A DNA stretch of 64,000 nucleotides from Candidatus Poribacteria bacterium. Its GTDB lineage: Bacteria; Poribacteria; WGA-4E; WGA-3G. The stretch covers positions 1 to 64,000 of the forward strand of contig JAPPII010000003.1 of assembly GCA_028820845.1 (NCBI GenBank), given 5' to 3'. A program made the position numbers and the translations under genes. The notes under the pieces are model-generated. The model was not told the DNA's origin, made no database searches, and was given only the letters and a program-made list of their open reading frames with translations. Positions 1 to 64,000 of this stretch are shown here, one piece after another. Numbering within the stretch: the stretch's first letter is position 1; every line of letters begins with the position of its first letter.

Positions 1-65
1 TTTATTTCGCAGCTATATTGATCACTGCTAACAAAATGTAAACACTACGTAGTTAGAAAGCTTTC

Positions 66-1145
66 CTATTCTGGCAGTGGGATAACCGCTTCTGCTGATA
101 TTGCAAGTTGGATCGTATCACCCGGTATTTTCGCTTCGGTGCCGGGGTTGTAGTGAACGGCTTTGAGAGGAATGTCAGCAGCTACGAGTTGGTATTCTTC
201 TACTCTCCCCAAATAATTGACGGCTGTCACCTTTGCCTCTATTCTGTTCTCGGCACGATTATTGCCGTTCTGAACGCCGCCAATGACAAGTGCCTCTGGT
301 CGAATTGAACACTGCACGGGTATTCCTTGTGCGAGTTCGTGATAGATGGTTTCAGAATGGAGTGCGCCGACAGGTGTTTCGATTGTAGCAGTGCCATTCG
401 ATACGCGCTGGACTTTACCGGCAATAAAATTGGTTTCCCCGACAAAACTCGCCACAAAGGCGTTTCTTGGAAACTGATAGATTTCGCGCGGTGTCCCGAC
501 CTGAATGATCACGCCGTCCTGCATAATCGCCATCCGATCCGCCATAGAGAGGGCATCCACTTGGTCGTGCGTGACGTAGAACATCGTAATATTCGTCCGG
601 TCGTGAATCTGTTTTATTTCGTCGCGCATCTGCTGTCGGAGTGCCGCATCAAGATTGCTAATCGGTTCGTCAAGGAGTAAGACACTCGGTTCAATGACAA
701 GCGCGCGGGCAAGCGCGATGCGCTGTTGTTGTCCACCTGAAAGCGTGTTGACCGCCCGGTCGTGATAGTCCTCCATTTGCACCATCTCCAGCGCGCGCGT
801 AATTTTTTCTTGTCGTTCCGATTTTTCGAGTTTACGAAGCGTTAGTCCGTATTCAATGTTTTCGGCGACAGACATGTGGGGCCACAGCGCATAGTTCTGG
901 AAGACCATGCCTGTATTACGCTGATGGGGTGGGACGTTATTCATAACGGTATCGTCAAACCGCAATTCGCCGGTATCGGGTTTATAGAAGCCGGCGACGA
1001 TACGGAGGAAGGTTGATTTACCGCAACCCGACGGACCGAGGAGGAAGAAAAACTCGCCTTCCTCAATTTTGAGACTCACGTCGTTAACAGCGAGTGTTGT
1101 ACCGAACGCTTTTGTGACATGGGTTAATTCAACTGCAACTGCCAT
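66..1145 (-). CDS. ABC transporter ATP-binding protein (MalK/PotA/FbpC-like)
   Basis: This is the cytoplasmic ATPase of an importer, probably for sugar, polyamine or iron. It is 359 residues long, normal for the family. Walker A GPSGCGKST lies near residues 37-45, the signature LSGGQQQR at 135-142 and Walker B VLLLDEP around 155-161, followed by the switch His in FYVTHDQ. The C-terminal third, from about residue 245, has the sequence character of the TOBE/OB regulatory domain of MalK-type ATPases. No permease or binding protein is in view, so the substrate cannot be read. Partners may lie before position 1. It is the most downstream gene on this strand in the window. Confidence 0.93.
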   Translation of the reverse strand: MAVAVELTHVTKAFGTTLAVNDVSLKIEEGEFFFLLGPSGCGKSTFLRIVAGFYKPDTGELRFDDTVMNNVPPHQRNTGMVFQNYALWPHMSVAENIEYGLTLRKLEKSERQEKITRALEMVQMEDYHDRAVNTLSGGQQQRIALARALVIEPSVLLLDEPISNLDAALRQQMRDEIKQIHDRTNITMFYVTHDQVDALSMADRMAIMQDGVIIQVGTPREIYQFPRNAFVASFVGETNFIAGKVQRVSNGTATIETPVGALHSETIYHELAQGIPVQCSIRPEALVIGGVQNGNNRAENRIEAKVTAVNYLGRVEEYQLVAADIPLKAVHYNPGTEAKIPGDTIQLAISAEAVIPLPE

Positions 1146-1332
1146 ATTTTTAACTATTGAGTCTGGTCACCGCTCCAAATGTAAAGCTAAGACAAATTGT
1201 TCGCTAATCACTCACAATTTCATTACGCGGTGGTTCCATCTTAGTCAAGTGCCACTTTACACCTAAAGCAGGTTCTTGAATTAACTGAAAACCGTTGTGA
1301 AACGAAGTGGAACAACGCCTATATTTAATCAA

Positions 1333-2163
1333 TTAAAAGTCTTTCACGCATCGGAAACCGATTGTACTGCCGGATGAAAGGTGATACCATCGGTCTGCGA
1401 CTCGGAGATCCTCGGGTGCACCACCCCATCCGCCGCCTCGCAGGATACGGAAGTTCTCGTTATCGGGTGCCTGTTCTCTGCCGAAGCGCGGGTTATTCTG
1501 TGTGCTCAGGCTGTAGAATTCGTCGTTGTATTCGTCAAAGCACCATTCCCAGACATTGCCCGCCATATCGTATAGATTATAGCCGTTGGGCGGGAAGCTG
1601 CCAACCGGAGCTGTCCATTTCCATTTGTCCCTTTCACCTACGCCAGCCAAATTCGCATCTACATAAGTTATTATATCACCATTTGGGTATCGTTTGCCAA
1701 CTAGACCGCCACGTGCAGCGTATTCCCATTCCGCTTCAGTAGGCAACCGTTTGTTTGCCCACGCTGCATACGCGACTGCATCGCGCCAATTCATACGGAC
1801 AACGGGGGTATCAGGGGTATTGAAGCGCGGATTATGGGACAGTGGCGGTTGCGGATAACCTGTGCTTTCAACGAATTTCTGATAGCGATCATTCGTTACC
1901 TCATACATGTCCATGTAAAAGGCGTTGAGACTCACAGTATGCACGGGTTGCTCATCGCTATCGCCAATAGTGGAACCCATTTGAAACGTCCCTGCAGGAA
2001 TTAGGACCATTATGGCACCATCGACTTCGGAGATGATTTCTGTAAGGGGTTCAGTGGTAGGCTGAGAATCCTGCCCGCACGCAAAGCCACAGACGCTGAA
2101 GCAACAAATCAGAAATAAACCTGCTGCAGTACGCAATTTGCGGATTCTTGATACACCCGTCAT
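1333..2163 (-). CDS. SUMF1/formylglycine-generating-enzyme-like lipoprotein
   Basis: This is a 276-residue exported protein with a SUMF1 (FGE-sulfatase) domain, seen in GTFQMGS near the start, RLPTEAEWEYAARGG in the middle and RILRGGGWGG...GFRCV at the end. The N-terminus is hydrophobic and ends GFACGQ, a plausible though not textbook lipobox. The start is the ATG at 2163. It overlaps the selA stop as ATGA, so translation is probably coupled; a longer reading frame from 2202 would run inside selA. Catalytic FGE has a Cys pair in a GGS-LC-x4-C context. Here the segment after RGGGW has no such Cys, so I infer that it is not a working formylglycine generator and may be a binding or structural relative. 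Confidence 0.85.
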   Translation of the reverse strand: MTGVSRIRKLRTAAGLFLICCFSVCGFACGQDSQPTTEPLTEIISEVDGAIMVLIPAGTFQMGSTIGDSDEQPVHTVSLNAFYMDMYEVTNDRYQKFVESTGYPQPPLSHNPRFNTPDTPVVRMNWRDAVAYAAWANKRLPTEAEWEYAARGGLVGKRYPNGDIITYVDANLAGVGERDKWKWTAPVGSFPPNGYNLYDMAGNVWEWCFDEYNDEFYSLSTQNNPRFGREQAPDNENFRILRGGGWGGAPEDLRVADRWYHLSSGSTIGFRCVKDF

Positions 2164-3563
2164 AGCAGTTTTGCGACCTCTGTAGCGGTTTCGACTATCC
2201 AAGCCTGTTCTCTTTCATAGATAGTGCGGAGGTCCAGCCAAAAGCGGTCGTCCTTGATTCTGCCAATGACGGGAACTGTGGCATCTCGAAAATGTGAGGC
2301 GAGCAGTTCGGCGGAAACATCCAGCGGCTCAAGAACAAGCGCGACACTCGGTAAGGTCTCAACAGGGAGCGCGCCACTTCCAATCTGTCCGAAGGTCTCT
2401 GAAACCTGAATGCTAACTTTTTCGCCAAAGCGTTCTTGCAGTTGCGTTCTAAGTTCTGCTGCGACAGCGTGAAGCACCTCTACAGCGCGCGTATAGCGGT
2501 TAAGCATCGGGAACTGTTCTGTTATGGTTTCTCCACCAATGAGATAGCGTTGCAAGGTGGCTGACAAACCGGCGATGATGAGTTTATCTACCCGTAGCGC
2601 ACGCATCATCGGGTTCTTACGCATCTTTTCGATCCATTCCGACTTACCGACGATGATCCCTGCCTGCGGGCCGCCGAGTAGTTTGTCGCCGCTAAAAGTG
2701 ACGACATCAACGCCGCTGGCGATGCGTTCTCCGACGAGTGGCTCGTGCGGAAGACCATAAACCGTCATGTCAATGAGTGCACCACTTCCGAGATCCTCCA
2801 TTGTCGGGATGCCGTGCTGTGCGCCGAGTTCCGTTAATGCTTCCATCGTCGGCGTTGAAGTGAAGCCGAGGATTTTATAGTTGCTCGGATGCACCTTGAG
2901 CAACAATCCCGTATTTTCAGTGATAGCCTCGGCGTAATCTCGGAGATGCGTGCGGTTCGTCGTGCCGACTTCGCGAAGGACTGCCCCGCTTGCTGCCATC
3001 ACGTCAGGCACGCGGAATGCGCCACCGATCTCAATCAACTCTCCGCGTGAAACGATGACCTCCTTGCCGCGCGCCATTGTCTGGAGTGCAAGCAGGACTG
3101 CGGCGGCGTTGTTATTCACAACCGTGGATGCCTCACAACCAGTCAATTGTTGCAGGAGTGGCTCAGTGATTCTATCGCGATGTCCCCTTTCGCCTGTTGC
3201 GAGATCGTATTCAAGGTTAACGTAGTTTTGCGCCGCTTGTTGAATCGCTTCACAGGCAGCCGTGCTTAGCAACGATCTGCCTAAGTTGGTATGTGTAACC
3301 GTGCCGGTTGCATTGACCACAGGACGCATGCGTGCCCCAATCTTTTCCACGATTTTCTGGCGCGTCTGTTCGGCATATTCGGTATGTTCTGGGAGTTGTT
3401 CGAGATCCCCACTTAGAATACTGCTTCGGACATCCGCGACGACGGCGCGGAGTGCCCCTGTCACGAGCGGGCGGGCGTAAGTGTCCTGCAAGTCGAGCAT
3501 CTCCTGTGTGTTTAGGAGATTTTCGATGGCGGGCAATTGCCGGAGGAGGGTTTTATCTATCAT
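2160..3563 (-). CDS. selA: L-seryl-tRNA(Sec) selenium transferase
   Basis: SelA is a pyridoxal-phosphate enzyme that converts seryl-tRNA(Sec) to selenocysteinyl-tRNA(Sec) using selenophosphate. The 467-residue length is usual. The N-terminus has the typical RQLPAIENLL. The PVVNATGTVTHTNLGRSLL stretch is near residues 81-99, and the PLP-binding lysine is in SGDKLLGGPQ (about K294). The gene is followed directly by the SUMF1 lipoprotein through an ATGA overlap. No selB, selD or tRNA-Sec gene is visible in the window. A UGA-containing selenoprotein is present at 50968-51720, so selenocysteine is evidently used in this genome. Confidence 0.96.
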   Translation of the reverse strand: MIDKTLLRQLPAIENLLNTQEMLDLQDTYARPLVTGALRAVVADVRSSILSGDLEQLPEHTEYAEQTRQKIVEKIGARMRPVVNATGTVTHTNLGRSLLSTAACEAIQQAAQNYVNLEYDLATGERGHRDRITEPLLQQLTGCEASTVVNNNAAAVLLALQTMARGKEVIVSRGELIEIGGAFRVPDVMAASGAVLREVGTTNRTHLRDYAEAITENTGLLLKVHPSNYKILGFTSTPTMEALTELGAQHGIPTMEDLGSGALIDMTVYGLPHEPLVGERIASGVDVVTFSGDKLLGGPQAGIIVGKSEWIEKMRKNPMMRALRVDKLIIAGLSATLQRYLIGGETITEQFPMLNRYTRAVEVLHAVAAELRTQLQERFGEKVSIQVSETFGQIGSGALPVETLPSVALVLEPLDVSAELLASHFRDATVPVIGRIKDDRFWLDLRTIYEREQAWIVETATEVAKLL

Positions 3564-3608
3564 ATTCCTCTTGACATTCTAAACGGACGGTGTAAAGCGT
3601 TAGTGAGT

Positions 3609-3815
3609 TCAAAGTTTGCCTTCTTTTTTTAACTCGGCTTGAATCTCACGATAGTCCCGAAAGTGGGTCTCGCCTTTTGCTGCAGTGTCCATGTCTAAAA
3701 TGTCTTCTAAATCTTCAAGGTGCTGCATGAGAAGGCGATACTCCCGCATTGACAGGACGGCGGCGGTTCTTTCACCTTTATGGTTGACAAGATATTGCGG
3801 GTTGATATTAAGCAT
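3609..3815 (-). CDS. Phd/YefM-like antitoxin, no toxin partner seen
   Basis: This is a 68-residue protein. Its first half, MLNINPQYLVNHKGERTAAV with LSMREYRLLMQHLEDL after it, matches the fold and spacing of prevent-host-death family antitoxins (short beta strands, then a helix). The acidic C-terminal part would be the toxin-binding tail. The start is the ATG at 3815, preceded by AGGAG seven bases away. A near-consensus promoter lies at 3861-3889. No RelE- or VapC-type toxin gene follows within 45 bases before selA, and none precedes it, so it is either a solitary antitoxin or a relic of a toxin-antitoxin pair. Confidence 0.7.
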   Translation of the reverse strand: MLNINPQYLVNHKGERTAAVLSMREYRLLMQHLEDLEDILDMDTAAKGETHFRDYREIQAELKKEGKL

Positions 3816-3860
3816 AAATGTTCTCCTGTCCAAGTCTTAGGTCTTTGGATTCCCTCTGTT

Positions 3861-3889
3861 AGTATAGCATATTGTCGGAACGTTGTCAA
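3861..3889 (-). promoter_or_regulatory. Sigma-70-type promoter for the antitoxin gene
   Basis: On the minus strand it reads TTGACA, a 17-base spacer, then TATACT, with the gene start about 46 bases downstream. The same 30-base block, with two differences, recurs at 10661-10690 before the methyltransferase gene. Confidence 0.75.
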
Positions 3890-3985
3890 AGGGATTTCAG
3901 AGAACATCGTTTTCAAAGTTGAAGGTCCCAAATAATTTGGCTGCTGCCATTTTTTATGTTATTCTTAATGATGTTAAAAATAAGT

Positions 3986-4014
3986 TTGACATCTACTGTT
4001 TTTTTTAATATTAC
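3986..4014 (+). promoter_or_regulatory. Sigma-70-type promoter
   Basis: TTGACA at 3986-3991, a 17-base spacer, and TATTAC at 4009-4014. It drives the hypothetical gene at 4083. The surrounding sequence (GTTGAAAATAA / GTTAAAAATAA followed by TTTGA-ATCTACT) is repeated before the next gene at 4547-4590. Confidence 0.6.
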
Positions 4015-4082
4015 TGACATCCTTGGGAAACATAAGAGGCTTCGCGAGCATAGCGTCAACACACAAAGCAAGGAGGAAGACC

Positions 4083-4529
4083 GTGACAGGTGGAGAATTA
4101 TCGCGTGATTTGTTTTCTCTTGAAGAACAGATTACCGCACAGATGTACGTTTGGGTAGAGTCCATCGGTATAGATTCGGAAGTCTTCGCGGAGGCATATT
4201 GTGACGATACCACAGAAGATATAATGACCTCGGAGCAACACGATATCTATACGGGTTTCGCATATACCATAGTAAGTCTAACCCACGATGCTGTTGATTT
4301 AGGCGGCCTTGAACGCATGAATGAACAGGTGAGTATTTTTGATATAGACACCTTGCATGAAGGCTTATTGTTTTTACAAGCACAAGTGCCTGCAGACATT
4401 ATTGAGGATATCGTTGCAAAGTTCAACCAGTTATTACGTTGGTATTCATTTCCATTTGGGGGGTTAGAGGCAGTCTTGACAGAAGCTGAAAAGGTTAGAC
4501 AAGAAGCGATGCGGTCGTGGTTAGGCTAA
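4083..4529 (+). CDS. Hypothetical acidic protein
   Basis: I do not recognise this 148-residue protein. The start is the GTG at 4083, because AGGAGG lies six bases upstream; an in-frame ATG at 4023 has no ribosome site and would place the start inside the promoter spacing. The protein is acidic and mostly helical, with no signal peptide or membrane segment. A DDTTEDIMTSEQHD stretch and an aromatic RWYSFPFGGLE segment near the C-terminus are its most distinctive parts. It shares a duplicated promoter with the 589-residue gene after it, so the two may be co-regulated. Confidence 0.7.
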   Translation: MTGGELSRDLFSLEEQITAQMYVWVESIGIDSEVFAEAYCDDTTEDIMTSEQHDIYTGFAYTIVSLTHDAVDLGGLERMNEQVSIFDIDTLHEGLLFLQAQVPADIIEDIVAKFNQLLRWYSFPFGGLEAVLTEAEKVRQEAMRSWLG

Positions 4530-4558
4530 CGCGATTGTTAATAGTGTTGAAAATAAAT

Positions 4559-4587
4559 TTGATATCTACTCTGTTTTGTGTTATACT
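4559..4587 (+). promoter_or_regulatory. Strong sigma-70-type promoter before the 589-residue gene
   Basis: TTGATA at 4559-4564, 17 bases, then TATACT at 4582-4587. Transcription would begin near 4594 and leave a leader of about 155 bases before the start at 4753. The leader contains short self-complementary runs (for example AGATG...GCATCT at 4621-4637), but I recognise no riboswitch class. Confidence 0.7.
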
Positions 4588-4752
4588 TAGAATAGTAATG
4601 TAAAATCTGACCTCGTCGCTTAGATGTTTTATGCATCTCTTCCGGTCCTCGGCTTTTCTTGAGTCGGAGAATCCTACGGGTTGGTAGTTCGAATGTATCG
4701 GATTTTTCATAGGATATAGCTTTGTTTCCTTTTAGGAAAAAAGGAGCCTTTT

Positions 4753-6522
4753 ATGTGCAAAGCCGAAAATGGTCTCTCAGGACCTGTTTTCCCATTAGAT
4801 GATTCTTCTGAGGAAGAAATATCAGTTATAAAGCAACATCTTCAGAATGCTGGTTTTTCGCGGATTGACCAGAAGTGGCTTGTTGACGTTTTTAAACGTC
4901 CAGACTGCTTTGGAGATCCAAACGAAGTCTCTGAATTCAGAGACGGTTTTATGGATCTCTTTGAACAACTGTTCCCGAAGATCGTAGAAAAGTTAACCGA
5001 AGTAGTTCAAACTGAGAAAGACTGTCAAACCCGTTTAGCACTCCTCTTTAGTTGTATGCTTAACCTTGGAACTATAGGGTATTATCCGACGTGGTTTCTA
5101 CCTAATACTAAACTCAAGGAGTCAGATGGATTGTCAGATAGTCCTGAATGGGCTACAGAGTTTCAGAAGCATGCACGGTTCTGTCCTCAAAGTTTGAATT
5201 TGGATCAACTGACAAAATTCTCGGCTTTTGAGAAGTTATTGCCATTCCTTTTGACAAAAGAAGTGCCTCTATCTCAGTTAGTCAATTTGGATCGATTAGA
5301 TCCGATCCCACGAAGAAATTGGTCCAGCAATGATCGTCTTGATTCAGAGGAATTGGAATTTTGGCTCGTCTGGCGGTTTGGCGATAATGAAAAACGCTCT
5401 GACAAGGTGAAGTTAGGGACATTACTTGCAGATTTTTCCAGTTTTCCAGATGATGTTCTCGGCGACAAAATACTTGGACTCCTGAACACCATCGACAACG
5501 CTATGATGAGGTTACCTCCGGAGAAACGTTTAGACCCGTTGAATGATGGATGGGAAGTTGTGGCACGTGAGTTAATTCCGTTTCTGGAATTTCTTACCGA
5601 AAAACAGCCCGAATTGAGTAATGAACGTTCCTCTCTGCTTAAAGCGTGGTGGAGGCTCTCTCAGTTAATTTATGGTTGGAGTAACGGCGGTCTGGAATCC
5701 GAACTCTCTGGTGAATTACGAAATCGGCTTGTTGAGAGTGCATCGCGACATATCGGTATCTTGCGGTCTGTGCTCAGGGATACGCCTGAAGTCTTTGAAA
5801 GTGAGGATTCTCCAGGGTCACCTGTTTCCGATTTTTATCAGAAAGCTTTTTATGCGTTATTGGTTTTTGCGGAACCGTGGAAACGTTTGAAACCGTTATT
5901 ATTGGCTTTCACGGAGATGAACGCGCAAGCGGTTGCATCTCATCTCAGTTTTTGGAATGAATCTGGACAGGAGGATCCGCCTTATCCCTACAGTCAAATC
6001 CCGTTATGGATTGGGATGTCAATGTATCCGCAACACCTACAGAATGAATTACAAAAGGATCCGCACTTACAGAACTTACGTGAGGAGTTCGCAAAGTTTT
6101 GTCTTGAGCGACTCAGAACGAAGGAAAAGAATAAAAATTCAGGTTATGCCAATGCGGATTTCATAGAACCGCGCCCGGCATGGCGACTGTGTTACGTTCA
6201 AGCGTTGGCAGCACTGCGGGTTAATCCCGGCGGCAGAGCGCATCGGACGCTGTTTTGGTTACTGAACAACGATCCGGACGAAACGGTTAAAGAACTCGCC
6301 AAACGGGCACACAAACAGATTCGACACTTAGATAGGCGTAAACCGAATTTAGACGAAGGCGCATCACCACGCCGACCGTTATTTGAGGCGTTCTGGTGGC
6401 TACGTCAAGCACATTTAATGACGCTCGATGTAGAGATTGATCGGGCTGGCGCGATGCGGACGCGCCGAAAAGAGTTACACCGGACGCGGGAGAAAGATGA
6501 TCGTTATGAGTGGAAAAGGTAA
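4753..6522 (+). CDS. Hypothetical 589-residue helical protein
   Basis: I do not recognise this protein. AAGGAG lies seven bases before the ATG. There is no signal peptide, no membrane segment and no catalytic motif I can name. It appears almost wholly helical, with short repeated helix pairs (for example around WLLNNDPDETVKELAKRAHK near residue 500) that recall HEAT/ARM-type scaffolds. The last 50 residues are very basic (RTRRKELHRTREKDDRYEWKR region), which would suit nucleic-acid or ribosome contact. It has its own promoter and a long leader. The neighbours (small basic peptide, radical SAM enzyme, restriction system) suggest an accessory island. Function unknown. Confidence 0.8.
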   Translation: MCKAENGLSGPVFPLDDSSEEEISVIKQHLQNAGFSRIDQKWLVDVFKRPDCFGDPNEVSEFRDGFMDLFEQLFPKIVEKLTEVVQTEKDCQTRLALLFSCMLNLGTIGYYPTWFLPNTKLKESDGLSDSPEWATEFQKHARFCPQSLNLDQLTKFSAFEKLLPFLLTKEVPLSQLVNLDRLDPIPRRNWSSNDRLDSEELEFWLVWRFGDNEKRSDKVKLGTLLADFSSFPDDVLGDKILGLLNTIDNAMMRLPPEKRLDPLNDGWEVVARELIPFLEFLTEKQPELSNERSSLLKAWWRLSQLIYGWSNGGLESELSGELRNRLVESASRHIGILRSVLRDTPEVFESEDSPGSPVSDFYQKAFYALLVFAEPWKRLKPLLLAFTEMNAQAVASHLSFWNESGQEDPPYPYSQIPLWIGMSMYPQHLQNELQKDPHLQNLREEFAKFCLERLRTKEKNKNSGYANADFIEPRPAWRLCYVQALAALRVNPGGRAHRTLFWLLNNDPDETVKELAKRAHKQIRHLDRRKPNLDEGASPRRPLFEAFWWLRQAHLMTLDVEIDRAGAMRTRRKELHRTREKDDRYEWKR

Positions 6523-6612
6523 TTTTCCCATGAAAAGGTGGAAAAATATAACATTAAATTTTTTTTACTATCCTTTTTATGTGAGTGGACTCTATATATG
6601 CAACGGATAGAA

Positions 6613-6646
6613 CATTACTGCAAACAAATGTTTGTGTGAAGTAATG
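6613..6646 (+). promoter_or_regulatory. Nested hairpin just before a perfect Shine-Dalgarno
   Basis: Outer arms CATTACT (6613-6619) and AGTAATG (6640-6646) enclose inner arms ACAAA/TTTGT (6624-6635). It ends 15 bases before AGGAGGTGA at 6661. The placement suits control of the small peptide gene. This is inference only. Confidence 0.4.
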
Positions 6647-6674
6647 AATTTTGATAAGAAAGGAGGTGAGAAAG

Positions 6675-6839
6675 ATGGCGAAATCAAGTAGCAGCCGCGG
6701 AGGCGGTAAGAGCGGAGCTGGTAAAGGCAGCAACCAAGGAGTCGGTAAAGGTAAGGGCTCTGGTGGCTGGCCAAGCAAAACTGGAAAACCTTCTGGTGGC
6801 GGAAGAAACAATGCTCCATCTAAAGGAAAAGGGAAATAA
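6675..6839 (+). CDS. Small Gly/Lys/Ser-rich basic peptide
   Basis: A 54-residue peptide beginning MAKSSSSRGGGKSGAGKGSN. It has about 18 Gly, 10 Lys, 10 Ser, one Trp, and no Cys, Asp or Glu, so it would be disordered and strongly positive. The ATG at 6675 is chosen because AGGAGGTGA, a nearly full complement of the 16S rRNA tail, sits five bases upstream. This implies very high expression. It has no signal peptide. It lies between the 589-residue gene and a radical SAM gene. It could be a nucleic-acid or ribosome-associated peptide, a stress peptide of the KGG type, or a precursor for modification. I cannot choose between these. Confidence 0.65.
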   Translation: MAKSSSSRGGGKSGAGKGSNQGVGKGKGSGGWPSKTGKPSGGGRNNAPSKGKGK

Positions 6840-7168
6840 TTGCTGATAACGGTTGATCAATGCTATGTGTTTTTATGATGTAAACCTTTCTGTCAATCAT
6901 TTCGTTTTATCAGTTAGGATATCATACTTTGTGGATTAATATTCACGCTCTTGACCACTCTAATGATTAATAGGTAGGGTTGATTGTGGTATCTCTTTCA
7001 CTATCAACCTTTACCTCCACATTTTGTTATAGTAGTTAATCCAGCACTTTGGGGATTGTAATGCCTCACTCTTGATTCCATTTGGAATCGTGCGATGACG
7101 AATCTGTTCACGACTTTAGCAGGGATAATTGACATTATCCTTGTGAACTCACATAAGAGGAGATTTAG
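6840..7168 (+). other. 329-base gap with two structured elements, no gene
   Basis: I see no coding region here. Two dyads stand out. One is at 6978-7009 with arms GGTTGAT / ATCAACC continued inward by GTG/CAC across a T-T mismatch. The other is a 16-base palindrome at 7074-7089 (GATTCCA-TT-TGGAATC), about 80 bases before the radical SAM start. They could be an attenuator and an operator, respectively. Confidence 0.5.
7074..7089. promoter_or_regulatory. Operator-like palindrome upstream of the radical SAM gene
   Basis: GATTCCA-TT-TGGAATC, a perfect 7-base dyad with a two-base centre. The length and position fit a dimeric repressor site; no regulator gene is adjacent. Confidence 0.35.
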
Positions 7169-8521
7169 ATGAAATCGCGTTCTATCGGCAGGCCCGTTGA
7201 AACTTATTTGGGAAATCACTCTAATCTGTTGTTTATTTCTTTGGATTGGACCCGGCCTAAAGACCTGAGGACCCCGCTTTCTTCAGCTTCAATAGAAGCA
7301 TACTTCAGGAAAAATCAGAAAGGACATGTGGATGCAGAATTCAAAGACTTCAATTTGAATTCTCCAGACTTTGATGTCCGTGACGTGCAAAAGATCATAG
7401 GTGAACATCGTCCAAAATTTCTTGCACTTGGCGCGTATATCTGGAATGAGAAATACGTACCAGATGTAGTGGCTTGGACTAAGACTCATTATCCCGAAAC
7501 GATAATTATTTTGGGAGGCCCCCAAGTCACCTATGGCAATCATCACTTGGCAACTGAATATCCGGGCGTTGATTATTTCGTGAGAGGAGAGGGCGAGCTA
7601 CCCTTCACAGAATTGATTAATACGCTCGGACGCGGTGATACGCCGGACCTCGGTCTGTTAGACCAGTATGCGATTTACACACCAGAATTGCTCAAACAAG
7701 GTAAGTGTAATCGCATTTTTACCACCCAATTAGATAAACTACTGTCCCCATATTTGAGTGGGACCCTCCCCGTAGAGCAAAATCAAGAATTTGTTCGCTG
7801 GGAAACGTTGCGCCGGTGTCCATACCGATGTTCTTTCTGCCAATTCCGTTTGGAAGGTCATAAAGTGGCCGAAATCAATCATGAAAGGCTCTTTCGAGAA
7901 CTTGAGTATTTCAAGGAGAAAAATGTCCGAGAAATCAACGTCCTTGACCCGATATTCAACCTCAAGCCTAAGCATTACTTAGAAATCTGCAAGAAGATAG
8001 AGACGTTGGGAATGCAGAATCGATTTTATTTTCAGTGCCGCTTGGAGCTTCTCTGTCGGCGAAATGGCGTGGAATTCTTGAAATTTTGTCAAAATCACAA
8101 TATCTGGCTTGAATTTGGGGTCCAAACTTTTCGAGAAGAAGAGTCTGAAGCGATTGAACGCGGCAATAAATATGATAAAATCTATAGGGCATTCGAGATT
8201 TTGCACGAATTCAATGTCCCATTCGACCTGCATCTTATTTTCGGATTGCCGTTTCAGTCGTTTGATGACTTTCTGTGGAGTTACGACAGGGCTAAAAAAG
8301 CATGTCCAAGTGGACTCTATGTTTTTCCTCTCAATGTCCTTAAAGGCACAAACCTTTACGAGAAACGTGAGGAATGGGAGTACGAATTCGATCCTGCGGA
8401 CAATAATATTTTCCTCAAAAGCAAGTGGATGCTTAAAGAGGAAGTTGAACGTTTAAAGGAGTTTTCAAAAGATGTGAACCGGTGCTCAAAGTCCGAACGA
8501 GAGAGTGAGGGTTTGATTTAA
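7169..8521 (+). CDS. B12-binding-type radical SAM protein
   Basis: 450 residues. The first about 165 residues resemble a cobalamin-binding (Rossmann-like) domain, with KFLALGAYIWN, IIILGGPQVTYG and YFVRGEGELPF in the usual order, though without the DxHxxG base-off motif. The radical SAM cluster motif is RRCPYRCSFC (CxxxCxxC, about residues 216-223), followed by TIM-barrel segments to LHLIFGLPFQSFDDF. A class B-like enzyme that methylates or rearranges a substrate is the family expectation. The substrate is not evident. AGAGGAG precedes the ATG. The nearest upstream gene is the small Gly/Lys peptide; downstream lies a terminator-like structure. Confidence 0.88.
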   Translation: MKSRSIGRPVETYLGNHSNLLFISLDWTRPKDLRTPLSSASIEAYFRKNQKGHVDAEFKDFNLNSPDFDVRDVQKIIGEHRPKFLALGAYIWNEKYVPDVVAWTKTHYPETIIILGGPQVTYGNHHLATEYPGVDYFVRGEGELPFTELINTLGRGDTPDLGLLDQYAIYTPELLKQGKCNRIFTTQLDKLLSPYLSGTLPVEQNQEFVRWETLRRCPYRCSFCQFRLEGHKVAEINHERLFRELEYFKEKNVREINVLDPIFNLKPKHYLEICKKIETLGMQNRFYFQCRLELLCRRNGVEFLKFCQNHNIWLEFGVQTFREEESEAIERGNKYDKIYRAFEILHEFNVPFDLHLIFGLPFQSFDDFLWSYDRAKKACPSGLYVFPLNVLKGTNLYEKREEWEYEFDPADNNIFLKSKWMLKEEVERLKEFSKDVNRCSKSERESEGLI

Positions 8522-8534
8522 TTTCCCAATTTGC

Positions 8535-8608
8535 GTGGACAGCTAAACCAAGACTTGGGCGATTATCAAAATTTATCTGACTAATGAGAGGGCTGTCCAC
8601 AAACTTTT
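8535..8608 (+). terminator. Terminator-like long-arm structure after the radical SAM gene
   Basis: GTGGACAGC (8535-8543) pairs with GCTGTCCAC (8592-8600). A small CCAAG/CTTGG hairpin sits inside, and a run of six T follows at 8605. The loop is long (48 bases), so termination is plausible but not certain. Confidence 0.4.
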
Positions 8609-8803
8609 TTGTTGATTTGAAGGCTTGAGCATGCTATTTTATATAAGGCTTACGCAGGTTTGACCGCAAGACATTCTGTTAGATGGAGACACTTAGAAAA
8701 ACACAGACGTTTGGATAGCACAACCTAACAGGTTATGCTACAAAAGAGCCTTCTGCATAAGTCCTGCAAAAGTGAATACAGAGATCATAGGAGAGGTATT
8801 GAA

Positions 8804-9028
8804 ATGGCTGATCAAGATTTTCGGGAAAGGGTTCTTGAATCCTTACTCAGAATTGAAAATAAGGTAGAATCTCTGAATACCCGCGTGAGTACCTTAGAGC
8901 GCGATGTTGGGTGGATTAAGGGAAAGTTGGAAGGGACACAAGAAGGCAGTGGTAAAATTTTGACTGTCGTCACTGTGTGTACGGCTGTTGGTGCCGCGAT
9001 TATAGCCCTTATTGCCCTGCTGAATTAA
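8804..9028 (+). CDS. Small coiled-coil protein with C-terminal membrane anchor
   Basis: 74 residues: about 45 residues of heptad-like coiled coil (LLRIENKVESLNTRVSTLERD), a short linker, and one hydrophobic segment (ILTVVTVCTAVGAAIIALIALL) at the end. This layout is shared by phage XhlA haemolysin-type accessory proteins and by small DUF1640-like proteins. GGAGAGG precedes the ATG at 8804. It ends inside the 3' end of the convergent restriction gene by 20 bases. The role is unknown; membrane attachment is the only safe prediction. Confidence 0.65.
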   Translation: MADQDFRERVLESLLRIENKVESLNTRVSTLERDVGWIKGKLEGTQEGSGKILTVVTVCTAVGAAIIALIALLN

Positions 9029-9743
9029 ATTTGACGATCTCTTCCCAAAGCATGTTACCATCAGTGTCACAAAAAGTTCCGATGAATTCAGCGGTAAACC
9101 TATTGACAACTTTAGCATATTCTTGCACAAACTGCTCATTCTTCTTTTTTGCCTGATGTCCTAAAGGTTCAATTATGTCAGTATAGAGGCTATCATCACC
9201 CGAAATAAACGCCCAAAATTTTTGTCCGCACAACTTCAAGTAGTCTCCCTTATCTGGGGTTCGATTTTTTCCATAACAGCAACCATTGACAGCAACAACA
9301 TTTTTCAACGATGTGTTTGTGCTGAGGATTCGCTTAGCCTTCCTGAAGTTGTCCCTCAGTTTTGCAACTTGGCTACTATTTCCCCAATTGGGTCCGGATT
9401 TGATTGATACAATATACCTTATGTTATCTCTTTCAAACTCTAAATCAATGCCTTCTGCCGAAGATTTTTGACCGTTATATACCTTTGAACAAATAAAAAT
9501 CGCAAGCCCCTCCAGAAATCCGCCAAAGATCCCTTCTTCTTGTGAAGATAGATGAGCGTCTAAAAGGGTCGTCACAAATTCTGCTGCCGTGTTAATATTT
9601 TTCGCTTTGAATAGATACGGATTTTTCCGTTTGACCACATTCATCAGTTTCAATTTTTGGAGGCTATCTAACCTTCTCTGATGAAAATTCTGAATGTTCG
9701 CCTGAACATAATCAGCGATCTCTTGTTGTGTAATGGGTTTCAT
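9009..9743 (-). CDS. Type II restriction endonuclease, PmeII-like
   Basis: 244 residues from the ATG at 9743; a TTG at 9758 would add five. The N-terminal IQNFHQRRLDSLQKLKL, NPYLFKAKN and the acidic helix EEGIFGGFLEGLAIF, then GIDLEFERDNIRYIVSIKSG, follow the order of PmeII-family enzymes. D of GID and K of IKSG would be the PD-(D/E)xK metal site. It overlaps the end of the methyltransferase gene by about 30 bases, so the pair is one operon. It cleaves foreign DNA unless the partner has methylated the site. The recognition sequence cannot be read from the protein. Confidence 0.8.
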   Translation of the reverse strand: MKPITQQEIADYVQANIQNFHQRRLDSLQKLKLMNVVKRKNPYLFKAKNINTAAEFVTTLLDAHLSSQEEGIFGGFLEGLAIFICSKVYNGQKSSAEGIDLEFERDNIRYIVSIKSGPNWGNSSQVAKLRDNFRKAKRILSTNTSLKNVVAVNGCCYGKNRTPDKGDYLKLCGQKFWAFISGDDSLYTDIIEPLGHQAKKKNEQFVQEYAKVVNRFTAEFIGTFCDTDGNMLWEEIVKFNSAGQ

Positions 9744-10581
9744 GCTGAGTTTCTTCAAATAATAAGCACTGTGTCGAACTGATATTCTCCTGTGCTAATT
9801 GATAATACTGCGGTAGAATTTCAATACCTGCAGAATTTCTTAACAAACTTTGTGCGACTTGACACGTTGTCCCGGCACCCGCAAAGGGATCAAGCACCCA
9901 ATCATTTTCTTTCGTAAACAATTTGATAAACCATTCAGGCAACGATTTCGGAAAAACGGCACTGTGTTTCCGATTTCCGGTCTCCGTTGCTAAGTGTAAA
10001 ACATTCGTCGGATACGCCATTTTTCGGTCTAACCAATTTGAAACATTCTTACCAAACCCACTCCCCACTCTTGATGTATCCCGGCTCTGATCTGTTTTGC
10101 TGAGTTTCTTTAACCTCTTCTCCGCCCAATCTCCCATTGGGACCATAACTGCCTCTTGATACATGTTAAATTTCTTAGTTTTATTAAACTGCAAACATCT
10201 TTCCCAAGCATCTCTGAATCGGTTTGGCCACTTGCCCGGATAGGAATTTTTCTTGTGCCAGACGAATTCTTCTGTCCACAACCAACCTTGCTTTCTCATT
10301 TCAAGTATTAATTCAATAACATAAGTATGCCGTTCCCCATTAAGGGCTTGCTCTTTGATATTCAGGATGAATGTGCCAGATGGCTTAAGGACCCTTAAGA
10401 ATTCCTCGGCTCGGGGTATAAACCAATCTACATATTCATCGGGCCGGATTCCGCCATAAGTTTTAGATCGGCGGTCTGCATAGGGTGGAGAGGTCATAAT
10501 CAGGTCGAATGAGTCGGTATCAAAATGGGTGAGTACCTCTAAGCAATCTCCAAGATAAAGGTCTGTTTTTATTTTTGTCAT
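9712..10581 (-). CDS. Beta-class DNA methyltransferase of a type II restriction system
   Basis: 289 residues. Catalytic motif IV is TSPPY (about residues 30-34), near the N-terminus. The SAM-binding motif I, DPFAGAGTT, is near residue 240. This order (IV before I) defines beta-class amino-methyltransferases, and SPPY favours N4-cytosine, with N6-adenine possible. It protects host DNA from the endonuclease encoded just downstream. The promoter at 10661-10689 is a near-copy of the one before the antitoxin at 3815. No controller (C) protein gene is seen. Confidence 0.9.
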   Translation of the reverse strand: MTKIKTDLYLGDCLEVLTHFDTDSFDLIMTSPPYADRRSKTYGGIRPDEYVDWFIPRAEEFLRVLKPSGTFILNIKEQALNGERHTYVIELILEMRKQGWLWTEEFVWHKKNSYPGKWPNRFRDAWERCLQFNKTKKFNMYQEAVMVPMGDWAEKRLKKLSKTDQSRDTSRVGSGFGKNVSNWLDRKMAYPTNVLHLATETGNRKHSAVFPKSLPEWFIKLFTKENDWVLDPFAGAGTTCQVAQSLLRNSAGIEILPQYYQLAQENISSTQCLLFEETQHETHYTTRDR

Positions 10582-10660
10582 CGAACGATTAGTCCTTACG
10601 CGACGCGTATTATGTTTTGGACATCAGCATACAAAATAGGGTTCTGAATTGCTGAAAATC

Positions 10661-10689
10661 AGTATAGCATATTGTAGGAGCGTTGTCAA
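10661..10689 (-). promoter_or_regulatory. Consensus promoter for the restriction-modification operon
   Basis: The minus strand reads TTGACA, 17 bases, TATACT. 28 of 30 bases are identical to 3861-3890. Confidence 0.75.
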
Positions 10690-10706
10690 ATGCATTTGGA
10701 AGGAGA

Positions 10707-13406
10707 TCAGGGGTTGGGTAGAGATTCATAACTATTCGTATGTTCGTGAATCCGTTGGCGTTCGAGATTAACGTTGGGGTCTGCACGCCGGGGGATGCCT
10801 GTGATTGCATCGACGGATTCATCTGCCTTAAAGCGTAGATAGAGTTTCTGCGATTTCGCAGCAAGTGAAGGATTCTTAAGGGCGCGGTAGCAGCGCATCA
10901 TGTTGTAATGCGCGTCGAGATCTTCTGGGTCCACCGTGAGCGTTTTTTGGAATTCAGCCAACGCGGTTTCGTAGTTACGCTTCAAGAAGTACATACGTCC
11001 GAGCCTATTTCGGACACGGGTGTCGCGTGGAAATTGTGCAGCGGCATGTTGGAGATGTTCGATGGCTGTGTCGTAATCCCCATCCGCCTCTCGAATAAGG
11101 GCGTAGAAGTAGTGAACTTTGGCGCGGTGCGGGTTTTCAGGTGGCAGGGTCCGCTGGATTTCAAACGCTCTTTCAAGCATCGCTTCTGCACCTGGCATAT
11201 CGCCTTCTTCAATTCGACAGCGGGCGATGTTCACCCACCCATCAAGATATGTCGGTTCTATCTCCGTCACCTTTGAAAACGCAATCTGTGCCGCTTTTAG
11301 ATCGCCCTGTAGGAACAACCCAATGCCGTAATCGTTCCAGCGTTCGCGTATGTTTCCAAGTGTCGTAGGTGAAGAGGTAACACCTGCGACTTCAGCCGAT
11401 GTGTCTGCTACTTTTAAGGTTGCTTCGGCAGATGCCATTGTAACAATCGGTAGGTTCGGGATTGCCTTGATTTTCCCGGCGACATCTGAGGTATCACCCG
11501 TCCAGACCCATTTGCCATCGTCGTAGCCTTTACCCACCTGAAAATCGGTGTCTTCCGGGTCACGAACACCCGCATAAGCCCACTGTGTGTGCCACCAGTT
11601 GAACTTGCGGTAGTTAAGTTTCGCTTCAAGCGTCAAGATTTTCCCAGCATCCGATGGAATTTCGAGTCGATACCGGGCTGTATCCGCAGCACCCGGTGGA
11701 ATTGTGTTTGAATAGAGGACAGTCCGGGTTGCCCAAGCGTTCCGTTTATTAATGAGATTCCCGTGTTCATCAAGCATATACGCTCGGTAAAAATGCGCGC
11801 TCGGATCAACGGGTCCATTTCCATCGGGTGCGGCGATTCTACCGTTCCAGAAGATGATCTTTCCATTCTCATCAGTGGCTTTCACTTCCAACCAGATGTC
11901 GAAAGCATCAATCGTTCCGGCGGGAAACCGGTGTCCGACACCGCGTGTACGAACCACGACATCAACGCGCGGGCTTTCACCGCGTGTAACCTCAATCCCG
12001 TCGGTTGGGATCGGCGCACCGTTCGCAAAGAGATCTAATGTGACGGCTTCATTCTGCAAAAACTCCGTCACTGCCTTGAGCTGATCGGGATGCTGATTTA
12101 CGAAAGGTAGTGCCGTGTTCGCAGCGGGGAATCGGTGGTTGTGAACCTTGCCGTTGATATTTCCTGCATCCTTGGAGTCAACGAGGGGCATGTGGCAATC
12201 AACACATTTCTTGGCTGTTTCGGGGTAATAGAAGGACAACGCCCCTTGGTGAGACACACCGCTTTTCTGCCACTGGTCATAGTCATTGAAACCACGAAAC
12301 CATCGAAAGTTGTTAACCGGTTCATCAAGATGGACTTTATGGCAAGTTGAACAGAACTCGGCGGTATTTTGCCGATGGAACGGCTTGAGGAAACTCTTTT
12401 TATGGGGTTCTGGGTCAAGTCGTATGAGATAGTTGTGTAGATTACGGACAATCGGGTTATCGCTGGCAGCAATGTCGTGGAGCGGCGGATATTTAATGAC
12501 ATACCCGCTGTTGCCCATCGTATCTTTGACCTTTTCAATAGAGTGGCACGCTGTGCAGGCGAGTCCGGCTTGTGCGGCAGGTGTATGGAGATTCTCGCGA
12601 ATCGGTCTGTCCATCACACCGTTGAGTAAGATCGCTGGGTCATGGCAGCCCCCGCACCATTTAGAGGGTTGAATGCCGTTAACCTCCTGCATATAGATAA
12701 TTGACTTCCGGTACCACTGATTATTAAAAGAAGAGAAATGATGGGCAGATTCATTCCACTGCCGATAGATGTCGGGATGACACCCCTTCGTTGCACAAGT
12801 CTCCGATGTGAGAAAGAAATCAGTCGGAATCAGCCCACCTGTTTCTGTTTCAACGGATGCAGGGAAGAAGTGTCCGGTTGTGCCGCCGCCTTCCTCGTAC
12901 ATACTCGTCGGGGGTAGTGCTGGGTTTTCGACGAGATAAGTTTCGTTCGGCAGATAGTGCTGCGTGAGTCTCGCGCCAATCGGGAAAAGGACGACACATA
13001 TCAGGACGGCGATACCGACTTTTCTCAAGGATGTGGTAACGGGATCGTCTCTCAACAGGTGAATAGAAAAAAGAATACTACCTACACTGACACTGGTGAT
13101 ATGTGTAATAAGGAGCCAACGATAGGGGGTTGTTGCCCCAACAATCATTAGATAACCGCCAGTGATAATACCAACGGCTATTCCTATAACCCCTGCCCGT
13201 CCGAGCATTGAAATATGCCTAAACTGCCTATAGACATAAATACTAAACGGGAGGATCAGCACAATACCGAGTCCAACGTGGAGCAGAACGTTGAAGATGT
13301 AAAAGAGCGTCGGTTCGCCGAAACTGAACAGATAGGCACTATTGAGTAGAAGAATGAGGAAGATAGATAAGGAAATTTTTTTCATTGTCTGAATCAGGAT
13401 TGACAA
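10707..13406 (-). CDS. Membrane-anchored multihaem cytochrome c with TPR repeats
   Basis: 899 residues. Four to five membrane helices fill residues 10-148. An exported domain follows with haem-binding motifs CGGCH (251), CTACH (284), CSTCH (352), CVDCH (401), plus CATKGCH (204), which has four rather than two residues between the cysteines. A beta-rich region follows (about 450-640). The C-terminal 200 residues are TPRs (WVNIARCRIEEGDMPGAEAMLERAF and similar). It probably transfers electrons at the outer face of the membrane. The start may be the TTG at 13406, because AGGA lies in the end of the SDR gene just upstream; ATG 13385 lacks a ribosome site. It is the last gene of a FAH-SDR-cytochrome run. 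Confidence 0.85.
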   Translation of the reverse strand: MSILIQTMKKISLSIFLILLLNSAYLFSFGEPTLFYIFNVLLHVGLGIVLILPFSIYVYRQFRHISMLGRAGVIGIAVGIITGGYLMIVGATTPYRWLLITHITSVSVGSILFSIHLLRDDPVTTSLRKVGIAVLICVVLFPIGARLTQHYLPNETYLVENPALPPTSMYEEGGGTTGHFFPASVETETGGLIPTDFFLTSETCATKGCHPDIYRQWNESAHHFSSFNNQWYRKSIIYMQEVNGIQPSKWCGGCHDPAILLNGVMDRPIRENLHTPAAQAGLACTACHSIEKVKDTMGNSGYVIKYPPLHDIAASDNPIVRNLHNYLIRLDPEPHKKSFLKPFHRQNTAEFCSTCHKVHLDEPVNNFRWFRGFNDYDQWQKSGVSHQGALSFYYPETAKKCVDCHMPLVDSKDAGNINGKVHNHRFPAANTALPFVNQHPDQLKAVTEFLQNEAVTLDLFANGAPIPTDGIEVTRGESPRVDVVVRTRGVGHRFPAGTIDAFDIWLEVKATDENGKIIFWNGRIAAPDGNGPVDPSAHFYRAYMLDEHGNLINKRNAWATRTVLYSNTIPPGAADTARYRLEIPSDAGKILTLEAKLNYRKFNWWHTQWAYAGVRDPEDTDFQVGKGYDDGKWVWTGDTSDVAGKIKAIPNLPIVTMASAEATLKVADTSAEVAGVTSSPTTLGNIRERWNDYGIGLFLQGDLKAAQIAFSKVTEIEPTYLDGWVNIARCRIEEGDMPGAEAMLERAFEIQRTLPPENPHRAKVHYFYALIREADGDYDTAIEHLQHAAAQFPRDTRVRNRLGRMYFLKRNYETALAEFQKTLTVDPEDLDAHYNMMRCYRALKNPSLAAKSQKLYLRFKADESVDAITGIPRRADPNVNLERQRIHEHTNSYESLPNP

Positions 13407-13409
13407 GTA

Positions 13410-14159
13410 TTATCCTGCGGTGTAGCCGCCGTCAATCGGTAGAGCGATGCCTGTAACAAACGCAGACTCATCGGAGGCGAGGTATAGCGCGCCGTAGGCG
13501 ATTTCTTCAGGCTGCGCGAGTCGGCGCATCGGATGTCTATCCGCAAGTTTACGGTATTCCTCCGGCGTTTTGACAACCCCTGCGACTAACGGGGTCTCAA
13601 CGAAACCCGGACAGATGCAGTTAATGCGGATGTTCTCCTCTGCATAATCGAGTGCCATCCCGCGTGTGAGGTTCGTCACACCTCCTTTGGAGGCGACGTA
13701 GGCTGCCCGGACATCTGCCCCAACAAGTCCGTAGATAGAGGAAAGATTAATAATAGAGCCACCGCCGTTTTTCCGCATTGCCGGAATCGCAGCCTTCGCA
13801 CAGAGATAAACGCCTGTGAGGTTGACATCCAAGCAACGGTGCCAGTCTTCCTCTGGTAAATCAGCAACGGGGAGTCGCATCGCAATTCCGGCACTACTGA
13901 GCAGAATATCCAGCTTGCCGTATGTGTTAACGGTCTCCGTTACCATCCGTTCGGTGTTATCTGAAATTGTGACATCGGTCTGGACGTAGATCGCTTCATT
14001 GCCTGCGTCGTGTATGTCTGTAACGGTCTGATTAGCACCGTTTTCATCAATGTCGGCGACAACCACCTTCGCGCCGTGTTCAGCAAATAAAATTGCGGTG
14101 GCTTTTCCGATACCGGATGCACCACCGGTAATGATGGCTACTTTGTCTTTGAGTCGCAT
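13410..14159 (-). CDS. SDR-family NAD(P)-dependent dehydrogenase
   Basis: 249 residues, the classical short-chain dehydrogenase size. It has the nucleotide-binding TGGASGIGKA near the N-terminus, NLSSIYG with the catalytic Ser region, and YVASKGG with the catalytic Tyr and Lys. It resembles FabG-like sugar or polyol dehydrogenases; the substrate is open. It starts ten bases after the FAH gene and ends three bases before the cytochrome start, so the three are probably one transcript. Confidence 0.93.
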   Translation of the reverse strand: MRLKDKVAIITGGASGIGKATAILFAEHGAKVVVADIDENGANQTVTDIHDAGNEAIYVQTDVTISDNTERMVTETVNTYGKLDILLSSAGIAMRLPVADLPEEDWHRCLDVNLTGVYLCAKAAIPAMRKNGGGSIINLSSIYGLVGADVRAAYVASKGGVTNLTRGMALDYAEENIRINCICPGFVETPLVAGVVKTPEEYRKLADRHPMRRLAQPEEIAYGALYLASDESAFVTGIALPIDGGYTAG

Positions 14160-14169
14160 TTTTTGTTTT

Positions 14170-15111
14170 TTAAAGCCCCTTTTCTGTCCACGCCGCAGGA
14201 TTCACTTCGGGTTCACCGATTCGGTTTCTGAGCATACCGATGTTTTCAATTTCAAGTTCAATAACATCACCGGGTTGAATCCAGCGATCGAGTTCCCATC
14301 CGCATCCTTTTCCAACGGTGCCAGAGCCTAAAAACTCGCCCGGATAGAGTGTCTCTGCTTGCGAGACAAACGAAATCATCTCTTCAAACGAGTAATACAT
14401 ATCCGAGGTATTCCCGTCCGCCCAGACTTCACCGTTAATTCTTGCAATCATTCGGAGGTTATAAGGGTCTCCAATTTCATCGGGTGTAACGAGGCAGGGT
14501 CCCATAATGTTGCTATTATCAAAATCCTTTCCTTTGGCGGGACCGAGTGCCATTGTCATGTGGCGAAATTGAATGTCGCGCGCGCTGATGTCGTTGTAAA
14601 TGGTATAACCGGCAATATATTCGCTTGCTTCTTCTACCGGGATATTTTTGCCAATTTTGCCGATATAGACACCCCACTCCAGTTCAAAATCGAGCTTTTG
14701 GGTGTAGTTGGGCCAGGTAACGACCGCTTCGTGTCCGGCGATAGAGGCTGGACTTGTGCTACCCCGGTAATAGTTGGGTAGTTTGAACCATTCTGGGGAA
14801 ATCTCTTTACCAGTGATACGCGCAGCGGCATCCATGTGGGTTTTGAATACACCGAAGTCTCGGAGGCTTGCCGGACGCGGGAACGGTGCGAGGAGCTGCA
14901 CATCAGCAACAGCATGAATCGCCTCAGAGGCGTTCGCGCCGCCTTCAACCTGCGCAACGCGTTCACGTGCATCCGGGAGGCTATTCTGCTCAAAAAGTTG
15001 CGTCATATCTGGAGCGATTGCGGTGAGATCGACGATCCGATCATCGGCAATCCATGCCCCAATTTTCGCGGTGGTATCTGTCAGGTTGGTTTCAAAGGTA
15101 ACAAGTTTCAT
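14170..15111 (-). CDS. Fumarylacetoacetate hydrolase-family protein
   Basis: 313 residues. The C-terminal two thirds are the FAH fold: KLDFELEWGVYIGK carries the metal-binding acids, followed by GPCLVTPDEIGDP and GSGTVGKGCGWELD. Members hydrolyse or hydrate 2-oxo acids, often in sugar-acid or aromatic breakdown. Its pairing with an SDR dehydrogenase suits a sugar-acid route (dehydrogenase plus 2-keto-3-deoxy acid hydrolysis), which is inference. A promoter lies at 15166-15194. Confidence 0.9.
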   Translation of the reverse strand: MKLVTFETNLTDTTAKIGAWIADDRIVDLTAIAPDMTQLFEQNSLPDARERVAQVEGGANASEAIHAVADVQLLAPFPRPASLRDFGVFKTHMDAAARITGKEISPEWFKLPNYYRGSTSPASIAGHEAVVTWPNYTQKLDFELEWGVYIGKIGKNIPVEEASEYIAGYTIYNDISARDIQFRHMTMALGPAKGKDFDNSNIMGPCLVTPDEIGDPYNLRMIARINGEVWADGNTSDMYYSFEEMISFVSQAETLYPGEFLGSGTVGKGCGWELDRWIQPGDVIELEIENIGMLRNRIGEPEVNPAAWTEKGL

Positions 15112-15165
15112 AAGTATTCTTTTTAGATAGTTATGCCTCCCTGTTCAAATAGTTTTGCAATATTG

Positions 15166-15194
15166 ATTATACGACAGATGCATTTAGAAATCAA
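15166..15194 (-). promoter_or_regulatory. Promoter of the FAH-SDR-cytochrome operon
   Basis: The minus strand reads TTGATT, 17 bases, TATAAT, about 55 bases before the FAH start. Confidence 0.65.
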
Positions 15195-15365
15195 GATTTT
15201 TTGAAAAAACTGGTTGAGAGAAATAGACGGTGTCCACAGTTGTGTTATGAAAGACCTCTACGATTTTTCTTGCACCTGTGCCCGGAGTATGGCATAATTA
15301 GTGCTATAGTTCTACGTTTCTTACCCGTCCTGTTAGGGGTTACTGAGAAAGAATAGGGTGTGCGT

Positions 15366-16097
15366 ATGGTTACCCGACAAGAGATTCAAGCGACATGTGA
15401 TGACATTGTGCGCGAGTTTTCACCGTTACAGGTTACGCTCTTTGGCTCTTATGCCTACGGGACCCCCAGGGAATACTCGGATGTCGATTTATTGGTAGTG
15501 ATGGAGATACCGAAATCGGAGACGCGTCGTCAGGAGACAGAAATCAAGGACCGTATTCCGCGCCCTTTTCGCTTGCATGTTCTCGTGCATTCGCCCGAAG
15601 AACTGGCGTATCGCCTCTCGTATAACGATTGGTTCCTGCACGAAATTACGGAAAAAGGCGAAGTGCTTTATGAATCGCCCAATTTTTTTCTCAAACCTCT
15701 GAAAAAGGAGCCGTGCGCTGTGAATCCGCTGACGTTAGAGTGGGTAGAAAAGGCTGAAGGCGACTATACTGTGGCACAACAATCTCAGCAGAGCCAGAAT
15801 CCCGTAGATGATGTTATATGCTTCTTGGCACAACAATGTGTTGAGAAGTATCTAAAGGCGTGGTTGCAAGAGGCGAATATCCCATTTCCGAGGACACACG
15901 ATTTAAAAGAATTATTGATGTTAATTGTCCCAACCATGCCCACTTGGCAAAGGTGGCAGACTGACTTTTCAAAACTGTCCGAACATGCGGTGGATCCTCG
16001 CTACCCGGGAAAATTCGCGACTGCAGCGGAAACCGCACACGCGATGGGTATCTGTGATGAAGTGCGTCAAGCTGTTCGTGAGCAGTTGAAACTATAG
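15366..16097 (+). CDS. MNT nucleotidyltransferase-HEPN fusion protein
   Basis: 243 residues from the ATG at 15366; a GTG at 15360 is an alternative. Residues 1-105 are a minimal nucleotidyltransferase with GSYAYG and SDVDLLV, the usual metal-binding aspartates. Residues 120-240 are a HEPN domain (LEWVEKAEGDYTVAQQ, FLAQQCVEKYLKAWL, PRTHDLKELL). These two domains usually come as separate toxin (HEPN RNase) and antitoxin (MNT, which AMPylates HEPN) genes; here they are one chain. The canonical Rx4-6H RNase motif is not obvious, so activity is uncertain. Confidence 0.85.
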   Translation: MVTRQEIQATCDDIVREFSPLQVTLFGSYAYGTPREYSDVDLLVVMEIPKSETRRQETEIKDRIPRPFRLHVLVHSPEELAYRLSYNDWFLHEITEKGEVLYESPNFFLKPLKKEPCAVNPLTLEWVEKAEGDYTVAQQSQQSQNPVDDVICFLAQQCVEKYLKAWLQEANIPFPRTHDLKELLMLIVPTMPTWQRWQTDFSKLSEHAVDPRYPGKFATAAETAHAMGICDEVRQAVREQLKL

Positions 16098-16114
16098 TAC
16101 AGTGACGACGGGCT

Positions 16115-17089
16115 TTATACCGTTAGAGATAGGAACAACTCTTCTAATGACATCTCAGTCGTCTGCATTTCGAGAAGTTTCCATCCGCGCCTGACAACGG
16201 TTTCCGCGACTTCTGCCCGAATGTCGGTTGCGGGTGTATAGTGAAGGTGAAAAGTCAGGGTGTCATCAGCCTGCGAAACGTTCTGATCAACCTGAATCAC
16301 GTCTGGAATGTCCCCGAGTGCGGCGGAGACCTCATCAACTGGAGCCCCTGCGACTTCAACAGAAAGCGTTAGGGCTGGAACTTGTGAGTCCTCTGTATCA
16401 TTAGAGCGAGCGTCGTTCTGTTTGGATACGGCACGCCCATTTTCCAATCGGACATCCCCAGTGATTTTTCCCCTGCTGATAATAATTAAGCGTTCGCACG
16501 TGAGACTCGCTTCAGGCAAGATGTGGGTGCTAAAGAGGATTGTTCGTTCTTTGCCAAGTGCCTTGATTAGCTCGCGGATTTCGACGATTTGGCGTGGATC
16601 TAACCCAGAAGTGGGTTCGTCGAGAATCAAAACATCTGGCTCATGAATAAGTGCCTGTGCTAAACCGACGCGTTGCCGAAAACCGCGAGACAATTGCCCG
16701 ATGATCTGATGCCGACGCTCCGTAAGTCCACACGCTTCAACAGCTTTATCCAACTGACCTTTGATATGACTACGGGAAACGCCGCGGATCTTCGCCATGT
16801 ACCTCAAGTACTTCGTCACAGTCATTTCCAGATAGAGCGGTACGTTTTCCGGAAGATAACCGACGCGTTTGCGGACCTCTCTTGATGCTTTAAAAACATC
16901 GTATCCTGCAACGGTAACGTTTCCGCTACTTGCCGGCATAAAGCAGGTGAGAATCCGCATTGTGGTGGTTTTGCCCGCACCGTTGGGACCGAGAAAACCG
17001 ACGATCTGTCCTTTGTCTACCTGAAAGGAGATGTCCTTGAGTGCTTGGAAGGGACCGTAATTCTTTGTAACATTTTGAACTTCAATCAT
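16115..17089 (-). CDS. ABC transporter ATP-binding protein (NatA/GldA-like)
   Basis: 324 residues. Walker A GPNGAGKTT is near residues 34-42, the signature LSRGFRQRVGLAQAL near 134-148 and Walker B VLILDEPTSGLDP near 154-166. The about 100 extra C-terminal residues are typical of exporter ATPases of the GldA/CcmA type. The permease is not adjacent: downstream is the convergent MNT-HEPN gene and upstream a phosphoesterase. The partner must be elsewhere or the gene is displaced. Confidence 0.92.
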   Translation of the reverse strand: MIEVQNVTKNYGPFQALKDISFQVDKGQIVGFLGPNGAGKTTTMRILTCFMPASSGNVTVAGYDVFKASREVRKRVGYLPENVPLYLEMTVTKYLRYMAKIRGVSRSHIKGQLDKAVEACGLTERRHQIIGQLSRGFRQRVGLAQALIHEPDVLILDEPTSGLDPRQIVEIRELIKALGKERTILFSTHILPEASLTCERLIIISRGKITGDVRLENGRAVSKQNDARSNDTEDSQVPALTLSVEVAGAPVDEVSAALGDIPDVIQVDQNVSQADDTLTFHLHYTPATDIRAEVAETVVRRGWKLLEMQTTEMSLEELFLSLTV

Positions 17090-17210
17090 TCTTTTAACCT
17101 GCCCCTGACGGGAGCTGTTAGGTGAAACTTGGCATTCACAACTTTTTCAAGAACCCGCATCGCGCCGATGTTGCGATGCTGCTCCCAGCAGCTAAGGTCT
17201 TTCAAACCTT

Positions 17211-18095
17211 CTAAAGGAAATCTCGCCGTCGGATACTGAAGTTTAAATCCCGATCTCTGCCCAATAGATAGGGGTTATTATCCGGGGCGACCGCCTCTGA
17301 CGCGGCAAGTACATCTGGCAGGTCAATCGTCTCACACCGAATATCAATTCGATCCGGGTAGACCAGCACCTGCCGCCACATCATCGGATAACAGATAATA
17401 CCGGACGAAACAATACAAAGCATGCCCTGTTCTCGGAAAACTCGGTTGAGATGCAGATGCCCGCAGAAAAACGCCAAAATTTGTTCGTCAAACGGGGTCA
17501 TCACCTCAAGAATCTCCGCAGAATTGGCGATTCTCGAACCGACTCCTTGAAATTCAACACTCGGAAAAGGGAGTTGATGGGAAAAAATGAAGACTTCTTG
17601 CTCGTAATCCCTTGCCCGTTTTAATTCACGTTCCGCCCACGCCAACTGGTTCGTGCTAATATATCCGTGTGTCAAATCTTCCGGCACTTCCTGGGAATCA
17701 AGGAGAATAAATCGAATATCTTCATGGATAAAACAGGTGGATCCCATGCCGTTTATACCGAATCGTGCCAAATAAGAATCTTTGACACCTGTTTCAGGAT
17801 GTAGATCGTGGTTCCCCGGAATATAATAGCAAGGTGCATTTATCTGTTGACCGAGGTGTTGCGCCTTATCAAGTGTAGCCTCGTATTCTTCAGCAGACAT
17901 ACCAAAACTGTTGCCGCCGCATACAATATCTCCACCATGAATCACAAAATCAGGTGCAAAGGCATTCAGTTGTTGAACCAATTTTTCATAAAGCAGGAGA
18001 CTACTTTTTTGTTGTTGTAGTCCACCTGAGAAGTTCTGCGTTGCGTTTAGGTAGAGATGCGTGTCCGTAATAAAGGCAAATTTAAAAAGCGTCAT
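17211..18095 (-). CDS. Calcineurin-like metallophosphoesterase
   Basis: 294 residues with all metal-site blocks: FITDTHLY (D and H), VIHGGDIV, PGNHDLHP and CGHLHLNR. It resembles the Icc/CpdA branch of cyclic-nucleotide or phosphodiester hydrolases. No signal peptide is visible. It stands alone between an ABC ATPase and a methyltransferase, with 121 bases containing a GCTGCT/AGCAGC hairpin (17178-17192) on its downstream side. Confidence 0.9.
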   Translation of the reverse strand: MTLFKFAFITDTHLYLNATQNFSGGLQQQKSSLLLYEKLVQQLNAFAPDFVIHGGDIVCGGNSFGMSAEEYEATLDKAQHLGQQINAPCYYIPGNHDLHPETGVKDSYLARFGINGMGSTCFIHEDIRFILLDSQEVPEDLTHGYISTNQLAWAERELKRARDYEQEVFIFSHQLPFPSVEFQGVGSRIANSAEILEVMTPFDEQILAFFCGHLHLNRVFREQGMLCIVSSGIICYPMMWRQVLVYPDRIDIRCETIDLPDVLAASEAVAPDNNPYLLGRDRDLNFSIRRRDFL

Positions 18096-18159
18096 AGCAT
18101 ATCTCGTTTTCAGGCAAGGTTGGAAATCACACCCGGAAAAGAGGACATTTAATTAATTT

Positions 18160-18903
18160 TTAGGAACGCGGCGGTTTCGTTAGAATTGCAACATAAGTCG
18201 GCATAGTCTTCGAGTCGATATAGCGTTCAGCCCGCCACGCTGTCCCCTCAAGGATGTCCTCCATCTCAGACTTTGAAACAAACAGGTAATCAAACCAGGG
18301 TGTAGCATACTGTCGGTAGCGGATTCGGAATCGCAATTGTCCACTCATTCGCCCCCGGGCCCGGTTAAATTGATGATAAGCCAGGTGACAGGGATCTTCC
18401 GTTTGATAGGGGTCCATTGTTTCGGCTATAATTTTTGCGGTATCCGTTGTCATTGCAGCGAAGCGTCCCAATAGCCACTTCGCTCTTTTATAGTTCCCAA
18501 CGAGTCCGAAATTGTGTCCCATCATGAGGATCGTGTCGAAAGTGCCGATTTTGGAACTCAACTGCGTGATAGGCACGACGCGTGCGTTTTTGAGTCCACG
18601 CTGTTGACACGTCTTGATAGCTAATGGCGAATTGTCGGTTCCCAGAACAGCATGTCCCTGCTTTTGCAGATAAAGGCAGTGCCGTCCTGCACCACAACCG
18701 ATATCCAAAACACGTCCGGCAGCGTGTTTTATTGCGAGTTTCTGGTGTTCAGCCCAATCCTCGTATTCAGCGAAATAGTTGAGAGGTCCCAACCGACTTG
18801 TATCAATGAATCCATCTTCCCTTTCTACAATCTCGCCGGTTTCTCGACCCTTGTGATAATCCGAAAGCAGTTGCCCATAGGCATCTTGGTTGTCAGTTAG
18901 CAC
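18160..18903 (-). CDS. Class I SAM-dependent methyltransferase
   Basis: 247 residues from the GTG at 18903, chosen because AAGGAG lies seven bases before it at the very end of the sulfatase gene; the longer frame to 18972 would sit inside the sulfatase. SAM-binding motif I is RVLDIGCGAGRHC and motif II is VLGTDNSPLAI. The chain ends near YVAILTKP. The start is one base past the sulfatase stop, so the two are co-translated. The substrate is unknown. Confidence 0.88.
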   Translation of the reverse strand: MLTDNQDAYGQLLSDYHKGRETGEIVEREDGFIDTSRLGPLNYFAEYEDWAEHQKLAIKHAAGRVLDIGCGAGRHCLYLQKQGHAVLGTDNSPLAIKTCQQRGLKNARVVPITQLSSKIGTFDTILMMGHNFGLVGNYKRAKWLLGRFAAMTTDTAKIIAETMDPYQTEDPCHLAYHQFNRARGRMSGQLRFRIRYRQYATPWFDYLFVSKSEMEDILEGTAWRAERYIDSKTMPTYVAILTKPPRS

Positions 18904-18904
18904 T

Positions 18905-20257
18905 TTATCGCTCCTTGACGTAGCCGGTCGTCCCATTCGGATTGACCCATTGCGTTTCCCAATGCGTTTCAATCCCGTCGCGCCATCCCTGTGCCGCTTC
19001 TGTCAGTTCAGCAGTGAGTTCGGGGTGTGCGTCTTTCAGATTTCTCGTTTCTCCCATGTCGGCTTCCAGATTGGCGAGGTGTACATCGTCTTCGGGTGGA
19101 GTCCCCTCAACCAATTGCCCGTTGAGTACTAATTTCCAATTATCGCGGCGCACAGCAGTCTGCTTGCCCATCTCCCAATAGATTTCACGATGCGGGGTGG
19201 GTTCACCGTCTACAACCATAGGCAGGACATCCCGCCCATCAAGTTCGTACTCCGATGGGTCACCACCGGTTGCGGCGAGAAAGGTTGGGAAGACATCCAT
19301 TGCCGCTCCAATTTCACCAATGACTTGTCCAGCAGGAATTTGCTGGGGCCAGCTCATAATTCCCGGTGAACGGATACCGCCTTCGTAAAGGCTGAATTTA
19401 TGTCCTTTCAATTTACCAGCAGTGCCGCCGTAATAGGGATCTTGTGTACCGTCCAACCAGTTTCGCGTTTCCCGCGAGGGACCGTTGTCGCTCTGGAAAT
19501 AGGAGAAGGTGTTTTCCGCGAGTCCAAGTCTTTCTAACTCCGCGAAGATTTCACCGACGCTATCATCAACGGCACTCAGCATTGCCGCCATAATTTGCCT
19601 GTCCCACGGCAGATCCGGGAAGCGATCAACGTATTTCTGTGGCGCGTGCATCGGATAGTGTGGCGCGTTGTAAGGTACATAAAGGAAAAAAGGCTTCCCG
19701 AGTTCGACGGATTTGCGAATGTATTGAATCGCGTACTCTGTAATAAGTTCAGTGAAGTATTCGCCGTTTCGGTAAATTTCCTCACCGTTTTCCCAGAGGT
19801 CATGTGTCTGGTCCATGTCAGGTCGTGCCATACCCCAGTAGAAGATGTGCGAAAAAAAGTCAATGCAGCCTGCCATGAATCCGAACCAGTCGTCGAACCC
19901 GTGGTGCTCCGGCCGCGATCCGTCCGCAAGTCCCAAATGCCATTTACCAGACATAGCAGTGTAGTAGCCGTGCGCTTTGAGTGCCGTTGCAAGTGTTGGG
20001 ACAGAAGGCGGCAGTCCTGTTGCAGTGCGATGTCCCGCTAAAATGGAGCGGACCCCTGCGTGGCACGGGTAGCGTCCTGTTAATAGTGAGGCACGCGAAG
20101 GCGAACAGACAGGTGAATTTGAGTACCAATCTGTGAACCGAACTCCCTCTGCCGCCATTCTATCAAGGTGCGGCGTTTTGAAATCCGTTGCTCCCATACA
20201 GGATAGGTCGCCGTATCCTTGGTCATCGGTTAAAAAGATAATAAAATTAGGCTGCAT
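18905..20257 (-). CDS. Sulfatase (arylsulfatase A-like)
   Basis: 450 residues. The metal-binding DDQGYGD is near residue 11. The CSPSR motif has its Cys at about residue 51 and must be turned into formylglycine for activity. Later segments include GKWHLG and DNGPS. No signal peptide is apparent, so it is probably cytoplasmic or exported by an unusual route. It likely removes sulfate from sulfated polysaccharides. Activation needs an FGE-type enzyme; neither SUMF1-domain protein in this window has the catalytic Cys pair, so the activator is encoded elsewhere. Confidence 0.93.
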   Translation of the reverse strand: MQPNFIIFLTDDQGYGDLSCMGATDFKTPHLDRMAAEGVRFTDWYSNSPVCSPSRASLLTGRYPCHAGVRSILAGHRTATGLPPSVPTLATALKAHGYYTAMSGKWHLGLADGSRPEHHGFDDWFGFMAGCIDFFSHIFYWGMARPDMDQTHDLWENGEEIYRNGEYFTELITEYAIQYIRKSVELGKPFFLYVPYNAPHYPMHAPQKYVDRFPDLPWDRQIMAAMLSAVDDSVGEIFAELERLGLAENTFSYFQSDNGPSRETRNWLDGTQDPYYGGTAGKLKGHKFSLYEGGIRSPGIMSWPQQIPAGQVIGEIGAAMDVFPTFLAATGGDPSEYELDGRDVLPMVVDGEPTPHREIYWEMGKQTAVRRDNWKLVLNGQLVEGTPPEDDVHLANLEADMGETRNLKDAHPELTAELTEAAQGWRDGIETHWETQWVNPNGTTGYVKER

Positions 20258-20277
20258 TCTTCTACTTCTCCATAGAC

Positions 20278-21816
20278 TTATTTTTTCCAGAAACTCCGGT
20301 CAAGGCTCCGATATTGTATCGCTTCAGAGACATGCACCGCCTCTATATTCGGGTTGTGATCTAAGTCGGCGATGGTGCGTGCGACTTTCAAAATCCGATC
20401 ATAGGCACGCGCACTCAACCCTAACTGGTTAATCGCCACCCGGAGCAGCTCCTGTGCTTGGGAATCGACCTTGCAATACTCTCGAATCTGTCTCGGTTGC
20501 ATAGTCGCGTTGGCATGTATCGTCGTGCCAGCGAAACGCAGTTGTTGGGCGTGGCGTGCTGCCTCAACCCTTCTCTGAACAATTGCTGAAGGTTCCCCAG
20601 TCGTCTCATCAGCGAGTTCCGCGTATTTCACGGCTGGCACCTCAACCTGAATGTCGATTCTATCCAACAGTGGACCGGAAATACGGGAGACATAGTTCTG
20701 AATCTGGGTCTGTGAGCATTTACAGTCTCGGGTCGGGTCGCTGAAAAATCCACATGGACAAGGATTCATCGCCGCAACAAGCATGAAATTGGCGGGATAC
20801 GTGAGGGATGCCGCTGCCCGGGAGATTGTCACCTGTCGATCCTCAAGGGGCTGCCGCATAACCTCAAGGACGTTCCGTCTGAATTCAGGGAGTTCGTCCA
20901 AAAAAAGGACACCGTTGTGTGCGAGGCTCACTTCACCGGGACGTGGGATATTTCCGCCGCCGATTAAGCCTGCATCTGAAATGGTATGATGTGGGGAGCG
21001 ATACGGACGTGTTACAACCAAAGGTGTGTCGCTTGGAAGGATACCGACAATGCTTTGAATCTTGGTTGTTTCTAAGGATTCCTCGTTTGAAAGTCTGGGT
21101 AGAATCGACGGAATCCGTTTTGCAATCATCGTTTTACCAGAACCGGGGGGTCCAATCATAATGAGGTTATGTCCACCTGCGGCGGCGACTTCAACGGCAC
21201 GTTTAACGTGTTCTTGCCCTTTTACATCGAGTAAATCAAGAAGAGATTCTGGCGGTGTGCTCTCTGTGTCAGGGTCGCGTGTATGCGGTTCTGGAGATAT
21301 TTCCTTTTCGGAATTAAGGAAGGCAGCAGCTTCTGCTAAACTCGCAACTGGATAGACGTTCACATCTTCTACAATAGCCGCTTCTCTGGCGTTCTCAGCT
21401 GGTAGAATGAGGTCCTGAACCCCGTTTTCTTTTCCAGCGATAGCGATGGGAAGCGCGCCTTGTATGCCGCGAACACTCCCATCAAGAGCAAGTTCGCCCA
21501 AAACTATCGCATTTTCAAGCCGTGTTGGAACTACCTGATTGGTAGCAGCCATAACACCGATTGCGATAGGAAGATCAAACGCCGAGCCCGCTTTTCGGAT
21601 GTCCGCCGGTGCAAGGTTTGCTGTGATTCGGGTTTGTGGAAAGTAGAAGCCAGAGTTCTTAATAGCTGCAGTAACTCGGTCTCTGCTCTCCTTGATAGCA
21701 CTGTCAGGTAAGCCAACGGTGCTGAAAGACGGGAGTCCACCAGCGACATCGACTTCAACTTTCACAATATAAGCGTCAATTCCCAGCATTGCACTGCTCA
21801 GGACTGTTGCGAGCAT
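20278..21816 (-). CDS. comM: YifB/ComM-family Mg-chelatase-like AAA+ ATPase
   Basis: 512 residues, usual length. The N-terminal ChlI-like/Lon-S5 fold includes [18 protein letters not shown]. The AAA+ core has GPPGSGKT (Walker A) and FLDELPEF (Walker B), then the NPCPCG region with a CxC...C cluster. ComM is a hexameric helicase that aids branch migration during natural transformation. Start ATG at 21816 with GAAGG upstream and a strong promoter at 21852-21881. Confidence 0.94.
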
Positions 21817-21851
21817 ACATGTATTTCCTTCAAATAATAAATTCTGATGGT

Positions 21852-21881
21852 ATTATATCACGCCGAAAAACGAGGTGTCAA
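21852..21881 (-). promoter_or_regulatory. Consensus promoter of comM
   Basis: The minus strand reads TTGACA, 18 bases, TATAAT, about 35 bases before the comM start. Confidence 0.7.
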
Positions 21882-21891
21882 CGCCTTTCCG

Positions 21892-22911
21892 CTAATTTGG
21901 ATCCCCGGTAAGTTTGTGTAACATCTGTAGCTGCCTCTGGTTGGCTATTACTAACAAAGCATCGCCAGCGACAATTTTCGTATCTCCGGGTGGATTATAG
22001 CGGAATGCTCCATCCCTATCCTGGATTGCAATAACAACCAACCCGGTCTGTTCTTGAATGTTAGCGGCTTTGAGAGAGATGCCTTCAAGTTGGGAGTTTT
22101 CTTGAATAATGGACTCCGTAAAGTGCGCACCGTCTCGATTTTGGGTCATATTTTCCAAAAACCCTACAAGCTGCGGTTGGAGTATACCGGTTGCGAGACG
22201 GAGTCCGCCAATGTGGTCGGGCAAGACGACTTCATCAGCACCGGCGGTGATGAGTTTTCCCGGAGAGTTATCTTCAACGGCTTTGGAAGCTATCTTTAAA
22301 CGAGGATTCAATTTTCTTGCAGAAATCACGACGAAGAGATTGTCTTGGTCGCGGCTGAGACATGTGACAAGTCCATGGGCACGCTCAATCCCTGCGCGTA
22401 TGAGCAATTCGTCATCAGTTGCATCCCCATGGAGATATGGAAAGTCTCGTGTGTCAGAAAGTTGAATAAGCCGTTCTTCATCGAACTCAATACCGACAAA
22501 CGCTACTTCTGACCTTATCATTTCATCAAGGACATGTACGCCGGTGTCACCGAGTCCACAAACAATATAGTGATCTGATAATTTATCGACAGTTCGGACC
22601 ATTTTTTGTTGTCGGAAAAAATTTTGTAATTGTCCCTCGATTAAAAAAGCAGTAGCGATAGTGACACAATAGGTGAACACACCAATTCCACCAATGAGGA
22701 GCAGTATTGTGAAAATACGTCCGTTATCGCTCATTTTCAAATCATCGTGACCGGCGGTTGTTAAGGTGATGACAGTCATATAGATTGCATCAAGAAGCCG
22801 CCATCCATGTTCCGGGTTGTTTCTTTCGATGATTAAGTACCCGAGCGTTCCGGTCAGAAGCAACCCCCAGAGCATAACAAAAGCGATTATGATTTTGCGT
22901 TGGTAATTCAT
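21892..22911 (-). CDS. Potassium channel-like protein with TrkA-N/TrkA-C domains
   Basis: 339 residues. It has two membrane helices (about 8-26 and 68-92) around a pore loop, then a RCK/TrkA-N domain (IVCGLGDTGVHVL, GxGxxG) and a C-terminal TrkA-C domain. The pore loop reads TLTTAGHDD where K+ channels have T-x-G-Y-G-D, so the Tyr-Gly core is replaced by His-Asp. The rest of the family layout is intact. It may conduct another ion or be poorly selective; that is inference. The start is close behind GAGGAGA. Confidence 0.85.
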   Translation of the reverse strand: MNYQRKIIIAFVMLWGLLLTGTLGYLIIERNNPEHGWRLLDAIYMTVITLTTAGHDDLKMSDNGRIFTILLLIGGIGVFTYCVTIATAFLIEGQLQNFFRQQKMVRTVDKLSDHYIVCGLGDTGVHVLDEMIRSEVAFVGIEFDEERLIQLSDTRDFPYLHGDATDDELLIRAGIERAHGLVTCLSRDQDNLFVVISARKLNPRLKIASKAVEDNSPGKLITAGADEVVLPDHIGGLRLATGILQPQLVGFLENMTQNRDGAHFTESIIQENSQLEGISLKAANIQEQTGLVVIAIQDRDGAFRYNPPGDTKIVAGDALLVIANQRQLQMLHKLTGDPN

Positions 22912-22987
22912 TCTCCTCTTTTTTTAGTAGCAATGTGATTGGCATTTTCCCAAGCGCGCCGTCTGAATCCGCGTAATACTTCTGAGG

Positions 22988-24043
22988 CTAATATCGCCTC
23001 TTAGCACTGCGTTTGACAGCGGGATTTGGATCGTGCCGAGCAATGTCAAAGAGTGCTTGGTACGCAATTCTATCAAGCAGCGGTAGGAGCCTTGCGACTT
23101 CCATGCGGACGCAGGCTGCTGGGTCTTTGAGGCCGCGTTCAAACCAGCGTTCGGGATCGTCCGCGTCGTGTTTCGCGAGTGCCGCGAGGGCACCGGCGCG
23201 GATGCGTTTATTCTTCAATCGGGCATACGGCAAAAGCGGGGCAACGTATCCATCATCGCAGCGCTGCATAATTCGCAAAGCATTGCACACTACATCCACC
23301 GATTCGTCTTCAAGATGCAAAACGCACCAATCAAAGAGTTCCTCCGTTCCGATTTTTTCGAGAAACTGAAGTCCGCGTATCCGTCGTTTTGGACTTTGAT
23401 CGGAAATGTCAACAATCGCTTTGATATAATCTGCATCAACCTTTGTTGGTTGTAGCGACTCTTCCGGTGTATCGGGATACAAAACGCGAACCGCAATAGT
23501 GTCATTCTGAAGATGCTGAATCGGTAGGACTTCAGGGTTGAACGGCATCTTGTCAAAGAACGCGGGTAACCACTGCTTCCCTTTCGTAAAAAACTCCTGC
23601 CAATCAATGCGCCTGCCGGTACCTGACCTCATCCGATTATCCATCCAATGTGCCAACCGAACGATGCCCCAATGGTTACGGCTCACGCCGTTGTGGGAAT
23701 AGAGTCCAAGTTGAGAGTTAATCCATTGTGCCAGTGCAGCGGGATAGGCAAGCAGTTCAAAAAAGTTAGATTGTAGGGGCTGAATAGAGAGGCATTCGTT
23801 AATGGCTATAATGCCACCTCGTACATGAATTTTGCCCGGACCGAGGCGGATACGGAGTTCGTCGGGTTCGAGTTCAGTTTGCAAGACAACCGGTCGATCA
23901 TGTTTCCGTCGCGCCTTGTGCTCGGCGCGGTTCTTAGCATAGTTCCAGTGGTTTGTGAACCAAACGGCACCGCCGCGTGGACGAAATCCGTTTTCAATGA
24001 TACCTCTCGCGCTACCTAAGGTCGTGCCGTGATAGAATTCCAT
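22988..24043 (-). CDS. ART-like domain fused to HEAT repeats
   Basis: 351 residues. The N-terminus (FYHGTT, IIENGF, AVWFTNHWNYAKNRAE, then VVLQTEL) resembles the ADP-ribosyltransferase/KptA-like fold, with H5 of HGT, an FT/YA strand pair and a possible catalytic acid further on. From about residue 190 it turns into HEAT-like helix pairs (GTEELFDWCVLHLEDESVDVV, KNKRIRAGALAALAKHD and so on), a protein-binding solenoid. Start ATG 24043, with AGGGG eight bases upstream. A modifier domain guided by a HEAT scaffold is my inference; the ART assignment is tentative. Confidence 0.7.
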   Translation of the reverse strand: MEFYHGTTLGSARGIIENGFRPRGGAVWFTNHWNYAKNRAEHKARRKHDRPVVLQTELEPDELRIRLGPGKIHVRGGIIAINECLSIQPLQSNFFELLAYPAALAQWINSQLGLYSHNGVSRNHWGIVRLAHWMDNRMRSGTGRRIDWQEFFTKGKQWLPAFFDKMPFNPEVLPIQHLQNDTIAVRVLYPDTPEESLQPTKVDADYIKAIVDISDQSPKRRIRGLQFLEKIGTEELFDWCVLHLEDESVDVVCNALRIMQRCDDGYVAPLLPYARLKNKRIRAGALAALAKHDADDPERWFERGLKDPAACVRMEVARLLPLLDRIAYQALFDIARHDPNPAVKRSAKRRY

Positions 24044-24161
24044 AAACAATTCCCCTTAAAGTTTTAACAGGGTTAACCCGATTCATGACAGATAATTCGT
24101 GAAAATCGGCAATGTTTACGGGCGTGAGGCGATTATGACTGAGTTCTCGGTGCGTTTTCTG

Positions 24162-24557
24162 TTAAGCGGCACCTTCACTTTCCCCAACCGCTGTGTCTTT
24201 ATCTGTCTCCTCATCCGCGGGTATCTCTTCCGCAGTTTCTTCAGTCGTTGTTTTCGCTTGTGCAGCTGCCTCATGTCTACTGAGCGCACGCACGTAGCCC
24301 ATTCTCAACTCATAGAGCGTGTTCGCCAAGAAGTTGGTTTCCGGTGCTGTGAGATTCCCCTTGGTCTTTTCCTCAAGCATCTCAATGGTATCAATAATAT
24401 GTTTCACGAGTGGAAGGTTGATGACCACTTCATCGGTTTCGGGGTTAGGAATACCATTTAAGTAGAGCCGTCCGGTTTCCACAAGGTTCGCCAGATAACT
24501 AATAAAATCAACAGGTGGAAGGTGCTGCGCTTCCTCCTGAGCCGTAGTCTCTTCCAT
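24162..24557 (-). CDS. DUF1844 protein
   Basis: 131 residues. The core VDFISYLANLVETGRLYLNG, with VKHIIDTIEMLEEKTKGNL after it, is the DUF1844 pattern, a short helical domain of unknown role common in many phyla. Both ends are acidic and low-complexity (EETAEEIPADEETDKD). GGAG precedes the ATG. Monocistronic in appearance. Confidence 0.85.
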   Translation of the reverse strand: MEETTAQEEAQHLPPVDFISYLANLVETGRLYLNGIPNPETDEVVINLPLVKHIIDTIEMLEEKTKGNLTAPETNFLANTLYELRMGYVRALSRHEAAAQAKTTTEETAEEIPADEETDKDTAVGESEGAA

Positions 24558-24619
24558 TTATTATTCTTACTCCTGATTTGTTTCGATACAGAGGACAGAT
24601 GTTTGCACAAAAGACGCAG

Positions 24620-24991
24620 TTATTCCTCATCAAAGATAATGATTTGTGCGAGTAAGCTGCCTGCTTGATTATTGTTGTGTGGATTTTCATTCATAGCGAG
24701 AAAGATAACACCGTCCGCAGGCGCCGGATTGTCATAGCGCGAACCGACAGCAAAAACGGTGTCCTCAATTTTAGCGACAAGTGCGCCGATATTCGTGCCG
24801 GGTAGCAGGTAGTCACTGGATCCAGGGGTCTTTGGGACCCCATCGGCACCACACCATCCAGTCCTATTTTGCAAATCCGGGGACCACGCGCCTTCTGCAT
24901 CAATAATGAGCCGTTGTCCTTTTTTTACGCGTACGTAACTTTCCTGCCAAACGGGACTTGGACGCGCCGTTCGGATAACAGTTAATGCCAT
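24620..24991 (-). CDS. PA-IL (LecA)-like lectin-domain protein
   Basis: 123 residues from the ATG at 24991, with GGAGG upstream; an in-frame ATG at 25003 is the alternative. The layout VRVKKGQRLIIDAEGAW, then GALVAKI, FAVGSRYD, and a late MNENPHNNNQAGSL, resembles the beta-sandwich of PA-IL-like galactose lectins, in which a Ca-binding ND-x-PGNN loop binds sugar. No signal peptide. A role in binding sugars is a family-based guess. Confidence 0.7.
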   Translation of the reverse strand: MALTVIRTARPSPVWQESYVRVKKGQRLIIDAEGAWSPDLQNRTGWCGADGVPKTPGSSDYLLPGTNIGALVAKIEDTVFAVGSRYDNPAPADGVIFLAMNENPHNNNQAGSLLAQIIIFDEE

Positions 24992-25013
24992 ATATGCCTC
25001 CATCTATTGGCTA

Positions 25014-25103
25014 TCAGCCGTCAGCGGTCAGTTGTTTGTCGGGTAAACCCTACGGGTATTGCCACAACCTGTTGTTAACCGACGGTTTCTGACCGCTGAC
25101 TGC
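25014..25103. repeat. MITE-like inverted repeat between lectin and cyclophilin genes
   Basis: A perfect 12-base inverted repeat, GTCAGCGGTCAG at 25020-25031 and CTGACCGCTGAC at 25089-25100, encloses a second imperfect pair (GTCGGGTAA / TTAACCGAC). Related GGCTGT-CAGCAGTC text recurs at 38375-38450 and inside the UxaA gene at 48144-48171. Confidence 0.6.
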
Positions 25104-25114
25104 CGACGACCCTC

Positions 25115-25717
25115 TTACTCTTTGTCTCGGATAGTAATATTCGTGATTGCATCACCCATAGCGATGCTGTCAACGACATCCATGCCGCTGATAATGTTCC
25201 CGAAAATGGTGTAATCACTATCAAGAATTGCGTCTCCTCGGCAGATAAAGAATTCGGATGCGTAGGAAACGCTTGCCCCCTCTTCTTTCGCCATAGCAAC
25301 AACGCCTCGCGACATTTCTTGCGAACCGTTCTCAATAGGGAGCGTATCTCCAGCGGCAAGTTTCGATCCTGCTTGGATGAGGAGTTCTTCAGCGCGGTTA
25401 AACTTCTCACCCTTGTAATACATGACCTGCGCGTTTTTGATGAAATTCTTGGAAGTTTCCGGGGCTTCGGTTGCGAGAAATTCAAATTCAATGGTGCCTT
25501 TTGCCGTTTCAATGACGGCTACCACGGTTGCTGGGTCAATCTGTGGTTTCGCCGTGGGCTGTGTTGTGCCTGTACCTGCACGACGTGCGCGCGGTACGGG
25601 TGCCGGCCTATCTTCCTGGGCACAACTGAGCACGAACGTAGCAAAGAAACTCGCCAAAATCAAGAGTGCTGCAGTTGCGAAGGGTTGGTTTTGCTTATTC
25701 CGCTGTTGCCTTAACAT
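25115..25717 (-). CDS. Lipoprotein peptidyl-prolyl isomerase (cyclophilin type)
   Basis: 200 residues. The signal segment ends FVLSCAQ, a good lipobox, so the protein is probably a lipid-anchored envelope foldase. The cyclophilin domain runs from about residue 63 (VAVIETAKGTIEFEFLATEAP), with reduced active-site motifs (GVVAMAKEEG, SEFFICRGD, FGNIISGMDVVDSI). The usual FHR around the catalytic Arg is replaced by the GEKFNRAEE region, so catalysis may be weak. It overlaps the end of the next cyclophilin gene by 23 bases. Confidence 0.88.
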   Translation of the reverse strand: MLRQQRNKQNQPFATAALLILASFFATFVLSCAQEDRPAPVPRARRAGTGTTQPTAKPQIDPATVVAVIETAKGTIEFEFLATEAPETSKNFIKNAQVMYYKGEKFNRAEELLIQAGSKLAAGDTLPIENGSQEMSRGVVAMAKEEGASVSYASEFFICRGDAILDSDYTIFGNIISGMDVVDSIAMGDAITNITIRDKE

Positions 25718-26300
25718 ATTTTGACTTCGCCTCCAATCGAATTCTGGTCATGACATCGTCTATCTCTAAGAGATCAACGACATCCATCCCTTGAACAACA
25801 CCACCAAAGGTCGTGTACTGTCCGTCAAGGTGGGGTTGGGGTTTGAAGCAAATGTAGAATTGGCTCCCGGCTGAGTTCGGCGCGTTTGCCCGAGCCATCG
25901 CCACAGTCCCTCTGACATGTGGACGTTGGTTCGGATTTGTGTACTCGTCGACGATATTCCAACCGGGACCGCCTGTTCCATCGCCTTCTGGACACCCGCC
26001 CTGAATGATATTCAGACCGGGCGCGTCGACTTTCCTATGAAATGTCAATCCATCGTAGAATTTCATGTTAATCAATTTAATGAAGTTATCAACTGCCACG
26101 GGCGCAGCGTCAGGATAGAACTCAAACACAAATATGCCTTTATCAGTTGTAACGACCGCGACCTGCTCTTCAGGTGTTAGGTTACGATTGAAGGGGAGCG
26201 CGCAGCCGACTACGGTTATGAACAAAAGTAGAAATGTCAAACTTCCATAGAATGAACCTCGACTTGAAAATTGTAAAAAAAGATGACAAACAGTTTTCAT
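25695..26300 (-). CDS. Lipoprotein peptidyl-prolyl isomerase (cyclophilin type), second copy
   Basis: 201 residues from the ATG at 26300 (AGGAGGG four bases before). The signal ends ITVVGCALP with a lipobox Cys. The active-site blocks are better kept than in its downstream paralogue: GLTFHRKVD (catalytic Arg), IQGGCPEGDGTGGPGW, GTVAMARANAPNSAGSQFYI and FGGVVQGMDVVD. The two cyclophilin genes overlap and are co-transcribed, probably acting on exported proteins. Confidence 0.92.
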   Translation of the reverse strand: MKTVCHLFLQFSSRGSFYGSLTFLLLFITVVGCALPFNRNLTPEEQVAVVTTDKGIFVFEFYPDAAPVAVDNFIKLINMKFYDGLTFHRKVDAPGLNIIQGGCPEGDGTGGPGWNIVDEYTNPNQRPHVRGTVAMARANAPNSAGSQFYICFKPQPHLDGQYTTFGGVVQGMDVVDLLEIDDVMTRIRLEAKSKYVKATAE

Positions 26301-26322
26301 TGACCCTCCTGTGCGATTGCGG

Positions 26323-27072
26323 TTATCGGGTTTTAAGGCGTGCCCAGACGGTTGCCAACTTGTCACGACCATCAACATCCAAGGGGACAGGTTCCGCCAT
26401 ATCTTGGAGCAACTCATCTTTGGTTAGGGCGTAATTGTACACCTTGATCTCATCAAGTGCACCGGTAAGAAACCGTCCACTCCCACCTCGGGCACCGATA
26501 AAAAGCGGGTCGTTGTTCGGTTTTAATTCACCCTTACACGGCATCTCCGCCTCGAGTTCACCATCAATATAGAGCAGAATATCGTCGCCATCCCATGTCC
26601 CAGCGAGAAAATGCCACTCGCCATCTTGGATACTCGGACCGATATTGTCATCGTTGCACGGGTCCGGTAAATCAAAGAATTGAAGGATCGTTCCACCGTT
26701 ATAAAGCGCAGCGAGATTATATAGACCAGCAACCCAAGCAGTTCCTTTTTCAACACCACTTTGGATCGCTTCTCCGCCTTTAACGATTGCCCAGAACTCA
26801 ATGGTAATTCCATCAACAATATCAAGGCTGGCGTGGTCTGGAATTTGCCCAGAGGTCTTGCCATCAAACTCCAACGCTTTCCCGAAAACGCCATCAATTA
26901 ACTTCGGATTGCCTTTAAAGGTTGCGTCGTTACCGAAGTCGGACAGATCTTTTGCGACATCACCAGCCAATTCATCAAAAGAGAGATGTAAAACCAAATC
27001 TTGTGCCTCACCAACCATTGTCATAGTTATCAATAGAAAGAAAAGGGCCAAGAAAAAAACACTCTGTTTCAA
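26323..27072 (-). CDS. Exported LamG (concanavalin A-like) domain protein
   Basis: 249 residues with a signal peptide (MKQSVFFLALFFLLITMTMVG). The LamG domain is seen in LVLHLSFDE, ALEFDGKTSGQIPDH, ITIEFWAIVKGGE, WHFLAGTWDGDDILLYIDGE and GALDEIKVYNYALTKDE, the typical Ca-binding jelly roll for sugars or proteins. It starts with TTG behind a perfect AGGAGGT. The last 16 residues (DVDGRDKLATVWARLK) match the end of the CBM-like protein at 62617-63294. Confidence 0.9.
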   Translation of the reverse strand: MKQSVFFLALFFLLITMTMVGEAQDLVLHLSFDELAGDVAKDLSDFGNDATFKGNPKLIDGVFGKALEFDGKTSGQIPDHASLDIVDGITIEFWAIVKGGEAIQSGVEKGTAWVAGLYNLAALYNGGTILQFFDLPDPCNDDNIGPSIQDGEWHFLAGTWDGDDILLYIDGELEAEMPCKGELKPNNDPLFIGARGGSGRFLTGALDEIKVYNYALTKDELLQDMAEPVPLDVDGRDKLATVWARLKTR

Positions 27073-27469
27073 CTCTCTACCTCCTAAAATAGTATTATAA
27101 GGGACATTTTTTCAGATGTCAACTCAATTTGACTTCCAAATAGTCAATATAATTTTAAGATAACAAGGGAGGAAAAAAAAAGCAAGGGTTTTCAACACCA
27201 GCAAAAACAGAAATGAAATCAGTGTAAAATACGCTATGCAAACGCCATCCTTGAGAACACAACATATTCTCCCCAGACACAAAAAACGTACCTTATTGCC
27301 ACCTGAGTTCAACATCTTGACTTTTTTGGTAAAAAAACTTGGATTAAAAATCAGATTTTTAGTAATATGTAATCTAAATTCATATTTTGTTAGGACATTT
27401 TAATTTTTGTTAATTATTATCATCTTCTTCATTTTCAAAACTCCAATCTTTAGATTGGAGATGTAGAAA
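27073..27469. other. 397-base AT-rich gap without a gene
   Basis: No supported reading frame. One palindrome, CTCCAATCT-TT-AGATTGGAG, lies at 27441-27460 just before the IS3 remnant. Confidence 0.5.
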
Positions 27470-27637
27470 ATGCTAAGGGCGTTGTTCGTTGGTCTGGGTG
27501 TACTGCACATCCACGAAGCGAGAACCCGCATTCAGCATTTTCTCAGACAGGTGTATAATCAGAAACGCCCGCATTCGGCGTTAGGATATTTGACACCTCT
27601 CGAATTTGAGAGAAAAAACTTGGATAAAATTTGCTAA
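27470..27637 (+). pseudogene. IS3-family transposase (orfB) C-terminal remnant
   Basis: The frame from 27506 to the TAA at 27637 reads HIHEARTRIQHFLRQVYNQK followed by RPHSALGYLTPLEFERKNL. This is the conserved end of IS3-type integrases (the YN...RPH-ALGY-TP block). The DDE catalytic core is absent and upstream codons are degenerate, so only the tail of an old insertion remains. It shows that the adjacent region has received mobile DNA. Confidence 0.75.
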
Positions 27638-27820
27638 ATTGTGGTCTGAATAAACGGTGGCACTTCAAGTCTGGAGAGGATGTCAATTGCTGTTCTGATT
27701 TAGCGGTAATTTGGAAAGAGATAGTAATACAATGCCAAAGTGTGTTAGTTTTTTTGACAAACATTTTTTGAGTCCTGCTTGCGAAGAGTTAGGGAATAAA
27801 AAATTTTGGGAGATCCGAAG

Positions 27821-30193
27821 ATGCAAAAAAACAATCAATTACATCGTTCTTACGGTCTGGCTACGGGCTTTTTGAAAGATATCATTCAACGCTGTCATCA
27901 ACAGCGAGAAAAATCGCTTCGACAACGCAAAACAATCGTAATACCTGCTCTCTACAAGGACTATCCTTATCATTTCAGAGTTCATTGTGCGCGTGCCCAC
28001 GCTATAAGGCTTTATGATTTGGAACAGGCAAACATCTCCTTTATGCCGATAGGACACGCACCCAAGTTCGACCACGCTCCCGGGAATTTCGGCGGCGACC
28101 GATTCCTAAGACGCCAAGGCACCCAAAACTGGTCCCCGAAGAGATGGTTTGCGTCGTGGGGGATTCAGATTTATACCGGCAGACCCTCCGGACGCAACGG
28201 CGCAGAATGGCACGACATCGATTTTCAGTACAATGCGCTCTGTGCTGTACCAGATGCTGTTCTTTCCTGTATTGAGGCACTCGTCAACTCCGCTGCGAAT
28301 CCACTATTAACACTGACGAAGTCCGGCGGGCTCCGCTTTTCTTGTAGAATTGCAAATTATCTCCATCCGAACACTGATGAGGCAAAGCAGTATATCCGCA
28401 AACACACACCAACTGCCGAAGATCCGTATCACCGCGAGGTATACCTTGAGATTCGTGGCGACGAAAGTTACAGCCGTTGGGATGGACGCTATGAGATTCT
28501 GCTTGGGAATCTGTTGGATCCACCAATCATCACCAAAGAAGTTATCTTCGCTCCGATTGACGCGCTTCGTGACGCGCTACATGAACCCGTTCCCCCCGTG
28601 GAAGACGATTTAAAGCCTGCACCTCAAGCAACGCCTGTCAAACTTCTAACACCCGATCCTGTAGATGAGCAGATAATTGCGGTGCGGGAAGGCAAACTCA
28701 GTCCGTTGGCAATAAGGCGTCCTACACCGGTGCTGCAGAAATCAGAACTTAAGGGATCCTCAGATCCTTCACGACAGCCATCTAATTTACACGTTCCCGA
28801 ACATGACGAGAAAACAGGTTGGCTTTACGCGGTTGACGACGTGGGAACTCGTCTTTCGTTTCGCCGAATTAGTATATCGAAAGACCTATTGAAGGCGTGG
28901 AGTGTCGACTGGCACGGGAAGACTTTGGGTAACTTTGCTAAAGCTTTACTGAATGCTTTAGAGAGCAAAAATGAGCTGTACGAGAATCCTGTTGGACGGG
29001 TTCGCATGACGGTGGCAGCATTTGCGGGGCAAGCAGAAATACTCACTGAGCAGATGCGGGAAGAAAATCCGAATCAAACACTTTGGCATCAACTGGAAAG
29101 TTACTTTGGGCATTACAAGCGTGATGCCGATGCCCCGATGGTATGGGATGACGACTTGCTGCAGTTCTGGTTGCCATCGGCCTCGGATGCAGCACAGCAA
29201 TTTTCAGATGATACGGCGAAAAACGGCACATCGAAACCGTGGCTGTCGGGAAATCGAGTCTTCCAAATTCGCACCGGTATCTACTCAATGCACCATATTT
29301 TGAACTACGACAACAGTTGGGATTACCTGCGGTTCTCTAAGATTGGAAAGCGGTTTTTCGACGGGATTCGCGCAGAAATAAAGAAGGATTCAAATACCCA
29401 ACATGTCGTTATTTGCGGCGAAATGTTGGCTACATGGTTAGAGAATACTGTGCTAAAGGAAAACGTCTATTACTGGAGTCATATCAAAAGGGCAGTAAAT
29501 GCTAACGCGCTAAAGAGCGAGTTTGAGTTGGCAGATGTCATCTGGATTGTCGGCGCACCTTACTGGCCCCCGCAACTTATGTGGAAGCAGGCACAGATAC
29601 TATTTGGCGGAGACGAGGAACCGCTCTCTTATGATGTTGAAATGAATCCTTATCGCTATAAAGACACGCGGATCCAAGGGTTATGTGAACAGAACATAGT
29701 TGGTATTCTCACAAAGATTATACAGCAAGTCAGGTTAGATTGCTTCTCAAACAAGACAGTCGTATTACTCACGGGTATGCCGCCGCCGAATATCACCGAC
29801 AGACCTGAAACGCTCCTCTTTGATTGGGAAGATTTTGAGGTCGCCGGTGGGTTAGACAAGCTCCCCGAGGTTATAGCTGAACGCGAGCGGTTTGAGACCA
29901 AACGGGACAATCTCACTGCAGAATCTGATAGGCAAACAGTAGAGGATGTCTTGGGAATCTCCAGAAGTCAGGCGAATCGAGTATTGATGAAGTTAAGAGG
30001 TGGAAAAATCGAACGTGTTCCTTTTTACGCCCAGATTCACGCGCTTCTTGAAAGCGGCGAGAAAACGACATCAGAACTCATTGACGCTATTGACGGACAT
30101 CCAGGGGCAGTAAAGAATGAGCTCAAGCGTCTTGTTGATGCCGGTGAAATTGTAAAGGTCCGACGGGCAGTCTATGCGCTGCCGTCAGAATAG
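27821..30193 (+). CDS. 790-residue protein resembling a derived primase/helicase
   Basis: No certain family. Near residues 110-180 it reads WGIQIYTGRP, WHDIDFQYNAL and LTLTKSGGLRFSCRI, reminiscent of an archaeo-eukaryotic primase (D-x-D, then SGG). A helicase-like C-terminal part follows: YYWSHIKRAVNAN, ADVIWIVGAPYWPPQ, YKDTRIQGL, then a winged-helix-like end (VLGISRSQANRVLMKLRGG, TTSELIDAI, VKNELKRLVDAGEIVKVRR). No Walker A is visible, so ATPase activity is doubtful. Start ATG 27821 with GGGAG upstream. A second copy of its last about 240 residues is at 34335-35066. The assignment is an inference from pattern, not a database match. Confidence 0.6.
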   Translation: MQKNNQLHRSYGLATGFLKDIIQRCHQQREKSLRQRKTIVIPALYKDYPYHFRVHCARAHAIRLYDLEQANISFMPIGHAPKFDHAPGNFGGDRFLRRQGTQNWSPKRWFASWGIQIYTGRPSGRNGAEWHDIDFQYNALCAVPDAVLSCIEALVNSAANPLLTLTKSGGLRFSCRIANYLHPNTDEAKQYIRKHTPTAEDPYHREVYLEIRGDESYSRWDGRYEILLGNLLDPPIITKEVIFAPIDALRDALHEPVPPVEDDLKPAPQATPVKLLTPDPVDEQIIAVREGKLSPLAIRRPTPVLQKSELKGSSDPSRQPSNLHVPEHDEKTGWLYAVDDVGTRLSFRRISISKDLLKAWSVDWHGKTLGNFAKALLNALESKNELYENPVGRVRMTVAAFAGQAEILTEQMREENPNQTLWHQLESYFGHYKRDADAPMVWDDDLLQFWLPSASDAAQQFSDDTAKNGTSKPWLSGNRVFQIRTGIYSMHHILNYDNSWDYLRFSKIGKRFFDGIRAEIKKDSNTQHVVICGEMLATWLENTVLKENVYYWSHIKRAVNANALKSEFELADVIWIVGAPYWPPQLMWKQAQILFGGDEEPLSYDVEMNPYRYKDTRIQGLCEQNIVGILTKIIQQVRLDCFSNKTVVLLTGMPPPNITDRPETLLFDWEDFEVAGGLDKLPEVIAERERFETKRDNLTAESDRQTVEDVLGISRSQANRVLMKLRGGKIERVPFYAQIHALLESGEKTTSELIDAIDGHPGAVKNELKRLVDAGEIVKVRRAVYALPSE

Positions 30194-30239
30194 ATATACC
30201 AAGTGCGAAGAGGCAGCCTTTAAAACAAAAAGGATTGTT

Positions 30240-32300
30240 ATGCAAAAATTACGGATCGAAGGCGCAGTACATACCAATTCGCTCGGTATGCAGTTCGTCA
30301 GAATTGAACCCGGTACCTTCATGATGGGTTCAGAGAACGCTGCATTATCAGATGAATTGACGGATGGAAAGGCACACCTCCGAGATGGCGATTGGGACGA
30401 AAAACCGGTACATCAGGTAACGCTCACTATGCCCTTTTATTTCGGGATTTTTCAGGTTACCAATGCGCAATACGAAGAATTCCAGCCGTCACACAGTGAG
30501 CTCCGTAGCAAGCTTGGCTTTTCACGGGACGATGACGAAGCCGTTGTATTTGTGGATTGGCACGACGCGACGCGCTTCTGTGAATGGCTTTCTGAAAAGG
30601 AGGGATTCCCTTATCGACTGCCGACTGAAGCCGAATGGGAGTACGTATGTCGGGCAGGCACAACAACCCATTTCCATACGGGTGATACCTTACCCTCCGA
30701 TTTCCACAAAAACGTTGGAGAGAGTTGGTACCCAGACGCTGGACGGAGCCGCGGGGCAGAAGAAGTGATGCCGCTCCATATCGGACAAACACCCCCCAAC
30801 GCCTGGGGTGTCCACGATATGCACGGAAATGTAGAGGAGTGGTGTCGAGATTGGTCTGGACCTTACGAACCGCATCCACAAGTCGATCCGGTCGGTAGAG
30901 AGACCGGTCTATATCGTGTTACACGGGGTGGCAGTCATTCAACATTACTCTGTTATTTACGGTCTGCAAATCGGATGGCGGCGGTACCTGAAGATAAACA
31001 CTGGTATATCGGGTTTCGCGTCGTTTGTGGTGAAGTCCCGCAAGCAGCACCTACACCTGCACCGAAGGTCGCATTGTGGGGACGGAATGTCAAACAGGAA
31101 CCCGCAAGTGCACCCGCGCCAGAAACACCTTATTTCGCTGAACCGATACCCTACGTTAAAATCCCGGAAGGTTCAAACGGACCGCTCTTCTCAGCACACA
31201 ATCATGTTCCATCAATCACTGAATGCTCAAACGGTGATATGTTCACGGCGTGGTATTCGTGCGTAACAGAGCGCGGACGTGAATTGACGGTTGCTGCAAG
31301 CCGATTGCGATTTAGCGAAACGGAATGGGATCCCGCTGAACCCTTCTGGGGTCCGCCTGATCGCAATAATCACGCCACTGCTTTATGGCGAAACGAAAAC
31401 GGACGGATTTATCATTTCAACGGTCTTTCTGCTGCCGCGACGTGGGGTCCCTTAGCATTAGTGATGCGCTATTCCGATGACAACGGCGCGACGTGGTCGA
31501 AACCGCGCTTCATCTCACCCGAACACCGGCTCCGACACATGCCGATTACCTCTGTCTTCCGCAGAGAGAACGGTTCTATACTCCTCGCCTGCGATGCAGT
31601 GAGCGGTGGAGACGGAGGCACTGCAATATGGCTTTCCGACGATGATGGAGAGACGTGGTACGATCCGGGGGCGGGGCAACCTATTCCCGAATTCGCCGAA
31701 GGAAAAACCGGAGGTTGGATTGCTGGCATACACGCAGCTGTCGTCGAACTCACGGATGGAAGGCTCTTGGCTTACGGTCGCGGCGATACTATTAACGGAC
31801 GAATGCCAAAAAGCGTCTCCGCAGATGACGGCAAAACGTGGCACTATAGCGCAAGCCAGTTTCCCGTGCTTTCGGGTGGGCAACGCTGCGTGCTTTTGCG
31901 GCTTCAAGAGGGACCCATCTTCTTCGCCTCTTTCACAGGGGATCGGCGCGAACCGACACCGATGCCGATTGTCGATACTTCTGGAAACGAACGTCTCGCT
32001 ACGGGACTTTTTAGTGCGTTGTCCTACGACGATGGCGAGACATGGAAACATATCCGTCCGGTTACAGACGACGGGGCAGATCGAGACATGGAAACGCTGG
32101 ATGGACGCCCCTTTACGATGGGACTCAACAGTGCCGAACCGGGCGGGTACCTCGCCGTTCACCAAGGGCAAAACGGGATTATCCATCTGATTAGCAGCCG
32201 TCTACACTATCGATTTAACCTTGCATGGCTGCAAAAGCCACCGCCATCAGAAGCGAAAGATTATCTGCTTCAAACTGATAGAAGTAGATACCACTGGTAA
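30240..32300 (+). CDS. SUMF1-type domain fused to a sialidase-like BNR propeller
   Basis: 686 residues. Residues 1-285 form a SUMF1-like domain (MQFVRIEPGTFMMGS, RLPTEAEWEYVCRAG, DMHGNVEEWCRDW, TRGGSHSTLLCYLRSANR, GFRVVCGE). A Pro/Ala linker follows. Residues 300-680 look like a sialidase or BNR propeller with four Asp-boxes (SDDNGATW about 412, SDDDGETW about 465, SADDGKTW about 527, SYDDGETW about 594). Catalysis of neither half is certain: the SUMF1 part has one Cys in the place where FGE has a pair. No signal peptide is seen. A 46-base gap follows the primase/helicase-like gene. Confidence 0.85.
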   Translation: MQKLRIEGAVHTNSLGMQFVRIEPGTFMMGSENAALSDELTDGKAHLRDGDWDEKPVHQVTLTMPFYFGIFQVTNAQYEEFQPSHSELRSKLGFSRDDDEAVVFVDWHDATRFCEWLSEKEGFPYRLPTEAEWEYVCRAGTTTHFHTGDTLPSDFHKNVGESWYPDAGRSRGAEEVMPLHIGQTPPNAWGVHDMHGNVEEWCRDWSGPYEPHPQVDPVGRETGLYRVTRGGSHSTLLCYLRSANRMAAVPEDKHWYIGFRVVCGEVPQAAPTPAPKVALWGRNVKQEPASAPAPETPYFAEPIPYVKIPEGSNGPLFSAHNHVPSITECSNGDMFTAWYSCVTERGRELTVAASRLRFSETEWDPAEPFWGPPDRNNHATALWRNENGRIYHFNGLSAAATWGPLALVMRYSDDNGATWSKPRFISPEHRLRHMPITSVFRRENGSILLACDAVSGGDGGTAIWLSDDDGETWYDPGAGQPIPEFAEGKTGGWIAGIHAAVVELTDGRLLAYGRGDTINGRMPKSVSADDGKTWHYSASQFPVLSGGQRCVLLRLQEGPIFFASFTGDRREPTPMPIVDTSGNERLATGLFSALSYDDGETWKHIRPVTDDGADRDMETLDGRPFTMGLNSAEPGGYLAVHQGQNGIIHLISSRLHYRFNLAWLQKPPPSEAKDYLLQTDRSRYHW

Positions 32301-32520
32301 CACGTTCGCTAACTGTGTTGAGACCATCCCAATACGCTGCACGACTCCGACTCGTGTAGTACCGCGCACACTGGTGTCTGAGATTCTCAACGACATTGGC
32401 AAGTGGACGCGTGTTAACAATCGGATTCCCCGAAAGCCTTAGCTCTCTGAGATTCTCTAAACCCGACTGGATTGGGAAGCGGATTGTCAAGTGAGGTCGG
32501 AAACCTAACCCGCCAGGTAG
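32215..32520 (-). pseudogene. 3' remnant of a LRR/FlgD-tail exported protein
   Basis: On the minus strand the frame reads SGLENLRELRLSGNPIVNT, a leucine-rich-repeat unit. After a disordered join come AAYWDGLNTVSERVTSGIY and FYQFEADN, a worn copy of the WDGRN...SGVYFYSLEAG tail seen intact at 56850-56958. The frame has no proper start or conserved C-terminal ATRKMLI. It overlaps the 3' end of the SUMF1-sialidase gene by about 86 bases. Confidence 0.6.
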
Positions 32521-32886
32521 ATCAAATTACAGAAAGTCGCTTAAAATTTTAACTTAATATAAAAACATGCCTCAATACGATTTTCTGCTCTGAACCTCTC
32601 AAATTGTTGGGTTACACTGCTTTAAAATGAAAAAACTTGACACAAGACTGGAATCGTTATATCCTTTAATATTAACTTATTGTTATAGTTTTGTTGGAAC
32701 CCGGTCTACTGAAAATCAAGGTCTCATATCAATTTTTACCTGTATATTTAGAATTCCAGTAGTTTTATCACAAATAGGGTCCTTCATTAGGCATTGGCAT
32801 GACACTTGCAGTAAAATAAACAAAAAAACGCGATTCAACTTTAAGATTTTTGAAAGGCTATCTCATAGATACTATTTGGAACATAT
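32521..32886. other. 366 bases with no supported gene, left flank of the IS
   Basis: An open frame from 32627 runs into the insertion sequence, but it has AT-rich, low-similarity content and no ribosome site. I see nothing else. Confidence 0.4.
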
Positions 32887-34332
32887 CAATACCTTCGCCA
32901 AATTATCCGGTTCTGATTTGGTTTGAAGTGTAATGAATAGCCCCAATAGCACCGAGATGTTCAGCGATGTCGTCAATAACAATAGGTTCAGGTTTTTGCG
33001 GAAGTATTTTTAGGGTTTCGTGTAAATACTTCTGCCCTCTGTAGCGTGCTTTGATGTCTAAGACCCCAAACCCGGGATGTTCCGCACCCCACATCTCCCG
33101 GAGTTTCGCAGAAACATTGACCATGAACATGGACAGGTTCGCCGCATTTTCAATAGGGGTCTGCTTGACGTTGCTAAAATCGGAAACCAACCCCCAAAAC
33201 TGTTTTGCGTCTCGGAAGTTGAACTCGATTTGAAACCGAAGCGAGTAATAGTCAATGAGCGTTTCGGCATCCAATGCCAGATCGGAGGCAAACACGAAAA
33301 CGTGTGATGTCTGTTGCGTCTTTGTGTTCGTTTTTCGCAAACAGACGACATTCAAAGGGTCTGGGAAACGTTTATGCCGACACTCTATTTGATAGACTTC
33401 GCTGGTGATGTTTCCTTGCGTCTGTGTGGACACGAGATATTTGCTCTCAATCGCTTTCGGATTGAACTTTTCACCATAGATCGCCGGTCTGCCGCGTCTT
33501 TGATAAGGTATCTCGGGTGGCAAATACAGGGCAGCATCTTTACGAAGTTTTGAAATCAGATGCAACCCGCAGCCTCTGACCCTCTGTAGTGTATTATTGT
33601 TGCCGAAGGCGCCATCAAGGAGCAAGTATCGGATTGGTAGAAAGCCCTCTATCGTTGCTAAGACCGTCTTGAGCAGCGATTGCACTTGTTTCAAAGTGTC
33701 ATTGAGGACGCCCTGGGTCTTGTTTCGGTTCTGACTCCCTTTCGGACGTCCCGGTTTTCTTTTCTTTCGTGAAGGTGTCAAGGGCTGCGTCGCCTCTTTC
33801 GGTGTTTGTGAAGTTTCACTGCGGACGACCTGTTCCATGCACATCGGATAGGAACGGCGTCCCTTGACACTGATGATGGAAATGGCAAAAAACGCCAGAC
33901 CCGGCACCGCCTTACCGATGGTTGATGCGAAAAAACGTGATAAACCGTAGGTAGCCTTACCTGATTTTCGCACAACCGTTTCATCACCCGCCAGCAGATA
34001 CACGTCATCGGGATCAAAGAGATGGGTTCTGAAGAACACCCAACACAGCGTTCCCCACGGCAAGACGGTGTGAGAGAACCTTTGGATCCTGCGATAACTC
34101 CCGCCTTTCAGCGTCCAGCGTGAGATATTTCGCAGCGTCACGCTTCCGGTCATCGCCAGCACTGCGAACACGATATGACGCAACTGACGAAGTGGTGTTG
34201 TCGATAAATGTGGACTGAAAACCGAAAATAATGATAGAATCTCTGACATGGGTAAACATCCTTTCTAAGTTAGCGTTTCTTTAACTTTAGGATATTTACC
34301 CTATTTAATCAACTATTTTGGCGAAGGTATTG
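32887..34332 (-). mobile_element. IS4-family insertion sequence with 16-bp terminal repeats
   Basis: 1446 bases. Perfect terminal inverted repeats CAATACCTTCGCCAAA (32887-32902) and its complement (34317-34332) flank one transposase gene. The flanking ten bases (TGGAACATAT left, TCCTAACAGA right) do not match, so no target duplication is seen. The right end cuts into the headless primase/helicase-like gene. Confidence 0.88.
32903..34249 (-). CDS. IS4-family DDE transposase
   Basis: 448 residues. The catalytic acids are D89 in LAGDETV, D212 in LLLDGAFGN and E342. The YREK signature of IS4 elements is complete: Y335, R338, E342 and K349 in YYSLRFQIEFNFRDAK. A basic linker (RKKRKPGRPKGSQNRNK) sits between the first two acids. 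The stop codon abuts the left terminal repeat. The gene appears intact, so the element may be active. Confidence 0.93.
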   Translation of the reverse strand: MSEILSLFSVFSPHLSTTPLRQLRHIVFAVLAMTGSVTLRNISRWTLKGGSYRRIQRFSHTVLPWGTLCWVFFRTHLFDPDDVYLLAGDETVVRKSGKATYGLSRFFASTIGKAVPGLAFFAISIISVKGRRSYPMCMEQVVRSETSQTPKEATQPLTPSRKKRKPGRPKGSQNRNKTQGVLNDTLKQVQSLLKTVLATIEGFLPIRYLLLDGAFGNNNTLQRVRGCGLHLISKLRKDAALYLPPEIPYQRRGRPAIYGEKFNPKAIESKYLVSTQTQGNITSEVYQIECRHKRFPDPLNVVCLRKTNTKTQQTSHVFVFASDLALDAETLIDYYSLRFQIEFNFRDAKQFWGLVSDFSNVKQTPIENAANLSMFMVNVSAKLREMWGAEHPGFGVLDIKARYRGQKYLHETLKILPQKPEPIVIDDIAEHLGAIGAIHYTSNQIRTG

Positions 34333-34334
34333 TC

Positions 34335-35066
34335 CTAACAGATTTCAAAAAAACAATCGGGTTAGAAGAAGGTTTTGAAGAAGCGCAAGTTCTCTGGATA
34401 GTCAGCATTCCGCGTTGGGCAGCGGGTTTCTTATGGTTGCAAACACAGACTTTGTTTGGAAATGACGAGAAACCCATCTCCTATGAAGGTGAACTCGAAT
34501 CTCACCGCTACGAAGACGAACGGGTCCAAGACATATATAAGCAGTATGCCGTTCGTATACTTGCAGAACTTGTAGGACGGGTAGGATTGAATCGCTTAAC
34601 AGACAAGACGATTGTCTTAGTTTCCAATCTGGTACTGCCCGACATTACCGACAGGCCTGAAACACTCCTTTTTGATTGGGAAGATTTTGAGGTCGCTGGT
34701 GGACTCGACAAACTTGCTGAGACAATAGCCACGCGCCAACATTTTGAAGCTGAACGTGCCAAACTCACTGCTGAATCCAGCAGAGAAGAAGTCGAACGGG
34801 TCTTAGGGTGCTCTTCACGGCAAGCAAATCGTGTGCTGCAAAAGTTTAGAGGTGGGGCACCGTTACGTGTACCGCTCCGCGATCAGATATTCGCTGCGCT
34901 TGCTGCGGGTAGGAACAAGACCTCTGATCTTGTTGATGCTGTTGAGGGATATCCAACGGCGATAAAAAATGAACTCAAGCGACTCGTGGATGCTAACGAG
35001 ATCGTGAAGGTGCGTTGGGGTACGTACGCACTTAAAACAGACCAAATAAAACAGGATAAACAATGA
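34335..35066 (+). pseudogene. Headless paralogue of the 790-residue primase/helicase-like gene
   Basis: The frame opens right at the IS end (LTDFKKTIGLEEGFEEAQVL) and matches the last about 240 residues of the gene at 27821-30193: WIVSIPRWAAGF for WIVGAPYWPPQL, the identical ITDRPETLLFDWEDFEVAGG and GLDKL, and the same winged-helix-like end. The first about 550 residues are missing. The first usable start could be the TTG at 34437. Its TGA overlaps the ATG of the PhyH gene (ATGA at 35063-35066), so the fragment may still be translated and feed that gene. Confidence 0.75.
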
Positions 35067-35953
35067 AACTCCCCTTTTTACTTCAAGAAGTAGAAGTCAG
35101 CACTGATTTACGAGAAAGCAACGACATCCTCGACAATCCTGACGCTTTGAAAGAGAGGATAGCAGCAGACGGTTATCTCCTAATCCGAGGGTTGCATGAC
35201 AAAGAGACAATCCTCACGGCGCGCCGCCAAATTCTGGAGAGACTACAAGCAAAAGGTATGCTCGCACCGGATGCTCCCTTAATGGATGGTATCTTCAATC
35301 CGGATTACCTGGAACCGACATCTACCGGCTCAATGGGCAACAAAGCGTGGACGCAGCTACCGGCATTTAAAGCAGTGGTCGAAGGTAAACCGGTGATGGA
35401 CTTCTTCAAGCACTTCCTCGGTGGTGAGGCACGGACGTTTGATTTCAAATGGCTTCGCACAGCGGGACCGGGGGCGGGTTCTCCAATCCATTACGACATC
35501 GTCTTTATGGGTAGAGGCACACAAGATCTCTACTCTTGTTGGACCCCTTTCGGTGATGTCTCGCTTGATATGGGTCCGATTGTTTTCTGTCTGGGTTCCA
35601 ATCGATTTGAAAAGATTCGCGCCACCTACGGACAATCGGATGTTGACCGTGATCTGATTGAAGGACATTTCAGTGATAAACCGCTTGAAATCGTCGAGAA
35701 ATTCGGTGGACACTGGGCTACGACAAAATTTTCGGCAGGCGATGTTATTATTTTTAGCATGTTCCTGATGCACGCCTCGCTCGTCAACACATCCAACAAA
35801 ATTCGGATAACTGCGGACACGCGGTATCAACTCGCCTCGGAACCGATTGACGAACGCTGGATCGGCAAAAAACCGAAAGGGCATTACGCATGGAAACAGG
35901 AGAACGCACAAATCGAATCCTTGGAGGAATCCCGAAAACGCTGGGGTGTTTAA
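35063..35953 (+). CDS. Phytanoyl-CoA dioxygenase (PhyH)-family oxygenase
   Basis: 296 residues. The Fe(II) site is HYD (H143-x-D145) with the distal His in LMHASLVN (H237) and a following Arg that would hold 2-oxoglutarate. Members hydroxylate fatty acyl chains or small metabolites. It starts inside the stop codon of the headless primase/helicase-like fragment. A 40-base tandem repeat array begins just after the gene. Substrate unknown. Confidence 0.88.
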   Translation: MKLPFLLQEVEVSTDLRESNDILDNPDALKERIAADGYLLIRGLHDKETILTARRQILERLQAKGMLAPDAPLMDGIFNPDYLEPTSTGSMGNKAWTQLPAFKAVVEGKPVMDFFKHFLGGEARTFDFKWLRTAGPGAGSPIHYDIVFMGRGTQDLYSCWTPFGDVSLDMGPIVFCLGSNRFEKIRATYGQSDVDRDLIEGHFSDKPLEIVEKFGGHWATTKFSAGDVIIFSMFLMHASLVNTSNKIRITADTRYQLASEPIDERWIGKKPKGHYAWKQENAQIESLEESRKRWGV

Positions 35954-35970
35954 TGATAACCCCCTATCCC

Positions 35971-36083
35971 TTGTAGGAGAGGTTTGTAACCCCAATGCTT
36001 TATTGAATCCCTGTAGGAGGGGTTTGTAACCCCGATGCTTTATTGAATCCCTGTAGGAGGGGTTTGTAACCCCGATGCTTTAT
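35971..36083. repeat. Tandem array of a 40-bp palindromic repeat (2.8 copies)
   Basis: Units start at 35971, 36011 and 36051. Units 2 and 3 contain the hairpin GGGGTT-TGT-AACCCC; unit 1 has one arm change. The first 24 bases of the core (from GTAGG) are identical to 46364-46387, inside a coding gene. The last unit runs up to the leader of the phospholipase D-like gene. Confidence 0.85.
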
Positions 36084-36101
36084 GGACGGAGACATGCAAA
36101 C

Positions 36102-37184
36102 ATGTACAATGATTCGGGTGTAAGCGAAACTGATACAACATCCAAAACCAGCAAACCCAACCTATTTGTTCCCTTCCTCCTTATCCTACTCTGTGCCGTT
36201 GCGATCGGCTTCGGTATCAGATATTATAGAAGCATCCGTGGGGCGACGACCGAAACACCATGGGAAGTCTACTTTAGCGAAGTCACTGCTGGTACTAATC
36301 ACTATTCCCTTGAAAAACGACTCGTTACGAGACTCACCGATGCCGCAGCGCGAATTGATGCCGCGCTTTACGATCTGAACTCTGTCCCGATAGCCGACGC
36401 TTTAATCGAAGCACATCGCCGTGGACTCCAAGTGCAAATCTTCACTGAAACTGACAATATTGAAGAACAAATTCGACGCTTACAAGAAGCTGGTATCCCT
36501 GTCGGCGACGATAAAGACCCCGACAGTTATATGCACCATAAGTTTGTCGTGATTGATGAACGATACGTCTGGACGGGTTCCTATAACACGACCTACAACG
36601 GTGCCTACAAGAACAACAACAATGTTATACTCGTCGATTCAGTCCAACTTGCATATAACTTCACACAGGAATTTCGGGAACTGTTTCTGCGTGAACAGGT
36701 TGAGAAGTCCTCTGACATGTCTGTGGTCTATCCACAGGTGAAACTGAGCGACGGCACGCAGATTTCCACCTATTTTTCTCCAGACCACGATACCATCTCA
36801 CCGCTTCTCAAGGAGATCCAGTCGGCGAAAACATCTATCCATTTTATGGCATTCTCCTTCACACACGACAGGCTCGGCAAGGCGATGTGCGATCGCTTTG
36901 AAGCCAACGTTGATGTACGCGGCGTGTTTGAGGGACGACAGGTTGACAAGCGATATTCCGAATACAACAAGATGAAGCAGGCAGGTTTACCAGTGGTGCT
37001 GGATGAAAACAGGGGGGCTATGCATCACAAGGTGATTGTAATTGATGGAGAGACAGTGGTGACGGGGTCGTATAACTTCTCGAAAAATGCAGAAACCCGC
37101 AACTCCGAAAACCTCTTAATTATCAAAGGGAATCAGGAGATTGCAGCGGCTTATGTAGCGGAGTTTCAGCGGATAACGCGTTAG
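36102..37184 (+). CDS. Membrane-anchored phospholipase D-like protein
   Basis: 360 residues from the ATG at 36102; an ATG at 36075 lies inside the repeat. One membrane helix (LFVPFLLILLCAVAIGFGI) is near residues 21-39. The two HKD motifs are MHHKFVVID (about 144-152) and MHHKVIVID (about 307-315), each followed by TGSYN. The paired motifs form one active site that cleaves phosphodiester bonds in lipids or DNA. The single anchor suggests a surface or periplasmic enzyme. Substrate not evident. Confidence 0.92.
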   Translation: MYNDSGVSETDTTSKTSKPNLFVPFLLILLCAVAIGFGIRYYRSIRGATTETPWEVYFSEVTAGTNHYSLEKRLVTRLTDAAARIDAALYDLNSVPIADALIEAHRRGLQVQIFTETDNIEEQIRRLQEAGIPVGDDKDPDSYMHHKFVVIDERYVWTGSYNTTYNGAYKNNNNVILVDSVQLAYNFTQEFRELFLREQVEKSSDMSVVYPQVKLSDGTQISTYFSPDHDTISPLLKEIQSAKTSIHFMAFSFTHDRLGKAMCDRFEANVDVRGVFEGRQVDKRYSEYNKMKQAGLPVVLDENRGAMHHKVIVIDGETVVTGSYNFSKNAETRNSENLLIIKGNQEIAAAYVAEFQRITR

Positions 37185-37200
37185 CGTTTCTCACCTGATA

Positions 37201-38361
37201 TTACGGCCCAATGCTTGGTACACTGTCCGATAGGGGCATGGGCATCACCGGTTTCTCACCTAATATTACCGTACAATGCTGCGCCGTCCCGTTCCTATCA
37301 ATTTTAAGTTGGACGCTCGTATCCGGTCGCTTGGTTACGACACATCTTAACAATTCAGCGTATGAGCGCACAGCGGTCTCGTCCAATTCAAGAATCACAT
37401 CTTTGGGCAAGAGTCCACTTTTGTGTGCTGGGCTGCCGTCAATTACACGGGTAACATAGACCCCAGACTCACCGCTATCGACCTCAACACCGAGCCAACC
37501 GCGCGCGACCTTTCCGTGTTCTATAATTTCCTTGGCAACCGTGCGAACTGCCTCTATAGGCAGCGCAAAAGCGATCTCTTGATTACGAGACCCTAACGGT
37601 GAGGGTTGCCCAAGAAATTGTGTAATGTCTATATCGTCTTGTTTCCCGAACAGCACATTAGCAGGTGAATTAATGCCAATCGGCTCTGTCAGAACGGCGA
37701 GTATCATTCCAACGATCTCACCGGACGTATTGACAACAGCACCTCCACTGTTTCCAGGTGTAATGGCTGCGTTGATTTTAATGAGTTCCCCACACATTTG
37801 ATCCGGCAAGGTATCCCATCCACCGACGATTCCGAAGGAAATAATGGGGCTATGTCCGTAAGAACTGCCTATCGTCACAGCCCACGAACCCGTGTCAATC
37901 TTTGAGGAATCTCCCCACTTGATAGATTTCGCTGTCGCTTTAGATGCAGTTGTCAGTGGCGTGTCAGCAACGCGAAGCACTGCAATGTCGGTGAGTGTAT
38001 CCGTGCCGAGCAGTTTTGCTGAAGATACCTTTCCATCACTAAAGACGATCTCAATCTTACCCGGATTCTCCATCTCAAAAGTCGTTGTTGCGACGTGTCC
38101 ATTGGTGTCAATGAGGATACCGGAACCGATGTCTTGGCGGGTGAGTGCTAACCGCTTCGGATTCGGCTGGAGCCATACTGAATTGACCTGCGTCGCTACG
38201 ACTTTGACAACAGCCGGACGGGCATCGGCGACTATCTTCTGAAAATCCTTCTCGAACATCTGTAGGATACTTTCGTTCGCAAAGCTGAAGGGGATTGCAT
38301 AGAAAAGTAGACCGAGTAATCCAATTAGCAATTGTTGTTGTTTTAATGCTTTCGCGTGCAT
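37201..38361 (-). CDS. HtrA/DegP-like protein with PDZ domain, catalytic His absent
   Basis: 386 residues with an N-terminal signal or anchor (LLIGLLGLLFYAIPF). The trypsin-like part has the catalytic Ser in TPGNSGGAV (S205) and the Asp in TLTDIAVLR (D125). In the position of the catalytic His (usually NNHV after a G-x-[IV]-x-T strand) it reads ATTTFEM, with Phe (F95). One PDZ domain covers about residues 290-370. The gene follows the sigma/anti-sigma pair, the classic envelope-stress layout, so a sensor or chaperone role without proteolysis is plausible. The alignment of this one residue should be checked. Confidence 0.88.
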   Translation of the reverse strand: MHAKALKQQQLLIGLLGLLFYAIPFSFANESILQMFEKDFQKIVADARPAVVKVVATQVNSVWLQPNPKRLALTRQDIGSGILIDTNGHVATTTFEMENPGKIEIVFSDGKVSSAKLLGTDTLTDIAVLRVADTPLTTASKATAKSIKWGDSSKIDTGSWAVTIGSSYGHSPIISFGIVGGWDTLPDQMCGELIKINAAITPGNSGGAVVNTSGEIVGMILAVLTEPIGINSPANVLFGKQDDIDITQFLGQPSPLGSRNQEIAFALPIEAVRTVAKEIIEHGKVARGWLGVEVDSGESGVYVTRVIDGSPAHKSGLLPKDVILELDETAVRSYAELLRCVVTKRPDTSVQLKIDRNGTAQHCTVILGEKPVMPMPLSDSVPSIGP

Positions 38362-38374
38362 ACGTTTATCATCC

Positions 38375-38450
38375 TTTGGCTGTTGGCTGTTAGTGGTTGG
38401 CAGTTGGTTGTTGGTTATTGGTTAATCGTCATTCGCTGACTGCCAATCGC
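38375..38450. repeat. Degenerate GGCTGTTGGCTGTTAG-type repeat
   Basis: Short GT-rich units (GGCTGTTGGCTGTTAG, TTGGCAGTTGGTTG, CTGACTGCCAATCGCC) form an imperfect inverted array of the same family as 25014-25103. It fills the gap between anti-sigma and HtrA genes. Confidence 0.45.
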
Positions 38451-38454
38451 CATT

Positions 38455-39051
38455 TCAAAGCCCACCGCCTGTGGAGGCACTGGTGTAGCTAACCTGCTTT
38501 AAGACATAGTGCTGCTGCATCGGCTGTCGCGATGTTTGGATTACACCACCGGGCGAAAATGAATCCATACTTCTCACCCGACGCCGCACATCTACGGGCA
38601 ACTCAACAGGCGGCGGTCCGAGACGGTTCGGTTCGGATGCCGGCGTCACCACGACAGCAGGTTGAGAGTCCCGATCAAATAAGAGACCAGCTTGGTAGAA
38701 GTAGCCTCCTACTGCGACGATAAGAAGCAAAGCAACGATACCACTAAATGCCCATCTGGGACGGCGGAGCCCATCTTGTAGTCGATGCCAACCTGTTGCG
38801 ATAATTTCCGTAATACCGCCGAACTCGTGTGGTTCTTCAGCCAGCCGTTGCATCAACTTCGGCATAAAGTTGGGAGATGGCTCAATCTGCGGCAATTGCC
38901 GGACAGCCTTAACAGATTCTTGAAATCGGGCATATTCGTGTTGACACGCTTCGCACGTTGTGAGATGTGCCTCAAAGTCGCGTAATGCCTGATAATCAAG
39001 GGTATCTTCCAAGTAGGCAGAGAAGTGTTCCTCAGCCTGCAAGCAGTTCAT
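38455..39051 (-). CDS. Anti-sigma factor with N-terminal zinc finger
   Basis: 198 residues. The N-terminal cytoplasmic anti-sigma domain has the HLTTCEACQ (H-x3-C-x2-C) zinc motif, with its first Cys in MNCLQAEEHF. One membrane helix (WAFSGIVALLLIVAVGGYF) is near residues 100-120. The periplasmic tail is Pro/Val-rich. It directly follows the ECF sigma gene and would hold that sigma factor at the membrane until a signal releases it; the HtrA-like gene after it completes the set. Confidence 0.9.
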   Translation of the reverse strand: MNCLQAEEHFSAYLEDTLDYQALRDFEAHLTTCEACQHEYARFQESVKAVRQLPQIEPSPNFMPKLMQRLAEEPHEFGGITEIIATGWHRLQDGLRRPRWAFSGIVALLLIVAVGGYFYQAGLLFDRDSQPAVVVTPASEPNRLGPPPVELPVDVRRRVRSMDSFSPGGVIQTSRQPMQQHYVLKQVSYTSASTGGGL

Positions 39052-39069
39052 AATCTCTCCTTATGCGCA

Positions 39070-39657
39070 TTAAACATACGATTTCAATTTATCCTTAAGC
39101 ATGAGCCTTGCACGATTGATTCGGGATTTTGTCGTACCGCTACGGAGTTCAAGTGTCTCACTAATTTCATCGTAACTCAGTCCTTGTAGATCGCGGAGGA
39201 CAAGCGGGACTCTGTACTGTTCGGGTAACTCGGCGATTGCACTCTGGATCGCGTCGTGCAATTCTTTTCGTTCAAGTGCGACTTCCGGTTGGAACGCCGC
39301 ATCCGCCGGTGCGCTTTCAATGAGGTCAATCCGTTCGGAATCTCCATTACCATCTACGACATTATCAATCCTGTATCGATTTCGCCTTCCCCGATTTCGC
39401 AGTTCATTTTTGCAAAGATTTGCGGCAATGTGATACATCCACGTCTTAAAATGCGCCTGTCCGGGCTTGTAGCGCGGCGATGCTTTAAAGATGCGAACGA
39501 ATGTCTCTTGTGCCAAATCCTCGGCACTGTCTCTATCATTGATATACCGAGCAATGAAATTGATGAGGGGCTGTTGATGCCGGCGTACGAGCAGCGTAAA
39601 AGCATCCTCATCCCCCGCTCGGTAGCGTTCCATTAATTCATCATCTAAATCAGGCAT
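39070..39657 (-). CDS. ECF-subfamily RNA polymerase sigma factor
   Basis: 195 residues from the ATG at 39657 (GGAGG six bases upstream). Region 2 is DAFTLLVRRHQQPLINFIAR, then DSAEDLAQETFVRIFKA. Region 4 is ELPEQYRVPLVLRDLQGLSYDEI plus LELRSGTTKSRINRARLML. It heads the sigma - anti-sigma - HtrA operon (39657 to 37201) and probably controls an envelope response and itself. A dyad at 39692-39710 lies before it. Confidence 0.95.
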   Translation of the reverse strand: MPDLDDELMERYRAGDEDAFTLLVRRHQQPLINFIARYINDRDSAEDLAQETFVRIFKASPRYKPGQAHFKTWMYHIAANLCKNELRNRGRRNRYRIDNVVDGNGDSERIDLIESAPADAAFQPEVALERKELHDAIQSAIAELPEQYRVPLVLRDLQGLSYDEISETLELRSGTTKSRINRARLMLKDKLKSYV

Positions 39658-39691
39658 CAAGATCCTCCGGAGGTGCTTGTCTATAATATAC

Positions 39692-39710
39692 ACCAAACTG
39701 TAGATTTGGT
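39692..39710 (-). promoter_or_regulatory. Dyad and likely promoter of the sigma operon
   Basis: ACCAAA and TTTGGT, spaced by seven bases, sit beside an AT-rich TATATTATA block (minus strand) and a GCAACC motif that recalls ECF -35 elements. Autoregulation is an inference. Confidence 0.35.
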
Positions 39711-39770
39711 TGCAACTTTTTTATTAGCGGTTCGCAATTAGCAATTGGCATACTGCGTTTTCAGGGACTT

Positions 39771-39894
39771 TATAGTAGAATCTGAAAATAAATACACACC
39801 TCCACCCCCTGGTAGGGTTTTTGCTGGGGTGTTTCTTCAAGGTTTCCTAACCTCGCTGGTTCAGCGTGTGCAATTAATTCTGAAATCTACTATA
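39771..39894. repeat. MITE-like element with TATAGTAGA ends
   Basis: TATAGTAGA at 39771-39779 and its complement TCTACTATA at 39886-39894 bound 124 bases, and the similarity continues imperfectly inward (CTGAAA / TTTCAG, ACACAC / GTGTGC). An AGGTT-TCCT-AACCT hairpin lies near the centre (39840-39853). One-sided copies of the same end occur at 48636-48645 and near 62532-62540. Confidence 0.6.
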
Positions 39895-39928
39895 AGAGAA
39901 AATGCGTAAGTCCTATTTTGAAAAAAAA

Positions 39929-39971
39929 CCCTATTCGCGTTTTCAGAAGGTTTTTCTGTCAACGAATAGGG
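39929..39971. repeat. Nested hairpin repeat, copy 1
   Basis: CCCTATTCG pairs with CGAATAGGG; inside, CAGAA pairs with TTCTG. Run of A before and T around it. A second copy lies at 45015-45055. It could act as a terminator for transcripts from either side. The rest of the 39697-40101 gap holds the MITE-like element and no gene. Confidence 0.6.
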
Positions 39972-40101
39972 CGTTGTGTCAGGGCTATTTAGTTTTAAGA
40001 GATAAGTTTATCCTTGTGAAGAATTTTTGTTTTCGGAATGTCCCTTGTTGGAAAACTAAATGCCCCTGGCGTTGTGTTTCTTTTTTCTAATGTTCCGTCC
40101 G

Positions 40102-40758
40102 TTAAATAGATTCGGGCCTCCATCCACGTTTTCGACATGCTTCGGTGAGTTTCTCAATCACCTGTTTTTTCAACTGACTCACGCGACCTTTGCTCAATTC
40201 CATCGACGCGGCAATCGCACTCGAAGAGGCATCCGTGCGGAGGTATTGAAAAACTTCACGCTCACGCGGGGTTAGAGGTGTCAGAAGTTCCGGCATCGCC
40301 GCAAAGAAATCTTCACGTAAGGCTGCATCTGCAACCGCTTCCGTAAAATGTGTCGCGCCCGAGTCAGGATATGTCGCTATCACAGATACACCTTGAGGGG
40401 TGCTGTCCTTCGCCTCAGCAAAAGCATCTCCAGGAGCCGAGACCAGCCCCAGTCGAGACCGATGCTTCACTTCCCGTCTTTTCGCATTCATCAGACGCAA
40501 GCAGATACGCGGACGGATGAACGTCCCGAAACTCGCACGACTTTTGTGAGACGGATCATAGGTGGGTCCCTTTTCAATCAGCACCATCGCAGCGAACTGC
40601 TCCAAGTCATCACGGAAGTCAGGGCACTGAGGCGAATGAAAGGCAATACACCCCGCACACCGTTTCATATCTGGACGTAAACGGGATAGCGTGGCATTAT
40701 CGGCAACGAAGGGCCCTTCGTGTTGATACGGGGGCATTTCGCGTTGGGAAGTTGACAT
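40102..40758 (-). CDS. Atypical sigma-70-like regulator with N-terminal Cys cluster
   Basis: 218 residues. A C-terminal region-4-like helix-turn-helix (LTPREREVFQYLRTDASSSA, then IAASMELSKGRVSQLKKQVIEKL) is preceded by a reduced region 2 (FAAMVLIEKG, SFGTFIRPRICLRLMNAKRRE). The N-terminus has RCAGCIAFHSPQC, a C-x2-C-x8-C pattern that could bind zinc or a redox cluster. It lies upstream of the ECF operon on the same strand but 444 bases away. AAGGAG is about 20 bases before the ATG, so the true start is not secure. Confidence 0.75.
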   Translation of the reverse strand: MSTSQREMPPYQHEGPFVADNATLSRLRPDMKRCAGCIAFHSPQCPDFRDDLEQFAAMVLIEKGPTYDPSHKSRASFGTFIRPRICLRLMNAKRREVKHRSRLGLVSAPGDAFAEAKDSTPQGVSVIATYPDSGATHFTEAVADAALREDFFAAMPELLTPLTPREREVFQYLRTDASSSAIAASMELSKGRVSQLKKQVIEKLTEACRKRGWRPESI

Positions 40759-40899
40759 TTGAGTTTCATAATAATATAACTCCTTTTAGTTATGGGGTAT
40801 GGGTTTAGAGATACCCACTATAATGAAACTTATGGATTATTATAGCATAAGTGAAAAGAAACAACACGTTTTTATCAGAGTTTCTTATCTGTCTTACTT

Positions 40900-43283
40900 T
40901 TATTTTTTCGCCTGCAGGTGTGCATCTATTTCGGGGATACCTGTGAGGAGGTATTTCCGATGCGGTCTAATATCAGGCGGATAGTGAATTTTCCATACCT
41001 TAACACCCGTTGCGTGGGTGTCTTCAGCCGCAAAAACAGGCTGAAATGCTTTGCTCGGTATGCCGCGTAGAAACAAACGGATAGCGAAGTTGTCCCAGGC
41101 AACCGAGGGGATATAATAGCCTTTGTCGTATTGCTGAAGTTCGTTAAAATAGAGGATGATGCCTCCCGTTTTTGAGCCCATTTGATTCTCAGAGATATTG
41201 CGTTCTTTATGTCTGAAAACAACAAAAGGTAACTCTCGGACGCTTCCGCTTTTTCCTATAGCAAATGCTTTGATGGAGTTTTTGTTTTCTGGATCGATAT
41301 TTATCCGGATGTTATTGAAAAGAGAAATGCTTTTTACGGGCAATAGAAAAACACCTTCTTTTTCTTCTATTGATTTTCGGAGTTCAATGATTTCAAAGGT
41401 TTTGTCGCGTTCCGAGCGAACACCAATAGATGAGTAGATGATGGCAGACTTGACGACATCCTTTTCAGTGAGCATAAAATGAGTCGCTTCGTGGCTTTTT
41501 AGGAACTCAAGTGCTTTTCTCTCTGAATCCCCACAGAAAAGGTATCGATAATAGAGATGTATCCACCGCTGTATGAATGTGTCGGTGCCCGTAATCGTTT
41601 TGACCCCGCCAAGGACATTTAACTGGCTGCCATGTATCCAGTCAGCTGCAACCACTGCAGTGTTTGGGAGTTCTGCTTTCATCCATTGGAAAGTTTCAGC
41701 AACGGTCCTGTCTGTGGGTTTGCTGCTGCGGGCGTGTGTCGCAGGTAGGATATTCTGTGCATATCCTAATGGGTATGGAAGCCACAAACAGGTTGTGAGG
41801 AGTATCATCGCGATTGCTATTTTCACGACACGCCAGGGGAGATATCGTTTGAATGCTTCACTAAGTTTCACGCTACCGAATTGTATGAGTTCAACAGCAA
41901 AGAAAGCGATGATGGGACTGCTAAAGTTGGAATATCGTTCTGCATCACGACTGAGGGATATCCAAATGAGGAACCATGCAATAGCGGCAACATAAACCAG
42001 TTCGTTTTTCGGATGGAGATCACGCCGCCAACCCATAAGCATTAGCGTCACTACAGTGAAAGCGATCGCCCCGAAAAAGAAGATATTGTTCTGCTGTGTC
42101 CCCCATAAGTGATCTGTGTATTCTCTAAAAAAGGTGGTTAAGATAAAAACCGTCAGAGGTAAGAGCAACAGGGCACTGTAGTTTTTCCATTGGTGCATTG
42201 CTGCTATCATGAGCCCAATACAACTTAATACAAAGATATAACCGTAGCGGACCTGCCAATATTGTGAATTTGTATTTTTCAGTTCACCAACGCTTTGCAT
42301 AACGGCGTTTTGACTCAAAGGCACGGTCGTTTCGGCAAAGGTCCCAAGTTGCATCAAAACATAACCAATTGCCCCCGCAACACTTGTCAACGTCAAAACG
42401 AGGGCGAGTGTGCGGGCATGAGGTTGGAATTTTTCCACTAAGGTGAGGAGAAGATGTCGGAGTGTTCGGATACCCAGAAGCACAATAGGGGGCACGATCA
42501 TAAAGGCAAAAGATGTTCCGCAAAACCATACCCATTCCGATAAGCCGGAGATACCAGATAGAGCGTTGGAACAAAGCAAATCAGCCACAACAGATAGAGA
42601 CCTAAGTTGTTTTCGGCCTCGGAGGTCAGAAATCGCCAAACCTCAACAACGAGAATGACACTTAAAAACACGCCGAAGCCCTCCCAACTCATACCACCTA
42701 GAAAGACAATAAAGCCACTTGCAAGTGTCCAAACCAGACGTTTTCGCGGTGTTTCGGCTTGTAGAGCGATGAGATACGTAATGACGGCGAGGAGCCCGAG
42801 CATCCAGCACCATGCGTCTCGGTCACCAAAGCCAGCAGTGCTTCTGTTGATAGCACCCGGAAGCGTTGCCAAAAGCACACCGACGAAACTCGCAGAGATG
42901 ATCCCAAAGGTATGTGCAAGAAAAAGACAGAGCCCACCGAGACCGACACAAAAGCAAAAGACAGGCATATAGAAGGCAACGTCATAAAGTGTGATGTTCG
43001 GAAATGCCCTTACAACGGTTTTATGACTGTATGCAAGGGCATAACTATAGAGGCTGAAAAGTTGCCTATTATCTCTACCGATAGGCAGCCACCGGTGCAT
43101 ATCGCGGACAGGTAATCTGCCTTGCTCCGCTATCTGTTGTGCCTGAAAATAGTAGATATAAGCATCAACACCCGTGAAATGTCCTTCAGGGACAGTATCT
43201 CGCCCGTGGATACGAATCCAGAAGGCAACAAGCAGAATTGCTAACAGAAGTATTGATTTGAACAACCTCGATGTATTGAACAT
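40900..43283 (-). CDS. STT3-like oligosaccharyltransferase, interrupted by a frameshift
   Basis: Two frames, 43283-42498 and 42639-40900, join into one protein of about 794 residues. The first carries GVDAYIYYFQAQQIAEQG and STAGFGDRDAWCW, matching the STT3 acidic motifs, and several membrane helices. The second continues with helices (FAFMIVPPIVLLGIRTL) and a soluble C-terminal region with AADWIHGSQLNVLGG in place of the WWDYG block. The break is at an A run (42508-42511; TTTT on the coding strand), where one base appears lost. STT3 moves a lipid-linked glycan to Asn of exported proteins. It is the last gene of an operon with three small exported proteins. Confidence 0.8.
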
Positions 43284-43295
43284 GGTCGGTTTCTC

Positions 43296-43778
43296 TCAAT
43301 CTGCTGCTTCGGTCGCAGCAGCTTTTTTATCACTCGGATCGGTTTTGATGTTGAACCGCATTACAATGCCCCCTGTTGGGATGCCCAGTCTTTGGGCCCG
43401 CTCTTTGTCCTTTTTGAACTGTTTCAAGGATCGCTTTGCTTCAGAGGTGTCATATAGGAAAACTTCTGCGGTATAGAGTGCTATTGCCTCATCAACGGTA
43501 AGTCCAGGACCCCTTCTAAATTTTTGCTGAAGCCGAATATAGGTGCGGACTTCTGGAATATCCCCAAACTTCTTTATCAACGGATTGTGCGGACTCGGAC
43601 TGTCTGGGTCATCCATGAAGGGGTGGAAGCCCGGTATAAAATCTTCTTTCGGAGGTGCTTGTTTATCATCATCAACAAGGCGTGTTTCTTGAAGCGGTTC
43701 CTCAACGGGCTTCACACTGCAACCGAAAAACATGATGATAAGAAGGAAACTTCCGAGGAAAATGTTGAAAGTTTTCAT
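43296..43778 (-). CDS. Lipoprotein with a FGDIPEV domain
   Basis: 160 residues from the ATG at 43778 (AGGTGA nearby). The signal segment LLIIMFFGCS ends in a lipobox Cys. Residues about 67-130 (FGDIPEVRTYIRLQQKF, LTVDEAIALYTAEVFLY, AKRSLKQFKKDKERA) are a helical domain clearly paralogous to the one in the next gene upstream. I know no name for this domain. It begins eight bases before and overlaps the previous stop region, so it is co-translated, and it ends 12 bases before the STT3-like gene. Confidence 0.75.
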   Translation of the reverse strand: MKTFNIFLGSFLLIIMFFGCSVKPVEEPLQETRLVDDDKQAPPKEDFIPGFHPFMDDPDSPSPHNPLIKKFGDIPEVRTYIRLQQKFRRGPGLTVDEAIALYTAEVFLYDTSEAKRSLKQFKKDKERAQRLGIPTGGIVMRFNIKTDPSDKKAAATEAAD

Positions 43779-43783
43779 GAGGG

Positions 43784-44431
43784 TCACCTCACGGTTTGTA
43801 TACTGCTTGGATACTCAGTGGCTCTTTTCTCCAAGAAAATCTCAAGCGTTTTCTTAGTTCTGGGGTCTGGCCACAAATGATACTGGGCCGCTGTGAAGTC
43901 AATGTGTTCATCCAAGGTAAGCGGTTGGTTCTTAAGTTTTTTCCGTTTTAACGCAACGAAGGTGTAAACTTCTGGAATGTCACCAAACTGCCGAAGTAAA
44001 CTGACACGCGTCATATCTGCAAGTTCATCTGGATCCATATCCTCAATCCGTGTGATTTTCTTTCCAAACGGACTTCGAGTAGATTGATGCTGATGTGTGT
44101 CATCAGTTTGCCACGTTGCGGCAGTTTGTGAAGCCGCTTTGGTTTGTTCCCCTTCATCAACTTGCGAGGTCTCCACTTCCGACATCTGTTCTGTGGACGC
44201 GCCAACACTGTTTGCTTCGGCACCAGAATCAGATTCAACCTCGCCGGTGCTTGGCGCGGAGAGTAGAGGATCCTCATGGGAATGCGGATGGGTATGGACC
44301 TCAACGACTTGTTCTACAACTGGCGGTTCGGGCAAAGTGTTCACAAATCTTTGGTTATCCCACTCCGTGTAGACAAAAATGCCGCAAGCAAAGGCGACGG
44401 AAAGAATGCTACCAATCAACAGTTTTTTCAT
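43784..44431 (-). CDS. Membrane protein with His-rich linker and FGDIPEV domain
   Basis: 215 residues from the ATG at 44431 (AGGAGG nine bases upstream). An N-terminal anchor (LLIGSILSVAFACGIFVY) is followed by VEVHTHPHSHED, a possible metal-binding stretch, then about 80 Ser/Thr/Glu-rich residues. The last 70 residues (FGDIPEVYTFVALKRKKLKN, LTLDEHIDFTAAQYHLW, TKKTLEIFLEKR) match the lipoprotein encoded downstream. Both probably face outward. Function unknown. Confidence 0.72.
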   Translation of the reverse strand: MKKLLIGSILSVAFACGIFVYTEWDNQRFVNTLPEPPVVEQVVEVHTHPHSHEDPLLSAPSTGEVESDSGAEANSVGASTEQMSEVETSQVDEGEQTKAASQTAATWQTDDTHQHQSTRSPFGKKITRIEDMDPDELADMTRVSLLRQFGDIPEVYTFVALKRKKLKNQPLTLDEHIDFTAAQYHLWPDPRTKKTLEIFLEKRATEYPSSIQTVR

Positions 44432-44505
44432 CTTACGCCTCCTATGAATATAACATGATGCAGGAAGCAAAAGCACTCCTGCATCAACGGAAAAATTAAA
44501 TGTCC

Positions 44506-44823
44506 TTAACACTCACTACAACTTGAACGGGAATAGTTTTCAGTGTCGTACTCATGGGTATTGTCCTCATAATCGTGAGGAATGTGCGTCCCGCCATCGG
44601 TGTAGTGATTTGATGGGTATACTGGTCGGTATCCGGTGTCTGTGTAACTCGTACATATCTCTCCGAAGCCGTCATCCTCGATTACATAACACGTATATTC
44701 TGTATGCGTGTATGCCTTATGGCTTGGGTGCGCCTCAGAGTTTTTCACAATTGAAAACACTCCGAGACACCCTACGATGAGAATACAGACAACAGCGGTT
44801 ATCTGACACAAAGACGTTTTCAT
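44506..44823 (-). CDS. Small exported Tyr/His/Thr-rich protein ending CSEC
   Basis: 105 residues from the ATG at 44823 (AAGGAG six bases upstream). A signal peptide (ITAVVCILIVGCLGVFSI) leads to a polar chain rich in Tyr, Thr, His and Asp (THTEYTCYVIEDDGFGEICT, NHYTDGGTHIPHDYEDNTHE) that ends NYSRSSCSEC. The NYS near the end is an N-glycosylation sequon (N-x-S/T), of interest beside an STT3-like gene. The four Cys could form two disulfides. It is the first gene of the operon. I do not recognise it. Confidence 0.68.
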   Translation of the reverse strand: MKTSLCQITAVVCILIVGCLGVFSIVKNSEAHPSHKAYTHTEYTCYVIEDDGFGEICTSYTDTGYRPVYPSNHYTDGGTHIPHDYEDNTHEYDTENYSRSSCSEC

Positions 44824-45232
44824 TTTTTCTCCTTTATTTTTTAGAGGACATGCTTGGCAATTCTCCTGAGGTTCAGTTCCATCTGCCCAACGAAAAAACC
44901 ACCAAGATCGGAGACTCGTTCTTCTCATAACCGTTTTCTCCGAATGTTCTATCTATTATATATACATGAGTTCAAAAAAGTTTAGGGTTACTTTCGTTTT
45001 TTTTCAAAAAAAAGCCCTATTCGCGTTTTCAGCAGGTTTTTCCGTCAGCGAATAGAACATTTTGGCTCTTTTTTCCAATGTGCCATAGATCAAATCGGTT
45101 TCAACAAAAACCTTAAAACTGAATAGTCTTGAAAAAAATTGACATTTTAGTGATTTTGTGGGACAATTATTGGACATCGTGGCAATGGATAATATAAGGC
45201 AGAGCGTGTGAACTATGGAAGGAGTAGACCAA
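44824..45232. other. About 400-base gap holding a promoter-like block and a repeat
   Basis: It contains the divergent leaders of the STT3 operon and of the O-methyltransferase gene. The nested-hairpin repeat lies at 45015-45055. A weak promoter-like TTGGAC, 17 bases, TATAAG lies at 45170-45198 on the plus strand. No further gene is seen. Confidence 0.5.
45015..45055. repeat. Nested hairpin repeat, copy 2
   Basis: CCCTATTCG (45015-45023) and CGAATAG (45049-45055); the interior is nearly the same as copy 1 at 39929-39971 (CGTTTTCAG-AGGTTTTTC). The 3' arm has lost its last two bases. Confidence 0.55.
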
Positions 45233-45802
45233 ATGTTTGATCAGGTTTTAGGAGAAGTTGAAGCACAGTGTAGAGAAGAACGGATCCCGATGTTAGGACC
45301 CGAAAAGGCGAAATTTCTCGCCGCTTGCGTCGAAAAAGCCAAGCCGTCTCTTATTGTTGAATGCGGAACGGCTATCGGTTACTCTGGATTATGGATGCTA
45401 CGCGTGCTGAAGACTATCGGTGCCGGACGCTTAATAACAGTAGAAATAGATGCGAACCGCGCCGCACAAGCACGCACAAATTTTGAACGCGCTGGACTCG
45501 CAGACCTCGTAGACTCACGCATCGGCGACGCACAAGAAGTACTCAAAAGTATCCAAGACCCTGTCGATTTTTTGCTCCTTGACAACAACTTCGACAACTA
45601 TTTTCCCTGTTTTCAGGCAATCGAAGCGCAGTTAACAAACCCAGCAACCGTCGTAGCAGATAACGTCGGTATCGGCGCAGATACAATGGCGGACTATCTT
45701 GCGCATGTCCGCGAGCACTATGAATCTGAAACACATTGGTTTGACATCGACCTGCCGTGGGTGAAACAGGACGCAATTGAAGTGAGTATCTATCGCCGTT
45801 AA
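45233..45802 (+). CDS. O-methyltransferase, class I (COMT-like)
   Basis: 189 residues from the ATG at 45233, because GAAGGAG sits before it; the ATG at 45215 lies before the ribosome site. SAM motif I is LIVECGTAIGYSGLW, the acidic motif is LITVEIDANRA, and DFLLLDNNF carries the metal-binding acids of this family. It transfers methyl groups to catechol-type or other hydroxyl substrates. It precedes the UxaA-type gene by 45 bases, and a 14-base palindrome lies between them. Confidence 0.9.
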   Translation: MFDQVLGEVEAQCREERIPMLGPEKAKFLAACVEKAKPSLIVECGTAIGYSGLWMLRVLKTIGAGRLITVEIDANRAAQARTNFERAGLADLVDSRIGDAQEVLKSIQDPVDFLLLDNNFDNYFPCFQAIEAQLTNPATVVADNVGIGADTMADYLAHVREHYESETHWFDIDLPWVKQDAIEVSIYRR

Positions 45803-45807
45803 TAGTT

Positions 45808-45821
45808 GTCGGTTAACCGAC
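45808..45821. repeat. Palindrome GTCGGTTAACCGAC
   Basis: A perfect 14-base dyad between the O-methyltransferase stop and the UxaA start. It shares its GTCGG-TTAACCGAC half with the element at 25014-25103. Confidence 0.5.
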
Positions 45822-45847
45822 CCTACTAAAAAATCGGAGGACACCGA

Positions 45848-48565
45848 ATGGACTATGATTTTACTACTGTCGCGCGATTGCCTGCCCCAGATGATAACGT
45901 CGGTATCGCCACACAAACACTCGAACGCGGCACACGCATCCGTCATAACAGACAGCAGTTTGAACTATCGCATACTATTTTAGAGGGCCACCGATTCGCT
46001 ATCCAACCGATTTCAGAAGCCGCGCCTCTCCTATCGTGGGGACTGCCATTCGGTTACGCCACACGTGTCATTGACCCCGGCGATTACGTGTGTAATCAGA
46101 AAATGATTGACTCCCTGTCCATTAGAAACCTCCCTTTCGCTCTGCCAGAGGTACCTAATTTCAGTGATAAAATGGCACCATACGCGTTAAATGAAGCCGA
46201 ATTTCGTCCGGGGAAACAGGTGCCGCGTCATGCAGATGAACGAAATTTTCTCGGTTATCGTCGTCCCGGTAACCGTGGTGTCGGCACACGAAACTATATC
46301 GTCGTCATGGGAACGACCTCACGCACCTCCGGTTTCGCGAGAAGACTCGCCGATATGTGTGCAGTAGGAGGGGTTTGTAACCCCGATACACTTCCTAATG
46401 TAGATGGGGTCGTTGCTGTAACACATACGGAAGGCGGTGAAGGCAAAACACCGAATAACATTGACATATTGCTCCGGACGCTTGCCGGTTTCACCGTCCA
46501 TCCGAATATCGGTGCGATGCTGCTCGTTGACTACGGCACTGAGGCGGTTACAAATGAAATGCTTCAGTCATATATGCAGCACGAAGGCTACGCTTTAGAT
46601 GATGTCACCCACCGTTTCTATCGGTTACAAGGAAGTTTTGATGAAGATTTAGCCAACGGCGCGGAGATTATTAAGGGATGGTTGAACGGCGTAAACAGCG
46701 TCCCACGCACTGAGCAATCTCTGGAAAACCTTAAAATCGCCTTACAGTGCGGCGGTTCTGATGCCTTCTCTGGCATCTCCGGCAATCCGCTTGCCGCTTA
46801 CGTCGCCAAAGAGGTTATCCGCTACGGTGGTTGTGCTAACCTCGCAGAAACAGACGAACTCATCGGTTCGGAGGCGTATGTGCTTCAAAACGTCCGAGAC
46901 CTGAACACTGCACGCACGTTCCTTGATACAATTGAACGTTTCAAGGAGCGGGTCTCATGGCACGGACACTCCGCAGAAGGCAATCCGTCTGGGGGTAATA
47001 ACTTCCGTGGACTCTATAACATCGCTATTAAATCCATCGGCGCAGCGATGAAACGACATCCGGATGTCTGTCTCGATTACGTCATTGACTATAGCCGACT
47101 GATGGAAAATCCGGGCTACTACTTCATGGACAGTCCCGGCAACGATTTAGAGAGTATCGCCGGACAGGTAGCGTCTGGCTCTAACATGATTTTCTTCGTG
47201 ACTGGCAACGGTTCAATTACCAATTTTCCCTTCGTCCCGACGCTTAAAATTGTCACGACAACCGGACGCTATGAAATGCTTACCAAAGATATGGACGTGA
47301 ATGCTGGGGCGTATCTCGACGGCACACCGATGGAGACACTCGGTGAAGCAATGCTCGACTTGACGGTGGATGTTGCGTCGGGTGAACAGTCGGTCGGTGA
47401 GAAGGCGGGACATTCTCAAGTCTCTCTGTGGCGGGATTGGAAGCAGACAGGTCCCGTAGATTTAGACCCCTTATTGATAGAATCCGAATTGAAGTCCGGT
47501 GAACCAATCGCAATTGAAACCGCCTCGGTGGACACGAACACACCGGCGCTGCAATTCCGTGCACTCCAAACGGAAACTGGATACCGTACGGATCAACTCG
47601 GACTTATCCTACCGACAAGCCTCTGTTCAGGACAGATCGCACAGATGATTGCACACCGTTGCAATGAACAGAAGATTGGTAAGGAACAAGGGGTATCCCG
47701 TTTTGTTGCGCTTCCACACACAGAAGGGTGTGGTGTCTCCAGTGGACGTTCTGAAGAAATTTACACCCGTACGATGATTGGACACCTCACACATCCGACG
47801 GTTGCTCTCGGTCTACTCCTTGAGCACGGTTGCGAAAAGACACACAACGACCACGTCCGGCACGAAATTCAGCAACTCGGTATATCACCAGAACGCTACG
47901 GATGGGCAAGCGTCCAATTGGACGGTGGCATTGATGCCGTTATTGACAAGGTACAAGACTGGTTTTCAGAGGAACTCGCGAATAAGCCATCTGTTCCCAT
48001 TGTCGATGCGGGATTAGAACACCTCTGCATCGCTGTAACATCAACCGGTGAAGCGACAGAAGAAGTCTCGGAGTCTCTGACGCCATTGACGCACAGGGTG
48101 GTCGCTGCGGGTGGAACGGTTGTCGTGCCGGGGAATGCGGGATGGCTGTCAGCAGTCGGCTGTCAGCAGTCAGTAATTCTTCTGGCGGATTCATCGGGAA
48201 CTGTTACGCCGACATTAGCATACGGACAGCGAGTCGAGAAAGCCGGTCTCCATATCATGGAGACCCCGACAGATCAGCCGACAGAGACGTTGACAGGGTT
48301 GGGGGCGACGGGTGTGGATTTGGCACTTGCGCACATCGTTGGTGCTCCTTTGCAATCGCACGTGATGGTGCCGCTGATTCAGGTCTCTACAGATGCTGCA
48401 ACGCAAACCGCCTACGGTGCGGACCTGGATCTGACGACTGCTGATGTTGACGAGTTATTGGCGTTGATTGTGGAGGTGGCTTCGCGGCAGTATACACCGA
48501 AACTGCACGGTAAGGGAAATACGGATTTTCAGTTGACGCGAGGGCTACTTGGGATTTCTATGTGA
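45848..48565 (+). CDS. UxaA-family (altronate/galactarate dehydratase-like) protein, long form
   Basis: 905 residues, about twice a normal UxaA. An N-terminal SAF-like domain (TQTLERGTRI, LSHTILEGHRF) is followed by the dehydratase core (GYRRPGNRGVGTRNYIVVMG, VAVTHTEGGEG, NPSGGN). A second related half (RYGWASVQLDG; HTEGCGVSSGR; LLLEHGCEKTHNDH) comes after residue 560. These enzymes dehydrate sugar acids using Fe or Mn. Repeat DNA found elsewhere in the window is read in frame at 46364-46387 (VGGVCNPD) and 48144-48171. The start is behind GGAGG. Confidence 0.85.
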   Translation: MDYDFTTVARLPAPDDNVGIATQTLERGTRIRHNRQQFELSHTILEGHRFAIQPISEAAPLLSWGLPFGYATRVIDPGDYVCNQKMIDSLSIRNLPFALPEVPNFSDKMAPYALNEAEFRPGKQVPRHADERNFLGYRRPGNRGVGTRNYIVVMGTTSRTSGFARRLADMCAVGGVCNPDTLPNVDGVVAVTHTEGGEGKTPNNIDILLRTLAGFTVHPNIGAMLLVDYGTEAVTNEMLQSYMQHEGYALDDVTHRFYRLQGSFDEDLANGAEIIKGWLNGVNSVPRTEQSLENLKIALQCGGSDAFSGISGNPLAAYVAKEVIRYGGCANLAETDELIGSEAYVLQNVRDLNTARTFLDTIERFKERVSWHGHSAEGNPSGGNNFRGLYNIAIKSIGAAMKRHPDVCLDYVIDYSRLMENPGYYFMDSPGNDLESIAGQVASGSNMIFFVTGNGSITNFPFVPTLKIVTTTGRYEMLTKDMDVNAGAYLDGTPMETLGEAMLDLTVDVASGEQSVGEKAGHSQVSLWRDWKQTGPVDLDPLLIESELKSGEPIAIETASVDTNTPALQFRALQTETGYRTDQLGLILPTSLCSGQIAQMIAHRCNEQKIGKEQGVSRFVALPHTEGCGVSSGRSEEIYTRTMIGHLTHPTVALGLLLEHGCEKTHNDHVRHEIQQLGISPERYGWASVQLDGGIDAVIDKVQDWFSEELANKPSVPIVDAGLEHLCIAVTSTGEATEEVSESLTPLTHRVVAAGGTVVVPGNAGWLSAVGCQQSVILLADSSGTVTPTLAYGQRVEKAGLHIMETPTDQPTETLTGLGATGVDLALAHIVGAPLQSHVMVPLIQVSTDAATQTAYGADLDLTTADVDELLALIVEVASRQYTPKLHGKGNTDFQLTRGLLGISM
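46364..46387 (+). repeat. Palindromic repeat core inside the UxaA coding sequence
   Basis: 24 bases are identical to the core of units 2 and 3 of the array at 36011-36083, including the GGGGTT-TGT-AACCCC hairpin. Read in frame it gives VGGVCNPD. Confidence 0.75.
48144..48171 (+). repeat. 14-bp tandem duplication inside the UxaA coding sequence
   Basis: GGCTGTCAGCAGTC occurs twice back to back. It is of the GGCTGT-CAGC type found between genes at 25014-25103 and 38375-38450. In frame it encodes WLSAVGCQQS, where a smooth family alignment may be broken. Confidence 0.6.
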
Positions 48566-48587
48566 TAGTCCCCGTTTCCGCAGTAGG

Positions 48588-48605
48588 CGAGGTTTTCCAA
48601 CCTCG
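48588..48605. repeat. Palindromic repeat, CGAGGTT version
   Basis: CGAGGTT-TTCC-AACCTCG, preceded by CAGTAGG. It ends a short element that runs to CTACTATA at 48645. Confidence 0.65.
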
Positions 48606-48663
48606 TCTGCTCGCCCTGTACCAGTAACTTCCAAAATCTACTATAAATACCGCGTTCCTTTGA

Positions 48664-49836
48664 TTAGAATGAAATTCGCACCAATTCCACAGGGAAATCA
48701 GCCATAAAAGTTGGTTTGCGGAGTGTCATCAAACCGAGCGTCAGCCATTTATCAATTGAAGGCAAGGAAACGGTGAACCTGTCTGATTTCGGTCCGAGAT
48801 TGTTTTTCGCAAACGGAGCCGTCTCGCCCCATCCCTGTGTCAAACGGTGTGCCAACCACATTCCCGCCGCTGATCCAAGAATGCTCGCCACAACATACGG
48901 TTTATGGCTTTCCGCGTCCGCTATCAGCGGAAAGCCACTGCCAAAGAGAGCACCGGCATACGCGCCGACTTGTATCAAAGCTGCCCGACCGGTTGTATAC
49001 ACATTCCCAGTAGTCAATTTATAGCCAAGATATGCGCCTACCGGTAAACCGATCATCCCAGCCAATATGTAAGGTCTCGATGCCTCCACATCCGTTAAAG
49101 ACATAATTCCGACCGCATAGGCACTGCCGACACCACCTCCAAGAGCGAGCAAACTTGCCCTTCCTTCGTTAATCGGTTTATCGTAAATCAGTTTTGCTGT
49201 CGTCCACACACCAGCAGGGACACCGATCATCGCGGATGTAACATAGATTTTGCCTTGTGTCCAACCTTCGATATCCTCAATATTGATAAGATATGGAATT
49301 GCGATCCCGTACAGTCCGCCAACAAATCCGCCCCTACTAATTGTATGCGATTCACCCTCATTAAACCACCTGTGAGAGCTCAATCTATGGGCAAGGAGTC
49401 CGCCTATTGGCGTGGCGAGCATCGCAGCAGCGAGGTAAGTCTGGTCATTCTCTGATTCAAATAACACAGGCAGTCCGAAACCATATAGCGTGCCTGCAAG
49501 GCTGCCCGATAGAATTAAACTGGAGCGTCCGGCACCGAGTTGATGATTTCTTGTCGCTATAAGCGCGCCTGCAAAAGATCCACCGCCAATCAACATCTCC
49601 AATCCCGCTATCTGTGACCCAGATTCAATTTCAAGTAACCGAGCCGTCCCCGGTCCATACAACGAAAACCCATACAACGTTGCAGAAGCGACCAAGAGCG
49701 TTCTGCCTTCCTTCTGTTTTTCTACGGAAACGTTCTGCTGCGCTTGGGGCTGTCCTTCCTGCCCAAAGCAGACAGAAGTAAAAGCCACAAAGCAAATAAG
49801 AGAAATGACTTTGTGAAGCATAAAACGCATTCTCAT
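48664..49836 (-). CDS. Exported or membrane protein with five Gly-rich internal repeats
   Basis: 390 residues with an N-terminal signal (HKVISLICFVAFTSVCFG). After it come about five repeats of 55 residues, each built as G-R-A/S-x-L-I-x-x-G, Gly/Ala-rich helix, [GF]-x-P-L, acidic turn, then a second Gly-rich helix (for example GLPVGAYLGYKLTTG and SILGSAAGMWLAHRLTQG). The Gly zipper-like helices suggest packed membrane or outer-membrane-associated segments. I do not recognise a family. AAGGA precedes the start. Confidence 0.7.
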   Translation of the reverse strand: MRMRFMLHKVISLICFVAFTSVCFGQEGQPQAQQNVSVEKQKEGRTLLVASATLYGFSLYGPGTARLLEIESGSQIAGLEMLIGGGSFAGALIATRNHQLGAGRSSLILSGSLAGTLYGFGLPVLFESENDQTYLAAAMLATPIGGLLAHRLSSHRWFNEGESHTISRGGFVGGLYGIAIPYLINIEDIEGWTQGKIYVTSAMIGVPAGVWTTAKLIYDKPINEGRASLLALGGGVGSAYAVGIMSLTDVEASRPYILAGMIGLPVGAYLGYKLTTGNVYTTGRAALIQVGAYAGALFGSGFPLIADAESHKPYVVASILGSAAGMWLAHRLTQGWGETAPFAKNNLGPKSDRFTVSLPSIDKWLTLGLMTLRKPTFMADFPVELVRISF

Positions 49837-49857
49837 TTTTTCCTTTTTATGGTAAAC

Positions 49858-50919
49858 CTACAGCGGCAACGAAATCGGTGCGCCGATTTGGGAAGAACGA
49901 TACGTCGCCTCTGCCAACTCGATACCGTCTCTACCGATACGTCCATGCGTTGTCGGTTCCGCTTCACCGGCGATACACTGGAGCCAATGGTCGATGCTTG
50001 TCCCTTTTGCCGCAACACCCCAATACCGCTGCTGCCGCCGTTCCTCTGGCATGTTGCGATAGGTGTCGTCGTCTGGGACCGGCGCAGTGAATTCTTCTGC
50101 TTCCGCCATATCGTGCGTTTTCCAGCGGAGTCCATGCCGAATCAGCGTCGCAGACCCGTTGCTTGCCACGAGACCATTGCCACTGTTCCCAATCTCAGCT
50201 GCCCAACTCTTAATCATCATCCCGACCCCGCCGTTCTTGAAATGCACTGTCAGGACAGCGTTGTTCTCGACGGCTTGGTCAGGTGGTGGATAGGTGCCAC
50301 CGAGTGGAACGTGGCTTGTGAACCCGTAGACAGTCGAGGCGGGACCGTAGAGCCACAACCAGATATCGAGATTGTGAATCGCCTGCTCCACCAACATCCC
50401 ACCAGATTCTGCTTTCACAAAAAGCCACGGATGTCGTTCAGGTGAAAAATAACCGACCTGATTAGAATACGCCATCTGCAGCGTGCCAAGCGTGCCATCG
50501 TCCAATAGCGACTTCAGCTTCATGTACCCCGGATCGAACCGCATCATATAGGCGACCATCAGGAGGACACCTGCATTTTCAGCAGCGGTGACCATCTCGT
50601 CACCCTCGGCGACGTTGCAACACATCGGCTTCTCCATCAAGATGTGTTTGCCAGCAGCGGTCGCAGCGCGGGTAATCTCAAGGTGAGGGCGCGGATGGGC
50701 ACAGACATCCACTGCGTCTATATCTTGTCTGTCAAGGAGGGCGCGGTAATCCGTATAAGCATCTGCCCCGAATAGGTCTGCCTGTTCATTCGCAGATGCT
50801 TCATTGATATCGGCGATCGCGACAATGTCTGCGCGGCGTGTCGGTTCTTGGTAATACGGGGCGTGGAGGTTGCGAAAAATACCGCCGCATCCGATGATGC
50901 CAACTCTGAGTTTATCCAT
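49858..50919 (-). CDS. Gfo/Idh/MocA-family oxidoreductase
   Basis: 353 residues. The N-terminal Rossmann domain has VGIIGCGGIFRN, then VDVCAHPRPHLEI, and KHILMEKPM (the conserved E-K-P). The C-terminal alpha/beta domain has PGYMKLKSLLDDG and MLVEQAIHNLDIWLWLYG, with a His that usually binds the sugar. Substrates are sugars or inositols. It is the last of three genes with a selenoprotein in the middle. Confidence 0.92.
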   Translation of the reverse strand: MDKLRVGIIGCGGIFRNLHAPYYQEPTRRADIVAIADINEASANEQADLFGADAYTDYRALLDRQDIDAVDVCAHPRPHLEITRAATAAGKHILMEKPMCCNVAEGDEMVTAAENAGVLLMVAYMMRFDPGYMKLKSLLDDGTLGTLQMAYSNQVGYFSPERHPWLFVKAESGGMLVEQAIHNLDIWLWLYGPASTVYGFTSHVPLGGTYPPPDQAVENNAVLTVHFKNGGVGMMIKSWAAEIGNSGNGLVASNGSATLIRHGLRWKTHDMAEAEEFTAPVPDDDTYRNMPEERRQQRYWGVAAKGTSIDHWLQCIAGEAEPTTHGRIGRDGIELAEATYRSSQIGAPISLPL

Positions 50920-50954
50920 CTGTTTTCCCCTTTAAAGCTTATGAAATTACGTTT

Positions 50955-50985
50955 GTAGTAGGGCAATTCATTGCCCGTTCCCTAC
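50955..50985. repeat. Palindrome GGGCAAT-TC-ATTGCCC overlapping a stop codon
   Basis: Arms at 50961-50967 and 50970-50976, flanked by TAG and CCTAC. The stop TGA and last codons of the selenoprotein gene (VGNGQ) lie in it. Confidence 0.6.
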
Positions 50986-51720
50986 ATCAAATGTATCCAC
51001 CACCTTAAAAATAGGAGGTTCCGCCGTATCCTCTAAGAGCGCGAGTGCTTCAGCGATGATTGCGTGCTGCAATTCTGGGTTGTTCGGCTCGCCGAGCGGA
51101 TGTCCGAAAGGGTATGGAACTGCTAATGCGCGCGGCGGTTTTACCCGCCGCGTAATATCTTCAATCAGCGTGATCGAGACCGTAGAAATTCTCGCCGCTT
51201 CAACAGCACGTTGGATCAGTCCTACAGACTGATTGCACATCGGTCAGACAGGCGTTAAGAACGCCACATCTACACCATCAACTTTAAGCAACTCTCCAAC
51301 TTCAGGCGCGGTTTGCGTAATGAGGGGTTTCGGGTTTACAATAGATCCCATAAAACTGAAGTGTCTATGGTTTAGCGATCCGATTTTACCTTCGGTCTCT
51401 AATTCCCTGAACCTATCAAGCGGAAACGCAAGGTTCGGATCCGTTTCGAGACCCCTTTCATCGTAAGCCGCACTTTTATGTCCATTGATGAGTGCTTGTG
51501 TCTGAATTGAATTGGGAATCTCGCGGTATGAACAATCTCCGCTCTCAAAAGGGTCCTGCCCATGCAGAAAAAAACCGGCAGTCGTAATGAGAGCGACTTT
51601 ACATTCGTTCAACGGTAAATGCAGCGGCGTGTGAGGAGACGTTCCATAGTGCTTGCCGCGGTAAAGCTTCATAAAGAATCGAGAAAGGGAATCAAGTTTA
51701 CGTAAGGGTGCCATACACAT
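50968..51720 (-). CDS. GrdB-family selenoprotein with in-frame UGA (Sec)
   Basis: One frame of 250 codons with a single internal TGA at 51246-51244 (residue 159). It reads FLTPV-U-PMCNQSVGLIQRA, a U-x2-C redox motif in the place where selenoprotein B of glycine/betaine/sarcosine/D-proline reductases has Sec. Sequence continues in phase after it to GEPNNPELQHAIIAEALALL. A SECIS-like hairpin (51215-51233) follows ten bases after UGA. Treated as two genes it would be two truncated proteins; treated as one it is complete. It sits between two Gfo/Idh genes, six bases after the first. The usual partner subunits of the reductase are not in view. Confidence 0.86.
51215..51233 (-). promoter_or_regulatory. 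SECIS-like hairpin after the UGA codon
   Basis: In the transcript, AUCAGUC-UGUAG-GACUGAU forms a seven-base-pair stem with a five-base loop. The loop begins 17 bases after UGA, within the range seen for bacterial SECIS elements that recruit SelB. Confidence 0.7.
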
Positions 51721-51726
51721 CTCATA

Positions 51727-52752
51727 TTAGCCGTTTGCAAAGATAAGCCGTTTTCGATTCTGACACGGGAGTTCTATTGTTTGTCCGGTGATGCCGCTCT
51801 CAATTGTAGCGAATCCAATTTCATTAACAGCGGTATAATCATCGCGTGCACAATCAGGCAATACTCCTCCATTTAAGTAATCCGTAATCTGTTTGTACGC
51901 AACTTTAAATGGACTGGCGTTTTCAGGCAGATCAAGGGTAGCGTTATCAACCAACTTCCCGTCTTTGTGGACAGTCGTGCTGCTGTAGAACCCCGTCTGA
52001 ACGCTACCTTCACTGCCAAGGACATCCACAGAGAATCCGCCTCGCGCCCCGTGATTCCCGACATGGAAACCGATAACACCGCTCTCATATCGGATTGTTG
52101 AACCCACAATCGCGGGTTCAGGTTCATAAGGCTCCGGTACATCTCCACTCCCTTCAACGAACCCAGTTACCGAAATCGGATCATAACCGGCAAACTGACA
52201 AATCATGTCCGTCGTGTGGATAGCGAAAGAAAGCACACCGCCACCGCAATACCCGATAACAGTCTGTACCTCACCGATTAACCCGTCTTTGATAAGCGAT
52301 TGGAGACGGATAAGGTGTGGTCCCCAGTGCCGTGTATAGTCCACAACGATAGGAATGCCTTTCGCGTCAGCACCTGCGGTCATGGCATCGACTTCTTCAA
52401 GCGAACACCCGGCGGGTTTTTCGAGGAAGATGGCTTTGATGTCTGCCTTCAGAACATTCTGCATCACCTTGAAATGGTGGGGTCCGCGGACACAGACAGC
52501 AACGATGTCCAAATCCTCACTCTCAAGCATCTGCGTGTCCGTCTCGTAATAGCTTATAGAATTATCTGGGAAAGCGGGTCCCCAAACCTGTTGGAATTCT
52601 GCTTGGCGTTCCGAGGACATGTCTGCAACTGCAACCAATTCAGTCGTTTCACAAAAACGGATACCACCTGTATGGCAATACGGATAAGGATCGTCTGGTG
52701 TTGAATAACGGGAGGCAATACTACCCAACCCGATGATACCGACACGATACAT
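51727..52752 (-). CDS. Gfo/Idh/MocA-family oxidoreductase
   Basis: 341 residues. VGIIGLGSIASRY is the NAD-binding start, FLEKPAGCSLEEV has the E-K-P motif, and FAIHTTDMICQFAGYD carries the sugar-site His. It begins the operon with the selenoprotein. A TATACT box at 52791-52796 (minus strand, with a weak -35) is a possible promoter. Confidence 0.9.
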   Translation of the reverse strand: MYRVGIIGLGSIASRYSTPDDPYPYCHTGGIRFCETTELVAVADMSSERQAEFQQVWGPAFPDNSISYYETDTQMLESEDLDIVAVCVRGPHHFKVMQNVLKADIKAIFLEKPAGCSLEEVDAMTAGADAKGIPIVVDYTRHWGPHLIRLQSLIKDGLIGEVQTVIGYCGGGVLSFAIHTTDMICQFAGYDPISVTGFVEGSGDVPEPYEPEPAIVGSTIRYESGVIGFHVGNHGARGGFSVDVLGSEGSVQTGFYSSTTVHKDGKLVDNATLDLPENASPFKVAYKQITDYLNGGVLPDCARDDYTAVNEIGFATIESGITGQTIELPCQNRKRLIFANG

Positions 52753-53355
52753 TAGAGATGCTCCTTCTCTGGGGTCTTTAATATACTTAAAGTATAGCAG
52801 CGGAATTGTCGTCCGTAAAGGTTTTTCTTATACCAACAGGACTTACGCACCCCACTGGTAGGTGCGGTTTCTAACCGCACCGATTGCACTCTGATAAACC
52901 GAATTCTACACTTTTGCGTAAGTCCTAACCAATTAGGGGCATTTACAGCGTACCTCACAAATCGTCGATACGGATGCCGCCCTACGGGGTTTATATTTTT
53001 TGATGCATGTCCTTCTATAGAGATGCCACCGCTACGGGGTTGAAGTGGGATTAAGAGTTCTGTCCTACAGAAGAATTGAACGCCTCTGCGCTGCCTCTCA
53101 GGGCCATTCAGTTTTCCAACAATTTGGGTCTGGAAGCCCGAACTTGTTCGGGAAAAGTGTGCTATCCCGAATAAATTCGGGCATCCGGAAACGGGAAGGC
53201 TTTATGTAAGTAAACTTAACTCTTAAAACTAAATGGCCCTGCGCTGCCTCTACATATCAGTTGAAGTTACGACACAATTGTGGTAAAATAAATAGTTGAG
53301 ATTTGTTGGACGAACACTTTTTCAAACTATCAACCGAGGAACTATCACGTATCTA
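52753..53355. other. 600-base repeat-rich gap
   Basis: Includes the MITE-like element at 52838-52926 and, from about 53010 to 53260, inverted pieces of a block reading TTAAAACTAAATGGCCCTGCG and its near-complement AGGGCCATTCAGTTTTCC. Similar blocks occur at 40050 and 61136. No gene is seen. Confidence 0.5.
52838..52926. repeat. MITE-like element with 12-bp terminal inverted repeats
   Basis: AGGACTTACGCA (52838-52849) and TGCGTAAGTCCT (52915-52926) bound 89 bases. In the middle is the palindromic repeat GGTGCGGTT-TCT-AACCGCACC (52861-52881). Single copies of the CTTACGCA end occur at 8648, 39903 and 61628. No coding capacity. Confidence 0.75.
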
Positions 53356-56300
53356 ATGCGGCTCTTCATATCAATTCTTCTTATTTTTTTCACTATCAGC
53401 AGTTTTGTGTCAGCAGATACATGGCTATGTGGGACACCACTGCTGCACCAAGAACACCCCCCACAACATCCGCCCGAAGCAAGTGCCGCTGCCCCTGCCG
53501 CTCCGGTTCAGATTGGACAGACAGAACGCTTTTTTATTCACATCCCAGAAGCAGAAGTAACAGCCACCTGTATCGCTAAGAGCGAACACCTCTACGTCTA
53601 TATTGATAATTCAGTGCGCGACATGCTCACAGATGCTGAAGCAGTCGCAATTACAAGAGAATTTGACACACGTATCTATCCAAGCGTTCGGGAATGGATG
53701 GGAAGCGAATGGAAACCTGGAATTGACAGAGATAACCGAATAACGCTCCTGATGCACGATGTTGGCATGAATAATTCTGGAGAAGACTATGGCGGTTATT
53801 TCGCGTCCATCGATCAGATACCTACAGCACCGAATAGCAATCGTCGCGAAATGCTCTATATGGATATCTTCCAGTTCAAAGAACGTTCGAGACACACCTT
53901 CTACAGCAGTCTCGCACACGAATTCGCACATCTCATCAATTGGTTTCAAAACGGTGGAACATCGGATCAACGGTGGTTAGAAGAAGGCACTGCATCCTTC
54001 GTAGAGTGGGCAGTTTACGGAACGGTACACACTATCTTTGTTGACGGCTACCTGTCCAACCCGAGCGTTTCGCTCGCTTACGCGAACACAAGGGAGGTTT
54101 ATTATGGTGCGGCTTTCCTGCTCATGCTCTATCTCTACGAACAGTATGGTGGAAAAGGACTCATCCACACCCTCGCAGCATCAGACGCACTCGGTGAACA
54201 GGCAATTAACGCTGCCTTAGCAAACAATGGAAAAAATGTTCGCTTTCCCGAAGTCTTCTTGAATTGGGGTCTCGCGAATTGGACGAACACGCAAGCGCGA
54301 AATAGACAACTCGGCTATGCCAATCTTAGCAATCGAAGAGTGAATGCCGCAGTGCCACGCGTTTCTAATTATCCAAATAGGACGAACAATATTCCAATCG
54401 ATCAATGGAGCGTCAGTTACACTGTTTTCCAGAATCTGCCAGAAACCTTGGATCTGTCGGTGACCGGTGCCGACACGGGTAACCTCTATGCGACAACCCT
54501 CTATCTAACACCCGATCAACAAACAGAGATTACACCCATCCCATTCGATACCGAAAATAAAGGATACCTCCGACAGGAAGGGCTTCAGCGTCGTGGCGAA
54601 CTCGTGTTGATGGTAACAGCAGATACGCCAGGGACGTTCCGTTACGTCGCTGCAGCTCCATCCGACCTCAACGATGCTGACAGGACAATGGGTCCACTAC
54701 GCCAACATATATCAGATGTTATACCCAATTCCATAACTTTCGCCTTCAAAAACCGTGCACAACCGAGCTTCCGACCCACAAACCTGACCCCGAAAACGTA
54801 TCTTGAACCTAAGACAGAGATTCATCTCGCAAGTGACTATACCGATGTCAAAATAGGCGGAATAGATGAAGACTATCTTTATGCAGCAAGTCGCTGGGGA
54901 CTTGAAATCTTCTCGCTCATTGAGCCGACAAAACCTACGCACGTCGGTGAAATCGCTACACCTGGGCAGGCGAGAGCCGTCACCGTTGATGGTGAAACGG
55001 CTTACATTGCCGATGGTACCGCAGGTGTACACGTTATCGACATCGCTATACCAACCGATCCGAGTATTGTGAAGACAGTCAGCGGTTTCACGGATGCAAG
55101 TCAAGTCCGCGTCGCCGATGGAAATCTATATGCCCTTGATAAAGACCGCGGACTGCTCGTTTTCAATCTTCGAGATGTTCATAATGCTCGAACGCCACCA
55201 CCGCGACGTTTCTTTCGCACCGCAGGTACGCCTCTTAATGTCACAATCCATGACGATACCGTCTATTTTAGCGACAATAGACACGGACTTTTCATTCTCG
55301 ATCCAAGTCCATTCGGTAACTTCGTTGTGCGCAGCACTGTCCCAATTTTCGCCGCCGCTTATGAGATTGCTAATACAAGAAATGGAACCTATGCTTACGT
55401 GGCTTCTGGGAACCTCATAGGGGTTGATGTTACGGACATGCAGCGTCCCGAAACAAGTTTTCATTTACAGACACCAGGACTCGCAACGGGTATTCAATTC
55501 TGGAACAATACTGTCTATCTCACCGACCAACAAACAGGTTTACATATTATCAATGCCCGTAACCCGCAACAACCGCGACGCATCTCCTCACAACCGACTT
55601 TTGGCAATGCAAAAAATGTGGCACTTCGGGACACACTCGCCTACATCGCCGACGGAAAAGGTGGCATCCAAACTATCGATATAAGCCAACCGAAATCGCC
55701 GAAGTGGTTACACCGATATGCCTTTGGCGGTAGAGCGCATGGACTCGATGTCGTCAAAACCGGTGAAGACACCCGAACGATCTACGTCGCCAACGGTGTA
55801 GGTGGCCTGAAGACACTCGAATTCACAACGCCATATCAAGGGGCAGTGACAGAAAGACTATCATTTTCTACGAACCCTGAGATCTCTGGCGATTCACTTG
55901 AAGCGGCACGCTGCACGAAAATCCGCGTCCGAGATGGGTACGGCTTTGCCGCTGTTGAAACTGGCATGTTTGTTGTCGATCTCACAGCAAATACAATCGT
56001 AGCGCATGTGCCGACAGATGTAGCCGTTTCGGACATCGCCTTGTACGAAGGCTACGTCTATCTTTGCGCCGGATCTCTCATTGTCATTGACAGTCGAGTG
56101 CCGCAGCAGAGCAGAATTGTAGCTCGACGCGACATGCCTGGAAGTGCCTACCGCGTTGCCCTTGATGTAGATTCACCCACACACGCCTACGTTGCTGCCC
56201 TTGAAGGCGGATTGCATATCTTCGACACCACAAACCCAGGAATGCCTCGTCCTGTCGGAAGTTACCCTACACAAGGCAATGCAACAGGTATCACGCTTAC

Positions 56301-56958
56301 AGGGAAACGTGCTTACTTATTAGATAGCGGCATCGGAGTCGCTGCACTTGACATAACCGAACCAAATAAACCGGCGTTAGACGGTATATACAAAGATGAT
56401 ACCGTCCTAATTGATGCCCAAGTCAGCGGCGACCTCCTCTATCTACTTGATAGTGAAAGCGTTCAAGTTATTGATACACGCACACTGACGACGACTTCAG
56501 CCCTTCTTTACAGAAACCGCGAACTCCAATTTCCGTCTGAATTGAAGTTAGTAGACGGTGTGCTCTACGTCACTGATCTATACCAACTCCGGACTTTCCG
56601 TGTACATCCAGAAGGCTATTCACTTGCTGTGGAGGAACTTACGCCTTCCGATTGGAAACCCACTCCACTTAAACTGACATCAATCAATCGTTTAAACCAA
56701 AACTTTCCGAACCCATTTAACCCGGAAACTTGGATTCCATATCAACTCGCCTCAGATGCAAAAGTGGTCCTTCATATTTACGACACACAAGGGAGGCGTA
56801 TCTATTCTCAGACCCTCGGGCATCAAAAAGCGGGTTCACATACCGCCTATTGGGACGGTAGAAATACTGCCGGTGAATCCGTTGCCAGCGGCGTATATTT
56901 CTATTCACTCGAAGCTGGCACTTTTCAGGCAACCCGAAAAATGCTAATCCAGCGATGA
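53356..56958 (+). CDS. Exported HExxH metalloprotease with LVIVD propeller and FlgD-like tail
   Basis: About 1200 residues from the ATG at 53356; the frame also opens at TTG 53296. A signal peptide (FISILLIFFTISSFVSA) is followed by a zinc-protease-like domain with LAHEFAHLINW (HExxH near residues 188-192) and EEGTASFVEW with the third ligand Glu, as in hyicolysin-type (M30) peptidases. From about residue 500, LVIVD repeats (AYIADGTAGVHVIDI, LYALDKDRGLLVFNL and so on) make a beta propeller. The C-terminus has LNQNFPNPFNPETWIPYQL and a WDGRNTAGESVASGVYFYSL tail, a FlgD-like sorting module. A surface enzyme. Confidence 0.88.
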   Translation: MRLFISILLIFFTISSFVSADTWLCGTPLLHQEHPPQHPPEASAAAPAAPVQIGQTERFFIHIPEAEVTATCIAKSEHLYVYIDNSVRDMLTDAEAVAITREFDTRIYPSVREWMGSEWKPGIDRDNRITLLMHDVGMNNSGEDYGGYFASIDQIPTAPNSNRREMLYMDIFQFKERSRHTFYSSLAHEFAHLINWFQNGGTSDQRWLEEGTASFVEWAVYGTVHTIFVDGYLSNPSVSLAYANTREVYYGAAFLLMLYLYEQYGGKGLIHTLAASDALGEQAINAALANNGKNVRFPEVFLNWGLANWTNTQARNRQLGYANLSNRRVNAAVPRVSNYPNRTNNIPIDQWSVSYTVFQNLPETLDLSVTGADTGNLYATTLYLTPDQQTEITPIPFDTENKGYLRQEGLQRRGELVLMVTADTPGTFRYVAAAPSDLNDADRTMGPLRQHISDVIPNSITFAFKNRAQPSFRPTNLTPKTYLEPKTEIHLASDYTDVKIGGIDEDYLYAASRWGLEIFSLIEPTKPTHVGEIATPGQARAVTVDGETAYIADGTAGVHVIDIAIPTDPSIVKTVSGFTDASQVRVADGNLYALDKDRGLLVFNLRDVHNARTPPPRRFFRTAGTPLNVTIHDDTVYFSDNRHGLFILDPSPFGNFVVRSTVPIFAAAYEIANTRNGTYAYVASGNLIGVDVTDMQRPETSFHLQTPGLATGIQFWNNTVYLTDQQTGLHIINARNPQQPRRISSQPTFGNAKNVALRDTLAYIADGKGGIQTIDISQPKSPKWLHRYAFGGRAHGLDVVKTGEDTRTIYVANGVGGLKTLEFTTPYQGAVTERLSFSTNPEISGDSLEAARCTKIRVRDGYGFAAVETGMFVVDLTANTIVAHVPTDVAVSDIALYEGYVYLCAGSLIVIDSRVPQQSRIVARRDMPGSAYRVALDVDSPTHAYVAALEGGLHIFDTTNPGMPRPVGSYPTQGNATGITLTGKRAYLLDSGIGVAALDITEPNKPALDGIYKDDTVLIDAQVSGDLLYLLDSESVQVIDTRTLTTTSALLYRNRELQFPSELKLVDGVLYVTDLYQLRTFRVHPEGYSLAVEELTPSDWKPTPLKLTSINRLNQNFPNPFNPETWIPYQLASDAKVVLHIYDTQGRRIYSQTLGHQKAGSHTAYWDGRNTAGESVASGVYFYSLEAGTFQATRKMLIQR

Positions 56959-56993
56959 ATCAGCGATCAATAAGCGTGTATGGCTTATGGCGA

Positions 56994-57008
56994 GGTTGCT
57001 ACGCAACC
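56994..57008. repeat. GGTTGC-TAC-GCAACC hairpin
   Basis: A palindromic repeat relative 36 bases after the metalloprotease stop, with a CGA just before the GGTTGC arm. Confidence 0.45.
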
Positions 57009-57200
57009 CTTTCAGCTGTTAGCATTTTTTTTAACACTTCAGGGACTCATTGTTGAAAAGCAAAGGTGCCCTGATAAAAAAAGGGGAAAAAAATTCTGTA
57101 ACGCAAATAAGCAAAAAACGTTGAATTGATTAGTCCAACACTATTCAGCAAAATTTATGTTGTTTTTGCTCGCAAAGAGATTCGCAAGGAGAAAACTAAT

Positions 57201-58940
57201 ATGGCTAGAAATAGCGTAACAGGTTGTTTTCGAGACATTGAGATATCGTTTAGCACCGATATAGACTGCATCCGTATGAGTCTGCGGAACTTGATTATGG
57301 ACGAAAGCCAAGTACGCGTGATGTATCAGAAACACCCGACGAGCGGACTCGCCAATTGGAAGCAGCTCGAGTTAACGAACAAACCCGTCTCGCTTCGTCT
57401 TCCATCAGAGGTGCTTGAAGCATACCGTTTGACATTTTTTGTTGACGATGCCGAACCTATTTCCGCTCGTGTTGAAAAGATATTGGCAGAACTCGAAACA
57501 CCCAGTAGTGAACCCTCGGTCGAAGATTTACCAGAAGATATCAAAGAAGATATCAAGACTGCAACTGATATGCAATCTGTAGGTACGTTTAACGAGGTAG
57601 ACACAGGTGCTGCCGAAGAACCTGAAACCGTCGCAGCTCAGCAGACAGAAACAATTCTTGACTTACCCGAAATACAGCAGCCTATAGATACACCCAGTAA
57701 CGAGAACATAGATGTTTCTGACGTACCAGAAGCCATAGAAGTTGATCAGGCAGAAACAACACTCGATTTACCCGGAATACAGCAGCCACCAGAGTCACCG
57801 AAGGACGTGACACCAGAGGTACGAGAAGAGCCAGAAGTTGTCGCAGTCAAACAGGTAGAAACGATACCCCACCTATCGGAAATACAGCATCCGAAACAGC
57901 CTCTTCGCGCACGACCAAAAAGTCTACGAGCAACTGTTAAGCGGCTGCTGCCTTCAGCACGTGTCGTGCAGCCGTCGACAATTCGGAAAGTCAAGCCTGA
58001 TGTGCTGAGTGTCGCTTCCGCTTTGGAATTCAAAATTTCGGTCCCCACCCTTCCGCCAAGTGCGCGCGCAAAACAACGGCGGGCACAAGTAAATGCGACA
58101 CAGGAAAGCGCAGGCATTTACGCCAAGAGAACCCCTAAAGAAAAGGAAAACGGTCTCTTTGGTCAAATCGTGCGTACATTGAAAGGTGGAATACGGGGTA
58201 AAGCCTACTACCAAGAAAAAGGCGAAACTATCCAGAACGAATTCCAAGATCAACTCTCTAAGTTGGAGAGAGATTACAATGAGGGGTACGGGCTCAATCT
58301 GACGTCATGGAAACCAGAAACGCTCTGTGAAGAGGAAACCGCAATTTTCCTCCTCAACCTCATGGTAAACGAAGTGATTGCATGGCAGAAAGAGACGGGC
58401 CGTGCGACCCCTGAAACCGAAGGGATCGTCGAAACGCTTGCTGAAGTAGATGCACTCCTGCGCCAGACACTCAAGCAGACGCGAGGCCTCAGTACACCGT
58501 CCCCAACGTTGTTCCCAAACCTCCTTGCTGAAAACGAAAGAGACCTTGAGAAAATTCGGAGTGAATGTGATGCCTATCTCCGGCGTTTCACCAGTAAGTT
58601 AATTGAACAGGAGAAAAATCACGCGACTAAAATTGAGATTCTCTCCTTCAGAAAATTCCTTACGGAGTTCATCCGAGATTTCCTATTCGCCGAGATCGCG
58701 AAAAACACACTCGGAAATGCACTCCCCAAACGTCTCAATTGGTTCCTCGAGCTCGTCGATTCTGAAGTCATGCCAATTGAAATTGGAAAAACGAAAGTGT
58801 CACCGAGCCATCACAAAGTGAAAGACGCTCGCCCCAGTGAATGTGAATCCGGCACAATTGTCGAGGTCGTCACACCGGGCTTACAATCAAGAGACGGTAA
58901 ACGCGTCAACCAGATGGCTGTCGTCATTGAAGCGGAGTAA
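57201..58940 (+). CDS. Hypothetical 579-residue protein, GrpE-like hints
   Basis: ATG 57201 with AAGGAG upstream (the frame opens at 57126). The first 90 residues look like a small alpha/beta domain. A Pro/Glu-rich low-complexity middle contains three copies of an about 45-residue unit ending ETI-DLPEIQQP. The C-terminal third is helical (LEKIRSECDAYLRRF, LSFRKFLTEFIRDFLFAEI), and its end SGTIVEVVTPGLQSRDGKR resembles the C-terminus of GrpE nucleotide-exchange factors. The GrpE link is only a resemblance. It runs three bases before the next gene. Confidence 0.65.
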   Translation: MARNSVTGCFRDIEISFSTDIDCIRMSLRNLIMDESQVRVMYQKHPTSGLANWKQLELTNKPVSLRLPSEVLEAYRLTFFVDDAEPISARVEKILAELETPSSEPSVEDLPEDIKEDIKTATDMQSVGTFNEVDTGAAEEPETVAAQQTETILDLPEIQQPIDTPSNENIDVSDVPEAIEVDQAETTLDLPGIQQPPESPKDVTPEVREEPEVVAVKQVETIPHLSEIQHPKQPLRARPKSLRATVKRLLPSARVVQPSTIRKVKPDVLSVASALEFKISVPTLPPSARAKQRRAQVNATQESAGIYAKRTPKEKENGLFGQIVRTLKGGIRGKAYYQEKGETIQNEFQDQLSKLERDYNEGYGLNLTSWKPETLCEEETAIFLLNLMVNEVIAWQKETGRATPETEGIVETLAEVDALLRQTLKQTRGLSTPSPTLFPNLLAENERDLEKIRSECDAYLRRFTSKLIEQEKNHATKIEILSFRKFLTEFIRDFLFAEIAKNTLGNALPKRLNWFLELVDSEVMPIEIGKTKVSPSHHKVKDARPSECESGTIVEVVTPGLQSRDGKRVNQMAVVIEAE

Positions 58941-58943
58941 ATC

Positions 58944-59960
58944 ATGCCAACCCCAGCGCAGTTGATTGAGCGAGTCGCACAGATACCACAAGTAAAACTT
59001 GGTCATTTCCCAACACCCCTTGAAGAATGTCCGAGACTCTCCGATGCACTCGGAGGTCCGCGTATCTTCATGAAACGCGAAGATTGCTCAGGTTTGGCAT
59101 TTGGGGGGAACAAGGTGCGGCAGCTCACGTTTACACTCGGCGACGCTGTCGCGCAAGGCGCCGATACAATCGTACACGGTGCGGCATCGCAATCAAATCA
59201 CTGCAGACAAGCCGCCGCTGCTTGTGGCAAACTTGGACTTAAGTGCTATCTGCGTCTCGCCCGCGACCACAAGAGTATCCCGCAAGGTAATTTATTGTTA
59301 GATAAATTAGCCAGCGTTGATATTGAGATCGTTGATGTCCCCTTCGGACCCGAATTAGATGCGGTGAAGCAGGAATTGGCGAAAAAATTGGAATCTGAAG
59401 GGCTGAAACCCTATGTTGTCGCGGGTCCGCGTTCAACCGCACTTGCCGCCGTTGCTTTCGCATGGTGCATCGCTGAAATTGCACAACAGCAAGAACAGTT
59501 AGGTATCGATGCAAATTGGATTTACACCTCCTCCGTAGGTGGCACACAAGCAGGACTCGTCCTCGGCACCAAAACGCTTGCCCTGAAAATGAAGCCTTTC
59601 GGTATCGCACCAATTCGCTGGGAGAATAAACACGAGCGTTTACGCACCGCTGCAAACGATGCAGCAGCCATCCTCGGACTTGACAATACACAGGTCGCAG
59701 ATGCAGACATTCAGAATACGGACGACTATGTTGGACAGGCTTACGGGTATCTCACACCCGAATGTATTGATGCCCTTAAGCTTGTTGTCAAAACAGAGGG
59801 GATTTTTCTCGATCCCGTCTACACTGCTAAAGCCATGGCGTGCCTCATCGACCACATTCAACAAGGCAAACTTGGACGTGACGATACTGTCATTTTCCTA
59901 CACACCGGGGGCACTCCCGCACTCTTTGCTTATCAAGAGGAATTAGTTGCCGACCTCTAA
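58944..59960 (+). CDS. D-cysteine desulfhydrase/ACC deaminase-family PLP enzyme
   Basis: 338 residues, usual length. The PLP lysine is in FGGNKVRQL. Preceding PLEECPRLSDALGGPRIFMK and later SVGGTQAGLVLG with a phosphate-binding loop complete the fold-type II signature. It degrades D-cysteine to pyruvate, H2S and ammonia, or acts on an analogue. It starts three bases after the GrpE-like gene, so they share a transcript. Confidence 0.93.
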   Translation: MPTPAQLIERVAQIPQVKLGHFPTPLEECPRLSDALGGPRIFMKREDCSGLAFGGNKVRQLTFTLGDAVAQGADTIVHGAASQSNHCRQAAAACGKLGLKCYLRLARDHKSIPQGNLLLDKLASVDIEIVDVPFGPELDAVKQELAKKLESEGLKPYVVAGPRSTALAAVAFAWCIAEIAQQQEQLGIDANWIYTSSVGGTQAGLVLGTKTLALKMKPFGIAPIRWENKHERLRTAANDAAAILGLDNTQVADADIQNTDDYVGQAYGYLTPECIDALKLVVKTEGIFLDPVYTAKAMACLIDHIQQGKLGRDDTVIFLHTGGTPALFAYQEELVADL

Positions 59961-60141
59961 CTTCAATTACTCCGGATTAAAACCGCAGCTGGATTCAGTG
60001 GTACCATCTTGCTAATCTGATGCAATAGTCTCCTTCCCCGACTCCCCTCTGAATTGATTTTTCCTTTGACTTTTTTCTTCTCTGTGATTACCTTAACGTG
60101 AGCTCTATAATACCTACTCCCAGAGAAGGACCTTCAAAGTT

Positions 60142-61080
60142 TTGCCCTATATATACCGCTCTAACGACAACCACTACACGCCCGGTGAAAATCTAAAGAA
60201 CTTATTTGAAGAGTTGGTAGTCCAACCGTTTAAACGCAATCTACCCGTATTAGCCGAAGATGTTAAAAATAACAGAATATACTACTGGGAAGATATTGCG
60301 CGCATTCTCAGACAAGGACAAAGCAATTTCGATGAAACGTCCTATGATAAACCATCGAATGAATATTATTTTCCAAAGGACAAGGTGGCTATCTATTGCG
60401 TACATCACATGCCAAGACACCTTTTTAGTTCTTATCACATTTTTACACATCGCCTCACACCGATAAGCGAGAAGGATAAAGTTGTATTCATAGATTTCGG
60501 TTGTGGCCCCTTAACTTCAGGGATTGCTTTTCGAGCCTTTGCAGGACAGAGCGACATTACCTATTTAGGAATTGATAGTTCGCAAACCATGCTTGATAAA
60601 GCGGCGGTAATTAACAGATATGGTCCCAACAAGTATGAAAACCCGTTCTTTGACAAATTTGAGTTGATTCGCGACTGCGACTCCTTGACCGGTTTAGTGG
60701 ATAAGTGCATTGAGGGAGGTGATAGGACAGAGATTATATTTAATTTTTGCTATTTCTTCTCAAGTCCAACATTAGACATTGATAACCTATCGGATGTCCT
60801 CATTCAGATTATGAAGCGATATAATCAGCATAAAATATGTTTAATATACCAAAACCCTGATCATCGATCGTTAGCTGGGGATCGCCGTTTGAGATTGTAT
60901 AGCAAGTGGGAAAAGCTTAAAACGAATCTTTCGGCGTTTAGAAGGCAGGTAGCCCAATCAGATATTGAAACTTTTTCTTATTGTAGGCTCATAAATGGTT
61001 TATTGCACGATGATGCCAAGGTTTATTATGAGATACTTTGCTACGAATCTACCGACTTTTTTTCCGCCCAACTTCGGTAG
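60142..61080 (+). CDS. SAM-dependent methyltransferase-like protein
   Basis: 312 residues, starting with TTG at 60142 behind AGAAGG. The SAM-binding motif is VFIDFGCGPLTSGIAF with the acidic GIDSSQTMLDKA after it. The first 100 residues hold an extra helical domain (LVVQPFKRNLPVLAEDVKNN) and do not look like a known family. The stop TAG lies in the GTAGG of a palindromic repeat (61078-61100). Target unknown. Confidence 0.75.
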   Translation: MPYIYRSNDNHYTPGENLKNLFEELVVQPFKRNLPVLAEDVKNNRIYYWEDIARILRQGQSNFDETSYDKPSNEYYFPKDKVAIYCVHHMPRHLFSSYHIFTHRLTPISEKDKVVFIDFGCGPLTSGIAFRAFAGQSDITYLGIDSSQTMLDKAAVINRYGPNKYENPFFDKFELIRDCDSLTGLVDKCIEGGDRTEIIFNFCYFFSSPTLDIDNLSDVLIQIMKRYNQHKICLIYQNPDHRSLAGDRRLRLYSKWEKLKTNLSAFRRQVAQSDIETFSYCRLINGLLHDDAKVYYEILCYESTDFFSAQLR

Positions 61081-61100
61081 GCACGGTTTCCTAACCGTGC
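61076..61100. repeat. Palindromic repeat, GCACGGTT version
   Basis: GCACGGTT-TCCT-AACCGTGC (61081-61100), preceded by GGTAG, which supplies the stop codon of the methyltransferase gene. Confidence 0.65.
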
Positions 61101-61177
61101 TGGAACTAACGAAAAAAGGTTCCAAACTACATAAATTCTTAAAACTGAATGCTCCTGGTGCTCCCAGATAAAGTGCC

Positions 61178-61206
61178 TTGACAAGAAGAACATTACCTAT
61201 TATACT
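61178..61206 (+). promoter_or_regulatory. Consensus promoter of a leaderless hicB-like gene
   Basis: TTGACA at 61178-61183, 17 bases, TATACT at 61201-61206. The start site predicted seven bases later is the A of the ATG at 61213. Confidence 0.72.
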
Positions 61207-61212
61207 ATTCGT

Positions 61213-61602
61213 ATGGCACAGAATAAATTGCTGGCAAGAATGAAAAATAATCCATGTGGTGAGCTGAAGTATCCGTTTCTTATCAGTGTACTACCTTTTG
61301 GAGATGACAGCGACACTTTAACAAAGTTCCCGAACCTGCCCAATTACCCATTTCTTATCAGCATATTGCCTGCGGAAGAGGGAGGCGGTTATCTCATTGA
61401 ATTTCCGGACTTACCAGGGTGTATGTCCGATGGCGAGACAATTGAAGAAACGATAGAGAATGGAAAAGACGCTGTTTTCTGCTGGATAGAAACGGCGAAA
61501 GCGTTTGGTGATGAAATTCCGCATCCCAGTTCTACTGATCGTCTTTATTTTCAGCAAACCTCATCCCTGGTAAGTTCTGCTCATACTCAAAATGAAATAT
61601 GA
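61213..61602 (+). CDS. HicB-like antitoxin with internal duplication
   Basis: 129 residues. The HicB fold shows as YPFLISILPAEEGGGYLIEF, then PDLPGCMSDGETIEETIENG and AVFCWIETAKAFGDEIPHPS. Before it the same opening is repeated in worn form (YPFLISVLPFGDDSDTLTKF PNLPN split by one strand), about 75 bases of partial DNA duplication. HicB normally neutralises the small HicA RNase, and none is seen on either side. No ribosome site is possible because the -10 box lies only seven bases upstream; see the promoter entry. Confidence 0.82.
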   Translation: MAQNKLLARMKNNPCGELKYPFLISVLPFGDDSDTLTKFPNLPNYPFLISILPAEEGGGYLIEFPDLPGCMSDGETIEETIENGKDAVFCWIETAKAFGDEIPHPSSTDRLYFQQTSSLVSSAHTQNEI

Positions 61603-61785
61603 TGCTATCGTTCCTAAGTAGAAGGACAAGACTTACGCAATTTTGACCGTCCGAATTGTGTGGGTGCCTATGTTTATTTTTCTGTAAGTTGTGTCTGTGT
61701 CCGAAACTTTGAGAAAAATCAGAAACTTTTTGAGAACAGGGCATCAACCTGATTACTCCAATAATCCATACCAAGGTTGTACTCC

Positions 61786-62424
61786 GTGGGACAATTAACT
61801 CTCTTTTCCGGCCCAGAACCGCAACCTCCTGAACCACAACCGGCTCCAAAAAACGAAGACGCGGTTAAGGCAATTCCTGGGCTTCGATATATTGAAGACT
61901 ACATTACTGACAAACAACATAATTGGTTGTTGGATCAAATTGACGAGCATCCGTGGCTTGATGACCTAAAGCGGCGTGTTCAGCATTACGGTTTCAAATA
62001 TGACTACAGAGCGCGGAAAGTCAATCACGATATGCACATTGGTGAGTTGCCAAAGTGGTTGAAAAGGCTTAGTGAAAAATTGTATGAAGATGGACATACG
62101 CCGGAAATCGCGGATCAGGTGATTATCAATGAATACTTGACAGGACAAGGAATTGCAAGCCATATTGATTGTGAACCGTGTTTTAAAGATACGATTGTTT
62201 CTCTGAGTTTAGGGTCAGATTGCGTTATGAATTTCACAGATAAATCCGACCAAACAAAAAAAAACCCTGTCTGGCTTGCGCAGCGAAGCCTTGTTATATT
62301 AAGTGGTAAAGCGAGACATGACTGGTTACACGGGATTCCTGCCAGAAAATCGGATGAATGGCAGGGCGAAAGATGGTCGCGAGGACGGCGGGTATCATTG
62401 ACCTTTAGAAAAGTAATTTTATAG
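61786..62424 (+). CDS. AlkB-like 2-oxoglutarate/Fe(II) dioxygenase
   Basis: 212 residues from the GTG at 61786 (AAGG upstream); a TTG at 61777 would add three. The metal site is HIDCEPCF (H-x-D) with the distal His in RHDWLHGIP and an Arg pair in SRGRRVSLTFR. The N-terminal QPPEPQPAPKN linker is low-complexity. AlkB proteins remove methyl groups from DNA, RNA or protein bases. It stands alone, with only repeats nearby. Confidence 0.88.
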   Translation: MGQLTLFSGPEPQPPEPQPAPKNEDAVKAIPGLRYIEDYITDKQHNWLLDQIDEHPWLDDLKRRVQHYGFKYDYRARKVNHDMHIGELPKWLKRLSEKLYEDGHTPEIADQVIINEYLTGQGIASHIDCEPCFKDTIVSLSLGSDCVMNFTDKSDQTKKNPVWLAQRSLVILSGKARHDWLHGIPARKSDEWQGERWSRGRRVSLTFRKVIL

Positions 62425-62460
62425 TAAAGCCCGAAAATATGTGAACACCTGTACCACAAA

Positions 62461-62499
62461 CTGTTAGTTTGTGTTTAGGGTTTACACGCAAACTAACAG
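62461..62499. repeat. Inverted repeat CTGTTAGTTTG ... CAAACTAACAG
   Basis: An 11-base perfect inverted repeat (62461-62471 and 62489-62499), preceded by a further half copy (ACAAACTGTTAG). Followed at 62521-62545 by an AATTAATT...CACTATAAA block of the TATAGTAGA family. Confidence 0.5.
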
Positions 62500-62570
62500 T
62501 TTGCGCTACAATAGAAGTGTCCAATTAATTATGGAATTCACTATAAAAAACGAAGAAACAGAAAAATAAA

Positions 62571-62596
62571 AAAGCGCGGTTAAAAAACCGCGCTTT
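62571..62596. terminator. Bidirectional rho-independent terminator
   Basis: GCGCGGTT-AAAA-AACCGCGC with A runs before and T after in both directions. It lies 20 bases past the CBM-like gene stop (minus strand). Confidence 0.8.
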
Positions 62597-62616
62597 ATGA
62601 AATTCAGCAAATATCG

Positions 62617-63294
62617 TTAGAACCGATCCGACTTAATCTCACCCCACCGCGTCGCCAACTTTTCCTTAGCATCGACGGGGAACGGTGTGTCACGATTCAG
62701 GTCATCTTCCGGTTCACCTTCAAAGTAACGGAAATTGTCAATCCAGAAATCCGTATCGGATTGGGCGATTGACAAACTTACCCACATATCCCTAACGACA
62801 TCCGCTGTCGCCTTGAAGGTATAGTCATATTCTTCCCACTCGGGTCCGCTCAACATTATGTCAGGATTCGGCTGACCGTTCAAGTGGTTGGTCCACGGAT
62901 CGTGCTGTGTCTGAAAATTGACCCGCACCACACGCGGTTTTTCGGCGCGCGCCCAGAAAACGACAGAATACGTCTCGCCTTTTTCCATTGAGACACTTCT
63001 TTGCTTAACTTTTGCGTGCCAAGCCGTGCCAGTGGCTTTGTGTCCGATGATCTTCAGCGACTTCTGTCCATGTTGTGGATTTTTCTTATCAATTTCCATC
63101 GTATAGAGACCGCCACGATTGCAACACGCACCGTCCTCTAAATCCCAGGCGGCGAGGTCATCTTCAAAACTGTAGTTCTCAATCAGGAGTTCACCTTTCT
63201 TCCATTTTCCTAATTCTTGTAGTGTTTCTGCGGACGCACTAAAACTTATGAGCAGCGCGAGCAGGAACACACTTACAGCAATAGATTTCGTCAC
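62617..63294 (-). CDS. Exported CBM-like (carbohydrate-binding) protein
   Basis: 225 residues with a signal peptide (SIAVSVFLLALLISFSASA). The beta-sandwich domain has LLIENYSFEDDLAAWDLEDG, TYSVVFWARAEK and FWIDNFRYFEGEPEDD, the layout of CBM4/9/22-like modules that bind polysaccharides. Its last residues PVDAKEKLATRWGEIK match the end of the LamG protein at 26323-27072, suggesting a common sorting or anchoring tail. Followed by a strong terminator. Confidence 0.82.
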   Translation of the reverse strand: MTKSIAVSVFLLALLISFSASAETLQELGKWKKGELLIENYSFEDDLAAWDLEDGACCNRGGLYTMEIDKKNPQHGQKSLKIIGHKATGTAWHAKVKQRSVSMEKGETYSVVFWARAEKPRVVRVNFQTQHDPWTNHLNGQPNPDIMLSGPEWEEYDYTFKATADVVRDMWVSLSIAQSDTDFWIDNFRYFEGEPEDDLNRDTPFPVDAKEKLATRWGEIKSDRF

Positions 63295-63330
63295 GTTGAA
63301 TTTCTCCTTTGTTTAAAATATCGTATAAAA

Positions 63331-63699
63331 TTAGGCATCACTCCGCATAAACGATTCCACTTCAGGCAATACTTGTGCAACCGCCGCCTGATCAACCCGA
63401 TCAGCAACGCCGTCATAACCTGCTGTACGAATCATCTTCACGAGGTTTTCGCCTAACTGTTCAATCGTCCATGCGACTGAATCCGGCACACTTGCTTTAT
63501 CGAGATGCCGTTGATCGTTCTTTCCAGAGGGATCATAGTGGTAATGTGGGTCCTTGCGGAAGCAGTCGAAACGGAGCAGCTGAACATTTTCGCCGTCTGC
63601 TTCGCCGTAAACACGCACGGAGGGACCGCCATCCGCCCCGAGACTACGTTGATCTACATGGAGTTCAACACCACCCACTTCAAACACTTTTTCATTCAT
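63331..63699 (-). CDS. Hypothetical conserved-looking 122-residue protein
   Basis: Start ATG 63699, behind GGGGG; a longer frame reaches 63735. The N-terminal half is beta-rich (VFEVGGVELHVDQ, SVRVYGEADGENVQLLRFD), and a DPHYHYDPSG stretch could bind metal. The C-terminal half is helical (VAWTIEQLGENLVKMI). It looks like a small soluble cupin- or DUF-type protein; I do not recognise it. It precedes the CBM-like gene by 36 bases on the same strand. Confidence 0.68.
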   Translation of the reverse strand: MNEKVFEVGGVELHVDQRSLGADGGPSVRVYGEADGENVQLLRFDCFRKDPHYHYDPSGKNDQRHLDKASVPDSVAWTIEQLGENLVKMIRTAGYDGVADRVDQAAVAQVLPEVESFMRSDA

Positions 63700-63863
63700 C
63701 GATTTTTCCCCCTTTTGGCGCAGCTTGCGAACCAAAAATTACTGTTAAAAACCAGAGATATGGGTACATTATATACGGCTGTGACAAATATGTCAACCCA
63801 AATCTGCGCCCTCAACTGACAACCGCGACCTCCTGAACAATTCCTGATCGTCAACCAAAAATC

Positions 63864-63889
63864 TTTTTTATAGTTTTTACTATAAAAAA
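63864..63889. promoter_or_regulatory. Inverted repeat before the moaA promoter
   Basis: TTTTTTATAG and CTATAAAAAA with a six-base loop, ending one base before the -35 box. It could be an operator, an UP-like element or a terminator of the divergent gene. Confidence 0.35.
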
Positions 63890-63890
63890 C

Positions 63891-63920
63891 TTGACAAAAA
63901 TAATCCTGATGTGATATACT
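63891..63920 (+). promoter_or_regulatory. Promoter of the truncated moaA-like gene
   Basis: TTGACA at 63891-63896, 18 bases, TATACT at 63915-63920. Confidence 0.65.
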
Positions 63921-63961
63921 ATTAACACTAATAAAATTAAATTCTCGTTGTCCGAATTGAC

Positions 63962-64000
63962 ATGAAGCAACAAATGCTCGACCGCTTTGGGCGGATCCAT
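63962..64000 (+). CDS. moaA: Start of a MoaA-like radical SAM gene (cut by the window end)
   Basis: The last 13 codons read MKQQMLDRFGRIH. The LDRFGR-x-H block is the hallmark N-terminus of GTP 3',8-cyclase MoaA, which begins molybdenum cofactor synthesis. Only this piece is visible, so the call rests on a short match and the strong promoter before it. The start may be the ATG at 63962 or 63974. Confidence 0.55.
   Translation, partial: MKQQMLDRFGRIH

Follow-up and report, generated by a model that had tools for sequence, protein, structure and literature searches.

Organization of the locus

The window, which denotes the whole stretch of 64,000 nucleotides analyzed here, stems from a Candidatus Poribacteria bacterium, a sponge symbiont, whose assembled genome (G000, with the window on contig G000:C3) has a size of 5.69 Mb and is 95.5% complete. 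On the minus strand, two open reading frames of 158 aa (51720..51244) and 90 aa (51240..50968) lie in the same phase and are separated by a lone TGA. When this TGA is read as selenocysteine (Sec), a product of 250 aa with the site FLTPV-U-PMCNQSVGL is obtained. The arrangement of two same-phase frames around a V-U-P-M-C site had been proposed in a first-pass annotation of the DNA, together with the warning that automatic calling would report two broken genes, and both points agree with the ORFs and their read-through translation.

Most homologues begin at the equivalent of the third codon with the pattern M-A-x-x-x, and the start is hence probably ATG 51714 (MAPLRK...) rather than 51720, as judged from this comparison. 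The C-terminal stop of near-identical neighbours is TAA, TAG or TGA at about the same place, and because of this variation the internal TGA alone can be taken as a Sec codon. Three genomes show two TGAs (L042, L045, L047); the idea of a second Sec there was rejected, as the extra TGA falls just 5' of the start codon. The gene is located between two genes of the Gfo/Idh/MocA oxidoreductase type, as had been stated from the letters alone, with PF01408 found in both. The selA gene is encoded in the same window, also as previously claimed, but it is unlinked, being about 48 kb away from the selenoprotein operon (Table 1).

Table 1. Features of the selenoprotein locus and of selA in the window.
Feature	Position	Strand	Remarks
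PrdB-like selenoprotein gene	50968..51720	-	likely conserved start ATG 51714; terminal TGA stop 50970-50968
In-frame TGA read as Sec, U159 (numbered from 51720), U-P-M-C motif	51244..51246	-	63/63 covering Poribacteria homologues; alignment with annotated Sec of PrdB and GrdB
Bacterial SECIS-like element	51208..51240	-	upper stem 51215-51233, loop GUA (or UGUAG), weaker lower stem
Upstream Gfo/Idh/MocA oxidoreductase, 341 aa, cluster c2	51727..52752	-	PF01408 2.4e-14; stop 6 nt before ATG 51720
Downstream Gfo/Idh/MocA oxidoreductase, 353 aa, cluster c1	49858..50919	-	PF01408 4.6e-31, PF02894 2.3e-17; 48 nt past selenoprotein stop
selA, selenocysteine synthase	2160..3563	-	TIGR00474 593.5 bits, cut-off 267.9

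Evidence for translation of the UGA codon

A homologue of the selenoprotein is present in 79 of the 193 genomes searched. All Poribacteria homologues that cover the site, counted from the homologue list, carry TGA at the same codon, with TAA, TAG or a Trp codon in none of the 63, and the same TGA also occurs in homologues of other phyla. Purifying selection is equally strong on both sides of this codon (Ka/Ks 0.096 before vs 0.098 after the TGA; 253 same-genus gene pairs). In the alignment, the Sec column coincides exactly with the Sec of the PrdB proteins of Terrisporobacter and Peptoclostridium and with that of GrdB, and it is occupied by Cys in PrdB of Enterococcus gilvus, in the lone proteins of Roseomonas and Haematobacter and in one further homologue (L085).

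In two relatives (L083, L087), the Sec position is taken by Gly or Ser and the Cys three residues further on is absent; neither of the two genomes has a SelB above the cut-off. These two proteins are possibly non-redox descendants of the family, and some homologues thus work, or decay, without the redox residue. Another homologue (L075, genome G076) contains a second in-frame TGA at an Arg position (VLPIDULAEL), which looks more like a CGA-to-TGA change or an error than like Sec.

Within the hairpin, the stem AUCAGUC/GACUGAU comprises 7 bp (8 if a U-G pair is included) and begins 10 nt past the TGA, as the first-pass annotation had it; the loop follows 17 nt past the UGA and has a G among its first two bases. 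Across 26 diverse sequences, 95.7% of the cells of the 8-bp stem are paired, compared to 90.3% in shuffled alignments (0/500) and at most 51% when the stem is slid, and both sides have changed in 12 cells vs 3.9 in the shuffles. Such two-sided changes were found at the pairs 15-31 (U-A to C-G), 18-28 (G-C to A-U) and 19-27 (U-A to A-U), arise partly via amino-acid replacements (Ile/Val, Ser/Thr) and belong to a covariation that spans phyla. At pair 18-28, the Poribacteria families f1 and f4 have 26 GU, 15 AU and 13 GC and never the forbidden A-C (Fisher p 0.011, with the sequences being related and not independent). Compared with random synonymous codons, the native region has on average the more stable fold (mean z -1.45, with p below 0.05 in 20 of 69 sequences). 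Folding of the single sequence gave the hairpin region a weak z-score (-0.86), in place of which the comparative tests were relied on, and an Rfam search returned no bacterial SECIS family at the hairpin and one chance match only. As far as sequence comparison can demonstrate it, the predicted SECIS-like hairpin is under selection within the coding sequence.

The genome also encodes the decoding machinery. Besides selA, a tRNA-Sec (78.1 bits; ARAGORN anticodon UCA (TCA)) lies 40-odd nt from selB (351 bits) on contig C124, and selD (363 bits) is located on contig C123, so that all three genes that the first-pass annotation had wanted looked up (selB, selD and selC) are in place. Among the 63 genomes with the selenoprotein, SelB exceeds the cut-off in 59, the remaining four being 81-83% complete. 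The selD gene (L018, G000:C123:5786-6709) itself has an in-frame TGA, and the selenophosphate synthetase of this organism is therefore probably a selenoprotein too.

Taken together, TGA conservation, the Ka/Ks ratios, the Sec/Cys alignment, the hairpin and the decoding machinery are five lines which demonstrate, from comparative evidence, that the minus-strand gene 51720..50968 encodes a genuine selenoprotein whose UGA is translated. The initial proposal of a recoded UGA is thereby upheld, including the alignment of its Sec with that of GrdB and PrdB proteins, and neither the Trp nor the stop in homologues that would have spoken against it was encountered among the covering Poribacteria sequences. 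The two ORFs seen by a standard caller would equally suit a broken gene, with the TGA as a nonsense mutation, a sequencing error or a Trp codon. However, independently assembled genomes of 63 Poribacteria share the identical TGA, which also recurs in other phyla, purifying selection persists beyond it, redox-competent relatives have Cys and never Trp in its place, and the genome carries selC, selB, selD and selA; this explanation is already contradicted, and we regard its probability as negligible.

Relationship to PrdB and GrdB

The family of glycine and proline reductases has been summarized elsewhere (PMC13188914). In relation to its members, the selenoprotein is a superfamily-level homologue of the Pfam family GRDB (PF07355; 35.1 vs a gathering threshold of 22 bits), matching model positions 222-345 of 347 only. 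The best NCBIfam model is TIGR04483 (PrdB), whose equivalog cut-off of 300 bits lies well above the 158.7 bits obtained, and the GrdB models TIGR01917 and TIGR01918 yield 45.5 and 49.5 bits vs cut-offs of 602 and 65. The protein thus fails the curated cut-offs of all named reductases, and the whole homologue set behaves alike.

With PrdB, a protein of about 240 aa, it shares the UxxC motif and the Sec in the same alignment column, and the identity to PrdB of Terrisporobacter, Peptoclostridium and Acetoanaerobium is 36-40% over about 185 aa, i.e., about three quarters of the protein. In contrast, the motif reads AG-U-GTCHR in PrdB and PV-U-PxCNQ in the lone proteins, and true prdB loci adjoin prdA, prdC and a CBO2463-type gene, none of which accompanies the Poribacteria selenoprotein. 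GrdB, GrdF and GrdH (PF07355) are homologous through their C-terminal half, with the Sec aligned; the N-terminal half, the UxxCxxC motif and a GrdE or GrdA/C context are missing from the selenoprotein and its surroundings, and the scores are far under the cut-offs. The description as a complete GrdB-family protein was therefore right with regard to PF07355 homology and Sec alignment but not with regard to completeness, since the product is PrdB-sized (250 aa vs about 430 aa in full-length GrdB), matches the C-terminal half of GrdB only and is nearer to PrdB. Being homologous to PrdB at the same residue, yet failing the tests for that family, it is not assignable as PrdB either.

A tree of 34 sequences, computed by a quick method with two long rows included and rooted at the midpoint, has a branch with an SH-aLRT value of 97 that splits the lone proteins, from Poribacteria and several other phyla, from PrdB and GrdB; a single lone sequence (L084) falls on the side of PrdB. 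The lone clade includes proteins that NCBI names 'glycine/sarcosine/betaine reductase selenoprotein B family protein', such as those of Roseomonas and Haematobacter plasmids, which are likewise encoded by lone genes without reductase partners; they differ by Cys in place of Sec and by SelO, CobO and aminotransferase genes as neighbours. By these comparisons, the selenoprotein is PrdB-like, nearer to PrdB than to GrdB and placed outside the PrdB/GrdB clade. A phmmer search against solved structures returned no relative, and the matches of a profile search, one to a designed protein and the other to a P-loop protein, were judged to be due to chance. An AlphaFold2 model built on 19 close sequences reached a pLDDT of 48, for which Foldseek found nothing below E 0.1, and was rejected as evidence.

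Conservation of the three-gene arrangement

Of the 33 loci of family f1, 28 preserve the gene order of the window (Gfo/Idh of cluster c2, selenoprotein, Gfo/Idh of cluster c1), while three more keep c1 and one keeps c2. Median identity to the copies in the window is 92% for c1 and 91% for c2, whereas the identity between c1 and c2 is just 26%. The outer flanks vary and include secreted repeat proteins, a UxaA-like dehydratase, an HpcH aldolase and others. In two loci of genus g3 (L093, L104), a type ISP restriction-modification gene (~1,070-1,100 aa) is situated between the upstream Gfo/Idh gene and the selenoprotein. A 905-aa fused UxaA/GarD-type dehydratase with each domain present twice is encoded at 45848-48565, and such a gene lies near the operon in 13 loci.

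The Poribacteria families f3 and f4 and also members in other phyla have different genes instead of the Gfo/Idh pair next to the selenoprotein, and a common partner was not seen outside family f1, the neighbours including FMN_dh, cyclase, PhyH, Ldh_2 and NAD_kinase genes. The pair can consequently not be a universal partner, and the trio is an arrangement at the family level. In family f4 (L088-L090, L101-L103), a gene of the malate/L-lactate dehydrogenase family (Ldh_2) adjoins the selenoprotein on the opposite strand, and an Ldh family gene is also found near a lone prdB of Peptoclostridium acidaminophilum (L116). Since genes of the Gfo/Idh type are plentiful in Poribacteria, their position next to the selenoprotein says little about the substrate.

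Possible function of the lone selenoprotein

It is established for glycine and proline reductase that the amine is bound by a pyruvoyl group and that the carbon thus activated is attacked by the Sec of subunit B. The pyruvoyl subunits PrdA and GrdE belong to PF09338, which was searched for in the 193 genomes and found in four, all of them outside the Poribacteria. It is absent from the genome under study and from every Poribacteria genome tested, which agrees with the earlier view of a lone gene without the other reductase subunits. From our point of view, this makes it very improbable that the protein acts as one subunit of a classical reductase for D-proline, glycine, sarcosine or betaine, with the other subunits absent from the assembly, because PF09338 is also missing from six single-contig Poribacteria genomes (G005, G010, G022, G029, G044, G066). 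PrdB being the top family model and the alignment of Sec and motif with PrdB would fit such a subunit; however, the PrdB cut-off is reached in 0 of the 193 genomes and the lone members stand apart in the tree.

We infer instead a Sec/Cys reductase that operates without a pyruvoyl partner, and the reading that we moderately favour is that the selenoprotein is functional, belongs to a PrdB-like subfamily whose members stand alone and carries out a reductive step on the product of the flanking dehydrogenases, the latter probably being the source of its substrate. The main rival to such a carbonyl-substrate reductase is a general redox role for U-x-x-C, namely that a real selenoprotein serves in thiol-disulfide or (hydro)peroxide chemistry without carbon-heteroatom cleavage and is adjacent to the Gfo/Idh genes due to shared regulation only. 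UxxC is indeed the motif of thioredoxin-like redox proteins, and the lone subfamily is widespread with a common partner in one family only. Nevertheless, the homology is to the catalytic half of PrdB and GrdB and not to thioredoxin, and the trio is kept despite changing outer flanks and the restriction-modification insertion in two genomes, so that we consider this role a serious contender but the less probable one.

For the favoured reductive step, a mechanism can be imagined in which SelB, with Sec-tRNA, would place Sec where a helix begins after a beta strand. Attack of the U-x-x-C selenolate on an electrophilic substrate could then yield an intermediate, either Se-substrate or selenylsulfide, which the Cys three residues further on might resolve before a thioredoxin-type donor re-reduces the protein. 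As no pyruvoyl group is available to activate an amine, the substrate would have to be pre-activated, and its likeliest source may be a keto compound of the sugar or cyclitol type formed by the two NAD-dependent Gfo/Idh enzymes encoded in the same operon. The selenoprotein would in that case be responsible for the reduction within a short pathway of catabolism or detoxification. In its most specific form, a pyruvoyl-independent selenolate reductase in which an activated keto-sugar or keto-cyclitol comes from the Gfo/Idh enzymes and Sec strips a carbonyl-adjacent substituent by direct nucleophilic attack, this proposal is speculative and rather unlikely.

Relation to earlier catalogues and implications

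In the Sargasso Sea, 'PrdB' with UxxC was the third commonest selenoprotein family with 42 genes (PMC1088965), and with 235 genes it was among the top families of the GOS data (PMC2398784); in these marine sets, the Sec forms outnumber the Cys forms (PMC1088965, PMC2398784). This kind of protein, catalogued in ocean metagenomes since 2005, was hence already known. The catalogued proteins resemble ours in being marine, in having UxxC and in being treated as PrdB without partners shown, but the relevant parts of both reports give no assignment to Poribacteria, no Gfo/Idh operon and no split from true PrdB (PMC1088965, PMC2398784). Going by these descriptions rather than by sequence comparison, they probably represent the same lone subfamily. 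Our literature search found no paper on Poribacteria selenoproteins, a lone PrdB, a separable lone subfamily or the conserved trio operon. The idea that the role is an undescribed one accordingly stands for a lone subfamily without an assigned function, but has to be qualified, as UxxC 'PrdB' is common in the oceans and NCBI names relatives that lack Sec. The superfamily and its decoding were known before; our additions are the recognition of the lone proteins as a subfamily of their own and of the Gfo/Idh trio as a conserved unit.

Overall, the locus provides a worked example of a gene that standard calling would split, and its conserved three-gene unit offers a concrete co-expression set and a short list of candidate substrate classes. 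The oceanic 'PrdB' had been described with the D-proline reductase reaction; since the members from Poribacteria and several other phyla branch separately and lack the pyruvoyl subunit which that reaction requires, D-proline reductase activity is unlikely for them. If the pyruvoyl-independent reductase proposed here is real, it would represent a selenium-dependent pathway of the carbohydrate type in sponge symbionts and could serve as a template for understanding the orphan 'PrdB' selenoproteins that are so abundant in the ocean.
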